From NCBI GenBank assembly GCA_030737835.1, contig JAUJYN010000029.1:1848871-1912870 (forward strand): DNA of 64,000 nucleotides, written 5' to 3'. Both the position numbers and the translations under genes were made by a program. Origin of the DNA: Acorus gramineus (lineage: Eukaryota > Streptophyta > Magnoliopsida > Acorales > Acoraceae). Below are positions 1 to 64,000 of the stretch, piece by piece. Under the pieces are notes generated by a model. That model was given only the letters and a program-made list of their open reading frames with translations. It searched no databases and was not told where the DNA came from. Every line of letters starts with the position of its first letter. Position 1 is the stretch's first letter.

Positions 1-3000
1 TCTCTCTCCCCTTCTCAAGCAAATGAAGCCATCCGAGGCTTTCTTTTCTCCTCTACCTTTCATTGTGTATAATTGTTGGGAGTAATGGAGATCAAGGAGA
101 AGAGGAGGAGGGAGTTCATGAGATGATCAAGATAGAGTGCAAGAAAGAGTTAGAAAGGGTGAGTATGTGTTGTTGTTGTTGTTGTTTCTCTTCTCTCTAT
201 CCCCTTCTCATGCCCCTTTGCACCCCTGTTTTCTGCCATGAAGGGCTTAAGGAGATGCTGATGAGGTGGTGGTAGTGGTGGTGGTGGTTGAGGTGGTCGT
301 GGGTGTGTCGAGAACCCCACATCTCCCCATTTCCCTCCCCCTGTTTTGGTAAGGCAGCACTCTGTATTTTAATGATCTCAGTGAATCTAGTATTTAGAGG
401 CACATTTTTAGGATTATGTCTTCATATGATATGATCATCTATGTGTCTACTTGTTATATATGAAATTTGGGGTTCTTATGATATCTGTGGTGTAAGTTAG
501 AACCTATTTTGTATGGCCTGTCCAGATTGGCATAGAAATTGACCAGCTTTTGGAAATAATTTATTTCGGTCTTGTAAAAGGCAAACTTAGGTTCTAATGT
601 ATTCATGGATTATGATCCCAGCATATCAGAGAATGTGCATGTTTTATTTCATAATTTTTGGAAGTGTATTGGGTGCTGTGGAGATCAATTAGTAGGGCTG
701 GTTGCAGCAGGTTTGGCAGTTTTGCTTGGTTGAGTGTCAAGGAGTTGTTTGCATGTGTCTTGGGTGATAATATGGAAGTATCAGGGGTTAGGGTCTTCAT
801 GAAGTAAGCTTATATGTGTGATAGGAGGTTCCATAATTTAATTATGGATCATTGGTTGTGTTTTGTAGATCTCGTAGACCGGACGCGCGGCGATCCGGGT
901 ATCTGTGAGTGGTTTGATCCAATCCCCCCCCTTGAGATGCGCTCGATGCACGTAGTCATGCATCGCGCATTGATGGGGCATCCTAGCTATATTACTTGTG
1001 TAGATAAGTAGTATGGCCATGCTTAAACTATAATATGTTAGATATCTTGCATGCTAGGCTTATATTGCATGTATTGTATCCATGTATGAATGATTGTATC
1101 GCATGCGCCCCTCTAGTATGGGCATGTATTTCTGTAATGTGTACGGATGTATAGAATAGGGCATGCCTTAGATAGTATTGTAATACTACTCCCACCATAT
1201 TAATTGGAATATCCAGCATGATTAAGTTTGGGTTAATAACGGGCACCTGCCTAATATTCCCTTACAATAAGACTCGAGGGCGTGGTGTAGTTGTTGCGCC
1301 CATGCTAATGGGGCAAAGCTATGACCAGCTTCATGAGATGATGATCTCTCTCGCCCTCTCCCTCTGCACGAACTGAGTAAGTAGATGCGATTTCCTACTC
1401 GACTCAGGTTCGTTTGGAATATTGGCATGCACCTGTTAGTGCGCGAGATTACGCTTGACCCTTTCTTTTTAAGTTGGTGATATCCAACGCATGCTTAAGT
1501 TATGCCTTGTGTGCTTATATGATTAATGGCCATACCTTGTATGCATGTTGTTTATGATGTAAATCCATGTTAGGGGTTACCCTTATAATCAATTGTTAGA
1601 TGATCGTGCATATGGTTCATGCACATAGCTATGATATGATTCTTCTGTTATATATATGCACATGTTAAAACTAAATAGGCCTATCTGAAATAGGCGTGGG
1701 TACGACCCGTCGTTGGGATGTACCTCATTAGTTAGTGTGCGAGCGATGTAATTGCCCCTGCGTCCGTGTGATGCACTTGAATGGAATTCAGGAGAATTCA
1801 TTTGTTGTATCGGTTTTGTTAAACCGGTAGCTTGGGCATTAAGTAGGCGATTAACGAGAGTAGTTGTTTTTCCATTGGGTTCGCTTTGCGAACATGGAGT
1901 GTTTCCTCCCAATGTCGTCCGTGTTGAAGCGGGCTGGGTTAAAGCTGTCCTGACAGAGGGCTCCCATCCGTAGGTACCACCGATGTGTTTGGAAGCGTAC
2001 TAATCGTGGGAGTGTACCAGGTAGAGGCTACCCGGGAGAGGGCTAACGAATGATATTGCGAGCGTGGAATCGTTCTCCCCTTCGTTGGATCCGTGTAGGA
2101 ACTCCCCGGCATTGGAAAAGCTTTCCTGACAGAGGGCTCCCATCCGTAGGTACTACCGATGCGTTCGGGAGCGTACTGATCGTGGGAGTATATCAGGTAG
2201 AGACTACCCGGGGAAAGGGCTACCGGTGGACCAAGGGTGTAGAGGAGTCTAATCTCCCCAAAAGTCCTATGTCACCTCTAAAGGGTGAGGGTGAGGATGA
2301 GGTGAAGACACGTCGCCGCGTGACCCATTCGTTGTTCGTCCGTTCCCATAGTTGTTGGGTCCGGTTGCGTATCGATGTTCAAAGACATCGTTGGGCAGTT
2401 ATCTCGATGTAGATGATCCAGTAGTGTTGTGTAGACCAGTAATTCTGGGTCTCTTCGACCAACGGTATGGTCTCTCCCAAGAGTCCCAAGAGTCTCCCTC
2501 CGGGAGAGAGGGTGAAGGTGAGGTTGGTGGTCCAGTACTGTTGTGTGGACCAGTAATTCTGCGTCTCTTTGACCAACGGTATGGTCTCTCCCCAAAAGTC
2601 CCAAGAGTCTTCCTCCGGGAGTGAGGGTGAGGGTGAGGTTGGTCGCGCCGCCGTGTGACCTTGTTATCCATTGGGTTTCTACCCATGTTTTCCTTGAAAG
2701 GAAATTGCCTTAACATTGAACTATTGTAATGGTGATTGGTTTCCAGCCACTCACTGAGCTTGTAGCTCACCCCTCGCATACTGTTTCCTTTCAGGGGCAG
2801 TGTTGGGCGTGGAGTTGGAGCTTCACTGTGGCATGGTCTTATGTGCGTGGAGCGTTCTGTCTGGCGGGTGGCGAGTGCGAGGCTGTCAGCAGTCCTAGAG
2901 TCATTTTATGTATTGTAAATCGTGCATGTGACACAGGTTGTATTTTATTTGGACTAGACTTGGCTCTCACAGGACAGTGATTGTGTATTCGAGTCTGTAA

Positions 3001-3182
3001 TAATGTTTTTGGTTTACAGACATTGTTGATATCTTATGCTTCCACTTTTCAGTTGAGTTATCAGTTATCATTGGTTTGCCAGCTTGTGTATTGTTTATTG
3101 GAGTCATTATTGATCTCTTGTACTTGATAGTTGATATTTCATTAGTGCCACTTCTCGGGGACGGCCGCCCTGGGGCGTGACA
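1..3182 (+). mobile_element. B1-type Ty3/gypsy LTR, right part (solo or 3' LTR)
   Basis: This is the right-hand part of a long LTR read on the + strand. It ends in the family terminus GGGGCGTGACA. Alignment by eye with the complete copy at 24673-28201 puts its missing left end roughly 0.4 kb before the window. It contains the conserved short core after TTTTGTAG (about 861-920), a 175-bp tandem duplication (about 1940-2290), a 111-bp tandem duplication (about 2420-2641) and GGGTGAGGGTGAGG tracts. Directly after the terminus lies Tat-lineage reverse transcriptase, so this LTR inserted into that older element. Its target duplication would begin GAGCG but the partner lies outside the window. No protein is encoded; the short open frames are shared with other LTR copies only because the DNA is similar. 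Confidence 0.88.
349..868 (+). other. Candidate leader intron in B1 LTR
   Basis: A strong donor-like GTAAGG follows CTGTTTTG, and an acceptor-like TTTTGTAG precedes the conserved core ATCTCGTAGACCGG. The two signals sit where the other LTR types also have a donor and an acceptor, although the DNA between them differs (AT-rich here, CpG-dense elsewhere). This is inference from signals and comparison; no transcript is available. Confidence 0.4.
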
Positions 3183-3435
3183 GAGCGTATGTCCTTCCTG
3201 GACGCGTATTCAGGCTACAACCAGATCCCCCTCCACCTGCGTGACCAGGACAAAACTGCGTTTATCTCAGAATACGGGCTGTACTGTTACATGGTAATAC
3301 CATTCGGGCTAAAAAACGCGGGCGCCACTTTTCAGTGTTTGGTTAAAAAAGTATTCAATCAACTAATCGGACAAACTATGGAGGTCTATTACGACGACAT
3401 GGTCGTCAAGAGCCGAAGCCGCACCGAGCATTTGC
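3183..3435 (+). pseudogene. Tat-lineage Ty3/gypsy reverse transcriptase, left fragment
   Basis: The stretch encodes the middle of a reverse transcriptase: MSFLDAYSGYNQIPL, the PFGLKNAGATFQ block and the catalytic YYDDMVVKS. The wording of these blocks is that of the plant Tat lineage of Ty3/gypsy rather than the Tekay type seen elsewhere in the window. Its left end is cut by the LTR ending at 3182 and its right end by E1; the same domain continues at 16740. It is the oldest retroelement layer here and a fossil fragment with no LTRs of its own visible. The last five bases (TTTGC) are the left copy of E1's target duplication. Confidence 0.9.
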
Positions 3436-4781
3436 TATCACGCCCCAGGGCGGCCGTCCCCGAGGCGCAGCAATGGTATATATGATATCAGCAGTCTATA
3501 CAGGAGGTCAATAACATACCCTAAATAACATCAAAAATAACAACACAGACAACAATGAGGTTGACATGATATATACACAAATAGCGGAAGCTAAAAGACT
3601 GAATCTGTAATTCAAAAGACATATTACAGACCCGATACATAATCAACTGTTCTGTGAGAGCCAATATATACAACGACATCCAAATATAATACAAACATGT
3701 GCCCAAGCACGGAACACTATACATACAATCAAAGGGGGGGATGCTGAATGGCCTCTCACACTCAGAGCGTGACGCTGCTCCGCTACTGCTGACGTGCCTC
3801 GGGGAGCTCCTCCTTCAGATCCGACTAAGATATAACTGGAGAAAAATATATGCGAGGGGTGAGTCACATGCTCAGTGAATAGCACAACCCATGCATCACA
3901 GTTCATATTACCTTACACAATTCATAGCCCCTAAGTGGCAATAACTACACAATCCAGTGGGTCGTTACATCGCCAACCCACTACACCCTCACCCTCACCC
4001 TCAAACTGGTGACATGGTCTTTTGGGACTGACTAGGCTGTTAATCACCCTTGGTCCACCGATAGTCCCTTCTCCACTTCGTAGCTCGCCTGGTCTACTCC
4101 CACGATTCAGCACAGTCCGAAACACAATCAGGAGGTACCTACTGATGGGAGCCATCTGTCAGGACGACCTATCTAACGCTGAGGAGTCCCTACACGGATC
4201 CAACGAAGGGAAGAGAAACAGCCTACCCACACGGATACGATCCACTTGGATCCACCGACACCGATTGCAACTCTACTAATGTCATGAATTCTTCAGAATT
4301 CCTCCAGGGCGCATAACTAAGATGCGGGGAGACATATATTATAACAACACGGTTATAATATTCTCTAAGGCATGCTAATAATCATAAGCTCGCATTTGAT
4401 TTAAATAAATTAAACTAAATGGGAAGCATTTATAGGTCGAGGCTTTCCTAGCATGGAAACATGGTATCCCGATGTATAGGCCTCTATCCACAACATAAGG
4501 GTGCATATTCCTAGCATGCAAAGCCTATGGTGGCATGGATACAACAAAATGATCATGCATAGCACATATTACACTTATTACAAATTAATACGCAATTATG
4601 GTGCCCCATGGGAGGGCAATGCACGAATACGTGCATCGAACGCCTCCCTACTGGGTTGGATTGTCCCACTCACCAATACCCGGGTCGTCGCGTGACCGCT
4701 CGTCAAGATCTGCAAGACATGGGAAACCAAAATGGTGAGTAAAATACACAAATACACAAGAAATACGCTAGAAATACCCAA

Positions 4782-4829
4782 CACTCGGACAAACATGCAT
4801 ACGGGCCCGTACGCACGCAAGTCCGAGTG
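4782..4829 (-). other. Conserved leader hairpin in A-type LTR
   Basis: The arms CACTCGGAC (4782-4790) and GTCCGAGTG (4821-4829) are perfect inverted repeats. They enclose a second near-palindrome, GCATACGGGCCCGTACGC. The same arrangement recurs at 15372-15419 and, with some changes, near 35941-35985, 37124-37168 and 61000-61050. It lies in the presumed transcribed leader. Function is unknown; a packaging, dimerisation or splice-masking element are possibilities. Confidence 0.6.
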
Positions 4830-5674
4830 CCCCGACACACTCCCGCACCCACGGCAGCCATGCTCACGGCCACCTGCACGCGTACGCACGGGTGCGCACG
4901 CACTCGCGCACCCCCACGCCCCGGGCGCACTGCCGCACCCCAGCCCGCTCGCCCAGACAGGCCGCACGCTCGTGCGCACGCTCGCGCGCGCCCGCGCGCA
5001 CCACGCGTCCAGCCCTGCGCCCAACTGCACGTACTGCGCCCCTGTGCAGCACCCCGCGCGCACCCCTGCGCTCACCGCACGCACTGCGCCCCGCGTGCAC
5101 GCCGGCGCGTACGCCCGCGCACACGCCTAGCGCCCCCGACAGCGCGCGCCTGCTCTGCCTGTGCGCGCAGACTCGCGCGCATGCGCGCGGATGACCCCGC
5201 ACGTGCGCCCGAGCCAACCCCACACCCTTCCTCAGCCATCCCACACCCCCACACACATGCATACCATGCATACACCCCATGCACACCCTTACATGCATCT
5301 AAAACAAGGAAAAAGGAGGAGGAAAGCTTACCCAAGGGAGGAAAGGAAAGGAGGGAACTTCGGGTGCTCTTCGCGCACCGATTTGCCACCACCAAAGCCA
5401 CCACTACCAAGACCTCTTCTCAGCCTAAGAGGGGCTGAAAACAGAGGTAAAAAGGGGTCCATAAGGGGAGTTCAACAAGGGGGAAATCAAATCTAACACC
5501 ATGGAAAGATAGATCGGGTCCTTACCAAGCTTTTCTCCTTCTAGGGTTTTTCTTTTTAACCACCCTAACTAGATCAAATGGTGGAAACAAAGAGAGGGGA
5601 TGAGAGGTTTTGAGAGAGCTTGAGAGAGAAGATGATGAATAGGGCAACTATTCTTGGGCGTGGACTTAAAGGGG

Positions 5675-5710
5675 CACACACACACACACTTAGCCACTCA
5701 CACACACACT
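5675..5710. repeat. CA microsatellite in LTR
   Basis: An (AC)n tract with a short interruption lies in the U3-to-leader part of the E1 3' LTR. A matching tract is present in the 5' LTR around 16302-16335, so it was part of the element when it inserted. Confidence 0.85.
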
Positions 5711-6111
5711 TACACTCACTTACACTTAGGGAAAAAATTAGGTTAAGTTAGGTTTAGGTGTACTTTGACCCTAGTCAACCCAACCACACTAACAAACAAA
5801 ACCAATTGACCAAGTCAAACTTGACTTGGTCAAAATCATCCAATGACTTTTCGCTTGGTCAGAACCCGGATACGATTCGGAACTGTGAAATTCTGAAACG
5901 TTACCGGAATTCAATGAAATTTTCATGAGTGGCTTGAAATGGCACCAGGACACATAATATGCAGTTAGATTTTCAATCGGAGTTCTCAAGCTCATGATGA
6001 TAGCCAAAAGTCTAAAATTTTAGCGGTTCCGATCGAAAAAAAGAAAAAGTTGAAAAACTGCCAGAATGCTCCAATGGTGATCAGAAGGCTAAAAGTGACA
6101 CATATATAACA

Positions 6112-6124
6112 TTCTTCCCCCCTT
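6112..6124 (-). promoter_or_regulatory. E1 polypurine tract
   Basis: On the minus strand this reads AAGGGGGGAAGAA and abuts the start of the 3' LTR. It is the expected position and composition of the plus-strand priming site. The same tract flanks the 3' LTRs of E2 (34536-34548) and E3 (52728-52740). Confidence 0.9.
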
Positions 6125-6159
6125 ATGAAATTTTGTCCTAAAAATAAATACAAGAACAT

Positions 6160-6819
6160 CTAGGAAGGGAAAAGATGCGGATACGCATCACGCATGGCGT
6201 CCTCGAGCTCCCAAGTGGCCTCGGCACCGGAACGGTGCTGCCATCGCACCTTGACCAACTGGACGGTCTTGGTGCGGAGCCTCTTCTCGCGACGGTCCAG
6301 GATCTCGATCGGCTGCTCCACGAATGACAAGTCTGGCTCGAAGACGAGCGGCTCGAACGGGATGACGTGAGCAGGATCGTGGACGTAACGCCTCAGCTGC
6401 GAGACATGGAAGACGTCATGGGCCTGAGCTAGCTGTGGGGGCAGAGCTATGCGATAGGCCACCTCCCCAACTCGCTCGAGGATGAGGAACGGCCCAATGA
6501 AACGCGGACTCAGCTTGCCCTGCACGCTGAAACGGAAGATGCCCTTCATCGGGGACACCTTCAGGAAGACTCGAAAACGAGCTCACGGCGACGACGGTCG
6601 GCATAGCTCTTCTGACGGCTCTGAGCGACTCGGATACGCTCGCGAATCGTCTTGACCATCTCTGAGGTCTGGTGGATGATCTCTGGTCCCTCCAACTGGC
6701 GCTCTCCGACCTCGTCCCAACACAAGGGGGACCTGCAGCTGCGACCATAGAGCGCCTCATATGGAGCAATCCTGATACTCGAGTGGTAGCTGTTGTTGTA
6801 GGCAAACTCCACCAACGGA
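6160..6819 (-). pseudogene. E1 integrase C-terminal region and chromodomain-like tail
   Basis: Near 6600-6819 the minus strand encodes the end of the integrase core region (LPLVEFAYNNSYHSSI and YEALYGRSCRSP). It is followed by a GPY/F-type module (GKLSPRFIGPF, about 6480-6530) and a tail containing PIEILDRREKRLRTKTVQLV and VRWQHRSGAEATWELED, about 6170-6300. That tail is the chromodomain-like segment of Tekay/Del elements, which in this family is thought to steer integration to heterochromatin. The region is separated from the catalytic core by the solo LTR at 6825-9731. It is part of a broken element. Confidence 0.9.
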
Positions 6820-6824
6820 AGATG

Positions 6825-9731
6825 TGTCACGCCCCAGGGCGGCCGTCCCCGGGTCGCGGCAAGTGTATACAAGATATCAGCAGTCTAAACAGGGAATCAA
6901 TAAATCACTCTAACCAACAACTAAAACGACAACAACAAAGATGAAAGCGAGGCTGACATAATATATACACAGGTGCGGAAGCTAAAAGACTAAGTCTGTA
7001 ATCTAAAAACATACTACAGACTCGATACAAATCAAATGTCCTGTGAGAGCCAATATACACACATACATCCAAATAATACACAACTGGGTGCCCAAGTACA
7101 GAAATATATACATACAATAACAAGGAAGGATGCTGATGGCCTCAAAAACTCGCGGGACGTAGCGCTACTCCGCTACTGGTGCAGTCGCTCAGGGAGCTCC
7201 TCCTTCAGATCCTCCTCAGTAATCACTGGAAAAATAATTATGCAAGGGGTGAGCCACACGCTCAGTGAACAGCAAAACCCATGCATCACAGCTTATATCA
7301 ACCACAAATAATCAACAACCAGCCTCAAAGTGGCTTAACAACATAATCCGGTGGGTCGTTACATCGCCGAACCACCACACCCTCACCCCTCAATAGGTGA
7401 CATAGGATATTGGGACTTATAATCATCCATACACATCCATACACTCTCACCCTCACCCCTCAATAGGTGACATAGGATATTGGGACTGATAATCATCCAT
7501 ACACATCCATACACCCTCACCCTCACCCCTCAAAAGGTGACATAGGATATTGGGACTGACTAGGCTGTTAATCATCCTTGGTCCACCGATAGCCTCTCCT
7601 CCACACCGTAGCTTGCCTGGTCTACTCCCACATTCAGCACAGTCCGAGTCCAAGATCAGGAGGTGCCTACTGATGGGAGCCCTCTGTCAGGATAGCCTGT
7701 CTAACGCTGAGGAGTTCCTACACGGATCCAACGAAGGGAAGAGAAACAGCCTACTCACACGCATATGATCCACTCGGATCCGCTGACAACACATCTCTAC
7801 AACTCTAATGTCTTGAATTCATCAGAATTCCTCCAGGGCGCATAACCAAGATGCGGGGAACATGCATTAATATAGACGGGAAAAGAAACCTTGGGAGGGC
7901 ACCATGAGGTCCCGATACAGGACGTCCCGACAACCAAACAAGGAACACGGAGCACCCTAGCCCGGGTCTCAATGTTGACCTCGCAAGGCCCCTTAATATT
8001 TCCTAAGGCATGCTATAATATTACAAGTTGCATTTAATTTAACAAATTAAACTAATAGGACGCATACAAAGGCCGAGGCTTTCCTAGCATGATAACAAGG
8101 TGACAAGATGCATGGCTCTTACACAACCTAAGGGTGCAAGTCCCTAACATACTCAGTCTAGGGTAGCATGCATACTACATATCAATCATGCTGCATGGAT
8201 TACATATTAAACAGGTTAATATTAATCTATGGTGCCCCAGGGGAGGACGGTATACGCCCAAGTGCATATAGCGCCTCCCAACTGGGTTGGATTGTCCCAC
8301 TCACCGGAAGTCGGGTCGTCGCGCGACCGTCCGTCAAGATCTGCAAGACAGGGTATCAACTTGGTGAGTTAAAATCCACAAATACCACAAAAATACACAA
8401 AATACTCTAAAAATACCCAACACTCGGGCAAACGTACATACGGCCCGTACGCACGTTAGCCCGAGCACCCCGACTCACTCCCGCACCCCCGGCAACCACC
8501 CACACGGCCACCCGCCCCCGGATGCACCGCCGCTCCCCAGCCCGTGCACCCAGGCGCCCTGCCGAGCCCCTGCCCGCATGCCAGGACACGCCGCCGAGCT
8601 CCCCAGGTGCACCGCGCGCTCACTGCGCCCCAGCGCAGTCGCCCGCGCGCAAACCACACGCCTCGCGCCCAGCGCCTCGCCCCGCGCGCACCCCGCGCGC
8701 ACCACTGCTCGCATCACCCACTCGACCAGCACCCCCAGCACGCCCAGCGCCAGCACGTCCAGTGCCCAGCACGCCCAGCACGTCCAGCGCCCAGCACGCC
8801 TGCTGCGCCTGTGCTGCCATCCTACCCGGGGCAGACTACCACCCTGCCCGAGCACCTCTGCACCACCCACCGGCCACCAAAGGCCTCCGACCGCCCCCAA
8901 TCACCACCGACAGCCACCAGCCACCCTCCTCACTCAACCCCACCCTGCTAACAAGCATCTAACATGAAAAAGAGGGAAAGAAAGCTTACCCAAATGAAGG
9001 AGAGCAAAAGAAGGGATCCGGAGGATCTTCGTGCACCGAAACGCCTCCCAACGGATCTCCACCACCAAGACCTCTTCCTACCTAAAATGGGGCTGAAAAC
9101 AAGGGAGAATAGAGGGGGGTTAGAGGGGACCAAAATTTTCAGAACTCGAATCCGAGAACACCGGGGGATAGATCGGGACCGAATCTAACCTTTCTATGTT
9201 TTGGGTTTTGAGTTTGAAGAACTCTAGGTGGCTCAAAACTAAGAAAAGGAGAGAGGGGGAGAGAGAAAATGAGTTTGAGAAGATGATGAATAGTGTAGGG
9301 CTAATTGCTACTCACTTATATAAGTCAAACCACTTGGATTAGGATTAAGCAAGCTTAATTAGGGTTTAAGTGAGGCTTTAAGTGGGATTTGACTTGGGTC
9401 AACCCAACCACACAAAAAAAAAAAAGGGTTGACCAAGTCATGGGCCCACTTTGACCGAGTCAACTCTCCCAATGACTTCTCGCTCGGTCAAAACCCGGAT
9501 ACGCCCCGAAACTGTGAAATTTTGAAAACGTTACCGGAATTTGATGAAATTTTTGTGAGTGGCTTAGAATGGCACCAGGACACATAATATGCAGTTAGAT
9601 TTTCAATCGGAGTCCTCTAGCTCAGGACGATAGCTAACAGTCCAAAATTTTAGCGGTTCCGATCGAAAAATGAAAAAACTCAAAAACTGCCAAAATGCTC
9701 CAATGGTTACCAAAGTGACACATATATAACA
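6825..9731 (-). mobile_element. Solo A-type LTR inserted in E1 integrase
   Basis: A 2.9-kb LTR in the same sense as E1, bounded by TGTCACGCC and ATATATAACA. Target duplications AGATG lie at 6820-6824 and 9732-9736, and integrase coding continues on both sides, so the insertion is certain. There is no internal region, so it is a solo LTR left by recombination between the two LTRs of a full element. It has the full LTR plan: U3 block (about 9489-9670), TTGAC cluster (about 9387-9491), TATA (9314-9325, TTATATAAGT on the minus strand), ACTATTCATCATC about 30 bases downstream, and a CpG tract (about 8440-8820). Three near-copies of a CCCTCACCCCTCAATAGGTGACATAGG segment lie around 7375-7545. Confidence 0.95.
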
Positions 9732-9739
9732 AGATGCCT

Positions 9740-10650
9740 CTCCCAACTGCCCCCAAAATCGAGAACGCAAGCTCGCAGCATGTCCTCCAGGGTCTGAATC
9801 GTCCTCTCCAACTGGCCGTCCGTCTGCGGATGAAACGCTGTACTGAAGTGGAGGTTCGTACCAAGGGCGTGCTGAAGGCTACGCCATAACCTTGAAGTAA
9901 ATCTCGTGTCTCGATCAGAAATGATGCTGACGGGAGTGCCATGGAGACGAACAATCTCGGAGACAAACAACTGCGCCAGGGTGTCCAGAGAATCGGTGAG
10001 TCGGATGGGGAGGAAATGAGCGGACTTCGTCAATCGGTCGACGATTACCCAGATGGCATCGCGACCTGAACGAGACCTCGGCAAACCCGAAATGAAGTCC
10101 ATGGTGATCTGCTCCCACTTCCACTGAGGAATCTCAATGGACTGCAGCTTCCCTGCAGGACACTGATGTTCCGACTTCACCTGCTAGCATACCAAGCAAC
10201 GGGCAACGAAACGGGCGATATCCGTCTTCATCCCGCGCCACCAGTAGCCACGACGAAGGCCCCTGTACATCTTCGTGCCACCAGGATGCACTGTGTACCT
10301 CGAACGATGGGCCTCGTCCAAGATCTTCTGCTTCAGCTCTGCGTCATCAGGAATGCATACTCGACCTCTGAACCGCAGGATCCCGTCCTCGCGAATCTGG
10401 TAGTCCGGACGCTCGCCCCGAGCGACGCCTTCAGAGAGGACTAGAAAGTGAGGATCCTGCCCCTGAGCCGTGCGGATCTCGTCGAGAAGAACGGGCTGCA
10501 CCACTAGCCTGGCCAAAAAGCCACCCGCAGGAGTCTCTCGAACGCTGATCCAGCAAGCGGCCTCCTCCAGAAGCCTCCAACGACGTATAGCCATGTGGGC
10601 GGCCATGCCCAAGGGCTGCCTGCTGAGAGCATCTGTCACGACATTCGCCT
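9740..10650 (-). pseudogene. E1 integrase, zinc-binding and catalytic core
   Basis: The minus strand shows the HHCC zinc-binding segment (VHPGGTKMYRGLRRGYWW ... CLVC, about 10184-10310). The catalytic core follows: MDFISGLP with the first Asp, [10 protein letters not shown] with the second, and [19 protein letters not shown] with the Glu (about 9740-10120). The D,D,E residues are all visible. This enzyme inserts the element's cDNA into the genome. It sits downstream of RNase H as usual for Ty3/gypsy, and its continuation lies beyond the solo LTR at 6570-6819. Part of a broken element. Confidence 0.92.
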
Positions 10651-10965
10651 TACCCGGATGGTAAGCGATGTCACAATCATAGTCCTTCAGGAACTCGACC
10701 CAACGTCTCTGACGCATGTTGAGCTCCGGCTAGGACTGCAAATATGTCAAGCTCTTATGATCGGCAAAGAGCTCGAACTCCTCACCATAGAGGTAGTGCC
10801 TCCACATCTTCAGCGCAAAGATGATCGCGGCCAACTCTAGGTCGTGGGTGGGGTAATTCTGCTCATGGGGCTTCAACTGACGCGACGCGTAAGCCACAAC
10901 CTTACCGTGCTGCATCAGGACGCAACCCACACCCAACCGTGATGCATCGGAGTAAACTGCGAACC
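10650..10965 (-). pseudogene. E1 RNase H domain
   Basis: The segment [16 protein letters not shown] followed by [20 protein letters not shown] and [12 protein letters not shown] is the plant Ty3/gypsy RNase H signature, with the first catalytic Asp in SDAS and the Glu in HDLELAAI. It degrades the RNA template during reverse transcription. It directly follows the reverse transcriptase on the minus strand. Confidence 0.92.
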
Positions 10966-11249
10966 CACCACTCCCAGACGGAAGGGTAAGAACTGGCGCT
11001 GAGGTGAGCCTTCGCTTCAACTCTAGGAAGCTCTCCTCGCAAGATGGGGACCACTCGAACCGGACATCCTTCCGAGTGAGGCGGGTAAGAGGTACAGCTA
11101 TCTTCGAGAAACCCTCGACAAACCTCCTGTAATAACCCGCCAAGCCCAGGAAGCTCCGAATCTCTGTGGGGTTCGACGGTCGACGCCAATTCGACACGGC
11201 GAGCGTCTTGTCCGGGTCCACAGATATGCCCTCACCGGAAATCACATGG

Positions 11250-11840
11250 CCCAGAAAGGCCATACGCTCCAACCAGAACTCGCACTTGCTGAACTTGGCG
11301 AACAGCTGATGTCGGGCCAAAGTTTCCAAGACAGTGCGGAGATGGTGAGCGTGCTCCTCAAGACTCCTCGAGTACACCAGAATATCATCGATGAAGACTA
11401 CTACGAAGGAGTCGAGGAAGGGCCAAAACACCCGGTTCATCAGATCCATGAAGGCCGCCGACGCATTCGTCAACCCAAACGGCAGTACTCTGAACTCGTA
11501 GTGCCCATAACGGGTACGAAAGGCCGTCTTCGGAATGTCTGACTCCCGGATCTTCAGCTGATAGTAGCCCGAACGGAGATCGATCTTAGAAAAGACACGC
11601 GCTCCCTGGAGCTGGTCAAACAGATCATCAATCCGTGGCAAGGGGTACTTGTTCTTCACGGTCCGCTTGTTCAGCTGCCTGTAATCAATACAAAGCCGCA
11701 GCGAACCGTCCTTCTTCCGCACAAACAAAACAGGGGCTCCCCACGGAGAAACACTCGGACGTGCGAAGCCCTTCTCCAGCAACTCCTCCAACTGCTCCTT
11801 GAGCACCTTCAGCTCTGCTGGGGCCATCCGGTACGGAGCT
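11250..11840 (-). pseudogene. E1 reverse transcriptase domain
   Basis: The minus strand encodes a well-preserved Ty3/gypsy reverse transcriptase: [60 protein letters not shown] and the catalytic FIDDILVYS (about 11370-11395). Wording matches Tekay/Del chromoviruses and differs from the Tat fragment nearby. It copies the genomic RNA into DNA inside the virus-like particle. Best domain in the window for a phylogeny. Confidence 0.95.
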
Positions 11841-12149
11841 CTCAAAATCGGCTCGGTCCCCGAAATCAGATTAATCTCAAACTCGATCGCACGATCCGGT
11901 GGTAATCCCGGAAGATCATCGGGGAAAACCTCGGGATACTCTGCCACAACCGGAGTCTGACAGTTATCTGCCCGCAGTGGTGCGTCCTCCTGAGCAATGT
12001 ACGCCAGAAAGGCCTCACATCCTCCCTGAAGGAGTCTCCACGCTTGAATGGACGACACGAACCCCAAAGGGGCTATGTCACGATCACCCACGAACTGGAA
12101 GGACCTCCGACCCGGAAGGTGGAAAGACACCGACTTGGCAAAACAGTCG

Positions 12150-12451
12150 ATGCTGGCGTGACTAGCTGAAAGCCAATCCATTCCCAGGATGGCATCGAAG
12201 TCCGTCATGGCGAGCTCTACCAACTCCACTGGAAACTCATGCTCCGCAATCACCACGGTACATCCTCGGTACACAGAACGGAGGAGAATACGGTCTCCAA
12301 CGGGCAATGATATCTCCAGGATAACATCAAGAGGGGCGGACGCCACGCCCATCCGTCTCGCAAAAGCGGGAGACACGAACGAGTGCGTGGCTCCGGAATC
12401 AAATAACACATATGCAGGGAGCTGGGAGATCTGAACAATACCTCGGACCAC
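12150..12451 (-). pseudogene. E1 aspartic protease domain
   Basis: The active-site motif [10 protein letters not shown] lies at about 12374-12403, followed by ILGMDWL, both hallmarks of retropepsins of plant Ty3/gypsy elements. The protease cleaves the gag-pol polyprotein. It lies between the gag zinc knuckle and the reverse transcriptase. Confidence 0.9.
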
Positions 12452-12575
12452 GCTACCTGAAGCCTGCGCCTCCTCGGCCGAAAGTGCAGCAACTCTGCCC
12501 TGAACAAACTGCGGCTGAGGAGCAGGGGCACGCCTCGCAGGCTGCGCTGGCTGCCTCCTCTGGTCAACACGGCCA

Positions 12576-12796
12576 CCCTGTGGCTGCTGCTGCTGACGTT
12601 GCGGCTGCTGCTGCTGCTGCTGACGCTGAGGCTGCTGCTGCTGCTGGCGCTGAGGCTGCTGCTGCAGGCGCTGAGGCTGCTGCTGCTGGTACGGTTGCTG
12701 CTGTAGCTGCTACTGCTGCTGCGGAGGCAGCACGCGGGGTCGGCCAGCATCAGGGCAATTATATAAAATATGCCCGATGCGCTGACAGTGATAACA
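12576..12796 (-). pseudogene. E1 gag zinc knuckle and Gln-rich linker
   Basis: A CX2CX4HX4C knuckle (CYHCQRIGHILYNC) is encoded on the minus strand at 12755-12796. It is followed by a long glutamine-rich linker built from CAG/CTG-type triplets (12576-12720) leading to the protease. The knuckle binds the genomic RNA. The same pair recurs in E2 (32918-33075) and E4 (63758-63917) with different linker lengths. Confidence 0.9.
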
Positions 12797-12960
12797 GCGC
12801 CGCCTCTCTGGCTGCATGGACTGGACTAGTACTGCCGCAATGGGTGCTGGACCTCGCACTGGCACCACATCAACTGGAGTAGCAGCAGCCGCTGACTGAT
12901 CAAAGCGGGGCCGCTTCTTCTTGCGCTATCCCTGGTCCTGGCTCCAGGGAGGTCTCTGCT

Positions 12961-13908
12961 CTACCGAGGGGTTGGAACCCCCATGGAGGCCCCGAGGTCT
13001 CGCTCGACTGTCTTCGCCCGAGACACCAAGTCCGAGTACCTCGTAAACGCCTGGGAAGAGACATGCACCCGAATGGTGCTGATGAGACCCATCTTGAATC
13101 GACGGCACCGCGTCTCCTCATCCATCACCAAGGCTGGGGCGAACCTGGAAAGCCTCGTGAAGCGCGTAGAGTAGTCCGCGACTGACATGGAGCCCTGCGT
13201 CAGCTGCTCAAACTCCCGCATCACGATCTGTCGCGTCGAAAACGGGAAGTACTCCTCCAGGAAATACTTCCGGAACCCCGCCCATAAAAGCCGCTCCACT
13301 CCCTCGGGAATGTCCACCGATCGGGTAGCCCACCAATCTGCGGCGCTACCCTTCAGCATGAAGGTGGCCAGGGAGACACGCTGGCGATCGGTGCAGTGCA
13401 TGGTCGAGAAGATCTTGTCCACCTCCATCAACCATCGCTCAGGGGCAAGGGGGTCCGCCGTCTGTCCATGGAACTCGGGAGGGTGGAGCTTCAGAAAGGC
13501 AGTGAGGCCACTCTGATGCACTCGCGCTGCAGCCTCTAGCTCCACCTCCCTCTCCAGGGGATCCTGAACTCTCACCGCTGGAATCACCACGGGAGCAGGG
13601 GGTACATCGGGTACCACAGGCGGATCTGCCACCAAGGGGACCTGTGGAACTGCATCACGGGCCGCCCTCAGCTCCTGAATCTCTCTAGCCTGCTCAGCTA
13701 ACGCCCTCGTCTGGGCCTCTAATGCTCTGGTCTGAGTCTCCACCAAATCTGCTATCCGAGCGTAAGCACGCTCCCATGCAGGAGGCTCCTGCGCCAGTCC
13801 TGGCCCCATAGCCGAGGACTCTCCAGTAGCATCCTCACCTCTGGTAGGTCCGGGAACCTCCAAAGGTCGAGAGGGACCACGTCCACGCATTCCTCTGCGA
13901 GGAGGCAT
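12961..13908 (-). pseudogene. E1 gag (capsid) region
   Basis: The gag reading starts at the ATG at 13906-13908 (MPPRRGMRGRGPSRPLEV). It has a Pro/Gly/Arg-rich head, a heptad-like stretch with repeated QTRALEAQTRALAEQAREIQ units that looks coiled-coil, and the Retrotrans_gag core (LHPPEFHGQTADPLAPERWL, then ADWWATRSVDIPEG, FEQLTQGSMSVADYSTRF). The start is supported because the same MPPRR start occurs in E2 (31852) and E4 (62644). A TTTTCTTAG acceptor-like site lies 10 bases upstream (13918-13926). Gag forms the particle that carries the RNA. Confidence 0.93.
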
Positions 13909-14011
13909 ATCAGCAACCTAAGAAAACCAGACACTAGGATCAGAATACTCATATAGAAATCCTAGGACTCATCTCTACGAAAAGAAGACCATTGGCTCTG
14001 ACAGGACCAGG

Positions 14012-14023
14012 CTCTGATACCAA
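14012..14023 (-). promoter_or_regulatory. E1 primer-binding site (tRNA-Met)
   Basis: On the minus strand this reads TGGTATCAGAGC, complementary to the 3' end of plant initiator tRNA-Met, a few bases inside the 5' LTR. It primes minus-strand synthesis. Confidence 0.95.
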
Positions 14024-14028
14024 CTTTT

Positions 14029-16739
14029 GTCACGCCCCAGGGCGGCCGTCCCCGAGGCGCGGCAATGGTATATATGATATCAGCAGTCTATACAGGAGGT
14101 CAATAACATACTCTAAACAACATCAAAATGACAACACAGACAACAATGAGGCTGACATGATATATACACAAATAGCGGAAGCTAAAAGACTGAATCTGTA
14201 ATTCAAAAACATATTACAGACTCGATACATAATCAACTGTCCTGTGAGAGCCAATATATACAACGACATCCAAATATAATACAAACGTGTGCCCAAGCAC
14301 GGAAACAATACATACAATCAAAAGGGGGGGGGATGCTGAATGGCCTCTCACACTCAGAGCGTGACGCTGCTCCGCTACTGCTGATGCGCCTCGGGAGCTC
14401 CTCCTTCAGATCCGACTCAGATATAACTGGAGAAAAATATATGCGAGGGGTGAGCCACACGCTCAGTGAATAGCACAACCCATGCATCACAATTCATATT
14501 AACCTTACACAATTCATAGCCCTAAGTGGCAATAACTACACAATCCAGTGGGTCGCTACATCGCCAACCCACTACACCCTCACCCTCACCCTCAAGCTGG
14601 TGACATGGTCTTTTGGGACTGACTAGGCTGTTAATCACCCTTGGTCCACCGATAGTCCCTCCTCCACTCCGTAGCTCGCCTGGTCTACTCCCACGATTCA
14701 GCACAGTCCGAAACACAATCAGGAGGTACCTACTGATGGGAGCCCTCTGTCAGGACGGCCTGTCTAACGCTGAGGAGTCCCTACACGGATCCAACGAAGG
14801 GAAGAGAAACAGCCTACCCACACGGATACGATCCACTTGGATCCGCCGACACCGATTGCAACTCTACTAATGTCATGAATTCTTCAGAATTCCTCCAGGA
14901 CGCATAACTAAGATGCGGGGAGACATATATTATAACAACGTAGTTATAATATTCTCTAAGGCATGCTAATAATCATAAGCTCGCATTTGATTTAAATAAA
15001 TTAAACTAAATGGGAAGCATGCATAGGTCGAGGCTTTCCTAGCATGAAACATGGTATCCCGATGTATAGGCCTCTATCCACAACATAAGGGTGCATATTC
15101 CTAGCATGCAAAGCCTATGGTGGCATGGATACAACAAAATGATCATGCATAGCACAGATTACACTTATTACAAATTAATACGCAATTATGGTGCCCCAGG
15201 GGAGGGCAATGCACGACTACGTGCATCGAACGCCTCCCTACTGGGTTGGATTGTCCCACTCACCAATACCCGGGTCGTCGCGTGACCGCTCGTCAAGATC
15301 TGCAAGACATGGGAAACCAAAATGGTGAGTAAAATACACAAATACACAAGAAATACGCTAGAAATACCCAACACTCGGACAAACATGCATACGGGCCCGT
15401 ACGCACGCGAGTCCGAGTGCCCCGACACACTCCCGCACCCACGGCAGCCATGCGCACGGCCACCCGCACGCGTACGCACGGGTGCGCACACGCGCGCACC
15501 CCCGAGCCCCAGGCACACTGCCGCACCCCAGCCCGCGCCCAGGCACGCTGCCGCGCCCCTGCCCGCTCGCCCAGACACGCCGCACGCTCGCGCGCGCCCG
15601 CGTGCACCGCGAGTCCATCCCTGCGCCCAACCGCACGTACTACGCCCCTGCGCCGCACCCCGCACGCACCCCTGCCCGCACCGCACGCACTGCGCCCCTG
15701 TGCAACGCACCGCGTGCACGCCAGTGCGCCCGCACGTACGCGCGCACTTGCCCAGCGCCCCCGACTGCGTGCGTCTGCTCTGCCTGCGCGCACAGACTCG
15801 CACGCACGCGCGCGGACGACCCCGCACGCGCGCCCGAGCCAACCCCACACCCTTCCTCAGCCCTCCCACACCCCACACACATGCATACCATGCATACACC
15901 CCATGCACACCCTAACATGCATCTAAAACAAGGAAAAAGGGAGGAGGAAAGCTCACCCAAGGGAGGAAAGGAAAGGAGGGATCTTTGGGTGCTCTTCGCG
16001 CACCGATTTGCCACCACCAAAGCCACCACTACCAAGGCCTCTTCTCAGCCTAAGAGGGGCTGAAAACAGAGGTTAAAAGGTGTCCATAAGGGGAGTTCAA
16101 CAAGGGGAAAATCACATCTAACACTATGGAAAGATAGATCGGGTCCTTACCAAACTTTTCTCCTTCTATGGCTTTTCTTTTTAACCACCCTAGCTAGATC
16201 ATATGGAGGAAATAAAGAGAGGGGAGAGAGAGATTTTGAGAGAGCTTGAGAGAGAAGATGATGAATAGGGCAACTATTCTTGGGCGTGGACTTAAAGGGG
16301 CACACACACACACACTTAGCCACTCACACACACACCACTCACTTACACTTAGAAAAATAATTAGGTTTAGCTAGGTTTAAGTGCACTTTGACCCTAGTCA
16401 ACCCAACCACACTAGCAAACAAAATCAATTGACCAAGTCAAGGGTCAAACTTGACTTGGTCAAAGTCATCCAATGACTTCTCGCTTGGTCAAAACCCGGA
16501 TACGATTCGGAACTGTGAAATTCTGAACGTTACCGGAATTCGATGAAATTTTTGTGAGTGGCTTGAAATGGCACCATGACACATAATATGCAGTTAGATT
16601 TTCAATCGGAGTTCTCAAGCTCATGATGATAGCCAAAAGTTCAAAATTTTAGCGGTTCCGATCGAAAAAAGAAAAAGTTGAAAAACTGCCAGAATGCTCC
16701 AATGGTGACCAGAAGGCTAAAAGTGACACATATATAACA
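14029..16739 (-). mobile_element. E1 5' LTR (A type)
   Basis: This LTR holds the element's promoter and leader. Reading leftward: U3 block (about 16495-16670), a TTGAC/W-box cluster (about 16386-16496), GATGATGAATAG initiator region (about 16257), donor-like GTGAGC (15951-15956), CpG-dense tract (about 15385-15850), hairpin (15372-15419), acceptor-like TTGCAG at 15300, the short conserved core and GGTGAGTGG (15255-15264), CCCTCACCCTCACCC repeats (about 14577), and the terminus at 14029. It matches the LTR at 3436-6111 with a few percent difference and length changes mainly in the CpG tract. Confidence 0.93.
15300..15956 (-). other. Candidate leader intron in E1 5' LTR
   Basis: On the minus strand a donor-like GTGAGC follows CCCTTGG at 15956 and an acceptor-like TCTTGCAG ends at 15300, with TACTCACC a little upstream of the acceptor as a possible branch region. 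The interval of 657 bases holds the CpG tract and hairpin. A 36-base core follows and is itself bounded by GGTGAGT; the next acceptor-like site is TTTTCTTAG just before the gag ATG. Inferred from signals conserved between LTR types. Confidence 0.4.
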
Positions 16740-17510
16740 TTTGCAGCACCTTTACGAAGCCTTCAATGCCCTGCGGAAATACCGTATGAAGATTAACCCT
16801 GCCAAATGCTCCTTCAGCGTTTCATTCTGACATTTCCTGGGGCACATCGTACACAGACATGTTATCGAGGCCAACCCCACCAAATCCAAGAGCTGCACGA
16901 TTCCAGCGCCCCTACAACTGTCTGCGACATCTAGGTGATTGCCAGTGAATAGCCACCCTATCCCGATTTATTTCTCATTTTTTGGATCGCTGTCGACCAT
17001 TTTTTCAGGCGATCAAGGTTAAGCAAAGCAAAGTCTGGTCCAACGAACAATAGTCGGCGTTCCAACACCTCAAGGACCATGTCAGTCAACCGTCAATCCT
17101 GTTGGTCCTAACCAAAGGCGAAATGCTCTTCTTGTACCTGGTCGTGTCGATTGCTGCAATCAGCCCCACTCTGTTCAAAGATGACCACGAACAGCAACAT
17201 CCAGTCTTCTACATAAGCAAAGCCCTACTCGATACAGAGACTCGCTACTCACCCATCGAAAAGCTTATCTTGGCTCTCGTAGTAGCAAAAAGAAAGCTGC
17301 GACACTACTTCAAGGCGCACCCCATTGTCGTGCTGACCTCCTATCCCATCTGACTTTTCTTGCACAAGCCAGACCTTTATGGGAGAATAGCCAAGTTGAC
17401 CCTAGAGTTGTCTCCATTCGACATCGACTACCATCCTTGGGCGCCTAAGAAGGGGCAAGTGGTAGCCGATTTCCTTCTGGAATTCAACCCCACAGATGAC
17501 ATGTGAAAAG
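16740..17510 (+). pseudogene. Tat-lineage pol: end of reverse transcriptase and RNase H
   Basis: This continues the Tat reverse transcriptase broken at 3435 (HLYEAFNALRKYRMKINPAK, then the connection region). RNase H-like coding follows: LYLVVSIAAISPTLF, VFYISKALLDTETRYSPIEK and LILALVVAKRKLRHYF at about 17102-17353. The first five bases (TTTGC) are the right copy of E1's target duplication. Heavily decayed fossil with many breaks. Confidence 0.88.
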
Positions 17511-17599
17511 CCACATCAGAACTCGACGACCCGCCGGATTTTTAGAGCCGAATATGAGGGGCCACGACCACCAGGGGGACGATCGGTCATGCCAATAGC

Positions 17600-18435
17600 C
17601 CTGCAGCAACCCTCCATCAATCCGGTTCCCGTTGTGCATATGATCGAAAGGGAAACCTCTTGTTGGATGGACCCAATTAAGGCCTATATACGCAATGGAG
17701 AGCTCCCGGCCAACAAAATCAAATCCCAGAAAGTGCAGTCTTGGTCCGCCAATTACGTCATCATAGAAGGCGCGCTCTACCAACAGAACGCTGGCGGTCC
17801 TTTCCTCAAATGCCTCAGCGCAACCGAAGTGAAGCCATTGATGGAGGAGATACATGAAGGGTCATGTGGTGACTACTCAAGCGGATGGTCTCTCATCCAT
17901 CGCATCCTGACCCAGGGATACTACTATCCGTCACGAAGAAGAGATGCCCTCGCCTTTGCCTGAAGCTGTGAAAAATGTCAGAAATTCTCCCCGCTCATTC
18001 ATACCCCTACAAAGGAGCTCCATAAGCTTACAGCCCCTTGGTCATTTGCCCAGTGGGGACTTGACACTGCAGGTCCGTTCTCGACCGTGACAGGTGGGAA
18101 AAGGTATGTGCTCTTGACAACGGATTACTTCACAAAGTGGGTCGAGGCCGAATCCTACAAGACCATCAAGCATGCCGATGTCAAGAACTTTCTTTCGAAA
18201 CCATCATATGCAGATTCGGCGTCCCTAAAGCCCTCATAGCAGACAACAGGACACAGTTCGCTAATACGCCTATCTACGAGTTCTGTGTCAAATACAGGAT
18301 CAAATTGCATTTCTCCTCGCGTGCCTATCCGCAGGGAATGGCCAGGCCGAGACTACAACCGAACCATCTTCACTATGCTCAAGAAAGGACTCAACGAGAA
18401 GAAGGGGGCATGCGTAGAGGAACTCGCACGCACTG
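17600..18435 (+). pseudogene. Tat-lineage integrase fragment
   Basis: The + strand encodes the zinc-binding part (IHEGSCGDYSSGWSLIHRIL, then CEKCQKF) and the core (FAQWGLDTAGPFSTVTGGK, DYFTKWVEAESYKTIK, then FGVPKALIADNRTQF). The wording is typical of Tat elements. The reading ends near 18435, where a CpG-dense LTR fragment begins, so the 3' end of this element is missing. Fossil fragment with several breaks. Confidence 0.88.
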
Positions 18436-18834
18436 TGCGCCGGCGCCAGCGCCCCGCGCGTATGCTCGTGCGCCAGTGCGTACGCGCGCGCGCTCGCCAG
18501 CGCGCCAAACTACCCGCGCCAGCACCCCTCTGCGCGCACGTCTGCGCGTGCACGCGCGGATAGGCCTGCGCGCACACCTAGACCTCTCCCATCCTCTCCA
18601 CTGCCCTCACACACACCCTAACACACATACATAGCATGCATGGCCACCCTAACAGCCCTAACAATCATTAAAACAAAGATAATGGAGGACGAGAGATTAC
18701 CAAAGGAGGGGAAAGAAAAGGGGAGGTATTCGAGTGCTCTTGGCACACCAAAACCACCGCAACCGCCACCACCAACACCACTACCTCCTCAGCCACTCCT
18801 CAAACCCTACTTGGCTGAAAATAAGGGGCAAGGG
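18436..18834 (-). mobile_element. LTR fragment (host of solo LTR), left part
   Basis: From about 18430 the sequence becomes CpG-dense (to about 18560) and then matches the leader and donor region of A/B-type LTRs in minus sense. It is cut at the left by the junction with Tat integrase and at the right by the solo LTR at 18835. It continues at 22547. The last five bases AAGGG are a target duplication. Confidence 0.75.
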
Positions 18835-21800
18835 TGTCACGCCCCAGAGCGGCCGTCCCTGAGACGCGGCAATATATAAAGTATCAGCTATCAATATTGA
18901 GGTCAACAAGGACTCCAACAACAACACACAAGGTGGCAAAGCAAAGATAAATGATAACTGACTGAAAAGCAAGAGCATAAGATATCAACAATGTATGTAA
19001 ACCAAAAATGTTATTACAGACTCGAATACACAATCTCTGTCATGTGAGAGCCAAGTCTAATCTAAATAAAATACAACCTGTGCCACATGCACGATTTACA
19101 AATACATAAAATGACTTTAGGACTACAGACAGCCTCGCACTCACCACCCGTCAGACATAATGCTCCACGAACATAAGACCACGCCACAAGGAAGCTCCAG
19201 CTCCATGCCCAACACTGCCCATGAAAGGAAACAGTATGTGAGGGGTGAGTTACAAGCTCAGTGAGTGGCTGGAAACCAATCACCAATACAACAATTCAAT
19301 ACTAAAGCAATTTCCTTCCAAAGAAAACATGGGTGGAAACTCAATGGATAACAAGGTCACGCGGCGGCGCGACTAATCTCACCCTCATCCTCATTCCCAA
19401 AGGAAGACTCTTGGGACTTTTGGGGAGAGACCATACCGTTGGTCGAAGAGACACGGAATTACTGGTCAACACAATACTACTACATCACCAACCTCACCCT
19501 CACCCTCACTACCGAAGGAAGACTCTTGGGACTCTTGGGGAGAGACCATACCGTTGGTCGAAGAGACCCGGAATTACTGGTCTATACAACACTATTGGAT
19601 CATCTACATCAAGATAACTACCCAACGATGTCTTTGAACATCGATACGCAACCGGACCCAACAACTATGGGAACGGATGAACAACGAATGGGTCACGCGG
19701 CGACGTGTCTTCACCTCATCCTCACCCTCACCCCTAAGGGTGACATAGGACTTTTGGAGAGATTAGACTCCTCTACACCCTTGGTCCACCGGTAGCCCTT
19801 TCCCCGCATAGCCTCTACCTGGTATACTCCCACGATCAGTACGCTTCCGAACGCATCGGTGGTACTTATGGATGGGATCCCTCTGTCAGGACGGTTTTTC
19901 CAACGCCGGGGAGTTCCTACATCGGATCCAACAAAGGGGAGAACGATTTAATGCTCGCAATATCATTCGTTAGCCCTCTCTCGGGTAGCCTCTACCTTGT
20001 ATACCGCCATGATCAGTACATCTTGACGCATGCATCAATAGTACCTACGGGTGGGGGCCCTCTGTCAGGACAGCTACAACCCGGGCCGCTTCAACACGGA
20101 CGACATTAGGAGGAAAACACTCCATGTTCGCAAACCGAACCCAATGGAAAAACAACTACTCTCGATAATCACTTATCGGTGATATCGAATACTATTGTAC
20201 TCCCACACGGTTGCGTCACTCGGACACAAGGAGGTTGCCTCCGCTCTCACGCAGAAATAATCCCAAGGAACATAACCCAACAGGCGGTTCATATACACGC
20301 CTAGCACAGGTAGGCCTAGCTTAATGCCACAACTACCGGCTTAACAAAACCGATAAGATAATGAATTCTCCTGAATTCCAAACGAGTGCATCGCTCAGAT
20401 GCACAGGGGTGATTACATCGCTAGCGCTCTAACTAATAAGGTACAACTCGACAACGGGTCATACCCACGCCTATTTCAGATAGGCCTAGTCAGTTTTAAC
20501 ATGTGCATATATATATCCTGGAGAATTATATCTTAGTTATGAACATGAACTATATGCACGATAACCCATCAAATAATTATAGGGATACTCCCTAACATGT
20601 ATTTACATCATAAACAACAAATCATACAACATGCATACATGGCCATTAATCACATAAGCACACAAGGCATAACTTAAGCATGCGTTGGATATCACCAACT
20701 TAAAAGGGAAGGGTCAAGCGCGATCTCGCGCACTAACAGGTGCATGCCAATATTCCAAACGAACCCGAGTCGAGTAGGAAATCGCCTCTACTTACTCAGT
20801 TCGTGCAGAGGGAGAGGGCAAGAGAGAGATCATCATCTCTTGAAGTTGGTCATAGCTTTGCCCCATTAGCATGGGCGCAACAACTACACCACGCCCTCGA
20901 GTCTTATCGCAAGGGAATATTAGGCAGGTGCCCGTTATTATCCCAGACTTAATCATGCTTGATATTCCAATTAATATGGTGGGAGTAGTATTACAATACT
21001 ACCTAAGGCATGCCTATTCTATACATCCATACACATTACAGAAATACATGCCCATACTAGAGGGGTGCATGCGATACAGTCATTCATACATGGATACAAT
21101 ACATGTATATAAGCCTAGCATGCAAGATATCTAACATATTATAGTTTAAGCATGGCCATACTACTTATCTACACTAGTATAGCTAGGATGCCCCGATCGA
21201 TGCGCGACACATGACTACGCGCGTCGAGTGCATCTCGAGGGGGGGGGATTGGATCAAACCACTCACCTAACGAGCGCGTGGTTCGGTGAAAACAAAGTGG
21301 CGTGTAAAAATAGTACTCCCATGTGAACACCATATGCACCCGCAACACACCCTCGCGCACAATTCCATGAGTCTTCGTCCGTCACTTGGCACGTCCTCGC
21401 TCGCGTGACCGCAAATGCATGCGTGCCCACCTCATGAACACATCTGCATGGGCTCTCATATCACAAAAAGTCACCACCTCTCACAATTGACTCACCACTA
21501 CACACTCGCCTAGACACGACATGCACTGCCAAGCATGGGCGAGTACTCCTCGCATGCACACCGCGCACTCCGAGCAAACCCGAGTACTCCAAGAACACCC
21601 TTTGGCACCCCGTGCATGCCCTGAGCACTCTGGCATGCTGTCCACGCACTCCGCATGTATGCGAGCATGCCGAGCATACACCCGCAGCCCCGCAAGCTGT
21701 TCATGCGATCTCAAGCGTACCGGTGCGTCAACCCTACGCCCCTTTAGCACATAAACACAAGCACAAAAGGGGTGTGAGGAAAACCATAAGGAGGAGAAGA

Positions 21801-22541
21801 AGAAGAGGCATTCAAGGATCCCTCACACCTACTCACACCCCCCCTCCCTACTCACACATAGCAGCCACCAAAAGCACCCCAAACCAGCCACCAAAAATAC
21901 TCCAAACTAGCCACTAAACATGCTCAAAGAGGGGCAAAGGAATACCTTGAGAGGGAGGAGAAGAGAGAGGCCAAGCAAAGATCATACACACATCCTCCTC
22001 TTCTGTTTTTCACTCCTTCTTACTTTCTTTTGTTTCTACGGGTGGCTGGCGAGAGAGTGAAAACGGGAGGGAGAGGTAGAGCTCGTTGAGAGGGAGAGGA
22101 GTGTTATCAAGGGAGAGAGTGAGAAGACATTTAATGCAAAAAGGTGGGGTTGGTGGGCTATGGAAGGGGAGGGGTGAGCTTTAGCTCTCTTACCCACTCA
22201 CACCAAGATATTTAAGGGAGGGTGACTTGCACACCAAGTCCACATGCACCATAGTCGACCACCAATTCACTTACCAAGACATAGTAAATGAAAATCTAGA
22301 TACGGTTCAGAACTGCATATTTTTCAAAATGTCACTGGAATTTCATGAAATTTTTATGGGTAGTACAAAACGGTACAAGGACCCATAATATGCCGTTAGA
22401 TTTTCAATCAGAGTACTCCAACTTCCGCAGGTAGCTAAAAGCCAAAATTTTAGCGACTCCGATCAAAAAAGAAAAAGGCCATGAATGACCCAAATGTGAC
22501 CAAGGCTTAATCGAAATGACTCCAAATAACACAGCATAACA
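18835..22541 (-). mobile_element. Solo B-type LTR
   Basis: A 3.7-kb LTR in minus sense from TGTCACGCC to GCATAACA, with perfect target duplications AAGGG at 18830-18834 and 22542-22546. It has no internal region. It contains the 111-bp and 175-bp tandem duplications of the B type, the conserved core near 21250, a weak CpG tract (about 21400-21720), and the U3 block near 22294-22470. It sits within another LTR, so it is younger than its host. Confidence 0.93.
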
Positions 22542-23177
22542 AAGGGAGCATGAGAGGAAGCCTAAGAGAAGGGAATCAACAACCAATACATACACACCTT
22601 TGTGTGTTCTTTCTCCTTCACTACTCCTCTTCTTGTGCTTCTTTTCCTCAAATCAGCACACACACACAAAACAAAGAGGGAGAGGGTGGCATGAGAGGGG
22701 GGGAAGAGAGAGAGAGAGAGAGAGAGCATTTTTTCTCAAATGAGGGGGGGGGGGTGATGAGAAGGGAAAAAGGGGGGTGGTGAACTTAAGCTAATCTCAC
22801 CCACACACACCAAAAATAACCAATGGTTTCTTAACCATTAAGCAAGAGGGGGGTGAGGTTACCCAAGGTGACCATAACCACCAAAATATCCCAACACTAT
22901 TCCACCAAACAAACCAGTAATGACCGAAACCCGGATACGATTCAGAACTGCATAATTTTTAAAACGTTACTGGAATTCGATGAAATTTTTATGAGTAGTA
23001 CTAAATGGTACCAGGACCCATAATATGCAGTTAGATTTTCAATCGGAGTACTCAAACTCACGCAGATAGCTAAAAGTCTAAAATTTTAGCGGCTCCGATC
23101 GAAAAAAGAAAAATTGGAAAATGGCCAGAAATGACCCAAATGTGACCAATAGGCTAAAAAGTGACACATATATAACA
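22542..23177 (-). mobile_element. LTR fragment (host of solo LTR), right part
   Basis: This is the U3 end of the interrupted LTR, finishing in GACACATATATAACA. The body resembles the B2 LTR around 52080-52450, but the terminus is A-like, so the host LTR is a mosaic. It holds a GA microsatellite (about 22703-22726), poly-G runs, and the U3 block at about 22928-23110. Confidence 0.8.
22703..22755. repeat. GA microsatellite and G runs
   Basis: A (GA)n tract of about 12 units is followed shortly by an 11-base G run. A similar arrangement occurs in the B2 LTR near 52260-52310, so it is part of the LTR. Confidence 0.8.
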
Positions 23178-23235
23178 CAATATCTAGCATATTATGGGTT
23201 AGACATGACCATACTACTTATCTGAATAAGTAACC
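23178..23235 (-). mobile_element. Short B LTR scrap
   Basis: About 55 bases match the B LTR in minus sense (compare about 21120-21172). It is wedged between an LTR terminus and a B1 LTR in the opposite sense. Rearrangement debris. Confidence 0.6.
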
Positions 23236-24672
23236 ACGCATCTCCCCATTTCCCTCCCCCTGTTTCGGTAAGGCAGCTCACTATCTTTTAAAGATCTCAG
23301 TGAATCTAGCCTTTAAAGGCATATTTTTAGGATTATGTCTTCTTATGATTTGATCAACTATGTGTCTAGATGTTATATATGAAATTTGGGGTCATTATGA
23401 CATCTGTGGTGTAAGTTAGAACCAGTTTTGCATGACCTGTCCAGATTCGCGTTGGAATTGACCTGCTTCGGGAAATGATTTGTTTCGGGCTTGTAAAGGC
23501 CAAATTAGGTTCTAATGTCTTCATGGATTATGATCCCAGCATATCATAGAATGTGCATGATTTATTTCATAATTTTTGGAAGTGTATTGGGTGCTGTGAA
23601 GACCAATTAGTAGGGCTGGTTGCAGCAGGTTTAGCAGTTTTGCTTGGTTGAGTGTCAAGGAGTTGGTTGCATGTGTTTTGGGTGATAATATGGAAGTATC
23701 AGGGGTTAGGGTCTTCATGAAGTAAGCTTATATGTGTGATAGGAGGTTCCATAATTTAATTATGGATCATTGGTTGTGTTTTGCAGATCTCGTAGACCGG
23801 ACGCGCGGCGATCCGGGTATCGGTGAGTGGTTCGATCCAATCCCCCCCCTCGGGATGCGCTCAACGCGCGTAGTCGTGCGTCGCGCATCGATGGGGCCCC
23901 CTAGCTATACTACTTGTGTAGATAAGTAGTATGGCCATGCTTAAGCTATAATATGTAGATATCTTGCATGCTAGGCTTATATACATGTATTGTATTCATG
24001 TATGAATGATTGTGTTGCATGAGCCCCTCTAGTATGGGCATGTATTTTTGGTAATGTGTATGGATGTATAGAATATGGCATGCCTTAGGTAGTATTGTAA
24101 TAATACTCCCACCATATTAATTGGAATATCCAGCATGAATAAGTCTGGGTTAATAACGGGCACCTGCCTAATATTCCCTTGCGATAAGACTCGAGGGGGG
24201 TGGTGTAGTTGTTGCGCCCATGCTAATGGGGCAAAGCTATGACCAGCTTCATGAGATGATGATCTCTCCCGCCCTCTCCCTCTGAACGAACTGAGTAAGT
24301 AGATGCGATTTCCTACTCGACTCAGGTTCGTTTGGAATATTGGCATGCACCTGTTAGTGCGCGAGATCGCGCTTGACCCTTTCTTTTAAGTTGGTGATAT
24401 CCAACGCATGTTTAAGTTAGGCCTTGTGTGCTTATGTGATTAATGACCATGTATGCATGTTGTATGATTTATTTTTATGTAAATCCATGTTAGGGAGTGT
24501 CCCTATAATTATTAGATGATTGTGCATATGGTTCATGCACATAGCTAGATATAAAATTCTCCTGGATATATTTATATGCGCATGTTAAAAACTGATAGGC
24601 CTATTTGGGATAGGCGTGGGTATGACCCGCTGTCGGGTTGTACCTTATTAGTTAGAGCGCTAGCGATGTAAT
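23236..24672 (+). mobile_element. B1 LTR fragment, left part
   Basis: This matches the 1-3182 LTR from its position about 309 onward, including TTTCGGTAAGGCAGC, the core after TTTTGCAG (about 23782-23836), and AATATTCC-rich segments. It stops abruptly at AGCGATGTAAT, where a second complete B1 LTR begins. Its probable continuation is 28202-28585. Confidence 0.82.
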
Positions 24673-27600
24673 TGTTATGCCTATGTCATTTGGAGCCATT
24701 TCGGTTAAGCCTTGGTCACTTCTGGGTCATTCAGGGCCTTTTTAATTTTTCGATCGGAGCCGCTAAAATTTTAGCTTTTAGCCACCTGCGGGAGTTAGAG
24801 TACTCTGATTGGAAATCTGACTGCATATTATGGGTCCTGGTACCATTTGGTATTGCCCACAGAAATTTCATCGAGTTCTAGTTACGTTTTAGAAAATTTT
24901 GCAGTTCCGAATCGTATCCAGGTTTTGACCGATTTTGAAGTGTCAAAGGGTGACTTTGACCAAGTCAAGTGGACTTGGACCAAGTCAAAGAAGGCCATTG
25001 ACTAGGTCAATGGGTTTTGTTTTCTAGTTTGGTTGGGTTGACTCAAAGTCAATCCCCACCCACCCCCATTTCTCAAATAAATGCTAAGTGTGTGAGTGTG
25101 CTTGAGGTGGGCGTCCCCTTCATTTCCCTCTCCCTCTCACTCTCTCCTTCACTCCCTGGTTTTCTTTGTTTTTTTGGGTTAAATAAAAGAAGAACAAGAA
25201 GGAGAAGAAGAAACATTAAAAGGAAAAGAGAAAGGTATGTGTGTGCAAGCTTTGGGTGTTGTAGTTGTTGTTGTTTCTCTTCTCATTAGCTCCTTCTCAT
25301 GCCTCCCCCCCCCCTGTTTTCAGCCAAGGAAGGCTGGTGGAGTGGCTGATGAGGTGGTGGTAGTGGTGGTGGTGGTAGAGGTGGTCGTGGGTGTGTCGAG
25401 AACCCCACATCTCCCCATTTCCCTTCCCCTGTTTTGGTAAGGCAGCACACTGTCTTTTAAAGATCTCAGTGAATCTAGTATTTAGAGGTATATTTGTAGG
25501 ATTATGTCTGCTTATGATTTGATCAGCTATGTGTCTAGATGTTATATATGAAATATGGGGTCATTATAATATCTGTGGTGTAAGTTAGAATCAGTTTTGC
25601 ATGAACTGTGCAGATTCGCGCAGGAATTGACCGGCTTCGGAAAATGATTTGTTTCGGGCTTATAGAGGAAAAATTAGGTTCTAATGTATTCATGGATTAT
25701 GATCCCAGCATATCATAGAATGTGCATGATTTATTTCATAATTTTGGGAAGTGTATTGGGTGCTGTGAAGACCAATTAGTAGGGCTGGTTGCAGCAGGTT
25801 TAGCAGTTTTGCTTGGTTGAGTGTCAAGGAGTTGGTTGCATGTGTCTTGGGTGATAATATGGAAGTATCAGGGGTTAGGGTTTTCATGAAGTAAGCTTAT
25901 ATGTGTGATAGGAGGTTCCATAATTTAATTATGGATCATTGGTTGTGTTTTGCAGATCTCGTAGACCGGACGCGCGGCGATCCGGGTATCGGTGAGTGGT
26001 TCGATCCAATCCCCCCCCCCCTCTCGGGATGCGCTCGACGCGCGTAGTCGCGCGTCACGCATCGATGGGGCCCCCTAAGCTATACTACTTGTGTAGATAA
26101 GTAGTATGGCCATGCTTAAGCTATAATATGTAGATATCTTGCATGCTAGGCTTATATACATGTATTGTATTCATGTATGAATGATTGTGTTGCATGAGCC
26201 CCTCTAGTATGGGCATGTATGTTGTAAATGTGTATGGATGTATAGAATATGGCATGTCTTAGGTAGTATTGTAATACTACTCCCACCATATTAATTGGAA
26301 ATCGAACATGATTAAGTCTGGGTTAATAACGGGCACCTGCCTAATATTCCCTTGCGATAAGACTCGAGGGCGTGGTGTAGTTGTTGCGCCCGTGCTAATG
26401 GGGCAGAGCTATGACCAGCTTCATGAGATGATGATCTCTCTCGCCCTCTCCCTCTGAACGAACTAAGTAAGTAGAGGCGATTTCCTACTCGACTCAGGTT
26501 CGTTTGGAATATTGGCATGCACCTGTTAGTGCGCGAGATCGCGCTTGCCCCTTTCTTTTAAGTTGGCGATATCCAACGGATGTTAGAGTATATTTTGTAT
26601 GTTTATGTGATTAATGACCATGTATGCATGTTGTATGAATTATTATGATGTAATCCATGTTAGGGAGTGTCCCTATAATTATTAGATGATTGTGCATATG
26701 GTTCATGCACATAACTAAGATTAAATTCTCCTATAAAATATATGCGCTTGTTAAAACTAATTAGGCCTATCTGGAATAGGCGTGGGTATGACCCGCTGTC
26801 GGGTTGTACCTTATTAAGCGCTAGCGATGTAATCGCCCCGTGCATCCGAGCGATGCACTCGTTTGGAATTCAGGAGAATTCATTATCTTAACGGTTTGTT
26901 AAGCCGGTAGTTGGGGCGTGTCACCCCTTTGTGTCTGAGCGACGCAACCGAGTGGGAGTACAATAGTGTTCGCTATCATCGATATGTCATTATCGAGTGT
27001 AGTGTTTTTCCATTGGGTTCGCTTTGCGAACATGGAATGTTTACTCCCAATGTCGTCTGTTTTGAAGAGGCCCGGGATATAGCTGTCCTGATATAGGACT
27101 CCCATCCGTAGGTACCACCGATGCATTCGGGAGCGTACTGATTGTGGGAGTGTACCAGGTAAAGGCTATCCGGAAGAGGGCTAACAAATGATATTGCGAG
27201 CGTGGAATCGTTCTCCTCTTCGTTGGATCCGATGTAGAACTTCTCGGGTTGGGAAAAGCTGTCCTGACAGAGGGCTCCCATCTGTAGGTACTACCGATGC
27301 ATTCAAGAACGTACTGACCATGGGAGTATACCAGGTAGAGGCTACCCGGGGAAAGGGCTACCGGTGGACCAAGGGTGTAGAGCAGTCTAAGTCTCTTCCA
27401 AAAGTCCCAAGAGATTCCCTCCGGGAGTGAGGGTGAGGATGAGGTGAAGACACGTCGCCTCGTGACCCATTCGTTGTTCGTCCATTCCCATAGTTGTTGG
27501 GTCCGGTCTCGTATCGATGTTTAAAGACATCGTTGGGTAGTTATCTTGAGGTTGATGATCCAATAGTGTTACGTAGACCAGTAATCCCGGGTCTCCTCGA

Positions 27601-28201
27601 CCAATGGTATGGTCTCTCCCAAAAGTCCCAAGAGTCTCCCTCCGGGAGTGAGGGTGAGGGTGAGGTTGGTCGCGCCGCCGCGTGACCCAGTTATCCATGG
27701 GTTTCCACCCATGTTTACCTTGAAAGGAATTGTTTATGTATTGAACTGTTGTATGGTATTGGTTTCCAGCCACTCACTGAGCTTGTAGCTCACCCCTCGC
27801 ATACTGTTTCTTTTCAGGGGCAGTGTTGGGCGTGGAGCTGGAGCTTTTCTGTGGCGTGGTCTTATGGGCGTGGAGCGTTCTTTCGGCGGGTGGCGAGTGC
27901 GAGGCTGTCAGCAGTCCTAGAGTCATTGTGTGTATTGTAAATCGTGCATGTGGCACAGGTTGTATTTTCTTTGGTCTAGACTTGGCTCTCACAGGACAGT
28001 GATTGTGTATTCGAGTCTGTAATAATGTTTTTGGTTTACAGACATTGTTTATATATTATGCTTCCGCTTTTCAGTCAGTTATCATTATCCTTGCTTTGCC
28101 ACCTTGTGTGTTGTTCTTGGAGTCTTTATTGACCTCAGGTATTGATAGCTGATATTTTATTATTGACCACGTCTCGGGTACGGCCGCCCTGGGGCGTGAC
28201 A
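24673..28201 (+). mobile_element. Complete B1 LTR, + sense
   Basis: A 3.5-kb LTR from TGTTATGCC to GGGGCGTGACA. It has the U3 block (about 24735-24920), about eight TTGAC cores on both strands (about 24940-25045), donor-like GTAAGG after GTTTTG (about 25436), the core after TTTTGCAG (about 25951-26003) and the B-type tandem segments (about 27080-27660). It lies within another B1 LTR but the flanks do not show a matching 5-bp duplication, and nearly 1 kb of the host LTR is missing between its two parts. It may have inserted with a flanking deletion or arisen by recombination. Confidence 0.87.
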
Positions 28202-28585
28202 CCCCTCGCATACTGTTTCTTTTCAGGGGTAGTGTTGGGCGTGGAGCTGGAGCTTTCCTGTGGCGTGGTCTTATGGGCGTGGAGCGTTCTTCCAGCAGGT
28301 GGTGAGTGCGAGGCTGTCAGCAGTCCTAGAGTCATTGTATGTATTGTACATCGTGCATGTGGCACAGGTTGTATATTCTTTGGTCTAGACTTGGCTCTCA
28401 CAGGACAGTGATTGTGTATTCGAGTCTGTAATAATGTTTTTGGTTTACAGACATTGTTTATATATTATGCTTCCACTTTTCAGTCAGTTATCATTATCCT
28501 TGCTTTTCCACCTTGTGTGTTGTTGTTGGAGTCTTTATGACCTCAGGTATTGATAGCTGATATTTTATTATTGCCACGTGTCGGG
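28202..28585 (+). mobile_element. B1 LTR fragment, right part
   Basis: This is a near-repeat of about 27790-28180 in the preceding LTR: the 3' third of a B1 LTR. It is cut a few bases before its terminus by an A-type LTR at 28586. The final bases CCGCCCTGGGGCATGACA reappear at 40611-40628, beyond that insertion. Confidence 0.85.
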
Positions 28586-29954
28586 TGTCACGCCCCGGGC
28601 GTCCCCGGGACGCGGCAAGTGTATATATGATATCAGCAGTCTATACAGGAGGTCAATAACATACCCTAAACGACACCAAAAATGACAACACAGACAAAAG
28701 CAGGGCTGACATGATATATATACACAAATAGCGGAAGCTAAAAGACTGAGTCTGTAATTCAAAAAAAAAATATTACAGACTCGATACATAATCAACTGTC
28801 CTATGAGAGCCACTATATACAATGACATCCAATATAATACAAACGGGTGCCCAAGCACGGAAATATAATACATACAATCAAAAAGGGATGCTGATAGCCT
28901 CTAACACTCACGGAACGCGGCGCTGCTCCGCTACTGCTGAAGTCCCTCGGGGAGCTCCTCCTTCAGATCCGACTCCGTGGTAACTGGAGAAAAATATGCG
29001 AGGGGTGAGCCACACTCTTAGTGAATAGCACAACCCATGCATCACAATTCATATTAACCACAATTTATATTTCAAAGCCTCAAGTGGCAGGAACTACACA
29101 ATCCAGTGGGTCGCTACATCGCCGACCCACCACACCCTCACCCTCACCCTCCAATAGGTGACACGGTCTATTGGGACTGACTAGGCTGTTAATCACCCTT
29201 GGTCCACTGATAGTCTCTCCTCCACTCCGTAGCCCGCCTGGTCTACTCCCACAATTCAGCACAGTCCGAAACCAAATAAGGAGGTACCTACTGATGGGAG
29301 CCCTCTGTCAGGACAGCCTGTCTAACGCTGGGGCAGTCTCTATACGGATCCAACGAAGGAAACAGAAACAGCCTACCCACACGTATACGATCCACTTGGA
29401 TCCATTGGCAACATCTTCCTAACATTTCTAATGTCATGAATTCTTGCGAATTCCTCCAGGGCGCATAACTACGATGCGGGGAAGCCTGTATTATAACCGC
29501 ATGGTTATAATATTCACTAAGCATGCTCATTACTAAATAACTCACATTTGATTTAAATAAATTAAACTAATGGGATACATGCATAGGTCAAGGCTTCCTA
29601 GCATGAAAATATGGTATCAGGATGCATGGCTCTTACACATATCCTAAGGGTGCAAGTCCCTAACATACAAGATCTAGGGTGGCATGCATACTATTATATA
29701 TGTGTCACTTTTAACCTGCTGGTAACCGTTGGAGCATTCTGGCAGTTTTTCATTTTTTTTCGGTTTTCGATCGGAACCGCTAATTTTTGGACTGTTAGCT
29801 ATCGTCCTGAGTTAGAGGACTCCGATTGGAAATCTAACTACATATTTGGTGTCCTGGTGCCATTTTAGGCCTCTCACAAAAATTTCATCGAATTCCGGTA
29901 ACGTTTCTGAAATTTCACAGTTTCGGGGCGTATCTGGGTTTTTAAGTGACCCAG

Positions 29955-30000
29955 CTATATAAGGTGGGTGAGAAAATATCTTGGGCACTATTCATCATCC
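29955..30000 (+). promoter_or_regulatory. E2 LTR core promoter: TATA and likely start site
   Basis: CTATATAAGG at 29955-29964 is followed 31 bases later by ACTATTCATCATCC (29987-30000). That spacing is what plant TATA promoters use, and the ACTATTCATCATC motif occurs at the same place in nearly all LTRs here. The 3' LTR has the same pair (34809-34853). The TTGAC cluster found upstream in other types is absent. Confidence 0.7.
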
Positions 30001-30850
30001 CTACCATTTGGATTTTCTCTCTCCCCTCTCTCTTTTTCTCACTTTTGACCCCCCTAGAGCCCTCAAAGCTTAAAACCTAAAGCATAGGAAGTGTAGATCG
30101 GGTCCCGATCTACACTCCGGTGCTTTCAAATCCCGATTCTGGCGACATTTGCCCCTCCGTCCCCCCTCTCTTCTCCTCTGTTTTGGGCTGTTTTGGAGGT
30201 GGGAGTAGATCCGGGTGGTGGAAGCCTTTTGGGAAAGGTTTCGGCGCGCGGAGAGCGTCCGGACTTCCCTTCCTCCCTTGGTAAGCCTCTTTTTCCCTCT
30301 TTTTCTTGCATAGATGTATGTTAGGAGGGTGGAAATGAGGTTGGGTGGTGGTCGGCGGCGGTGGGTGGCCGTCGGAGGGCTGTACGAGGTTCCTTGTTTG
30401 GTTGTCGGGATGTCCTGTATCGGGACCTCATGCTGCCCTCCCAAGGTTTCTAGTCCCATTAATATTATAAGTAATGTTATATAACTGGTATGACTATTAG
30501 CATATTTAGTGAATATTATAGGGGAGGGGCCTTGCGAGGACAGCGGTGAGACCCGGGTTAGGGTACTCCGTGTTCCTTGTTTTGTTGTCGGGGTGTCCTA
30601 TATCGGGAACTCACGCCGCCCTCCCGAGTTCTTTCCCCCAATGATATTACAACCTTGCTTTTATTGTACGTGTTCCCCGCATCTTGGTTATGCGCCCTGG
30701 ACGAACTCTGAAGAGTTCATGACATTAGAGTTGTAGAGATGTGTTGTCGGCGGATCCGAGTGGATCATGTGCGTATGGATAGGCTGTTCTGTCCCCTTCG
30801 TTGGATCCGGTAGAGGCTGCCCCAGCGTTAGAAAGGCCGTCCCTTCCAAG

Positions 30851-30971
30851 GGTTCCCATCAGTAGGCGCCTCCCGATATTTGTGACGGACTGTGCTGAAG
30901 TTGTGGGTGAGGGCTCCCATCAATAGGCGCCTCCCGATATTTGTGACGGACTGTGCTGAAGTTGTGGGGGT
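30851..30971 (+). repeat. 61-bp tandem duplication marking A2 LTRs
   Basis: Two copies at a 61-base period, each starting around CCCATCAGTAGGCGCCTCCC and ending in GAAGTTGTGGG. Both copies are also present in the E2 3' LTR (about 38095-38215) and, in the other sense, in the solo LTR at 45533-49005 (about 46311-46435). It is absent from other A LTRs, so it marks a subfamily. Confidence 0.85.
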
Positions 30972-31737
30972 GATAGCCTAGCGGCTACGGAGTGGAGGAG
31001 AGACTATCGGTGGACCAAGGGTGACCAACAGCCTAGTCAGTCCCAAAATCCTATGTCACCCGTGGTAGGGTGAGGGTGAGGGAGTAGTGGGTTGGCGATG
31101 AGCGACCTACTGGATTTGTGATTGGATGATTATCAGTCCCAATAGCCTATGTCACCCATTGATGGGTGAGGGTGAGGGTGTGGTGGTTCGGCGATGTACG
31201 AACCACTGGATTATGTTGTTATGCCACTTAGAGGATGGATAAAGAATGAATTGTGGTCAATATTGTCTGTGATGCATGGGTTGTGCTGTTCACTGAGCGT
31301 GTGGCTCACCCCTCGCATATGTTTTCCCCAGTTGTCACTGAGCCTGAGCTGGAGCCGGAGTAGCAGTTGGAGCTTTCCGAGGGATTCCTTCAGTAGCGGA
31401 GCAGCGCCACGTTCCGCGAGTACCAGAGGTTATCAGCATCCCTTCTTGTCTGTATGTATTTTATTTCCGTGCTTGGCACGCGTCTGTGTATATTCAGTTG
31501 TATTGGTGTATATTGGCTCTCACAGGACAGATGATTGAGTATCGAGTCTGTAGTATGTTTATTTACAGATTCAGTCTTTTGCTTCCGCATTTGGTGTATA
31601 TATCATGTCAGCCCTTGTTGTATGTGTGTCATTCTGGTTATTGTGTATGATATATTATTGACCTCCTGTGTAGATTCTGATATTATATATACACTTGCCG
31701 CGTCCCGGGGACGGCCGCCCTGGGGCGTGACAAAAGT

Positions 31738-31749
31738 TGGTATCAGAGC
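31738..31749 (+). promoter_or_regulatory. E2 primer-binding site (tRNA-Met)
   Basis: TGGTATCAGAGC five bases after the end of the 5' LTR, complementary to initiator tRNA-Met. Confidence 0.95.
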
Positions 31750-31851
31750 CTGGTCCTGTCAGAGCCAATAGTCTTCCTTTCGTAGAGATGAGTCCTAGGA
31801 TTTCTATATGAGTATTCTGATCATAGTGTCTGGTTTTCTTAGGGTGCTGAT

Positions 31852-32960
31852 ATGCCTCCTCGCAGAGGACGGCGCGGACGAGGTCCCTCTCGGTCTTTGG
31901 AGGTTTCCGGACCTACCAGAGACGAGGATGCTACCGGAGAGCCCTTGACGCAGGAGCCTCCTGCTTGGGAGCGTGCTTTCGCTCGGTTGGCTGATTTGGT
32001 GGAAGCACAGACCAGAGTGTTGGTAGAGCATGCTAGAGAGATTCGGGAGCTGAGGGCGACTCGCGAGGCAGTTCCGCAGGTCCCCTTGGTGGCAGATCTG
32101 CCTGTGGTACCCGATTTACCCCCAGTTCCAGTGGTGATTCCGGCGGTAGGAGTCCAGGGTCCCCTGCAGAGGGAGGAGGAGCTAGAGGCGGCAGCGCGAG
32201 TGCAGCAGAGCGGCCTCAACGCCTTTCTGAAGCTCCACCCTCCCGAGTTCCATGGGCAGACGGCAGATCCTCTTGCGCCAGAGCGTTGGTTGAGGGAGGT
32301 GGATACGATCTTCGTGGCCATGCTTTGCACTGATCGCCAGCGAGTCCCCCTGGCCACCTTTATGCTGAAGGGTAACGCCGCCGACTGGTGGGCTACCCGA
32401 GTGGTGGACATCCCAGAGGGAGTGGAGCAGCTTTCTTGGGCAGGGTTCCGGAGGCATTTCTGGACGAGTATTTCCCGTTCTCGACGCGCCAGATCGTGAT
32501 GCGGGAGTTCGAGCAATTGACGCAGGGCTCCATGTCGGTTGCTGACTACTCTACGCGCTTTACGAGGCTGTCCAGATTCGCTCCAGCGTTGGTGATGGAC
32601 GAGGACACGCGGTGCCGCCGTTTCGAGCTCGGTCTCAGCAGCGCTTCCGGGTGCACGTCACCGCCCAGGAATTCTCGAGGTTCTCGACTTAGTGTCTCGG
32701 GCGAAGACGGTCGAGCGAGATCTCGGGATCATCGTGGGGGTTCCGACCCCTTCTGCAGATCAGGGTCCTTCCGGGAGTCGGGACCAGGGGCAGCGCAAGA
32801 GGAAGAGGCCCCGCTTCGATCAGTCAGCGGCTGCCTCTCCTCCAGCAGATGCGGTGCCAGTATGGGATCCAGCACCCATTGCAGCAGTGCCCATCCAGTC
32901 CAGGCAGCCGGAGGAGCTGTTTCCATTGTCAGCGCATCGGGCATATCAGATACCATTGCC
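31852..32960 (+). pseudogene. E2 gag region with zinc knuckle
   Basis: The start MPPRRGRRGRGPSRSLEV at 31852 matches E1 and E4. The core reads LNAFLKLHPPEFHGQTADPL, ADWWATRVVDIPEG, and FEQLTQGSMSVADYSTRF. A CX2CX4HX4C knuckle (CFHCQRIGHIRYHC) lies at 32918-32959. TTTTCTTAG precedes the start. A few breaks are present. A Gln-rich linker follows (about 32970-33075). Confidence 0.9.
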
Positions 32961-33284
32961 CTGATGCTGGCCGACCCCGAGTGCCACCTCAGCAGCCGCA
33001 GTTCTTGCAGCAGCAGCTTCCGCACCAGCAGCAGCAGCAGCCTCAGCGTCAGCAGCAGCCAGTGCAGCCGGCGAGGCGTGCTCCTGCTCCTCAGCCGCGG
33101 TTGGTCCAGGGCAGAGTTGCAGCGCTTACGGCCGAGGAGGCGCAGCTTTCGGGTATCATGGTTCGAGGTATTATCTTGTGTTCTCAACTCTCCAGTAATA
33201 GGATATAATTGTGGGTGTTTGTTTGGTTGCTGTTATGCAACTGTGTGTGGTATTTGGTGAGCGAGTGTCAAGAGTGGTTGTTTG

Positions 33285-33735
33285 GGTTAAGGAAGCCGGG
33301 TTTTAGCTGTCCTGGCAGTGAGTTCCCATCAGTAGGTACCACCGATGCAGTCGGAGGGGTACTGATCGTGGGAGTATGCCAGGTAGAGGCTACCCGGGGA
33401 TAGATTATGGAATGGTGTCGCCAGCGTGGAATCGCTCTCCCCTTCGTAGGATCCGCGTAGTACAGCCCCGGCGTTAGACAGGCTCTTGGTCAGAGGACCA
33501 GGCGAGCTACGGAGCGGGGAGAGGCTACCGGTGGACCAGGGGTAGAGAGCAGTCTAAGTCTCTCCCAAAGTCCCAAAATGTCTCCTTTCGGGAGTGAGGG
33601 TGTGGATGAGGCGAAGACGGGTCGCTCGTGACCCAATTTCTGTTGGACCGTTCCCAATGATGTTGGGTCCGGTCTTGTAGTCGATGTTGAAGGACATCGT
33701 TAGGTGATCATCTAGAGGTAGATGATCCGGAGGGG
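33285..33735 (+). mobile_element. B-type LTR fragment inside E2
   Basis: The stretch matches the B LTR around 1940-2420 and 27090-27560 in + sense (AGCTGTCCTGGCAG, the bar CCAGGTAGAGGCTACCCGGG, then TCTCTCCCAAAGTCCC and the GTCGATGTTGAAGGACATCG segment). It occupies the place where protease and the start of reverse transcriptase should be. Confidence 0.75.
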
Positions 33736-33782
33736 GTTAGTAGTGTTCTTTAAAATGATGTCTTCTTCTAGTGTTCCTTTCT

Positions 33783-33905
33783 GGATTAAGGGGCCTTGTG
33801 AGGTCGGCGTTGGAACCCGGGCTAGGGTACTTCGTGTTCCTTGTTTGGTTGTCGGGGTATCCTATATCGGGATTTCATGGTGCCCTCCCGAGGTTTCTTT
33901 TTCCC
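33783..33905 (+). mobile_element. LTR-derived module between gag and pol (shared with E3)
   Basis: About 120 bases from GGATTAAGGGGCCTTGTGAG to GGTTTCTTTTTCCC match a segment of A-type LTRs (compare 61470-61590). The DNA on both sides is not LTR: ATGATGTCTTCTTCTAG before it and GGAAGCATCAGATAGATGA after it. The same module with the same flanks occurs in E3 at 58461-58574 on the minus strand, so it is an inherited part of this internal region. Confidence 0.75.
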
Positions 33906-33984
33906 AGGTAAGGGATGCCATGGAAGCATCAGATAGATGAGAGATCAAGTGCGAGTTTTGGTTAGAGGTTAAGGCCTTTTGGGC

Positions 33985-34280
33985 GATTGTTTTCTGGTAA
34001 AGGCATATCTGTGGACCCGGGTAAGACGCTTGCTATGTCGAATTGCGTAGGCCGTCGAACCCCACAGGATTCGGAGCTTCCCGAGTTTGCAGGTTATTGT
34101 AGGAAGCTTGACGAGGGACTCTCGAAGATAGCTGTTCCTCTTAACCGCCTTACTCGGAAGGATGTCCGGTTCGAGTGGTCCCCTTCTTGCGAGGAGAGCT
34201 TCCTGGAGTTTACTCGGAGGCTCACCTCAGCGCCAATTCTTACCTCTCCGTCTTGGAGTGGTGGGTTCGCAGTTGGGTAA
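33985..34280 (+). pseudogene. E2 reverse transcriptase remnant (thumb/connection)
   Basis: Coding for GKGISVDPGKTLAMSN, ELPEFAGYCRKLDEGLSKIA and [20 protein letters not shown] matches the region just after the catalytic core in E1 (about 11000-11260). The palm domain with FIDD is absent. Confidence 0.85.
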
Positions 34281-34282
34281 AG

Positions 34283-34510
34283 GTGTGTCCGCGATCCTGC
34301 TCACGTCATCCCGTTCGAGCCGCTCGTCTCTGAGCCGGACAGTCATTCGTGGAGCAGTCGATTGAGATCATGGACCGCCGCGTGAGGAGGCTCTGCACCA
34401 AGACCGTCCAGTTGGTCGAGGTGCGATGGCAGCACCGTTCCGGTGTCGAGGACACTTGGGAGCTCAAGGATGCCAGGTGTGATGCATCTTTTCCCCTCCT
34501 AGATGTTTTT
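34283..34510 (+). pseudogene. E2 integrase tail with chromodomain-like segment
   Basis: The + strand encodes DPAHVIPFEPLVSEPD and VEQSIEIMDRRVRRLCTKTV followed by VRWQHRSGVEDTWELKDA, matching 6160-6400 of E1. RNase H and the integrase core are missing between this and the preceding remnant. Confidence 0.88.
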
Positions 34511-34535
34511 GCATATTTTGAGGACAAAATTTCCT

Positions 34536-34548
34536 AAGGGGGGAAGAA
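34536..34548 (+). promoter_or_regulatory. E2 polypurine tract
   Basis: AAGGGGGGAAGAA immediately before the 3' LTR, the plus-strand primer. Confidence 0.92.
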
Positions 34549-35112
34549 TGTTATATATGTGTCACTTTTAACCTGCTGGTAACCGTTGGAGCGTTCTGGC
34601 AGTTTTTCATTTTTTTTCGGTTTTCGATCGGAACCGCTAATTTTTGGACTGTTAGCTATCGTCCTGAGTTAGAGGACTCCGATTGGAAATCTAACTGCAT
34701 ATTTGGTGTCTGGTGCCATTTTAGGCCTCTCACGAAAATTTCATCGAATTCTGGTAACGTTTCTGAAATTTCACAGTTTCGGGCGTATCTGGGTTTTTAA
34801 GTGACCCGCTATATAAGGTGGGTGAGAAATATCTTGGGCACTATTCATCATCCCTACCATTTGGATTTTCTCTCTCCCCTCTCTCCTTTTCTCACTTTTG
34901 AGCCCCCTAGACCCCTCAAACCTAAAAACCTAAAGCATAGGAAGTGTAGATCGGGTCCCGATCTACACCTCGGTGCTTTCAAATCCCGATTCCGGCGAGA
35001 TTTGCCCCTCCGTCCCCCCTCTCTTCTCCTCTGTTTTGGACCATTTCGGAGGTGGGAGTAGATCCGGGCGTTGGAAGCCTTTTGAGAGAGGTTTCGGTGC
35101 GCGCAGAGCAAC

Positions 35113-37478
35113 CGGATTTCCTTCCTCATGTTGGTAAGCCTCTTTTCCTCTCTTTTCTTGCATAGATGTATGCTAGGGGGATGGATTTGAGGTTGGGTTG
35201 TGGTCGGCGGGGTGGGTGGCTGTCGGAGGGCTGTGTGAGGTGGTCGGAGTCCTTGGGGTGGTCAGAGGTTGGTGGTAGAGGAGCTCGGGCTGGCAGGCTG
35301 GCAGTCCTGGGCAACAGGCAGCACAGGCGCAGCAGCTGGCAGGGGCTCGCACGCGTGCGCGCAGGCGTGCGCAAGGGTGGCGCTGGGCACTGGGTGCTGG
35401 GCGCTGGGCGCGGGCGCGCTAGGCGCTGGCGGGCGCAGTCGCGCGCGCAGTCACGCGCAGGTGCGCGCGGAGTGGTCGCGCGGGTGCGCGCGGGTGCTGG
35501 CGCGAGCGGGGGTGTGCGCGGGAGTGCGCGCGGGTCCTGGCGCGAGCGGGGGTGTGCGCGGGCGTGCGCGCAAGCGTGCGCGCGCGCGGGCAGGGCGCCT
35601 GGGCACTGTGCCTGGGTGCTGGGCAGGGCGCCTGGGCGCGGTGCTGGGGATCAGTGCGCGCAGTGCTGGGGACCAGTGCGCGCGCGTGCTGGGGCGTGCG
35701 TGCAGTGCGCGCGGGGGCGCGCTGGGCTGGACGCGCAGTGCGCGCGGGCGCGCGCGAGCGTGCGCGTGCGTGCGGCGGTGCGTCAGGGCGCGCGGGCAGG
35801 CGTGCGGCAGTACGCCGGTGGTGTCCGGGCGTGCGGGCTGAGTTCGGCAGGGCGCCTTGGCGCGCGGGCCGGGGCTCGGCTGTGCGCCCGAGGCGGGTGG
35901 CCGTGCGTGCGGTTGCCCGGTGGGTTCGAGAGTGAGTCGGGATACTCGGATACGCGTGCGTACGGGCCGTATGTACGCTTGTCCGAGTGTTGGCTATTTT
36001 AGAGTATTTTTAATGTATTTTGGAGTATTTATGTAGTTTACTCACCGTATAAATGCCTGTCTTGCAGATCTTGACGGACAGTCGCGCGACGACCCGAACT
36101 TCGGTGAGTGGGACAATCCAACCCAGTAGAGAGGGGTCATACGCATTTGGGCGTATACCGACCTCTCCTGGGGCACCATGGATGTATATTAACCAGCAGT
36201 AATATGTAATCCATGCTTGCATGATTTAAATGTAGAAGGCATGCTACCCTAGTCCTTGTATGTTAGGGAGTTGCACCCATAGGATAGGTGTAAGCGGATT
36301 TCCTTTCCTCCCCTTGGTAAGCCACTTTTCCTCTCTTTTCTTGCATAGATGTATGCTAGGAGGGTGGATTTGAGGTTGGGTTGTGGTCGGCAGGGGTGGG
36401 TGGCTGTCGGAGGGCTGTGTGAGGTGGTCGGAGTCCTTGGGGTGGTCAGAGGTTGGTGGTAGAGGAGCTCGGGCTGGCAGGCTGGCAGTCCCGGGCAACA
36501 GGTAGCACAGGCGCAGCAGCTGGCAGGGGCTCGCACGCGTGCGCGCAGGCGTGCGCACGGGTGGCGCTGGGCACTGGGTGCTGGGCGCTGGGCGCGCTAG
36601 GCGCTGGCGGGCGCAGTCGGGCGCGCAGTCGCGCGCAGGTGCGCGCGGAGTGGTCGCGCGGGTGCTGGCGCGAGCGGGGGTGTGCGCGGGAGTGCGCGCG
36701 GGTGCTGGCGCTAGCTGGCGTGTGCGCGGGCGTGCGCGCGAGCGTGCGCGCGGGCGGGCAGGGCGCCTGGGCACTGTGCCTGGGTGCTGGGCAGGGCGCC
36801 TGGGCGCGGTGCTGGGGATCAGTGTGCGCAGTGCTGGGGACCAGTGCGCGCGCGTGCTGGGGCGTGCGTGCAGTGCACGCGGGGGCGCGCTGGGCTGGAC
36901 GCGCGGTCCGCGCGGGCGCGCGCGAGCGTGCGCGTGCGTGCGGCGGTGCGTCAGGGCGCGCGGGCAGGCGTGCGGCAGTACGCCGGTGGTGTCCGGGCGT
37001 GCGGGCTGAGTTCGGCAGGGCGCCTTGGCGCGCGGGCCGGCTCGGCTGTGCGCCCGAGGCGGGTGGCCGTGCGTGCGGTTGCCCGGTGGGTTCGAGAGTG
37101 AGTCGGGATACTCGGATACGCGTGCGTACGGGCCGTATGTACGCTTGTCCGAGTGTTGGCTATTTTTAGAGTATTTTTAATGTATTTTAAAGTATTTATG
37201 TAGTTTACTCACCGTATAAATGCCTGACTTGCAGATCTTGACGGACGGTCGCGCGACGACCCGAACTTTGGTGAGTGGGACAATCCAACCCAGTAGAGAG
37301 GGGTCATACGCATTTGGGCGTATACCGACCTCTCCTGGGGCACCATGGATGTATATTAACCAGCAGTAATATGTAATCCATGCTTGCATGATTTAAATGT
37401 AGAAGGCATGCTACCCTAGTCCTTGTATGTTAGGGACTTGCACCCATAGGATAGGTGTAAGAGCCATGCACCATGCCC
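35113..37478 (+). repeat. 1.18-kb tandem duplication inside E2 3' LTR
   Basis: Units about 35113-36295 and 36296-37478 are nearly identical at an offset of 1183 bases. Each starts near GGATTTCCTT and includes CTTGCATAGATGTATG, a CpG-dense tract, the hairpin, TCTTGCAGATCTTGACGG and CACCCATAGGATAGGTG. The junction is GGTGTAAG joined to CGGATTTCC. Since both LTRs are made from one template, the duplication probably postdates insertion or reflects a later exchange. The long open frames in it are a side effect of very high GC. Confidence 0.88.
35932..36067 (+). other. Alternative intron-like interval in E2 3' LTR
   Basis: A second donor-like GTGAGT (35932-35937) lies 136 bases before the acceptor CTTGCAG (36061-36067), with T-rich DNA and TTTACTCACC between them. 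A longer interval from the donor at 35134 would use the same acceptor. The core ATCTTGACGGACAGTCGCGC and GGTGAGTGG follow. Inference only. Confidence 0.35.
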
Positions 37479-40400
37479 CCTGTTTTCATGCTAGGAAACC
37501 TCGGCCTATGCATGCGTCCTACTAGTTTATTTATTAATTTAAATGCTAGTGTATGTTAAATTGCATGCCTTAGATAATATTATAGGGAGGAGCCTTGCGA
37601 GGTCAACATTGAGACCCGTGTTAGGGTACTCCGTGTTCCTTGTTTGGTTGTCGGGATGTCCTGTATCGGGACCTCATGCTGCCCTCCCAAGGTTTCTAGT
37701 CCCATTAATATTATAAGTAATGTTATATAACTGGTATGACTATTAGCATATTTAGTGAATATTATAGGGGAGGGGCCTTGCGAGGACAGCGGTGAGACCC
37801 GGGTTAGGGTACTCCGTGTTCCTTGTTTGTTGTCGGGGTATCCTATATCGGGAACTCACGCCGCCCTCCCGAGTTCTTTCCCCCAATGATATTACAACCT
37901 TGCTTTTATTGTACGTGTTCCCCGCATCTTGGTTATGCGCCCTGGACGAACTCTGAAGAGTTCATGACATTAGAGTTGTAGAGATGTGTTGTCGGCGGAT
38001 CCGAGTGGATCATGTGCGTATGGATAGGCTGTTCTGTCCCCTTCGTTGGATCCGGTAGAGGCTGCCCCAGCGTTAGAAAGGCCGTCCCTTCCAAGGGTTC
38101 CCATCAGTAGGCGCCTCCCGATATTTGTGACGGACTGTGCTGAAGTTGTGGGTGAGGGCTCCCATCAGTAGGCGCCTCCCGATATTTGTGACGGAGTGTG
38201 CTGAAGTTGTGGGGGTGATAGCCCAGCGGCTACGGAGTGGAGGAGAGACTATCGGTGGACCAAGGGTGACCAACAGCCTAGTCAGTCCCAAAATCCTATG
38301 TCACTCGTTGTAGGGTGAGGGTGAGGGTGTAGTGGGTTGGCGATGAGCGACCTACTGGATTTGTGATTGGATGATTATCAGTCCCAATAGCCTATGTCAC
38401 CCATTGATGGGTGAGGGTGAGGGTGTGGTGGTTCGGCGATGTACGAACCACTGGATTATGTTATTATGCCACTTAGAGGATGGATAAATAATTGAATTAT
38501 GGTCAATATTGTCTGTGATGCATGGGTTGTGCCGTTCACTGAGCGTGTGGCTCACCCCTTGCATATGTTTTCCCCAGTTGCCACTGAGCCTGACCTGGAG
38601 CCGGAGCAGCAGTTGGAGCTTTCCGAGGGATTCCTTCAGTAGCGGAGCAGCGCCACGTTCCGCGAGTGCCAGAGGTTATCAGCATCCCTTCTTGGCTGTA
38701 TGTATTTTATTTCCGTGCTTAGCACGCGTTTGTATATATTCAGTAGTATTGGTGTATATTGGCTCTCACAGGACAGATGATTAAGTATCGAGTCTGTAGT
38801 ATGTTTATTTACAGATTCAGTCTTTTGCTTCCGCATTTGCTATATATATCATGTCAGCCTCTTTGTTGTCTGTGTGTCATTCTGGTTGTTGTGTATGATA
38901 TATTATTGACCTCCTGTGTAGATTCTGATATTATATATACACTTGCCGCGTCCCGGGGACGGCCGCCTTGGGGCGTGACACTACATAACAATCATGCCTG
39001 CATAGATTACATATTATACAAGTTAATATTAAACTATGGTGCCCCAGGAAAGGACGATACACGCCTAAGAGCATATACGCCTCCCTACTAGGTTGGATTG
39101 TCCCACTCACCAATACCCGGGTCATCGCGTGACCGTCCGTCAAGATCTGCAAGACAGGGTATTCAACACGGTGAGTAAAATACACAATACATACAAAAAT
39201 ACGCTAAAAACACACAACACTCAGACAAGCGTGCATACGGCCCGCACGCATGCGAGCCCGAGTGCCCCGACTCACTCCCGAACCTTCGGCAGCCATACGC
39301 ACGACCACCCGCACGCGCACGAACGGGTGCGCACGCACGCACGCACACCCTCGCCCCGGGCGCACTGCCGTGCCCCTGCCCGCGCGCCCAGACACGCCGC
39401 ACGCTCGAGCGCACGCACGCGTGCGCCCGCGCGCACTGCGCATCCAGCCCCGGATGCACCCGCGCGCACTGCGCCCCGCACGCACTCCCCGCTCGCCCTG
39501 CGCGCACTGCGCCTTCTGCGCAGCACCCGCACACCGCCCGCTCCCCTCGTACTGCGCCCCCTGCGCAGCACCCGCGCGCACGCCCGCGTCCCCTGCCAGC
39601 TCACCCGACAGCGCGCATGCCCTACGCCTGCCAGCCTGCCCTGCCTGCCTGCCTGCCGGCCTGTGCGCGCAGGCTCGAGCGCACGCGCCGAGGAGCCCGC
39701 ACTGCCCAAGCCGATTCTACCACCTCCCTCAGCCCTCCCCCACCCCAAACCCTCATGCTCACCTAGCACATCCAAAAACACCACCTAAACATGCATCTAA
39801 ACAAGAAAGGAAGGAAAGAAGGCTCACCCAAGGAGAGGAAGGGAAGGGGAGGAGATCAGGTGCTTTTCGCGCACCGATTTACCACCTCCAAGACCACCAC
39901 TACCAAGATCTCCACTCAGCCAAAGAGGGGCTGAAAACAGAGGTAAAAAGGGACCATGAGAGGGGGTCACACATGAGGGAACTCGAATCCGAGACCATAC
40001 AAAGGTAGATCGGGTCCTCACCTTTCTTTTCTCCTTCTAGGGTTTCTTGATCCAACACCTTCTACTAGGTCTAAATGGGGTTTTAAAGAGAAGGGAGAGA
40101 GAGATTTGAAGTGGAGAAGATGATGAATAGGGGAGGGGACTATTCTTGGGCGTGGGTTTTATTTAGGCACACACACACACCACACACACTCACTCACACA
40201 CTCACACTTAAAGATTAATTAGGTTTAACTAGGTTTAGGTGAGGTTTAAGTGAGATTTGACCCTAGTCAACCCAACCACACTAAAAGCCAAAATCATTTG
40301 ACCAAGTCAAGGGTAAACCTTGACCAAGTCAAGTCTCTCAATGACTTTTCGCACGGTCAAAACCCGGATACGATTCGGAACTGCGAAATTCTGAAACGTT

Positions 40401-40609
40401 ACCGGAATTCGATGAAATTTTCGTGAGTGGCTTGAAATGGCACCCAGACACATAATATGCAGTTAGATTTTCAATCGGAGTCCTCAAACTCAGGATGATA
40501 GCTAAAAGTCCAAAATTTTAGCGGTTCCGATCGAAAAATGAAAAAGTTGAAAAACTGCCAGAATGCTCCAATGGTTACCAGAAGGCTAAAAAGTGACACA
40601 TATATAACA

Positions 40610-40628
40610 ACCGCCCTGGGGCATGACA
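40610..40628 (+). mobile_element. Terminal scrap of B1 LTR
   Basis: CCGCCCTGGGGCATGACA is the terminus of the B1 LTR interrupted at 28585. It abuts non-retroviral DNA at 40629. Confidence 0.75.
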
Positions 40629-40737
40629 ACAACAACAGCAAAAGCACCAGTAACAATAACAGCAGAAGACCAATACCAGCAAAAGCATAAGCAAAAGCAA
40701 AAGCAACAGCAACAAAAGCATGTTATAATACTTCATT
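40629..40737 (+). other. AGCAAA-rich low-complexity DNA
   Basis: The stretch is built from AGCAAAAGCAACAGC-like units with no pyrimidine runs. It is the left edge of the DNA transposon remnant, starting directly at the LTR terminus. No coding is supported. Confidence 0.6.
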
Positions 40738-40847
40738 CATAGCGTATACTTTTCTAATATAGCACATACGTTTCTAACATAGCGTATTCTGTGCACATAG
40801 CATATACTGTTTTAACATCGCGTATACTGTCCCAACATAGCATATAC
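40738..40847 (+). repeat. Motif cluster AACATAGCGTATAC, direct, six copies
   Basis: Six copies of a motif close to AACATAGCGTATAC occur at 40738, 40755, 40775, 40794, 40813 and 40832, spaced about 19-20 bases. The same motif occurs in an intron-like stretch (41421-41577) and, inverted, at the right end (42612-42672). Such subterminal motif arrays, direct on one side and inverted on the other, are known as transposase-binding sites in CACTA and some other plant DNA transposons. Confidence 0.8.
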
Positions 40848-40899
40848 TTATATAAAAGTATACGTCTCTAATAATGTATATATTTTACAGGCCATTTGA

Positions 40900-42384
40900 C
40901 ATTAGAGCCAAGTGAGAAGGCAGTCCCTAGAAAAACAAGAACTGAGAGGGCCAGTACGATCAAGGGAGAGGCCGCTAAGACCGCTAAGGGGTCACTGTAT
41001 AGGGACGAATTACTAGGGGTAACCCCACTGCACTCCCAAAGGTTCAATTAAAAAGACCAAAAAAGGTAAAGGTAGTCCAAGATCTAGAAGAAGATGACAC
41101 AAAATTACAGAAGGTTATAAAATTATCGAAGAAGGAAGCTGAAACACAGAAGCCCGTATATAAGGAAGTAACCCCGGCACTAATCAATGTAAGTACCATA
41201 TCGATAGCTTCGGTGTTGTGAAACCTCTTTTCATTTAATTTAAAATAAACTTCCTTTTATTACCTTTGTCAAATTTCCCTGGAAAATCGACAATTTCAGA
41301 TGAAGAACGCCAGATCATTTTGGAATTCTTCCAGCTTGAAATGAACGAGTCAGTTTGATATTTTCTCCATTGTTTAATATTATCTCCAGTAATAGTTTTC
41401 TCATTCTTTGATAGTTTCCTGACATTGCGTTTACTTAGCTAACATAGCGTATACCGTGCTAACATAGCGTATACCGTGCTAACATAGAGTATACCTTGCT
41501 AACATAGCTTATACTAATCTGATATAGTGTATACTAATCTAACACAGTATATACTAAAATAACATAGCATATACATTATAATTTGCAAACTTCATGCCTT
41601 GTAGTGCTGTGGTTTGGAAGCAAGAAGACGTTCACGTGAGACCACAGGACCTATTGGCAGTGATTGAAAATGATTGGCTGGGTGAAGAGGTCATAGATGG
41701 CCTAGGGTTGATGTTCGCCAATAGGGAGCATGCGCATGACCCTGTGGACAAGATGAAGTTTGTGGAGTCCACTTTCAATGTGTGTATATCCTTTTTTTTC
41801 TTTTGTGGTTTGTCCTTTTAGTGGTATATGCTAGATAATTTTCTAATGTAGATATATTTTAAACACAACATATGTAGACTTGAGGCGGACCAAGCCCTGA
41901 AATTCCTCCAGGAGCAGTGCTTCAAGCTAGAGGAGCTTGGAGCGGTGGGGAAGGTTGTGTTCCTTTGTGGCACGACTACCATTGATTACTGCTGGTCCTA
42001 GACATGGTAAAGAATACATATGATGTATTCAACTCCACCTACAACCCTAGGCACTACACATACGCCAAACAAGTGGTACGTGCTGCACTTAACTTTCAAA
42101 TTCTCCAATATTAATACATAATATCGTTTGAACTCTATTTTTCATGTTATCCGGACTTGTAGGTGGGCTTGTTGAAGCGTTACATGGGGGATACATCAAC
42201 ATTCAAGGTGAACGAGAATTGTTGGTGTCCAACCCAAAAAAGGGGGCAAGATTGTGGTGTCTTCATCGCACATTGGATAGACTGTGTGTTCCAACGACGC
42301 GAATTCTACCTATCCAGTGAGCTCTACATTGACTTCTTGCGGGCTAAAATCACTGCTTCTTTTTTATTTGGTGAACCTGTTTGA
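40900..42384 (+). pseudogene. Ulp1-like C48 peptidase gene, decayed, transposon-borne
   Basis: Exon-like blocks on the + strand: a charged N-terminal part (about 40905-41188; LEPSEKAVPRKTRTERAS, then KLSKKEAETQKPVYKEV) ending at a GTAAGT donor (41189); ISDEERQIILEFFQLEMNE (about 41298-41355); VVWKQEDVHVRPQDLLAVIE and DWLGEEVIDGL (about 41606-41780); a histidine-bearing block (41880-42075) ending at a GTACGT donor; and a last exon (42163-42384) with the catalytic Cys in QKRGQDCGVFIAHWID. The presumed catalytic His codon (41980-41982) is followed by a TGA where Trp is expected, FNS stands where the Asp of a DS motif is usual, and the frame shifts in at least two places. Plant Ulp1 proteases remove SUMO; many copies ride in MULE or CACTA transposons. 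It is a remnant. Confidence 0.8.
41421..41577 (+). repeat. 20-bp tandem array, eight units
   Basis: Eight units at an exact or near-exact 20-base period, consensus CTAACATAGCGTATACCGTG with drift to CTAATATAGTGTATACTAAT toward the right. The array is the same motif as in the cluster at 40738. It lies between two Ulp1 exon-like blocks. Confidence 0.9.
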
Positions 42385-42676
42385 TCTGTGGTGATGTATG
42401 TTGTATGAACATGTGTGTTGGGTGGGTGATGTATTTAAACAATTTTGATACAATTTACACAGCATATCCAGTATCATATGAACATGTGTTTTGACGGTTT
42501 TGTAATATGAAAGTGTTTTAATATTTTTGTAATACGAACAATCCCCAAGTATACATTTTCATATTGATAGATATATACTAGTTGGTGGCTGTAATAAAGA
42601 GACAATTTACATATTAGTATAGGCTATGTTAAAATCATATACGCTATGTTAAAATGTGTACATGCTATGTTATATG
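42385..42676 (+). other. Right end of Ulp1 transposon with inverted motif copies
   Basis: AT-rich DNA follows the last Ulp1 exon. At 42612-42672 there are three copies of the array motif in the opposite sense (TATAGGCTATGTT, TATACGCTATGTT, TACATGCTATGTT) at a 20-base spacing. The end is cut by the E3 LTR at 42677, so no terminal inverted repeat or target duplication can be read. Confidence 0.75.
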
Positions 42677-44873
42677 AGTCATGCCCCAGGGCGGCCGTCC
42701 CTGAGACGTGGCAATAATGGAATATCAGCTATCAATACCTGAGGTCAATAGAGACTCCAACAACAACACACAAGGTGGCAAAGCAAGGATAATGATAACT
42801 GACTGAAAAGCGGAAGCATAATATATAAACAATGTCTGTAAATCAAAAACATTATTACAGACAAGAATACACAATCACTGTCCTGTGAGAGCCCAGTCTA
42901 GACCAAATAAAATACAACATGTGCCACATACACGATTTACAATACATAAAATAACTCTAGGACTGCTGACAGCCTCGCACTCGCCACCCGTCGGAAGAAC
43001 GCTCCGTGCCCATAAGACCACGCCACAAGGAAGCTCCAACTCCACGCCCAACACTGCCCCTGAAAAGAAACAGTATGCGAAGGGTGAGCTACAAGCTTAG
43101 TGAGTGGCTGGAAATCAATCACCATACAACAGTTCAACACTCAAACAATTTCCTCTCAAGGAAAACATGGGTAGAAACCCAATGGATAACAAAGCCACGC
43201 GACAGCGCGACCAACCTCACCCTCACCCTCACTCCCGGAGGAAGACTCTTGGGACTTTTGGGGAGAGACCATATCGTTGGTCGAAGAGACGCGGAATTAC
43301 TGGTCCACACAACACTACTGAATCACCTACATCGGGATAACTACCCAACGATGTCTTTGAACATCGATACGCAACCGGACCCAACAACTATGGGAACGGA
43401 CGAACAACGAATGGGTCACGCGGCGACGTGTCTTCACCTCATCCTCACCCTCACCCCTTAGAGGTGACATAGGACTTTTGAAAGAGACTTAGACTGCTCT
43501 ACACCCTTGGTCCACCGGTAGCCCTTTCCCGAGTAATCACTACCTGGTATACTCCCATGATCAGTACGCTTCCGAACGCCTCGGTGGTACCTACGGATGG
43601 GAGCCCTCTGTCAGGACAGCTTTTCCAACGCCGGGAAGTTCCTACATCGGATCCAATGAAAGGGAGAACGATTCCATGCTCACAATATTATTCGTTAGGC
43701 CTCTCTCGGGTAGCCTCTATCTGGTACACTCCCACGATCAGTACGCCCCAAACGCATCGGTGGTACCTACAGATGGGAGCCCTCTGTCAGGACAGCTACA
43801 ACCCGAGCCTCTTCAACACGGATGACATTGGGAGTAAACATTCCATGTTCACAAAGCGAACCCATGGAAATCAACTACTCTCGATAATCACATATCGAAT
43901 AGATCGAACACTATTGTACTCCCACACGGTTGCGTCGCTCGGACACAAGGGGTTGCCTCTGCTCTCACGCAGAAATAATCCCAAGGCACATAACCCAACA
44001 GGCGGTTCATATACACGCCTAGCACAGGTAGGCCTAGCCTAATGCCCCACTACCGGCTTAACAAAACCGATAAGATAATGAATTCTCCTGAATTCCAAAC
44101 GAGTGCATCGCTCGGATGCACGGGGTGATTACATCGCTAGCGCTCTAACTAATAAGGTACAACCCGACAGCGGGTCATACCCACGCCTATTTCAGATAGG
44201 CCTATCAGTTTTTAACATGCGCATAATTATTACAGGAGAGTTCTATCACTGAAGGAACTTGATCCACATTCACAATAACATATGCTTAACTATAGGGGTT
44301 CTCCCTAACGTGAGTATATGGCATAAACAACACATCATGCAATATACATACAAGGCAAGGCCTAACTACACATGCATATGAGGGCACTACTCGTATAAAC
44401 ATACAAAATATACTCTAACATACGTTGGATATCGCCAACTTAAAAGGGAAGGGTCAAGCGCGATCTCGCGCACTAACAGGTGAATGCTAATATTCCAATC
44501 GAACCCGAGTCGAGTAGGAAATCGCCTCTACTTACTCAGTTCGTGCAGAGGGAGAGGGCGAGAGAGATCATCATCTCATGAAGTTGGTCATAGTTTTGCC
44601 CCATTAGCATGGGCGCAACAACTACACCACGCCCTCGAGTCTTATCGCAAGGGAATATTAGGCAGGTGCCCGTTATTAACCCAGACTTAATCATACTGGA
44701 TATTCCATTAATATGGTGGGAGTAGTATTACAATACTACCTAAGGCATGCCATATTCTATACATCCATACACATTACAAAAATACATGCCCATACTAGAG
44801 GGGCGCATGCAACACAATCATTCATACATAGATACAATACATGCAATATAATCCTAGCATGTAAGATATCTAA

Positions 44874-47800
44874 TGACACGCCCCAGGGCGGCCGTCCCCG
44901 GGACGCGGGAAGCACATACATGATATCAGCAGTCAATACAGGAGATCAATAGCATACCATAAACAACAGCTAAACAGACCACACAGACAACAAAGAGGCT
45001 GACATGATGTATACACAGATAGCGGAAGCTAAAAAGACTGAATCTGTAAATCAACAACACATTACAGACTCGATACATAATCATATGTCCTGTGAGAGCC
45101 AATATACACACATATATCCAAATACAATCCAAACTAGGTGCCCAAGCACGGAAATATATACATACAATAAAAAAGGATGCTGATGGCCTCAAAAACTCGA
45201 GGGACGTGGTGCTACTCCGCTACTGGTGCAGTCGCTCGGGAAGCTCCTCCTTCAAGTCCGCCTCGATAATCACTGGAAAAAAATATTATGTGAGGGGTGA
45301 GCCACACGCTCAGTGAATAGCACAACCCATGCATCACAGTTCATATTAACCACATTTAATCAAAACACTAGCCTCAAAGTGGCATAAATATCACAAATCC
45401 GGGGGTTCGTCACATCGCCGAACCACCACACCCTCACCCTCACCCTCACCCCTCCATAGGTGACCAAGGATGTTGGGACTTAATAGGCTGATAATCATCC
45501 TTACACAATCCAGTGGGTCGCCACATCGCCGGTGTCACGCCCAAGGGCGGCCGTCCCCGGGACGCGGCAAGTGTATATAAAATATCAGAATCTACACAGG
45601 AGGTCAATAATATATCATACACAAACAACCAGAATGACACACAGACACAAAGGGCTGACATGATATATACACCAAATGCGGAAGCAAAAGACTGAATCTG
45701 TAAATAAACATACTACAGACTCGATACTCAATCATCTGTCCTGTGAGAGCCAATATACACAAATACAACTGAATATATACAAACACGTGCCAAGCACGGA
45801 AATAAAATACATACAGTCAAGAAGGGATGCTGATAGCCTCTGGCACTCGCGGAACGTAGCGCTGCTCCGCTACTGAAGGAAACCCTCGGAAAGCTCCTCC
45901 CGCTGCTCCGACTCCGGCTCAGTGGCAACTGGGGAAAAACATATGCGAGGGGTGAGCCACACGCTCAGTGAACAGCACAACCCATGCATCACAGACAATA
46001 TTGACCACAATTCAGATCTTAAAAATCCACAATCTCTTATTAACAACCACAAAATGGTAACAAATACTCAAACCAGTGGGTCGCTCAATCGCCAACCCAC
46101 TACACCCTCACCCTCACCCTTCAATGGGTGACATAGGATTTTGGGACTGATATTCATCCAATCACAACACCAGTGGGTCGCTCATCGCCAACCCACTACA
46201 CCCTCACCCTCACCCTTCAATGGGTGACATAGGATTTTGGGACTGACTAGGCTGTTGGTCACCCTTGGTCCACCGATAGTCTCTCCTCCACTCCGTAGGC
46301 CGCTGGGCTATCACCCACAACTTCAGCACAGTCCGTCACAAATATCGGGAGGCGCCTACTGATGGGAGCCCTCACCCACAACTTCAGCACAGTCCGTCAC
46401 AAATATCGGGAGGCGCCTACTGATGGGAACCCTTAGAAGGGACGGCCTTTCTAACGCTGGGGCAGCCTCTACCGGATCCAACGAAGGGGACAAAACAGCC
46501 TATCCATACGCATATGATCCACTCGGATCCGCCGACAACGCATCTCTACAATTCTAATGTCATGAATTCTTCAGAATTCCTCCAGGGCGCATAACCAAGA
46601 TGCGGGGAAAATGTATAATAATAGCAAGGTTGGAATATCATTGGGGGAAAGAAACTTGGGAGGGCAGCGTGAGTTCCCGATATAGGACACCCCGACAACC
46701 AAACAAGGAACACGGAGTACCCTAGCCCGGGTCTCACCGCTGTCCTCGCGAGGCCCCTCCCCTATAATATTCACTAATTATGCTAATAATCATACAATGG
46801 ATATCATTAATTATCAACTAGAGAATATAATATTATTGGGACAAGAACCTTGGGAGGGCAGCATGAGGTCCGATACAGGACATCCCGACAACCAAACAAG
46901 GAACACGGAGTACCCTAACCCGGGTCTCAATGTTGACCTCGCAAGGCCCCTCCCTATAATATTACCTAAGGCATGCAATTAAACATATACTAGCATTTAA
47001 CTTAATAAATAAACTAGTGGGACACATGCATAGGCCAAGGCTTCCTAGCATGAGACAGGGGGGACATGATGCATGGCTCATACACATATCCTAAGGGTGC
47101 AAGTCCCTAACATGCAAAGTCTAGGGTAGCATGCATTCTACATTTTAAAATCATGCTCGCATGAAATACACTTTACAACAGGTTAATATAAATCCATGGT
47201 GCCCCAGGAGAGGTCGGTATACGCCCAAATGCGTATAACGCCTCTCTACTGGGTTGGATTGTCCCACTCACCAAAAATCGGGTCGTCGCGCGACCGCCCG
47301 TCAAGATCTGCAAGACAGACATTTATACGGTGAGTTAAATACATAAATACATCAAAATACTCAAAATACACCAAAAGAACCCAACACTCGGGCAAACGTA
47401 CATACGGCCCGTACGCACGTTAGCCCGAGCACCCCGACTCACTCCCGAACCCACCGGCAACCACCCGCACGGCCACCCGCCCCCGGATGCGCCGCCGCGC
47501 CTCAGCCCGCGCACCCAGGCGCACCGCCGGACCCTGCCCGCACGCCTGGACCCTCAGCCGAGCCACCCGGTGCACCGCGTGCCCACTGCGCCCCGCCGCA
47601 GCAGCCCGCGCACCCCGCACGCCCGTGCTGACCCGCGAGCACACCGCACGCCCCGCGCGTCCACCGCCTCGCCCCACGCGCACCCCGCGCGCACCACCAG
47701 CTCCTTCCCCGCGCACTGCGCGCACCACCAGCCTCTACCCGCGCGCACGCCTGCGCCTCTACCCAGCACCCCGCGCGCATGCTCCTCTGCGGTGCCCAGC

Positions 47801-50800
47801 GCCCAACGCCCTAGCACCTTCGCCCAGCACCCGGTATCCGTGACCCAGCGCCCGGCGCTCAGCACCCAGCACCCGGGACCCTCACCCAGCGCCCACGCGC
47901 ACGCCCGCGCAACACACACCCAGCGCGCCTGGAAGCACGCGCCCAGCGCGCCTGCCAGCCTGCCCGCGCTGCCTGCCTACGCGCATCGTCGAGTGGCCCG
48001 AGCACCGCTCGCCTGCACGCCTGGGCACTGCCCGCCCGATGCCCGAGCGCCCTCTGCCAGCTGCCCGAGCATGGCCTGCCCAGCCGGCCTGCCCTGCTCG
48101 CACAGCCCGCAACCATCCTACCCCGCATGCCTCCCCCTGCACCCCCCAAGCGCACGCCCGCGCGCGCGCCTGCGCGCACGCGCTCGCGCGCCCGGCAATC
48201 TGGTGCGCCTGCTCCCAGCCTACCCAGGACAGCTAGCCTCCCTGCTCGGGACTGCCTATCTCCCTGCCCGAGCAACCACCCTCTACCACCGGCCACCCCA
48301 AGGCCTCCGACCACCACAGCCCCCCTACGGCCACCCACCACCGCCGACCGCCTCCCAACCTCATACCCACCTCCTAACATACATCTATACAAGAAAAGAG
48401 AGGAAAAAGAGGCTTACCAAGGGGAGGAAGGGAAGTCCGGTTGCTCTCCGCGCACCAAAACCTCTCCCAAAAGGCTTCCAACGCCCGGATCTCTCTTGGC
48501 CTCCGAAATGGCCCAAAACAGAGGAGAAGAGAGAGGGGGAGGAGAGGCAAAACTCGCCGGAATTCGGATTTGAAAGCACCGGGGTGTAGATCGGGACCCG
48601 ATCTACACTTCTTATGCTTTAGGTTTTTGGGTTTGAGGGCTCTAAGGGGCTCAAATGGGAGAAAAGGAGAGAGGGGAGAGAGAGAAAGCTTTGGTAGGGA
48701 TGATGAATAGTGCCAATGAAATATTAGATTTCATTTATATAGACAAATCACTTAAAATACCCGGATACGCCCCGGAACTGCGAAATTTCGGAAACGTTAC
48801 CGGAATTCGATGAAATTTTCGTGAGAGGCCTAAAATGGCACCAGGACACCAAATATGCCGTTAGATTTTCAATCGGAGTTCTCTAACTCAGGACGATAGC
48901 TAACAGTCCAAAAATTAGCGGTTCCGATCGAAAACCGAAAAAAATGAAAAACTGCCAGAACGCTCTAATGGTTACCAGCAGGCTAAAAGTGACACATATA
49001 TAACAGCCGGCCCACCACACCCTCACCCTCACCCCTCAATATGGTGACATGGGATATTGGGGCTGACTAGGCTGTTGGTCACCCTTGGTCCACCGATAGT
49101 CTCTCCCCACTCCGTAGGCCGTTTGGCCACCCCCACATTCAGCACAGTCCGTCCCAAATCAGGAGGTGCCTTTTGATGGGAGCCCCTGCACGGGACAGCC
49201 TTTCTAACGCCGGGGCAGTATCTACACGGATCCAACGAAGGGAACAGAACAGCCCATCCATACGCATATGATCCATTCGGATCCGCCGACGACACATCTC
49301 AACAACTCTAATGTCCTGAATTCTTCAGAATTCCTCCAGCGCGCATAACCAAGATGCGGGGAACATATAAGATAAATAATGAGGAAAAGAAACCTTGGGA
49401 GGGCAACCTGAGGACATCCCACCAACCAAACAAGGAACACGGAGTACCCTAGCCCGGGTCTCAATGTTTACCTCGCAAGGCCCCTTAATATTCCCTAAGG
49501 CATGCTAACAATATCATAAACTTGCATTTAATTAAATAAATCAAACTAATAGGACGCATGCATAGGTCGAGGCTTTCCTAGCATGATAACAAGGTGACAG
49601 GATGCACGGCTCTTACACATATCCTAAGGGTGCAAGTCCCTAACATACAAGTCTAGGGTGGCATGCATTCTACACATTAATCGTGCTTACATAGATTACA
49701 TATTAATCAGTTAATATTAACTATGTGCCCCAGGGGAGGACGGTATACGCCCAAATGCATATAGCATCTCCCAACTGGGTTGGGTTGTCCCACTCACCGG
49801 TAACCGGGTTGTCGCGCGACCGTCCGTCAAGATCTGCAAGACAGGGTAATTAACTTGGTGAGTAAAATACACAAAATACCACAAAATACACAAAAATACT
49901 CTAAAAATACCCAACACTCAGACAAGCGTACATACGGCCTGTACGCACGCGAGTCCAACACCCCGACTCACTCCTGAACCCCTGGCAACCACCCGCACGG
50001 CCACCCGCCCCCGGATGCACCGCCGCGCCCCAGCCCGCGCCCCCAGGCGCCCTGCCAAGACCTCTCGGGTGCACTGCGCGCTCACTGCGCCCCAGCGCAG
50101 CAACCGGCGCGCACACCTGCACACCCAGCGCCCTGCACCTCGCCCCGCGCGCACCCCGCGCGCACCACCGGCCTCGCCTCACCACGCGCGCACAGCACGC
50201 CTGCGCCTCTGCGCAGCGCTCTGCGCGCACGCTCCCGCACGGCGCCCTGCGCTCAGCGCCTAGCGCCCAGCGTCCAGCGCCCATCGCCCAGCACCCGCGC
50301 CCAGCACACGCGCCCAGCACGCCCTCCAGCTCCATCCGAGTGCATGCCCGCGCGCACGCCCACGCGCGCCCTGCCAACTGCTCCGCCTGCTGCGCTGCCT
50401 GCTGCGCCTGTGCTGCCATCCTGCCCGAGACAGACAACCACCCTGCCCGAGTCACCCTACCTCCTCTATCCGGCCACCAATGGCCTCCGACGGCCCCTAA
50501 CCACCACCCACAGCCACCAACCGCCACCACACACCCAAATACACCCCCTAACATGCATCTAAACATGGAAAAGGAGGAAAGAAACCTTACCCAAGGAAAA
50601 GAGAGGAAGGGAAGACCGGGAGCTCTTCGTGCACCGAAACGCCTCCCCAAAGCCCTCCACCACCAAGGTCTCTTTCAACCTTCAATGGGGCTGAAATCAG
50701 GGGAGAAAAGAGGGGGTAAGAGGGGGCTAAACATGTCGGAACTTGAATCTGAAACCACCGGTAGATAGATCGGGAGCTCCCCTTACCTTTCTCTTCTTTG

Positions 50801-51338
50801 GGTTTTGAGGTCCAAGCCCTCTAACTAGCTCAAAATCAAGAAAAAGAGAGAGGGGGAGAGAGAAAAACCTTTTGAGAAGATGATGAATAGTGGGGGGCAA
50901 CTTTTTAGATTCACTTAAATAGGTCAACCCCACTTAAATTAGGGTTAACTAGGATTAGGAGAGGATTAGGTGAACTTAAGTGGGTTTTGACTTGGGTCAA
51001 CCCAACCACAAATAAAAACAAAAAGGGTTGACCAAGTCATGGGCCCACTTTGACCGAGTCAACTCTCCCAATGACTTCTCGCTCGGTCAAAACCCGGATA
51101 CGCCCCGGAACTGTGAAATTCTGAAACATACCAGAATTCGATGAAATTTTCATGAGTGGCTTAAAATGGCACCAGGACACATAATATGCAGTTAGATTTT
51201 CAATCGGAGTCCTCAAACACAGGACGATAGCTAACAGTCCAAAATTTTGCAGTTCCGATCGAAAAATGATAAAAACTCAAAAACTGCCAAAATGCTCCAA
51301 TGGTTACCAGCAAGGCAAAAAGTGACACATATATAACA
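44874..51338 (-). mobile_element. Solo A-type LTR inserted in E3 3' LTR, itself interrupted
   Basis: From about 44874 to ATATATAACA at 51338, with perfect target duplications TCTAA at 44869-44873 and 51339-51343. Its own sequence is 44874-45532 and 49006-51338 (about 3.0 kb). It has a CpG tract (about 49930-50400), a TTGAC cluster (about 50985-51090) and the U3 block (about 51090-51270). The B LTR resumes cleanly on both sides. Confidence 0.93.
45533..49005 (-). mobile_element. Solo A2 LTR, innermost layer
   Basis: A 3.5-kb LTR from TGTCACGCC to ATATATAACA with perfect target duplications GCCGG at 45528-45532 and 49006-49010. It carries the 61-bp duplication of the E2 LTRs (about 46311-46435) and a long CpG tract (about 47440-48215). 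Like E2 it lacks the TTGAC cluster; on the minus strand a TATATAAATG box lies near 48734-48743 with ACTATTCATCATCC shortly downstream. It is the third level of LTR-in-LTR nesting. Confidence 0.94.
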
Positions 51339-52727
51339 TCTAACATATTATAGTCTAAGCATGGCCATACTACTTATCTACACAAGCAGTATAGCTAGGA
51401 TGCCCCATCGATGCGCGACGCACGACTACACGCGTCGAGCGCATCTCGAGGGGGGGGGGGATTGGACCAAACCACTCACCTCAATCCGGGACCTCGCGCA
51501 TCCCATCCGACAAGATCTGCAAGGTAAGGGCATCAAATTTGGTGAGTAACAACACATTATAACACATAGAAATTACTAGAAATACCAAAGACTTAGACAT
51601 GCACGCATACGGGCTCACACGCATGCGAGCACACGCGTACGCACGCATGCCCGAGTGCCCTAGCACCTACCTGAGCCCCTGGGCAGCCCCGCGCATGCCC
51701 CAGCACGCGCACGGGGGCGCGCACTGGCACCCTACGGCATGCCCAGGCCCGCCCAGACAACCTACCCCGTGCACACCCTGCTCGCTGCCAGCATCCGTGC
51801 GCGTCTGCGCGCGCCCAGCCAATCTTAACCCCTTTTAACCCCTCCCCCACACTTCTCACTCACCCTAAACCAATTACCTAGCATGCATGACCTCCCAACA
51901 ACCCCTAATCCATGAAAAACCAAAGAAAAGAAGGGGAAGAGCTCACCTAGGGAGGGGGAGTGAAAGGGGGAGATTCGGGGGTCCTCGATGCACCCGCGAC
52001 CACCTCAACCACCACCACCACTACCACCACCTCCACAGCCCTCCTCAGCCTCCTTCTTGGCTGAAAATCAGGGGGGGGAGTTCATGAGAGGGAGCTTGAG
52101 AGAAGAGAATCAACAACAACAACAACTACTTGCACAAACACTCACCATCACTTCCTCCTCCACCTTCTCCTTCTCTTCTCTTTGAGACATTAACACAAAC
52201 ACATGGGGGGATTGAAAGAGAGGAAGAGAGACCCAAAAGAATTCCACGTGGGGAGTGGGAGGGGGAGAGAGAGAGAGAGACTTTTCTCACATGGGGGGGG
52301 GGTGAGCGTAAAGAAAAAATGAGGGGGGTGAACCTAACCTAAACTCACCCTCTAACACTTCAAATAGTCAAATGGTTGCTTCATCATTAAGCAAAGGGGG
52401 GGTAAGGTTACCCAAGGTCACCCCATTCACCAAAATATCTCACACTATTTGACTAATCAAACCAGGAACTCTCGAAAACCCGGATACGATTCGGAACTGC
52501 ATATTTTTCCAAACGTTACTGGAATTCGATGAAATTTTTATGGGAAGTACTAAACGGTACCAGGACCCATAATATGTAGTCAGATTTCCAATCAGAGTTC
52601 TCTAACTCCCGCAGGTGGCTAAAAGCCAAAATTTTAGCGGCTCTGATCAAAAAATTAAAAAGGCCCTGAATGACCCAGAAGTGACCAAGGCTTAACCGAA
52701 ATGGCTCCAAATGACACAGGCATAACA

Positions 52728-52740
52728 TTCTTCCCCCCTT
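52728..52740 (-). promoter_or_regulatory. E3 polypurine tract
   Basis: The minus strand reads AAGGGGGGAAGAA next to the 3' LTR, showing that the LTR belongs to a once-full element and is not solo. Confidence 0.9.
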
Positions 52741-53426
52741 AGGAAATTTAGTCCTCGAAATTTAAGGAAACCCAAAGGGAAGACCGAATATAGCAAGTAT
52801 CTCGCATAGACCTTTTGTTCCCAAGTGGTCTATGCACCAGACTGGCGCTACCGACACACTGCAATCAAGGGAACGGTCTTAGCGTGGAGCCTCTTCTCAT
52901 GCTGGTCTCTGACCTCGATCCACTACTCCACGAACGACAAATCCAGCTCAAGAATGAGATGGTCGAACGGAGTGACATGAGCAGGATCTTGGACATAACG
53001 CCTCGGCCATGAGACAAGGACAACGTCGTGGGCATGAGCCAGCTGTGGGGGAAAGGCTACATGACAAGCCACCTCCCCAATCCACTCAATGACGAGAAAC
53101 AGTCCCATTAAAGAGCCAACTCAGCTTGCCCCGAACGTCGACACATAGGATGCCCTTAAACCCGGACACCTTCACGAAAACATGGTCACCAAACCCAAAG
53201 GTAAGCTCCTGGCGACAATGACCTGCGTAGCCCTTCTGTCGGTTCTGGGAGGTGCAGATGCACACACGAACCAATCTGGCCACCGCAAGGTCAAACAACT
53301 AACTTATGGCCTCTCCAACTGGCGCTCCTCAACCGTCCCAACACAAGGGAGGTATAAACTGCGCCTGTAGAGTGCCTTTCACAGATCCATCTGGATGCTC
53401 GAATGGTAGTCGCCTTGTAGGCATAC
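52741..53426 (-). pseudogene. E3 integrase tail and chromodomain-like remnant
   Basis: The minus strand encodes GEVACHVAFPPQLAHAHDVV and RRYVQDPAHVTPFDHLIL (about 52923-53070), matching the E1 tail (GEVAYRIALPPQLAQAHDVF), and further right the FAYNNSY-type region. Substantially diverged from E1 and broken. The last five bases CATAC are a target duplication of the next LTR. Confidence 0.82.
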
Positions 53427-56400
53427 TGTCACGCCCCAGGCGTCCCCGAGACGTGGCAAATATAATATAATATCAGCTATCAATACTTGAGGTCAATAAG
53501 GACACCAACAACAATACACAAGGCGGCAAAGCAAGATAATGATAACTGACTGAAAAGTGGAAGCATAATATATAACAATGTTTGTAAATCAAAAACATTA
53601 TTACAGACCCGAATACACAATCAATGTCCTGTGGAAGCCAAGTCTAGACCAAAGAAAAATACAACCTGTGCCACATGCACGATTTACAAAGCATAAATGA
53701 CTCTAGGAATGCTGACAGCCTCGCACTCACCACCCGCCGACAGAACGCTCCACGCCCATAAGACCACGCCACAGGAAGCTCCAGCTCCACGCCCAACACT
53801 GCCCTGAAAAGAAACAGTATGCGAGGGGTGAGCTACAAGCTCAGTGAGTGGCTGGAAACCAATCACCATTCTACAGTTCAATACATAATCAGTTTCCTTT
53901 TTCAAGGAAAAAAACATGGGTAGAAACCCAATGATCCCTGGGTCACGCGGCGGCGCGACCAACCTAACCCCCACCCTCACTCCCCGAGGGAGTCTTTTGG
54001 GACTTAAGGGGAGAGACCATACCGTCGGTCGAAGAGACCCAGATTTACTGGTCTAGAGACCATGCCGTCCGTCGAAGAGACCCGGATTTACTGGTATACT
54101 CAACACTACTGGATCATTTACATCTAGATCATCGCTTATCGATGTCCTTCAACATCCATCACGAGACCGGACCCAACATCTATGGGAACGGTCTAACAAC
54201 GAATGAGCCACGAGGCGACGCGTCTTCGCCTCATCCACACCCTCACTCCTGAAAGGAGGAAACTTTGGACTTTGGGAGAGACTTAGACTGCTCTACACCC
54301 CTGGTCCACTGGTAGCCTCTCCCCGCTCCGTAGCTTACCTGGTATACTCCCACGATTCAGCACTGTCCGAAACACATCAGGAGGTACCTACTGATGGGAG
54401 CCCTCTGTCAGGATAGCCTGTCTAACGTCGAGGATGTCACTACTCGGATCCAACGGAAGGGAGAACGATTTCCATGCTCGCGACATCATTCATTAACCCT
54501 CTCCCGAGTAGTATCTACAACCCAATCTCCTCAACTCACCGCTCTTACCCTTGGTCCACTGGTAGCGTCTCCCACCCTCGTGGCCTCCGCCTAGTCCCCT
54601 GACAGGTATAGCCAACGCCGTAGAGTCCCTAAATCGGATCCAAACGAAGGGGAGAACGATCCCATGTTCGCAAAGTGAAACCCAATGGAAAACAACCACT
54701 CTCGATACTCGCTCATCGAGATGTCACACACATGCATAGCAATAACCAACACCCTCATATTAACCTCAAAGTAGTCATAGTCCCTAAACGGGAGTAACTA
54801 CACAAGCTAGTGGGTCGTAACATCGCCGACCCACCCCACCCTCACCCTCACCCTCAAAGGGGTGACATGGGCCTTTTGGGACTGACTAGACTGTTATTCA
54901 CCCTTGGTCCACCGGTAGCCTCTCCCCGCTCCGTAGCTTATCTGGTATACTCCCACAATCAGCACAGTCTGATGCATCGGAGGTACCTACAGATGGGAGC
55001 CCTCAGTCAGGATAGCCTATCTAACGCCAGGGCTGTCACTACATGGATCCAACGAAGGGAAGAGAACAGCCTACCCACACGCATGCGATCCTCTTGGAAC
55101 TGTCGACAACGCTTCCTAACATTTCTAATGTCATGAATTCACAAGAATTCCTCCAGGGTGCATAAATAAGATGCGGGGAAACATATATTATAACCACGAG
55201 GTTATAATATTCTCTAAGGCATGCTAATAACCATATGCTCGCATTTGATTTAAATAAATTAAACTAAATGGGAACATGCATAGGTCGAGGCAAGGTGTCT
55301 AGGCATGCATAGGCCGCTATACATGATATAAGGGTGCATATCCCTAGCATACAAAGTCTAAGGTAGCATGAATACATTATATTAATCATGCAAAGATCAA
55401 GGCTTTTAAGTACAGGACATGGTGTCCAGGCATGTACGGCCTCTATACACGATACATGGATGTATATCCCTAGCATGCAAAATATCTACATATTAGTTAG
55501 GGGGCCCCATCGATCTATGCGGGTCGAGCGCATCCCTAGAGAGGGGGGGGGGGGATTGGAATCAAACCACTCACTTTACGACCCGGGACCTCGCGCATCC
55601 CATCCGAAGAGATCTGCAAGGTAGGGGCATCCACTGGTGAGAAACAACACAATTAACACATAGGAAACATTAGAAATACCCAATACTCGGACAAGCATGC
55701 ATACGGGTTCGCACGCATGCGAGCACGCACGTATGCACGCGAGTCCGAGTGCCCCGACACCTACCTGAACCCTCGGACAACCACACGCATGGCCCCCTGC
55801 ATGCGCATGCACGAATGCGCACGCACGCACGCACCTCGGCACCATCGGCGCACTGCCGCGCGCCTGCCCGGGGGCCCAGACGCGCTGTCGCACGCGCGCG
55901 CACCCGCGCGCACCGCGCGTCCAGCCCTGCGAGCCCCCGCGGGCACTGCGCCCCCCGCGCAGCACCCCGCGCACGCACTCGCGCACACTGGTCCCCAGCC
56001 CAGCGCCCAGGCGCATGCCCAGGCGCCCTGCCCGCGCGTACGCACGCGCCCAGCCCCTCCTAACCCTATTTTAACCCTTCCCAACCCCTAACCCATCTAC
56101 CCAACATGCATGACCTTCCCAACATCCCCTTAAGCCATAAAAATCAATAAAAGGAGGGGAAAGGCTCACCTTGGAGGGGGGGATGACAGGGGGAGGCTCG
56201 GGGGCCCTCGATGCACCCGCGACCACCTCAACCGCCACCACCACTACCACCACCCCTCAGCCTCTCCTCAGCCTCCTCTTCAGCCAAAAATCAGGGGTGA
56301 GAAATCCACACAAAGGGAGCTTGAGAGAGAGGGGAACAAACAACAACACAAGAACCAACTTCCTCTTCTTCCTTCACCTCCACCTTCTCTTCTTCTCTTT

Positions 56401-56985
56401 GAGGATTAAAAGCAAACACATGGGGGGTGTGTTTGAAAAAGAGAAAGAGAGAAAAGAATGCTAGTCGTGGGAGGTGAGAAGGGAAGAGAGAGAGAGAAGA
56501 TATTTATTACAAATATCTAAGGGGAAAAGACCTAGTCGCCCTTTGACTAGAAATTCTGCGCATGCTTCACTGGAACAGCCATAACTTCCTCAATATAGCT
56601 CTGAATTGTACAATTCCAAGTCCGTTGGAAAGCTAAAACGATTATCTACAACTTTTATGTTCATACCAAGATCAAATAATACCTCCAGCTATTCCGAAAT
56701 TAGAGCTAAACATGGAACAGGGCTGCTGCCAGAATTCCATCCCCGGGGTATACTTGGAAAAATACCCATAACTTTTACTACAAGAATCCAGTTGATCTAA
56801 TTCCACTTCTGTACGAAAGCTAACTCAAAACTGGACATCTCATAGTAAACTCATATTTAAACCTCATCATCTTGGATTTTAACAAAATCAAATCCAAATA
56901 CCAAATCAGAAATACATAACTTCGAGGAAAAAAATTATGTACCCAAATTTTCAAATAGAACGCTCCAAATGACACAGGCACAACA
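53427..56985 (-). mobile_element. Mosaic solo LTR inserted in E3 integrase
   Basis: A 3.6-kb LTR from TGTCACGCC to GGCACAACA with perfect target duplications CATAC at 53422-53426 and 56986-56990. Its first 1.3 kb is B-like, about 54780-55265 is A-like (GAATTCCTCCAGGGTGCATA, GATTTAAATAAATTAAACT), and the remainder is B2-like with a CpG tract (about 55690-56060). From about 56530 to the end the DNA (GCTTCACTGGAACAGCCATA and onward) does not match the usual U3 block. Confidence 0.9.
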
Positions 56986-56990
56986 CATAC

Positions 56991-57430
56991 CCCAACAAAT
57001 GGGTGGCGCCTCACGCAACTGCCCTCATCATCGAGCACGCAGGCACTTAGCATGTCCTCCAAGGTCTGAATCATCCTCTTTGTCTGGCTGTCCATCGACG
57101 ATGAAACGCTATACTTAAATGGAGGCTCGCGCCAAAGCCTGCCAAGGCTGCACCACAACCTCAAAGTAACCCTCGCGTCTCAACCGAAAATAGCGCCGAC
57201 CGGAGTGCCATGAAGATGAACAATCGCGAAGGTGAAAACCCACGTCAAGGCGTCTAGAGACTCAATCAGTCGGATAGGGAGGGAAGCGCGGACTTAGTCA
57301 GTCGGTCAATGATCACCTAGATGGCGTCATGACCCGAACGTGACATTAGCGAGTCCGCAACAATCCTTGATAACCCACTCCCACGTCCATTGAGGAATCT
57401 CGATGGACTGACGCTTTCCACTCAATGATG
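56991..57430 (-). pseudogene. E3 integrase core remnant
   Basis: The minus strand matches E1 integrase at about 9740-10160, for example the [19 protein letters not shown] segment and a stretch equivalent to the PQWTWEWVIKD area upstream. It continues from 53426 across the solo LTR. Diverged and broken. Confidence 0.8.
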
Positions 57431-57760
57431 ATTCTCGAACTTTGCCTGAGGGCATGCCAACCTGGGGAAACAAGGTCACCCATATCGCCTTTTCATCGCA
57501 CCACAGCAATCTCAATGAAGACTATCCAAAGTAGTTCACGGAAGCCCAATAAAACTTTTGAGATCCACGAAGGCATCCGGCGTATTCGTCAACCCCGACG
57601 GCAGTACTTAAAACTCACAGTGCCCGAAACGGTCACGAAAGGCCATCTACGGGATGTCCAACTTGTGGTACCCTTGTGCGAAGATCGATCTAATAGCAGA
57701 CAACCGCTCCCAGAGCTGGTCAAACAGATCATCGATTCGCGGCAAAGGTAATTGATCTTC
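57431..57760 (-). pseudogene. E3 reverse transcriptase remnant
   Basis: The DNA at about 57570-57750 matches the E1 reverse transcriptase region at about 11450-11650 (GCAGTACT...AACTC, GAGCTGGTCAAACAGATCAT). RNase H is absent between this and the integrase remnant. Broken. Confidence 0.75.
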
Positions 57761-58460
57761 AACCTCCACGGGGAGATCAAAACAACACCTCGAACAATTA
57801 AGTCCAAATTCTGCTCCTCAAGCATGACTGGCGCTCATGATGACACTTACACCCTTGGTAAGCTGCTCAACCGCACTTAATCCACAAGACACGCAATAAG
57901 GGGTCATCGGACCTCGACAATGCCTATGCGACGTCATCTATCTGATAGGGTGGTTGAGTCCCATCACGAACGCTAGCATCGCGTCTCCTTATTTGCGACC
58001 AATGTGGGGCAAAACGCGACAGTATCCATAACTGTGCTTCACATGCCGCCAGAGATAGGTCGCTCATCTATAACCATTGGAACTCCAGCATCCTGCACTC
58101 CATGGGCAGATTCATCACAGGGAGTCCACGCTCTCGACATCATCCAGTAGCACTCTCCCAGTGTGGCCTCTACCTGGTAGCCTCCCTAGCCCACTATCTC
58201 TGCCATATGGGCGCACCAACAAGCATAGTATCGGGGAGCACCTCACAGGGCTCTGGCCTCAACCGGGCAGCTACAACGCACAATGATATATCGAAGCGAC
58301 TCCAGATGCCACTATGGACCCCAGTCCACAAGCAATCGCCCACCAAGCTGCAATAGGACGCACCCAATCCCGATCGTATGCATCACCACTCGCTACAGCA
58401 CCTTCCAAGTGAGAGGAAAAATCCATCATCAATTTGATGCTTCAAAGGTATTCCTTGACT
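57761..58460. other. E3 internal region, unassigned
   Basis: About 700 bases between the reverse transcriptase remnant and the LTR-derived module. I recognise no domain, repeat or LTR segment here. Mixed composition, no convincing frame on either strand. By position it should correspond to decayed gag-pol junction. Confidence 0.4.
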
Positions 58461-58574
58461 GGGAAAAGAAACCTTGGGAGGGCACCATGAGGTCCCGATA
58501 TAGGATATCCCGACAAGGAACACAGAGTACCCTAGCCCGGGTCTCAACGATGACCCCGCAAGGCCCCTTAATCC
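58461..58574 (-). mobile_element. LTR-derived module between gag and pol (shared with E2)
   Basis: On the minus strand it runs from GGATTAAGGGGCCTTGCGGG to GGTTTCTTTTCCC and matches an A-type LTR segment. Its flanks (GATGATGTCTTCTTCCAG on one side, TTTGAAGCATCAAATTGATGA on the other) match those of the E2 module at 33783-33905, though E3 has B-type LTRs. Confidence 0.75.
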
Positions 58575-58993
58575 TGAGTAGGAAGGCTGGAAGAAGACAT
58601 CATCCCTTAATGAGCAATATGCCATATCCTCAACACTGGAAACTGGCGTCGCAGGCGAACTCAATGGTTACCAGCAATACTGATGCACGGGAAAGAGCTC
58701 CATTATCGAGACGCAATCCATACCTTAGAAATTGCGACCAATTCATCATTATCACAGTACTAGGCTAGAATCTCCTACCCAAGCCTTAATCCCACAACAA
58801 GGGATCCCACAATTGACCCTCTTCATCCGACCTAGTCGACAACTTAAGGGTGGGTCCAGGGGGTCACGTCTACATCAACGGATGCGAGGAGGCATGTCAG
58901 CAACCTAAGGTAACTTCTGAAACAAGAGTACTCAGATGACAATCCTATGACTCATCATCTATACGACTAGACTTAGGCTCTGATACCAACTTT
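58575..58993 (-). pseudogene. E3 gag leader and primer-binding site
   Basis: At 58977-58988 the minus strand reads TGGTATCAGAGC, the tRNA-Met site. At about 58885-58912 it matches the gag start region of E1, with TTAGGTTGCTGACATGCCTC. Gag beyond the first codons is not recognisable (58575-58860 has no assignable domain). Confidence 0.8.
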
Positions 58994-59250
58994 TGTCACG
59001 CCCCAGGGCGGCCGTCCCCAAGACGTGGCAATAATGAAATATCAGCTATCAATACCTGAGGTCAATAAAGACTCCAACAACAACACACAAGGTGGCAAAG
59101 CAAAGATAATGATAACTGACTAAAAAGCGAAAGCATAATATATAAACAATGTCTGTAAACAAAAAATATTATTACATACTCGAATACACAATCACTGTCC
59201 TATGAGAGCCAAGTCTAGTCCAAATAAAATACAACCTGTGCCACATGCAC
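58994..59250 (-). mobile_element. E3 5' LTR, terminal piece
   Basis: The first about 257 bases of a B LTR in minus sense from TGTCACGCC, adjoining the PBS. It is cut by another B LTR starting at 59251. Confidence 0.85.
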
Positions 59251-59592
59251 TGTCACGCCCCAGGGCGGCCGTCCCCGGGACGCGGCAATAATAAAATATC
59301 AGCTATTAATACCTGAGGTCAATAAAGACTCTAACAATAATACACAAGGTGGCAAAGCAAGGATAATGATAACTGACTGAAAAGCGGAAGCATAATATAT
59401 AAACAGTGTCTGTTAATCAAAAACATTATTACACACTCGAATACACAATCACTGTCCTGTGAGAGCCAAGTCTACACCAAAGAAAATACAACCTGTGCCA
59501 CATGCACGATTTACAATACATACAATGACTCTAGGACTGCTGACAGCCTCGCACTCGCCATTCGCCGGAAGAACGCTCCACGCCCATAAGAC
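59251..59592 (-). mobile_element. B LTR fragment
   Basis: A second copy of the same terminal region (TGTCACGCCCCAGGGCGG onward), in minus sense, inserted into the E3 5' LTR and cut by E4 at 59593. Its remainder should lie beyond E4, outside the window. Confidence 0.85.
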
Positions 59593-59867
59593 TGTTATAT
59601 ATGTGTCACTTTTATCCTTCTGGTAACCATTGGAGCATTCTGGCAGTTTTTTAGCTTTTTCGTTTTTCGATCGGAACCGCTAAAATTTTGGACTGTTAGC
59701 TATCATCTTGAGTTTGAGGACTCCGATTGAAAATCTAACTGCATATTATGTGTCCTGGTGCCATTTCAAGCCACTCACGAGAATTTCATCGAATTCTGGT
59801 AACGTTTCAGAATTTCACAGTTCCAAAGCGTATCCAGGTTTTGATCGGGCGAAAAGTCTTTGGGAGA

Positions 59868-59944
59868 CTTGACTTGGTCAATGTGGGCCCATGACTTGGT
59901 CAATTGATTTTGGATTTTAGTGTGGTTGGGTTGACTAGGGTCAA
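59868..59944 (+). promoter_or_regulatory. W-box (TTGAC) cluster in E4 LTR promoter
   Basis: CTTGACTTGGTCAA (59868-59881), TGACTTGGTCAATTGA (59892-59907) and GTTGACTAGGGTCAA (59930-59944) give about five TTGAC cores on both strands within 77 bases, 90 to 170 bases upstream of the TATA-like box. TTGAC[CT] is the core bound by plant WRKY factors. Equivalent clusters lie in other A and B LTRs. Confidence 0.6.
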
Positions 59945-60367
59945 ATCTCACCTAAGTGCACCTAAACCTAGCCTAAACCTAATTAATTAGCTCTAAGTTA
60001 AGTGGTGTGAGTGTGTGTGGTGTGGGTGTGAGCATAATAAAATCCCACGACTACAAACAGCCCCTCCTATTCATCATCTTCTCCAAAATTTCTCTCTCTC
60101 TCCCTCTTTATTTTCCCCTTTGGACCTAGTTCAAGTGTTCAAAAGAAGAAACCCTAAGAAGAGAAAAGATAGGTGAGGACCCGATCTACCTTTGTGTGGT
60201 CTCGGATTCGAGTTCCCTCTTGTGTGACCCCCTCTTATGGACCCTCTTCTCCTCTGTTTTCAGCCCCTCTTAGGCTGAGTTGGGAGCTTGGTGGTGGTGG
60301 TCTTGGTGGTGGTGTTTCGGTGCGCGAAAAGCACCCGATCTCCTTCCCTTCCCTTCCTCTCCTTTGG

Positions 60368-61120
60368 GTGAGTTTCCTTTCCTTCCATTTCTTGTCTAGA
60401 TGTATGTTTAGGTGTGTTTTTGGGGGTGTAAGATGTGTTTGGTGGTTTGGGGGCTGTTGGAGGGCTGAGAGGGGTGGTAGAGCCGGCTCGGGCAGTGCGG
60501 GCTCCTCGGCGCAGGTAGGCGGGCAGGCTGGCAGGCACTGGGCGCGTGCTGTCGGGCGCGCTGGGTGCATGCGCGCAGACGGCGCGTGCGGGTGCTGGGC
60601 AGGGGGCGCAGTACGCGAGTTGAGCGGGTGCTGCGCGGGGGGGGGGGGGGCAGTGCGCGTAGGGCGAGCGAGGAGTGCGTTCGGGGCACTGCGCTGGGGC
60701 GCAGTGCGGGCGGGTGTGCGCGCGAGGCTCTGCGCTGGGTCGTAGTGCGCGCTGGTGCATCCGGGGGCTGGAAGCGCGGTGCGCACGGGCCCGTGTTCGT
60801 GCGTGCGTCCGAGCGTGCGGTGTGTCTGGGCTCGCGGGCTGGGCGCGGCAGTGTGTCTGGGCATGCGGGCAGGGGTTCGGCAGCGTGTCCAGGCATGTGG
60901 GCAGGGGCTCGGCAGTGCGTCTGGGCGCGGGCTGGAAAGCAGCGGTGCGCCCGGGGCGGGTGGCCGTGCGGGTGGCTGCCCGGGGGTTCGGGTGAGTCGG
61001 AGTGCTCGGACTCGCGTCCGTACGGGCCGTATGTACGCTTGTCTGAGTGTTGGGTATTTTTAGTGTATTTTTGATATATTTGTGTATTTTACTCACCGAG
61101 TTGATTACCCTGTCTTGCAG
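60368..61120 (+). other. Candidate leader intron in E4 5' LTR
   Basis: Donor-like GTGAGT after CTTTGG (60368-60373) and acceptor TGTCTTGCAG (ends 61120), with ACTCACC about 25 bases upstream of the acceptor. A shorter choice uses GTGAGT at 60992. The conserved core ATCTTGACGGACGGTC follows. The next acceptor-like TTTTCTTAG (62627-62635) lies eight bases before the gag ATG. Confidence 0.4.
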
Positions 61121-62528
61121 ATCTTGACGGACGGTCACACGACGACCCGGGTATTGGCGATTGGGACAATCCAACCCAATAGGGAGGCGCTATATGCACT
61201 TGGGCGTATACCGTCCTCCCCTGGGGCACTATAGTTTAATATTAACTTGTATAATATGTAATCTATGCAAGCATGATTAGTATGTAGTATGCATGCCACC
61301 CTAGATCTTGTATGTTAGGGACTTGCACCCTTAGGATATGTGTAAGAGCCATGCATCCTGACTCCATGTTTTCATGCTAGGAAAGCCTCGACCTATGCAT
61401 GTGTCCTATTAGTTTAATTTATTAAATTAAATATGAACTTATGGTATTTTAAGCATGCCTTAGGGAATATTATAAGGGGCCTTGCGAGGTCAACATTGAG
61501 ACCCGGACTAGGGTACTCCGTGTTCCTTGTTTGGTTGTCGGGATATCCTGTATCGGGACCTCATGGTACCCTCCCAAGGTTTCTTTTCCCGATAATATTA
61601 TAACCTCGTTGTTATAATATGTGTCTCCCCGCATCTTAGTTATGTGCCCTGGAGGAATTCTGAAGAATTCATGACATTTATAAGTTGAGATCGGTGTTGG
61701 CGGATCCGAGTGGATCGTATACGTGTGGATAGGCTGTTTCTTTTCCCTTCGTTGGATCCGTATAGAGACTGCCCCAGCGTTAGACAGGCCTTCCTGACAG
61801 AGGGCTCCCATCAGTAGGCACCTCCTGATTTGGGTTCGGACTGTGTTGAATTGTGGGAGTGGACCAGGCGGCCTACGGAGTGGAGGAGAGACTATCGGTG
61901 GACCAAGGGTGATTAACAGCCTAGTCAGTCCCAATATCCTATGTCACCTATTGGAGGGTGAGGGTGAGGGTGTGGTGGGTCGGCGATGTAGCGACCCACT
62001 GGATTGTGTAGTTCCTGCCACTTTGAGGCTTTGAATAATTAATTGTGGTTAATATGAATTGTGATGCATGGGTTGTGCTATTCACTGAGCGTGTGGCTCA
62101 CCCCTCGCATAATTTTTCTCCAGTTATTACTGAGTCGGACTTGAAGGAGGAGCTCCCCGTGGCACTTCATCAGTAGCGGAGCAGCGCCACGTCCCGCGAG
62201 TGTTAGAGGCCATCAGCATCCTTTCTTTTGATTGTATGTATTATATTTCCGTGCTTGGGCACTCGTTTGTATTATATTTGGATGTATTCGTGTATATTGG
62301 CTCTCACAGGATAGTTGATTATGTATCGAGTCTGTAATATGTTTTTGAATTACAGACTCAGTCTTTTAGCTTCCTCTATTTGTGTATATATCATGTCAGC
62401 CTTGTTTAGTCTGTGTTGTCATTTTTAGCTGTTGTTAGAGTATGTTATTGACCTCCTGTATAGACTGCTGATATCATGTATACACTTGCCGCGTCCCAGG
62501 GACGGCCGCCCTGGGGCGTGACAAAAGT

Positions 62529-62540
62529 TGGTATCAGAAC
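62529..62540 (+). promoter_or_regulatory. E4 primer-binding site (tRNA-Met)
   Basis: TGGTATCAGAAC five bases after the 5' LTR; it matches the initiator tRNA-Met complement except near its end. Confidence 0.9.
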
Positions 62541-62643
62541 CTATTCCTGTCAGAGCCAATTGTCTTCTTTTTCGTAGAGATGAGTCCTAGGATTTCTATA
62601 TGAGTATTCTGATCCTAGTGTCTGGTTTTCTTAGGTTGCTGAT

Positions 62644-64000
62644 ATGCCTCCTCGCAGAGGACGGCGCGGATGTGGTCCCTCTCGACCTTTGGAGGTTTCC
62701 GGACCTACCAGAGGCGAGGATGCTACTGGAGAGTCCTCGGCTGTGAGGCCAGGATCGGCGCAAGAGCCTCCTGCATGGGAGCGCGCGTTCGCGCGGATAG
62801 AGGATTTGGTGGAGACTCAGACCAGGGCACTGGAGGCCCAGACTAGAGTATTGGCTGAGCAGGCGCGAGAGATTCAGGAGCTGTGGGCGGGCCGAGGGGC
62901 AGTTCCGCAGGTCCCCTTGGTGGCAGATCAACCGGTGGTGCCTGACGCACCCTCAGTCCCGTGGTGGTTCCGCCGGTGAGAGTTCAGGATCCCCAGGAGA
63001 GAGGGAGGTGGGGCTAGAGGCTGCGGCGCGAGTTCATCAGAGCGGCCTCAGCGCCTTTCTGAAGCTTCACCCTCCCGAGTTCTATGGCCAGACGGTGGAA
63101 CCCCTTGCCCCAGAGCGTTGGTTGATGGAGGTGGACACGATCTTCTCGACCACGCATTGCACCGATCGCCAGCGAGTCTCCCTGGCCACTTTTATGCTGA
63201 AGGGTAGCGCCGCCGACTGGTGGGCTACTAGATCAGTGGACATTCCAGAGGGAGTGGAGTAGCTTCTATGGGCGGGATTCCGGAGGTATTTCCTGGAGGA
63301 GTACTTCCTGTTCTCGACGCGACAGATCGTGATGCAGGAGTTTGAGCAGCTGACGCAGGGCTCTATGTCTGTCGCTGACTACTCCACGCGCTTCACGAGG
63401 CTTTCCAGATTCGCCCCAGCCTTGGTGATGGATGAGGAGACGAGGTGCCGTCGTTTTGAGCTTGGTCTCAGCAGCGCCATTCGGGTGCATGTCACCTCCC
63501 AGGCTTTCACGAGGTACTCGGACTTGGTGTCTCGGGCGAAGACAGTCGAGCCAGACCTCTGGATCCTCGTGAGGGTTGCGACCCCTTCTGCAGACCAGAG
63601 ACCTCCCAGGAGCCAGGACCAGGGACAGCGCAAGAAGAAGAGGCCCCGCTTTGATCAGTTAGCGGCTGCCTCTCCTTCAGTCGATGTGGTGCCAGCGCGA
63701 GGTCCAGCACCCATTGCGGCAGTGCCAGTCCAGGCCAGGCGACCAGAGACGCGGCGCTGTTACCACTGTCAGCGCATCGGGCATATCTTGTATAATTGCC
63801 CTGATGCTGGCCGACCCCGCGTGCTACCTCCGCAGCAGCAGCAGCCTCAGCGCCAACAGCAGCAGCCTCAGCGCCAGCCGCAGCAGTAGCCTCAGCGTCA
63901 GCAGCAGCAGCAGCCACAGGGTGGCCGAGCTGACCAGAGGAGGCAGCCAGCGCAGCCGGCGAGGCGTGCCCCTGCTCCTCAGCCGCAGTTTGTTCAGGGC
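62644..64000 (+). pseudogene. E4 gag region, zinc knuckle and Gln-rich linker
   Basis: It starts MPPRRGRRGCGPSRPLEVSG, continues with the repeated QTRALEAQTRVLAEQAREIQ coiled-coil-like stretch, the core LKLHPPEFYGQTVEPLAPER, and FEQLTQGSMSVADYSTRF. The knuckle CYHCQRIGHILYNC lies at 63758-63799, followed by a CAG-rich glutamine linker (about 63830-63920). A few breaks are present. The protease should follow past the window edge. Confidence 0.92.

Follow-up and report, generated by a model that had tools for sequence, protein, structure and literature searches.

For the repeat arrays described here, the closest parallel that we see comes from Arabidopsis, in its VANDAL/VANC anti-silencing system. 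In the sections of the published accounts considered here, VANC21, a DUF1985 protein, binds the motif YAGTATTAY and causes methylation loss, VANC21 and VANB21 carry tandem repeats of the VANC21 motif in their introns, and VANA21 is preceded by such repeats (PMC5735166). VANC6 motifs are also present in the unrelated AT9TSD1 (PMC5735166), and a nonautonomous element, PAC, has been described with possible VANC6 target repeats (PMC12312487). VANC genes that bear Ulp1 are said to act like other VANC genes (PMC13317346). Jittery-like Mutator-like elements (MULEs) with ULP sequences have been published for grapevine and melon (PMC2528002). The present analysis concerns a stretch of 64,000 nucleotides of Acorus gramineus DNA (C67:1848871-1912870), hereafter the window, and the transposon family of which it holds a fragment.

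Reading of the sequence and a motif scan both yield three motif clusters in the window, of six, eight and three copies with the third set inverted, and TRF gives the same three arrays, so that the preliminary description of these clusters is confirmed. When up to three mismatches are allowed, the scan returns 19 matches vs. 3.94 expected and a maximum of 8 in 100 shuffles, and 17 of the 19 make up the three clusters. The first cluster starts on the forward strand at 40736, 40756, 40776, 40794, 40814, and 40834 (spacings 20, 20, 18, 20, and 20 bp), the second runs on the same strand from 41421 to 41561 as eight units exactly 20 bp apart, and the third starts on the reverse strand at 42617, 42637, and 42658 (spacings 20 and 21 bp); exact copies of the motif are found at 41441 and 41461 (2 of 17). 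In CACTA (En/Spm) transposons, a short motif is clustered in the subterminal repeats, with its sense reversed between one half of the element and the other. The preliminary description took the clusters in the window for the end signature of an unnamed DNA transposon, comparing them with the subterminal repeats of CACTA and some other plant DNA transposons. A plant DNA transposon it is, and the opposite-sense clusters in its two halves are shared with CACTA, but the ends are not CACTA ends (they read GGAAAAT.../GGGTATT...), the target duplication is 9 bp rather than 3 bp, and the transposase is of the FAR1/MULE kind, which together rule out CACTA and point to Mutator. Nor are the arrays an end signature: they are internal, the outermost lying ~0.7 to 0.8 kb from the ends of copy A and the large ones centrally, so that a CACTA-style confinement of clusters to subterminal regions was not found.

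As judged from its sequence, the element is a MULE of the FAR1/Jittery type that carries an Ulp1 gene. Aligning uncut copies, as had been proposed, gave a 9-bp target duplication, the usual length within the range of 8 to 11 bp for MULEs, and degenerate terminal inverted repeats of ~60 bp. Left ends start GGAAAATGATATACTCAGCCCC, and a 34-letter end pattern, with up to three mismatches, occurs at 31 places vs. 0 in the control. Among three copies, the target duplication is exact in one and partial in another: L015 has ATTGTGCAC on both flanks (9/9), the flanks of copy B, AAATATTGA and AAATATTAG, match at 7/9, and a search at the ends of copy A found none. The terminal inverted repeats are identical at 42 of 58 positions in copy A and 42 of 62 in copy B, with scores of 19.3 and 16.9 vs. 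shuffle maxima of 10.0 and 10.1, respectively, above all 500 shuffles. The ends of L015 give an insignificant inverted-repeat match (4.8 vs. a shuffle maximum of 9.6); not every MULE has terminal inverted repeats.

Between these ends lie two convergent genes, a DUF1985-like/Ulp1 protease gene on the left in forward orientation and a FAR1-MULE transposase gene on the right in reverse orientation. The transposase matches the FAR1 domain PF03101 (E 7.7e-15, 55.8 bits, cut-off 28.1) and the MULE domain PF10551 (E 1.1e-6, 29.4 bits, cut-off 27.6), and the scanned transposase exon, at E up to 1, matched solely FAR1, MULE, and ZSWIM1-3. The DUF1985 match in the accessory gene (E 8.4e-6, 26.2 bits) is below the Pfam curated cut-off of 35.1, and among the copies examined the DUF1985 exon is stop-free over its length only in L021 and L022. 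The Cys motif of the protease, DCG, is kept in 12 of the 13 family sequences that show this stretch (NCG in L027), and the WHDYHW...VLD stretch is present in family sequences with variations and some stops. Elsewhere in the genome, C53:1311619-1327833 and C53:2097626-2121912, ~0.8 Mb apart, match in the places of their arrays and ends, and C1 holds a mirror-image pair at 26.245 and 26.303 Mb; both pairs are probably segmental copies. At L023:4047-4345, a fragment of the element forms an apparent inverted duplication (foldback) with a motif array at its center.

The window copy is a decayed middle fragment of this element (40627..42676, forward), homologous to copy A at ~3759-4137 and 7236-8872. 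LTR retroelement sequence adjoins it on both sides, as expected from the earlier suggestion that LTR retroelements hide the element's ends here. Within the fragment, array L3 (40736..40847, forward, six units) lies in a putative intron of the Ulp1 gene, followed by a 3′ splice site, ...ATATTTTACAG, at ~40890 and a decayed, probable coding stretch of that gene (40891..41190, forward) similar to L022:5705-6046. Array L4 (41421..41574, forward, eight units at exactly 20 bp) lies in another putative intron, with a 3′ splice site, ...GCCTTGTAG, at ~41604; both splice sites were judged by eye. Next come the His-Asp exon of the Ulp1 protease (41839..42111, forward), with stops and a frame shift in the window copy, and the exon for the Cys part of Peptidase_C48, which contains QDCGVF (42163..42384, forward; Pfam PF02902, E 2e-4, 21.7 bits, cut-off 20.7). 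The initial view of the locus as belonging to a DNA transposon with an Ulp1 gene is upheld. Array R3 (42617..42671, reverse, three units remaining) lies between the 3′ ends of the convergent genes on the transposase strand; in the homologous L015 the transposase stop codon, judged by eye, is at ~4785, which places R3 beyond the stop.

A DNA search with window positions 40900-42600 gave at least 63 matches on many contigs (best 40 of 58 candidates scored), of which twenty matching stretches were compared first and others added later. The missing right part of the window copy is very likely the sequence at C67:1956505-1960001, found ~65 kb downstream with its orientation unchanged, since the window piece ends at ~A 8872 and the downstream piece, L032, begins at A 9113, the latter being the edge of the stretch examined. 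Window positions 40900-42600 are nearly identical to C60:71501-73199, and the downstream part likewise has a counterpart at C60:129367; this second copy on C60 stems either from a haplotype that the assembly did not collapse or from a segmental duplication of recent date. In two copies, the start of LTR retroelement sequence coincides with the border of a motif array (window 42677 and L018:8104).

The arrays were masked and located by their flanks, a row being defined as a cluster of at least two matches with up to two mismatches. The 25 sources searched gave 78 rows, each within ~180 bp of one of seven homologous positions; the rows are not all independent, since the copies are related to each other, L031 and L022 overlap, and L024 is a repeat of the window copy. 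In the Ulp1 half, arrays L1, L2, L3, and L4 lie forward at ~A 1250, 2780, 3908, and 7740, and in the transposase half R3, R2, and R1 lie reverse at ~A 8880, 10545, and 11890; the window copy has L3, L4, and R3. L1 is ~0.8 kb upstream of the DUF1985 exon and L2 directly after it, L3 and L4 end ahead of ordinary-looking acceptor sites, R2 is flanked by a transposase exon on either side, and R1 closely precedes the first coding exon and is followed by an acceptor-like site. Thus, with introns and splice sites called by eye from sequence, six positions are in putative introns or upstream leader DNA and one, R3, is between the 3′ ends of the genes. An array inside the gene, which the preliminary description had called unusual, is therefore the rule, and the transposase gene shares the arrays through R1 and R2, a point that had been proposed as a check. 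Unit numbers differ between element copies. An ordinary satellite, another candidate considered, is weakened, as the arrays recur in a MITE and, within a single element family, at seven places.

Of the 78 rows, 73 run in the sense expected for their half (left, forward; right, reverse), so that the opposite-sense clusters predicted at other loci do occur. Five rows break the rule, four at R1 and one a weak two-match cluster in L020; three of the four at R1 overlap opposite-sense matches of the motif, which is partly palindromic. The sense changes where the two convergent genes meet, and their convergence makes "sense to its gene" inseparable from "inward from the nearer end."

Across the 398.6-Mb assembly that contains the window, an exact 14-mer of the motif occurs at 60 places vs. 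3 for the reversed control, a two-unit pattern with up to three mismatches at 278 vs. 0, and a degenerate two-unit pattern with up to two mismatches at 608 vs. 0. Unit statistics were drawn from 57 arrays with at least three matches, the duplicates L024 and L031 being excluded, and comprise 271 units, 28 of them in register yet below the similarity cut. The 20-bp pitch of the preliminary description stands (neighbor spacings are exactly 20 bp in 166 of 204 and a multiple of 20 in 186), but the conserved part is shorter than its 20-bp motif: the unit is a core of ~15 bp, TAACATAGCGTATAC, and a variable 5-bp linker. Core positions hold 0.85 to 1.77 bits and linker positions 15 to 19 hold 0.2 to 0.62 bits; position 20 holds 1.48 bits although it was unused for unit selection, which supports this delimitation of the core. 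A pyrimidine occupies position 19 in 211 of the 271 units, and a T occupies position 20 in 248, giving YTAAC. At core positions 8 and 9, CG (121 units), CA (64), TG (44), and TA (26) occur in a mix that matches the decay expected of a methylated CpG (n = 271). Between copies, at five of the seven array positions, cores diverge by 14.1%, linkers by 37.9%, and flanks by 19.6%, a core-linker contrast that is partly biased, as similarity-based unit selection lowers core divergence and misaligned units raise that of the linkers.

The motif also occurs in a gene-less MITE of ~288 bp (L035:1649-1938), studied here through L035 and twenty copies (L036-L055) from the best-scoring matches (40 of 2772 first-look candidates scored), with ends located in 20 of the 21. 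A 9-bp target duplication with at least 8 of 9 bases matching, one-base shift allowed, flanks 16 of 20 copies vs. 1 of 20 in a shifted control, some of the duplications being of low complexity. The left end of the MITE is similar to the right end of copy B, and its internal sequence differs from that of the element. In the consensus the first motif unit starts 58 bp in from the left end, adjoining the terminal repeat, and at least one pair of units spaced by 20 bp is found in 19 of the 21 copies; the right end has weak motif matches of mixed sense only. The left-end pattern, with up to three mismatches, occurs at 778 places vs. 0 in the control, a count of ends and not of arrays. Conservation of the MITE array after insertion was sought and none was seen, the core scoring scarcely above the remainder (0.922 vs. 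0.915 in the middle).

FAR1-MULE relatives at ~60 to 68% protein identity are numerous among 133 matches, and 12 convergent transposase/Ulp1 pairs no more than ~3 kb apart were counted by eye. Four sister elements were covered in part: L056 and L057 over the transposase and a convergent Ulp1 protease part, their DUF1985 side being either missing or at the very edge; L033 over the transposase, including leader and second intron; and L034, broken beyond this, over the leader and first exon. The parts covered contain no cluster of the motif, neither in the transposase leader of L033 and L034 nor in the next intron of L033, and no tandem array of at least four units with a period of at least 10 bp, so that the idea of sister subfamilies having their own, different arrays is not borne out in these four partly covered elements. 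The left ends of L033 and L034 resemble that of the MITE, as judged by eye. Of the four, L057 alone has a mildly overrepresented 8-mer, ATATACCA (9 vs. a maximum of 7 in 100 simulations); the same test in L015 gives 8 vs. a simulated maximum of 9, with 9-mers at 8 vs. 5. As the four sister elements are array-free in the parts covered, the arrays seem confined to one lineage, and a DUF1985/Ulp1 or FAR1 gene seems to need no such arrays.

Because its transposase is of the FAR1/Jittery type by domain matches, not VANA-type, the element is not filed as a VANDAL; the VANA transposase is MuDR-like. In other respects, the likeness to VANDAL/VANC covers, in the sections of the two accounts considered here, a MULE in which a DUF1985-type gene accompanies the transposase, tandem repeats of short motifs within introns and other noncoding DNA, unit numbers that vary between copies, degenerate terminal repeats, and the occurrence of the same motif in a nonautonomous element (PMC5735166, PMC10398659). 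From the same sections, VANC motifs have 8 to 9 bp, whereas the motif here has ~15 bp at a mostly 20-bp pitch, and demethylation by VANC is reported, whereas for the present element it is a prediction. Part of the core (AGYGTATAC) may resemble the VANC motifs AGTATTAC and AGTTGTAC as cited in those sections, a similarity that we offer as a lead. KAONASHI/KI-MULE and the Ulp1-bearing VANC (KIU) genes share with our element an Ulp1 domain reverse to the transposase gene, but KI-MULEs, in the passages considered, are non-TIR elements with a mudrA gene, whereas here the transposase is FAR1-type and the terminal repeats are recognizable (PMC13317346, PMC2528002). The Jittery-like MULEs of grapevine and melon agree in having a Jittery-type transposase, a ULP sequence downstream, and 9-nt target duplications, but the portion of that account considered here mentions no motif arrays (PMC2528002). 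Short interrupted repeat cassettes (SIRCs) likewise consist of short direct repeats with diverse spacers, are linked to MITEs, and occur in VANDALs, but SIRCs, in the text considered, are defined by a pattern search, in contrast to one motif at a fixed pitch in one family (PMC10342631). Among the papers searched, none joins MULE, Ulp1, tandem repeats, and introns, and none joins subterminal repeats, MULE, transposase binding, and tandem repeats; Sasaki et al. 2022 (EMBO J, e110070) may overlap with some of the present findings.

The regular pitch, the conserved core with its variable linker, the noncoding placement, and the presence in a gene-less MITE suggest that the arrays are protein-binding sites in DNA. 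The reading that we favor, to which we give about an even chance, is that they are cis-acting, phased binding sites of a FAR1/Jittery-type MULE that serve anti-silencing in a VANC-like manner. The DUF1985-Ulp1 protein, or a partner, would bind the ~15-bp core cooperatively at the 20-bp pitch, at helically phased sites in introns, leader, and intergenic DNA; the bound protein would strip silencing marks from the element, and both element genes would then be expressed, as with VANC on VANDAL. We infer the binding, the identity of the protein, and the anti-silencing effect alike from the features just named and from the Arabidopsis parallel. Weighing against this reading are the sister elements, array-free in the parts covered, the DUF1985 match below its cut-off, the partly biased core-linker contrast, the MITE core that is scarcely more conserved than its surroundings, and the five rows of unexpected sense. 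A broader version, tentative and less probable, is that VANC-type anti-silencing arose or was rebuilt in a TIR MULE of the FAR1/Jittery type. The DUF1985-Ulp1 protein would then read a 15-bp core that includes a CpG, in arrays distributed across both genes at a helically phased 20-bp pitch, and a high-copy MITE would exploit this by carrying the same landing array.

The FAR1-MULE transposase might instead bind the arrays, as repeats of subterminal type, to assemble a transposition complex. In En/Spm, TNPA binds subterminal repeats to this end. The arrays of the two halves do face each other, and that of the MITE starts 58 bp from one end beside the terminal repeat, but the outermost arrays of copy A are ~0.7 to 0.8 kb from its ends and the large ones central, the other end of the MITE has weak, mixed-sense matches only, and L033 and L034, with MITE-like left ends by eye, have no arrays in the leader nor, for L033, in the next intron; we regard transposase binding as unlikely. 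We hold it equally improbable that the arrays have no function, being a small satellite amplified by slippage in tolerant noncoding DNA and copied with the element: the arrays examined are all in noncoding stretches, unit numbers vary among copies, and the sister elements examined do without arrays, but the linkers have diverged more than the cores while the pitch was kept, one core is common to seven positions in two genes, and the motif recurs in a MITE of different internal sequence. An RNA-level role, with the units as repeated branch-point/acceptor-like or intronic regulatory signals, would fit the YTAACATAG that each unit reads in the sense of its gene, the pyrimidine and T preferences at positions 19 and 20, and the placement of most arrays in putative introns or leader DNA, sense to the gene, but it is very improbable given that R3 lies past the transposase stop codon, outside introns, that the gene-less MITE has the same array, and that ordinary-looking acceptors lie downstream of the arrays.

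If the anti-silencing reading is true, then sequence-specific counter-defense by transposons would extend past the VANDALs to a second branch of MULEs, and the target of the anti-silencer would be unusually regular, with a mostly 20-bp pitch and a CpG in its core. Through the high-copy MITE, which shares this target, one could naturally test whether nonautonomous elements profit from the escape, and a ready comparison would come from the sister elements, whose genes are of the same kinds but which are array-free in the parts covered.
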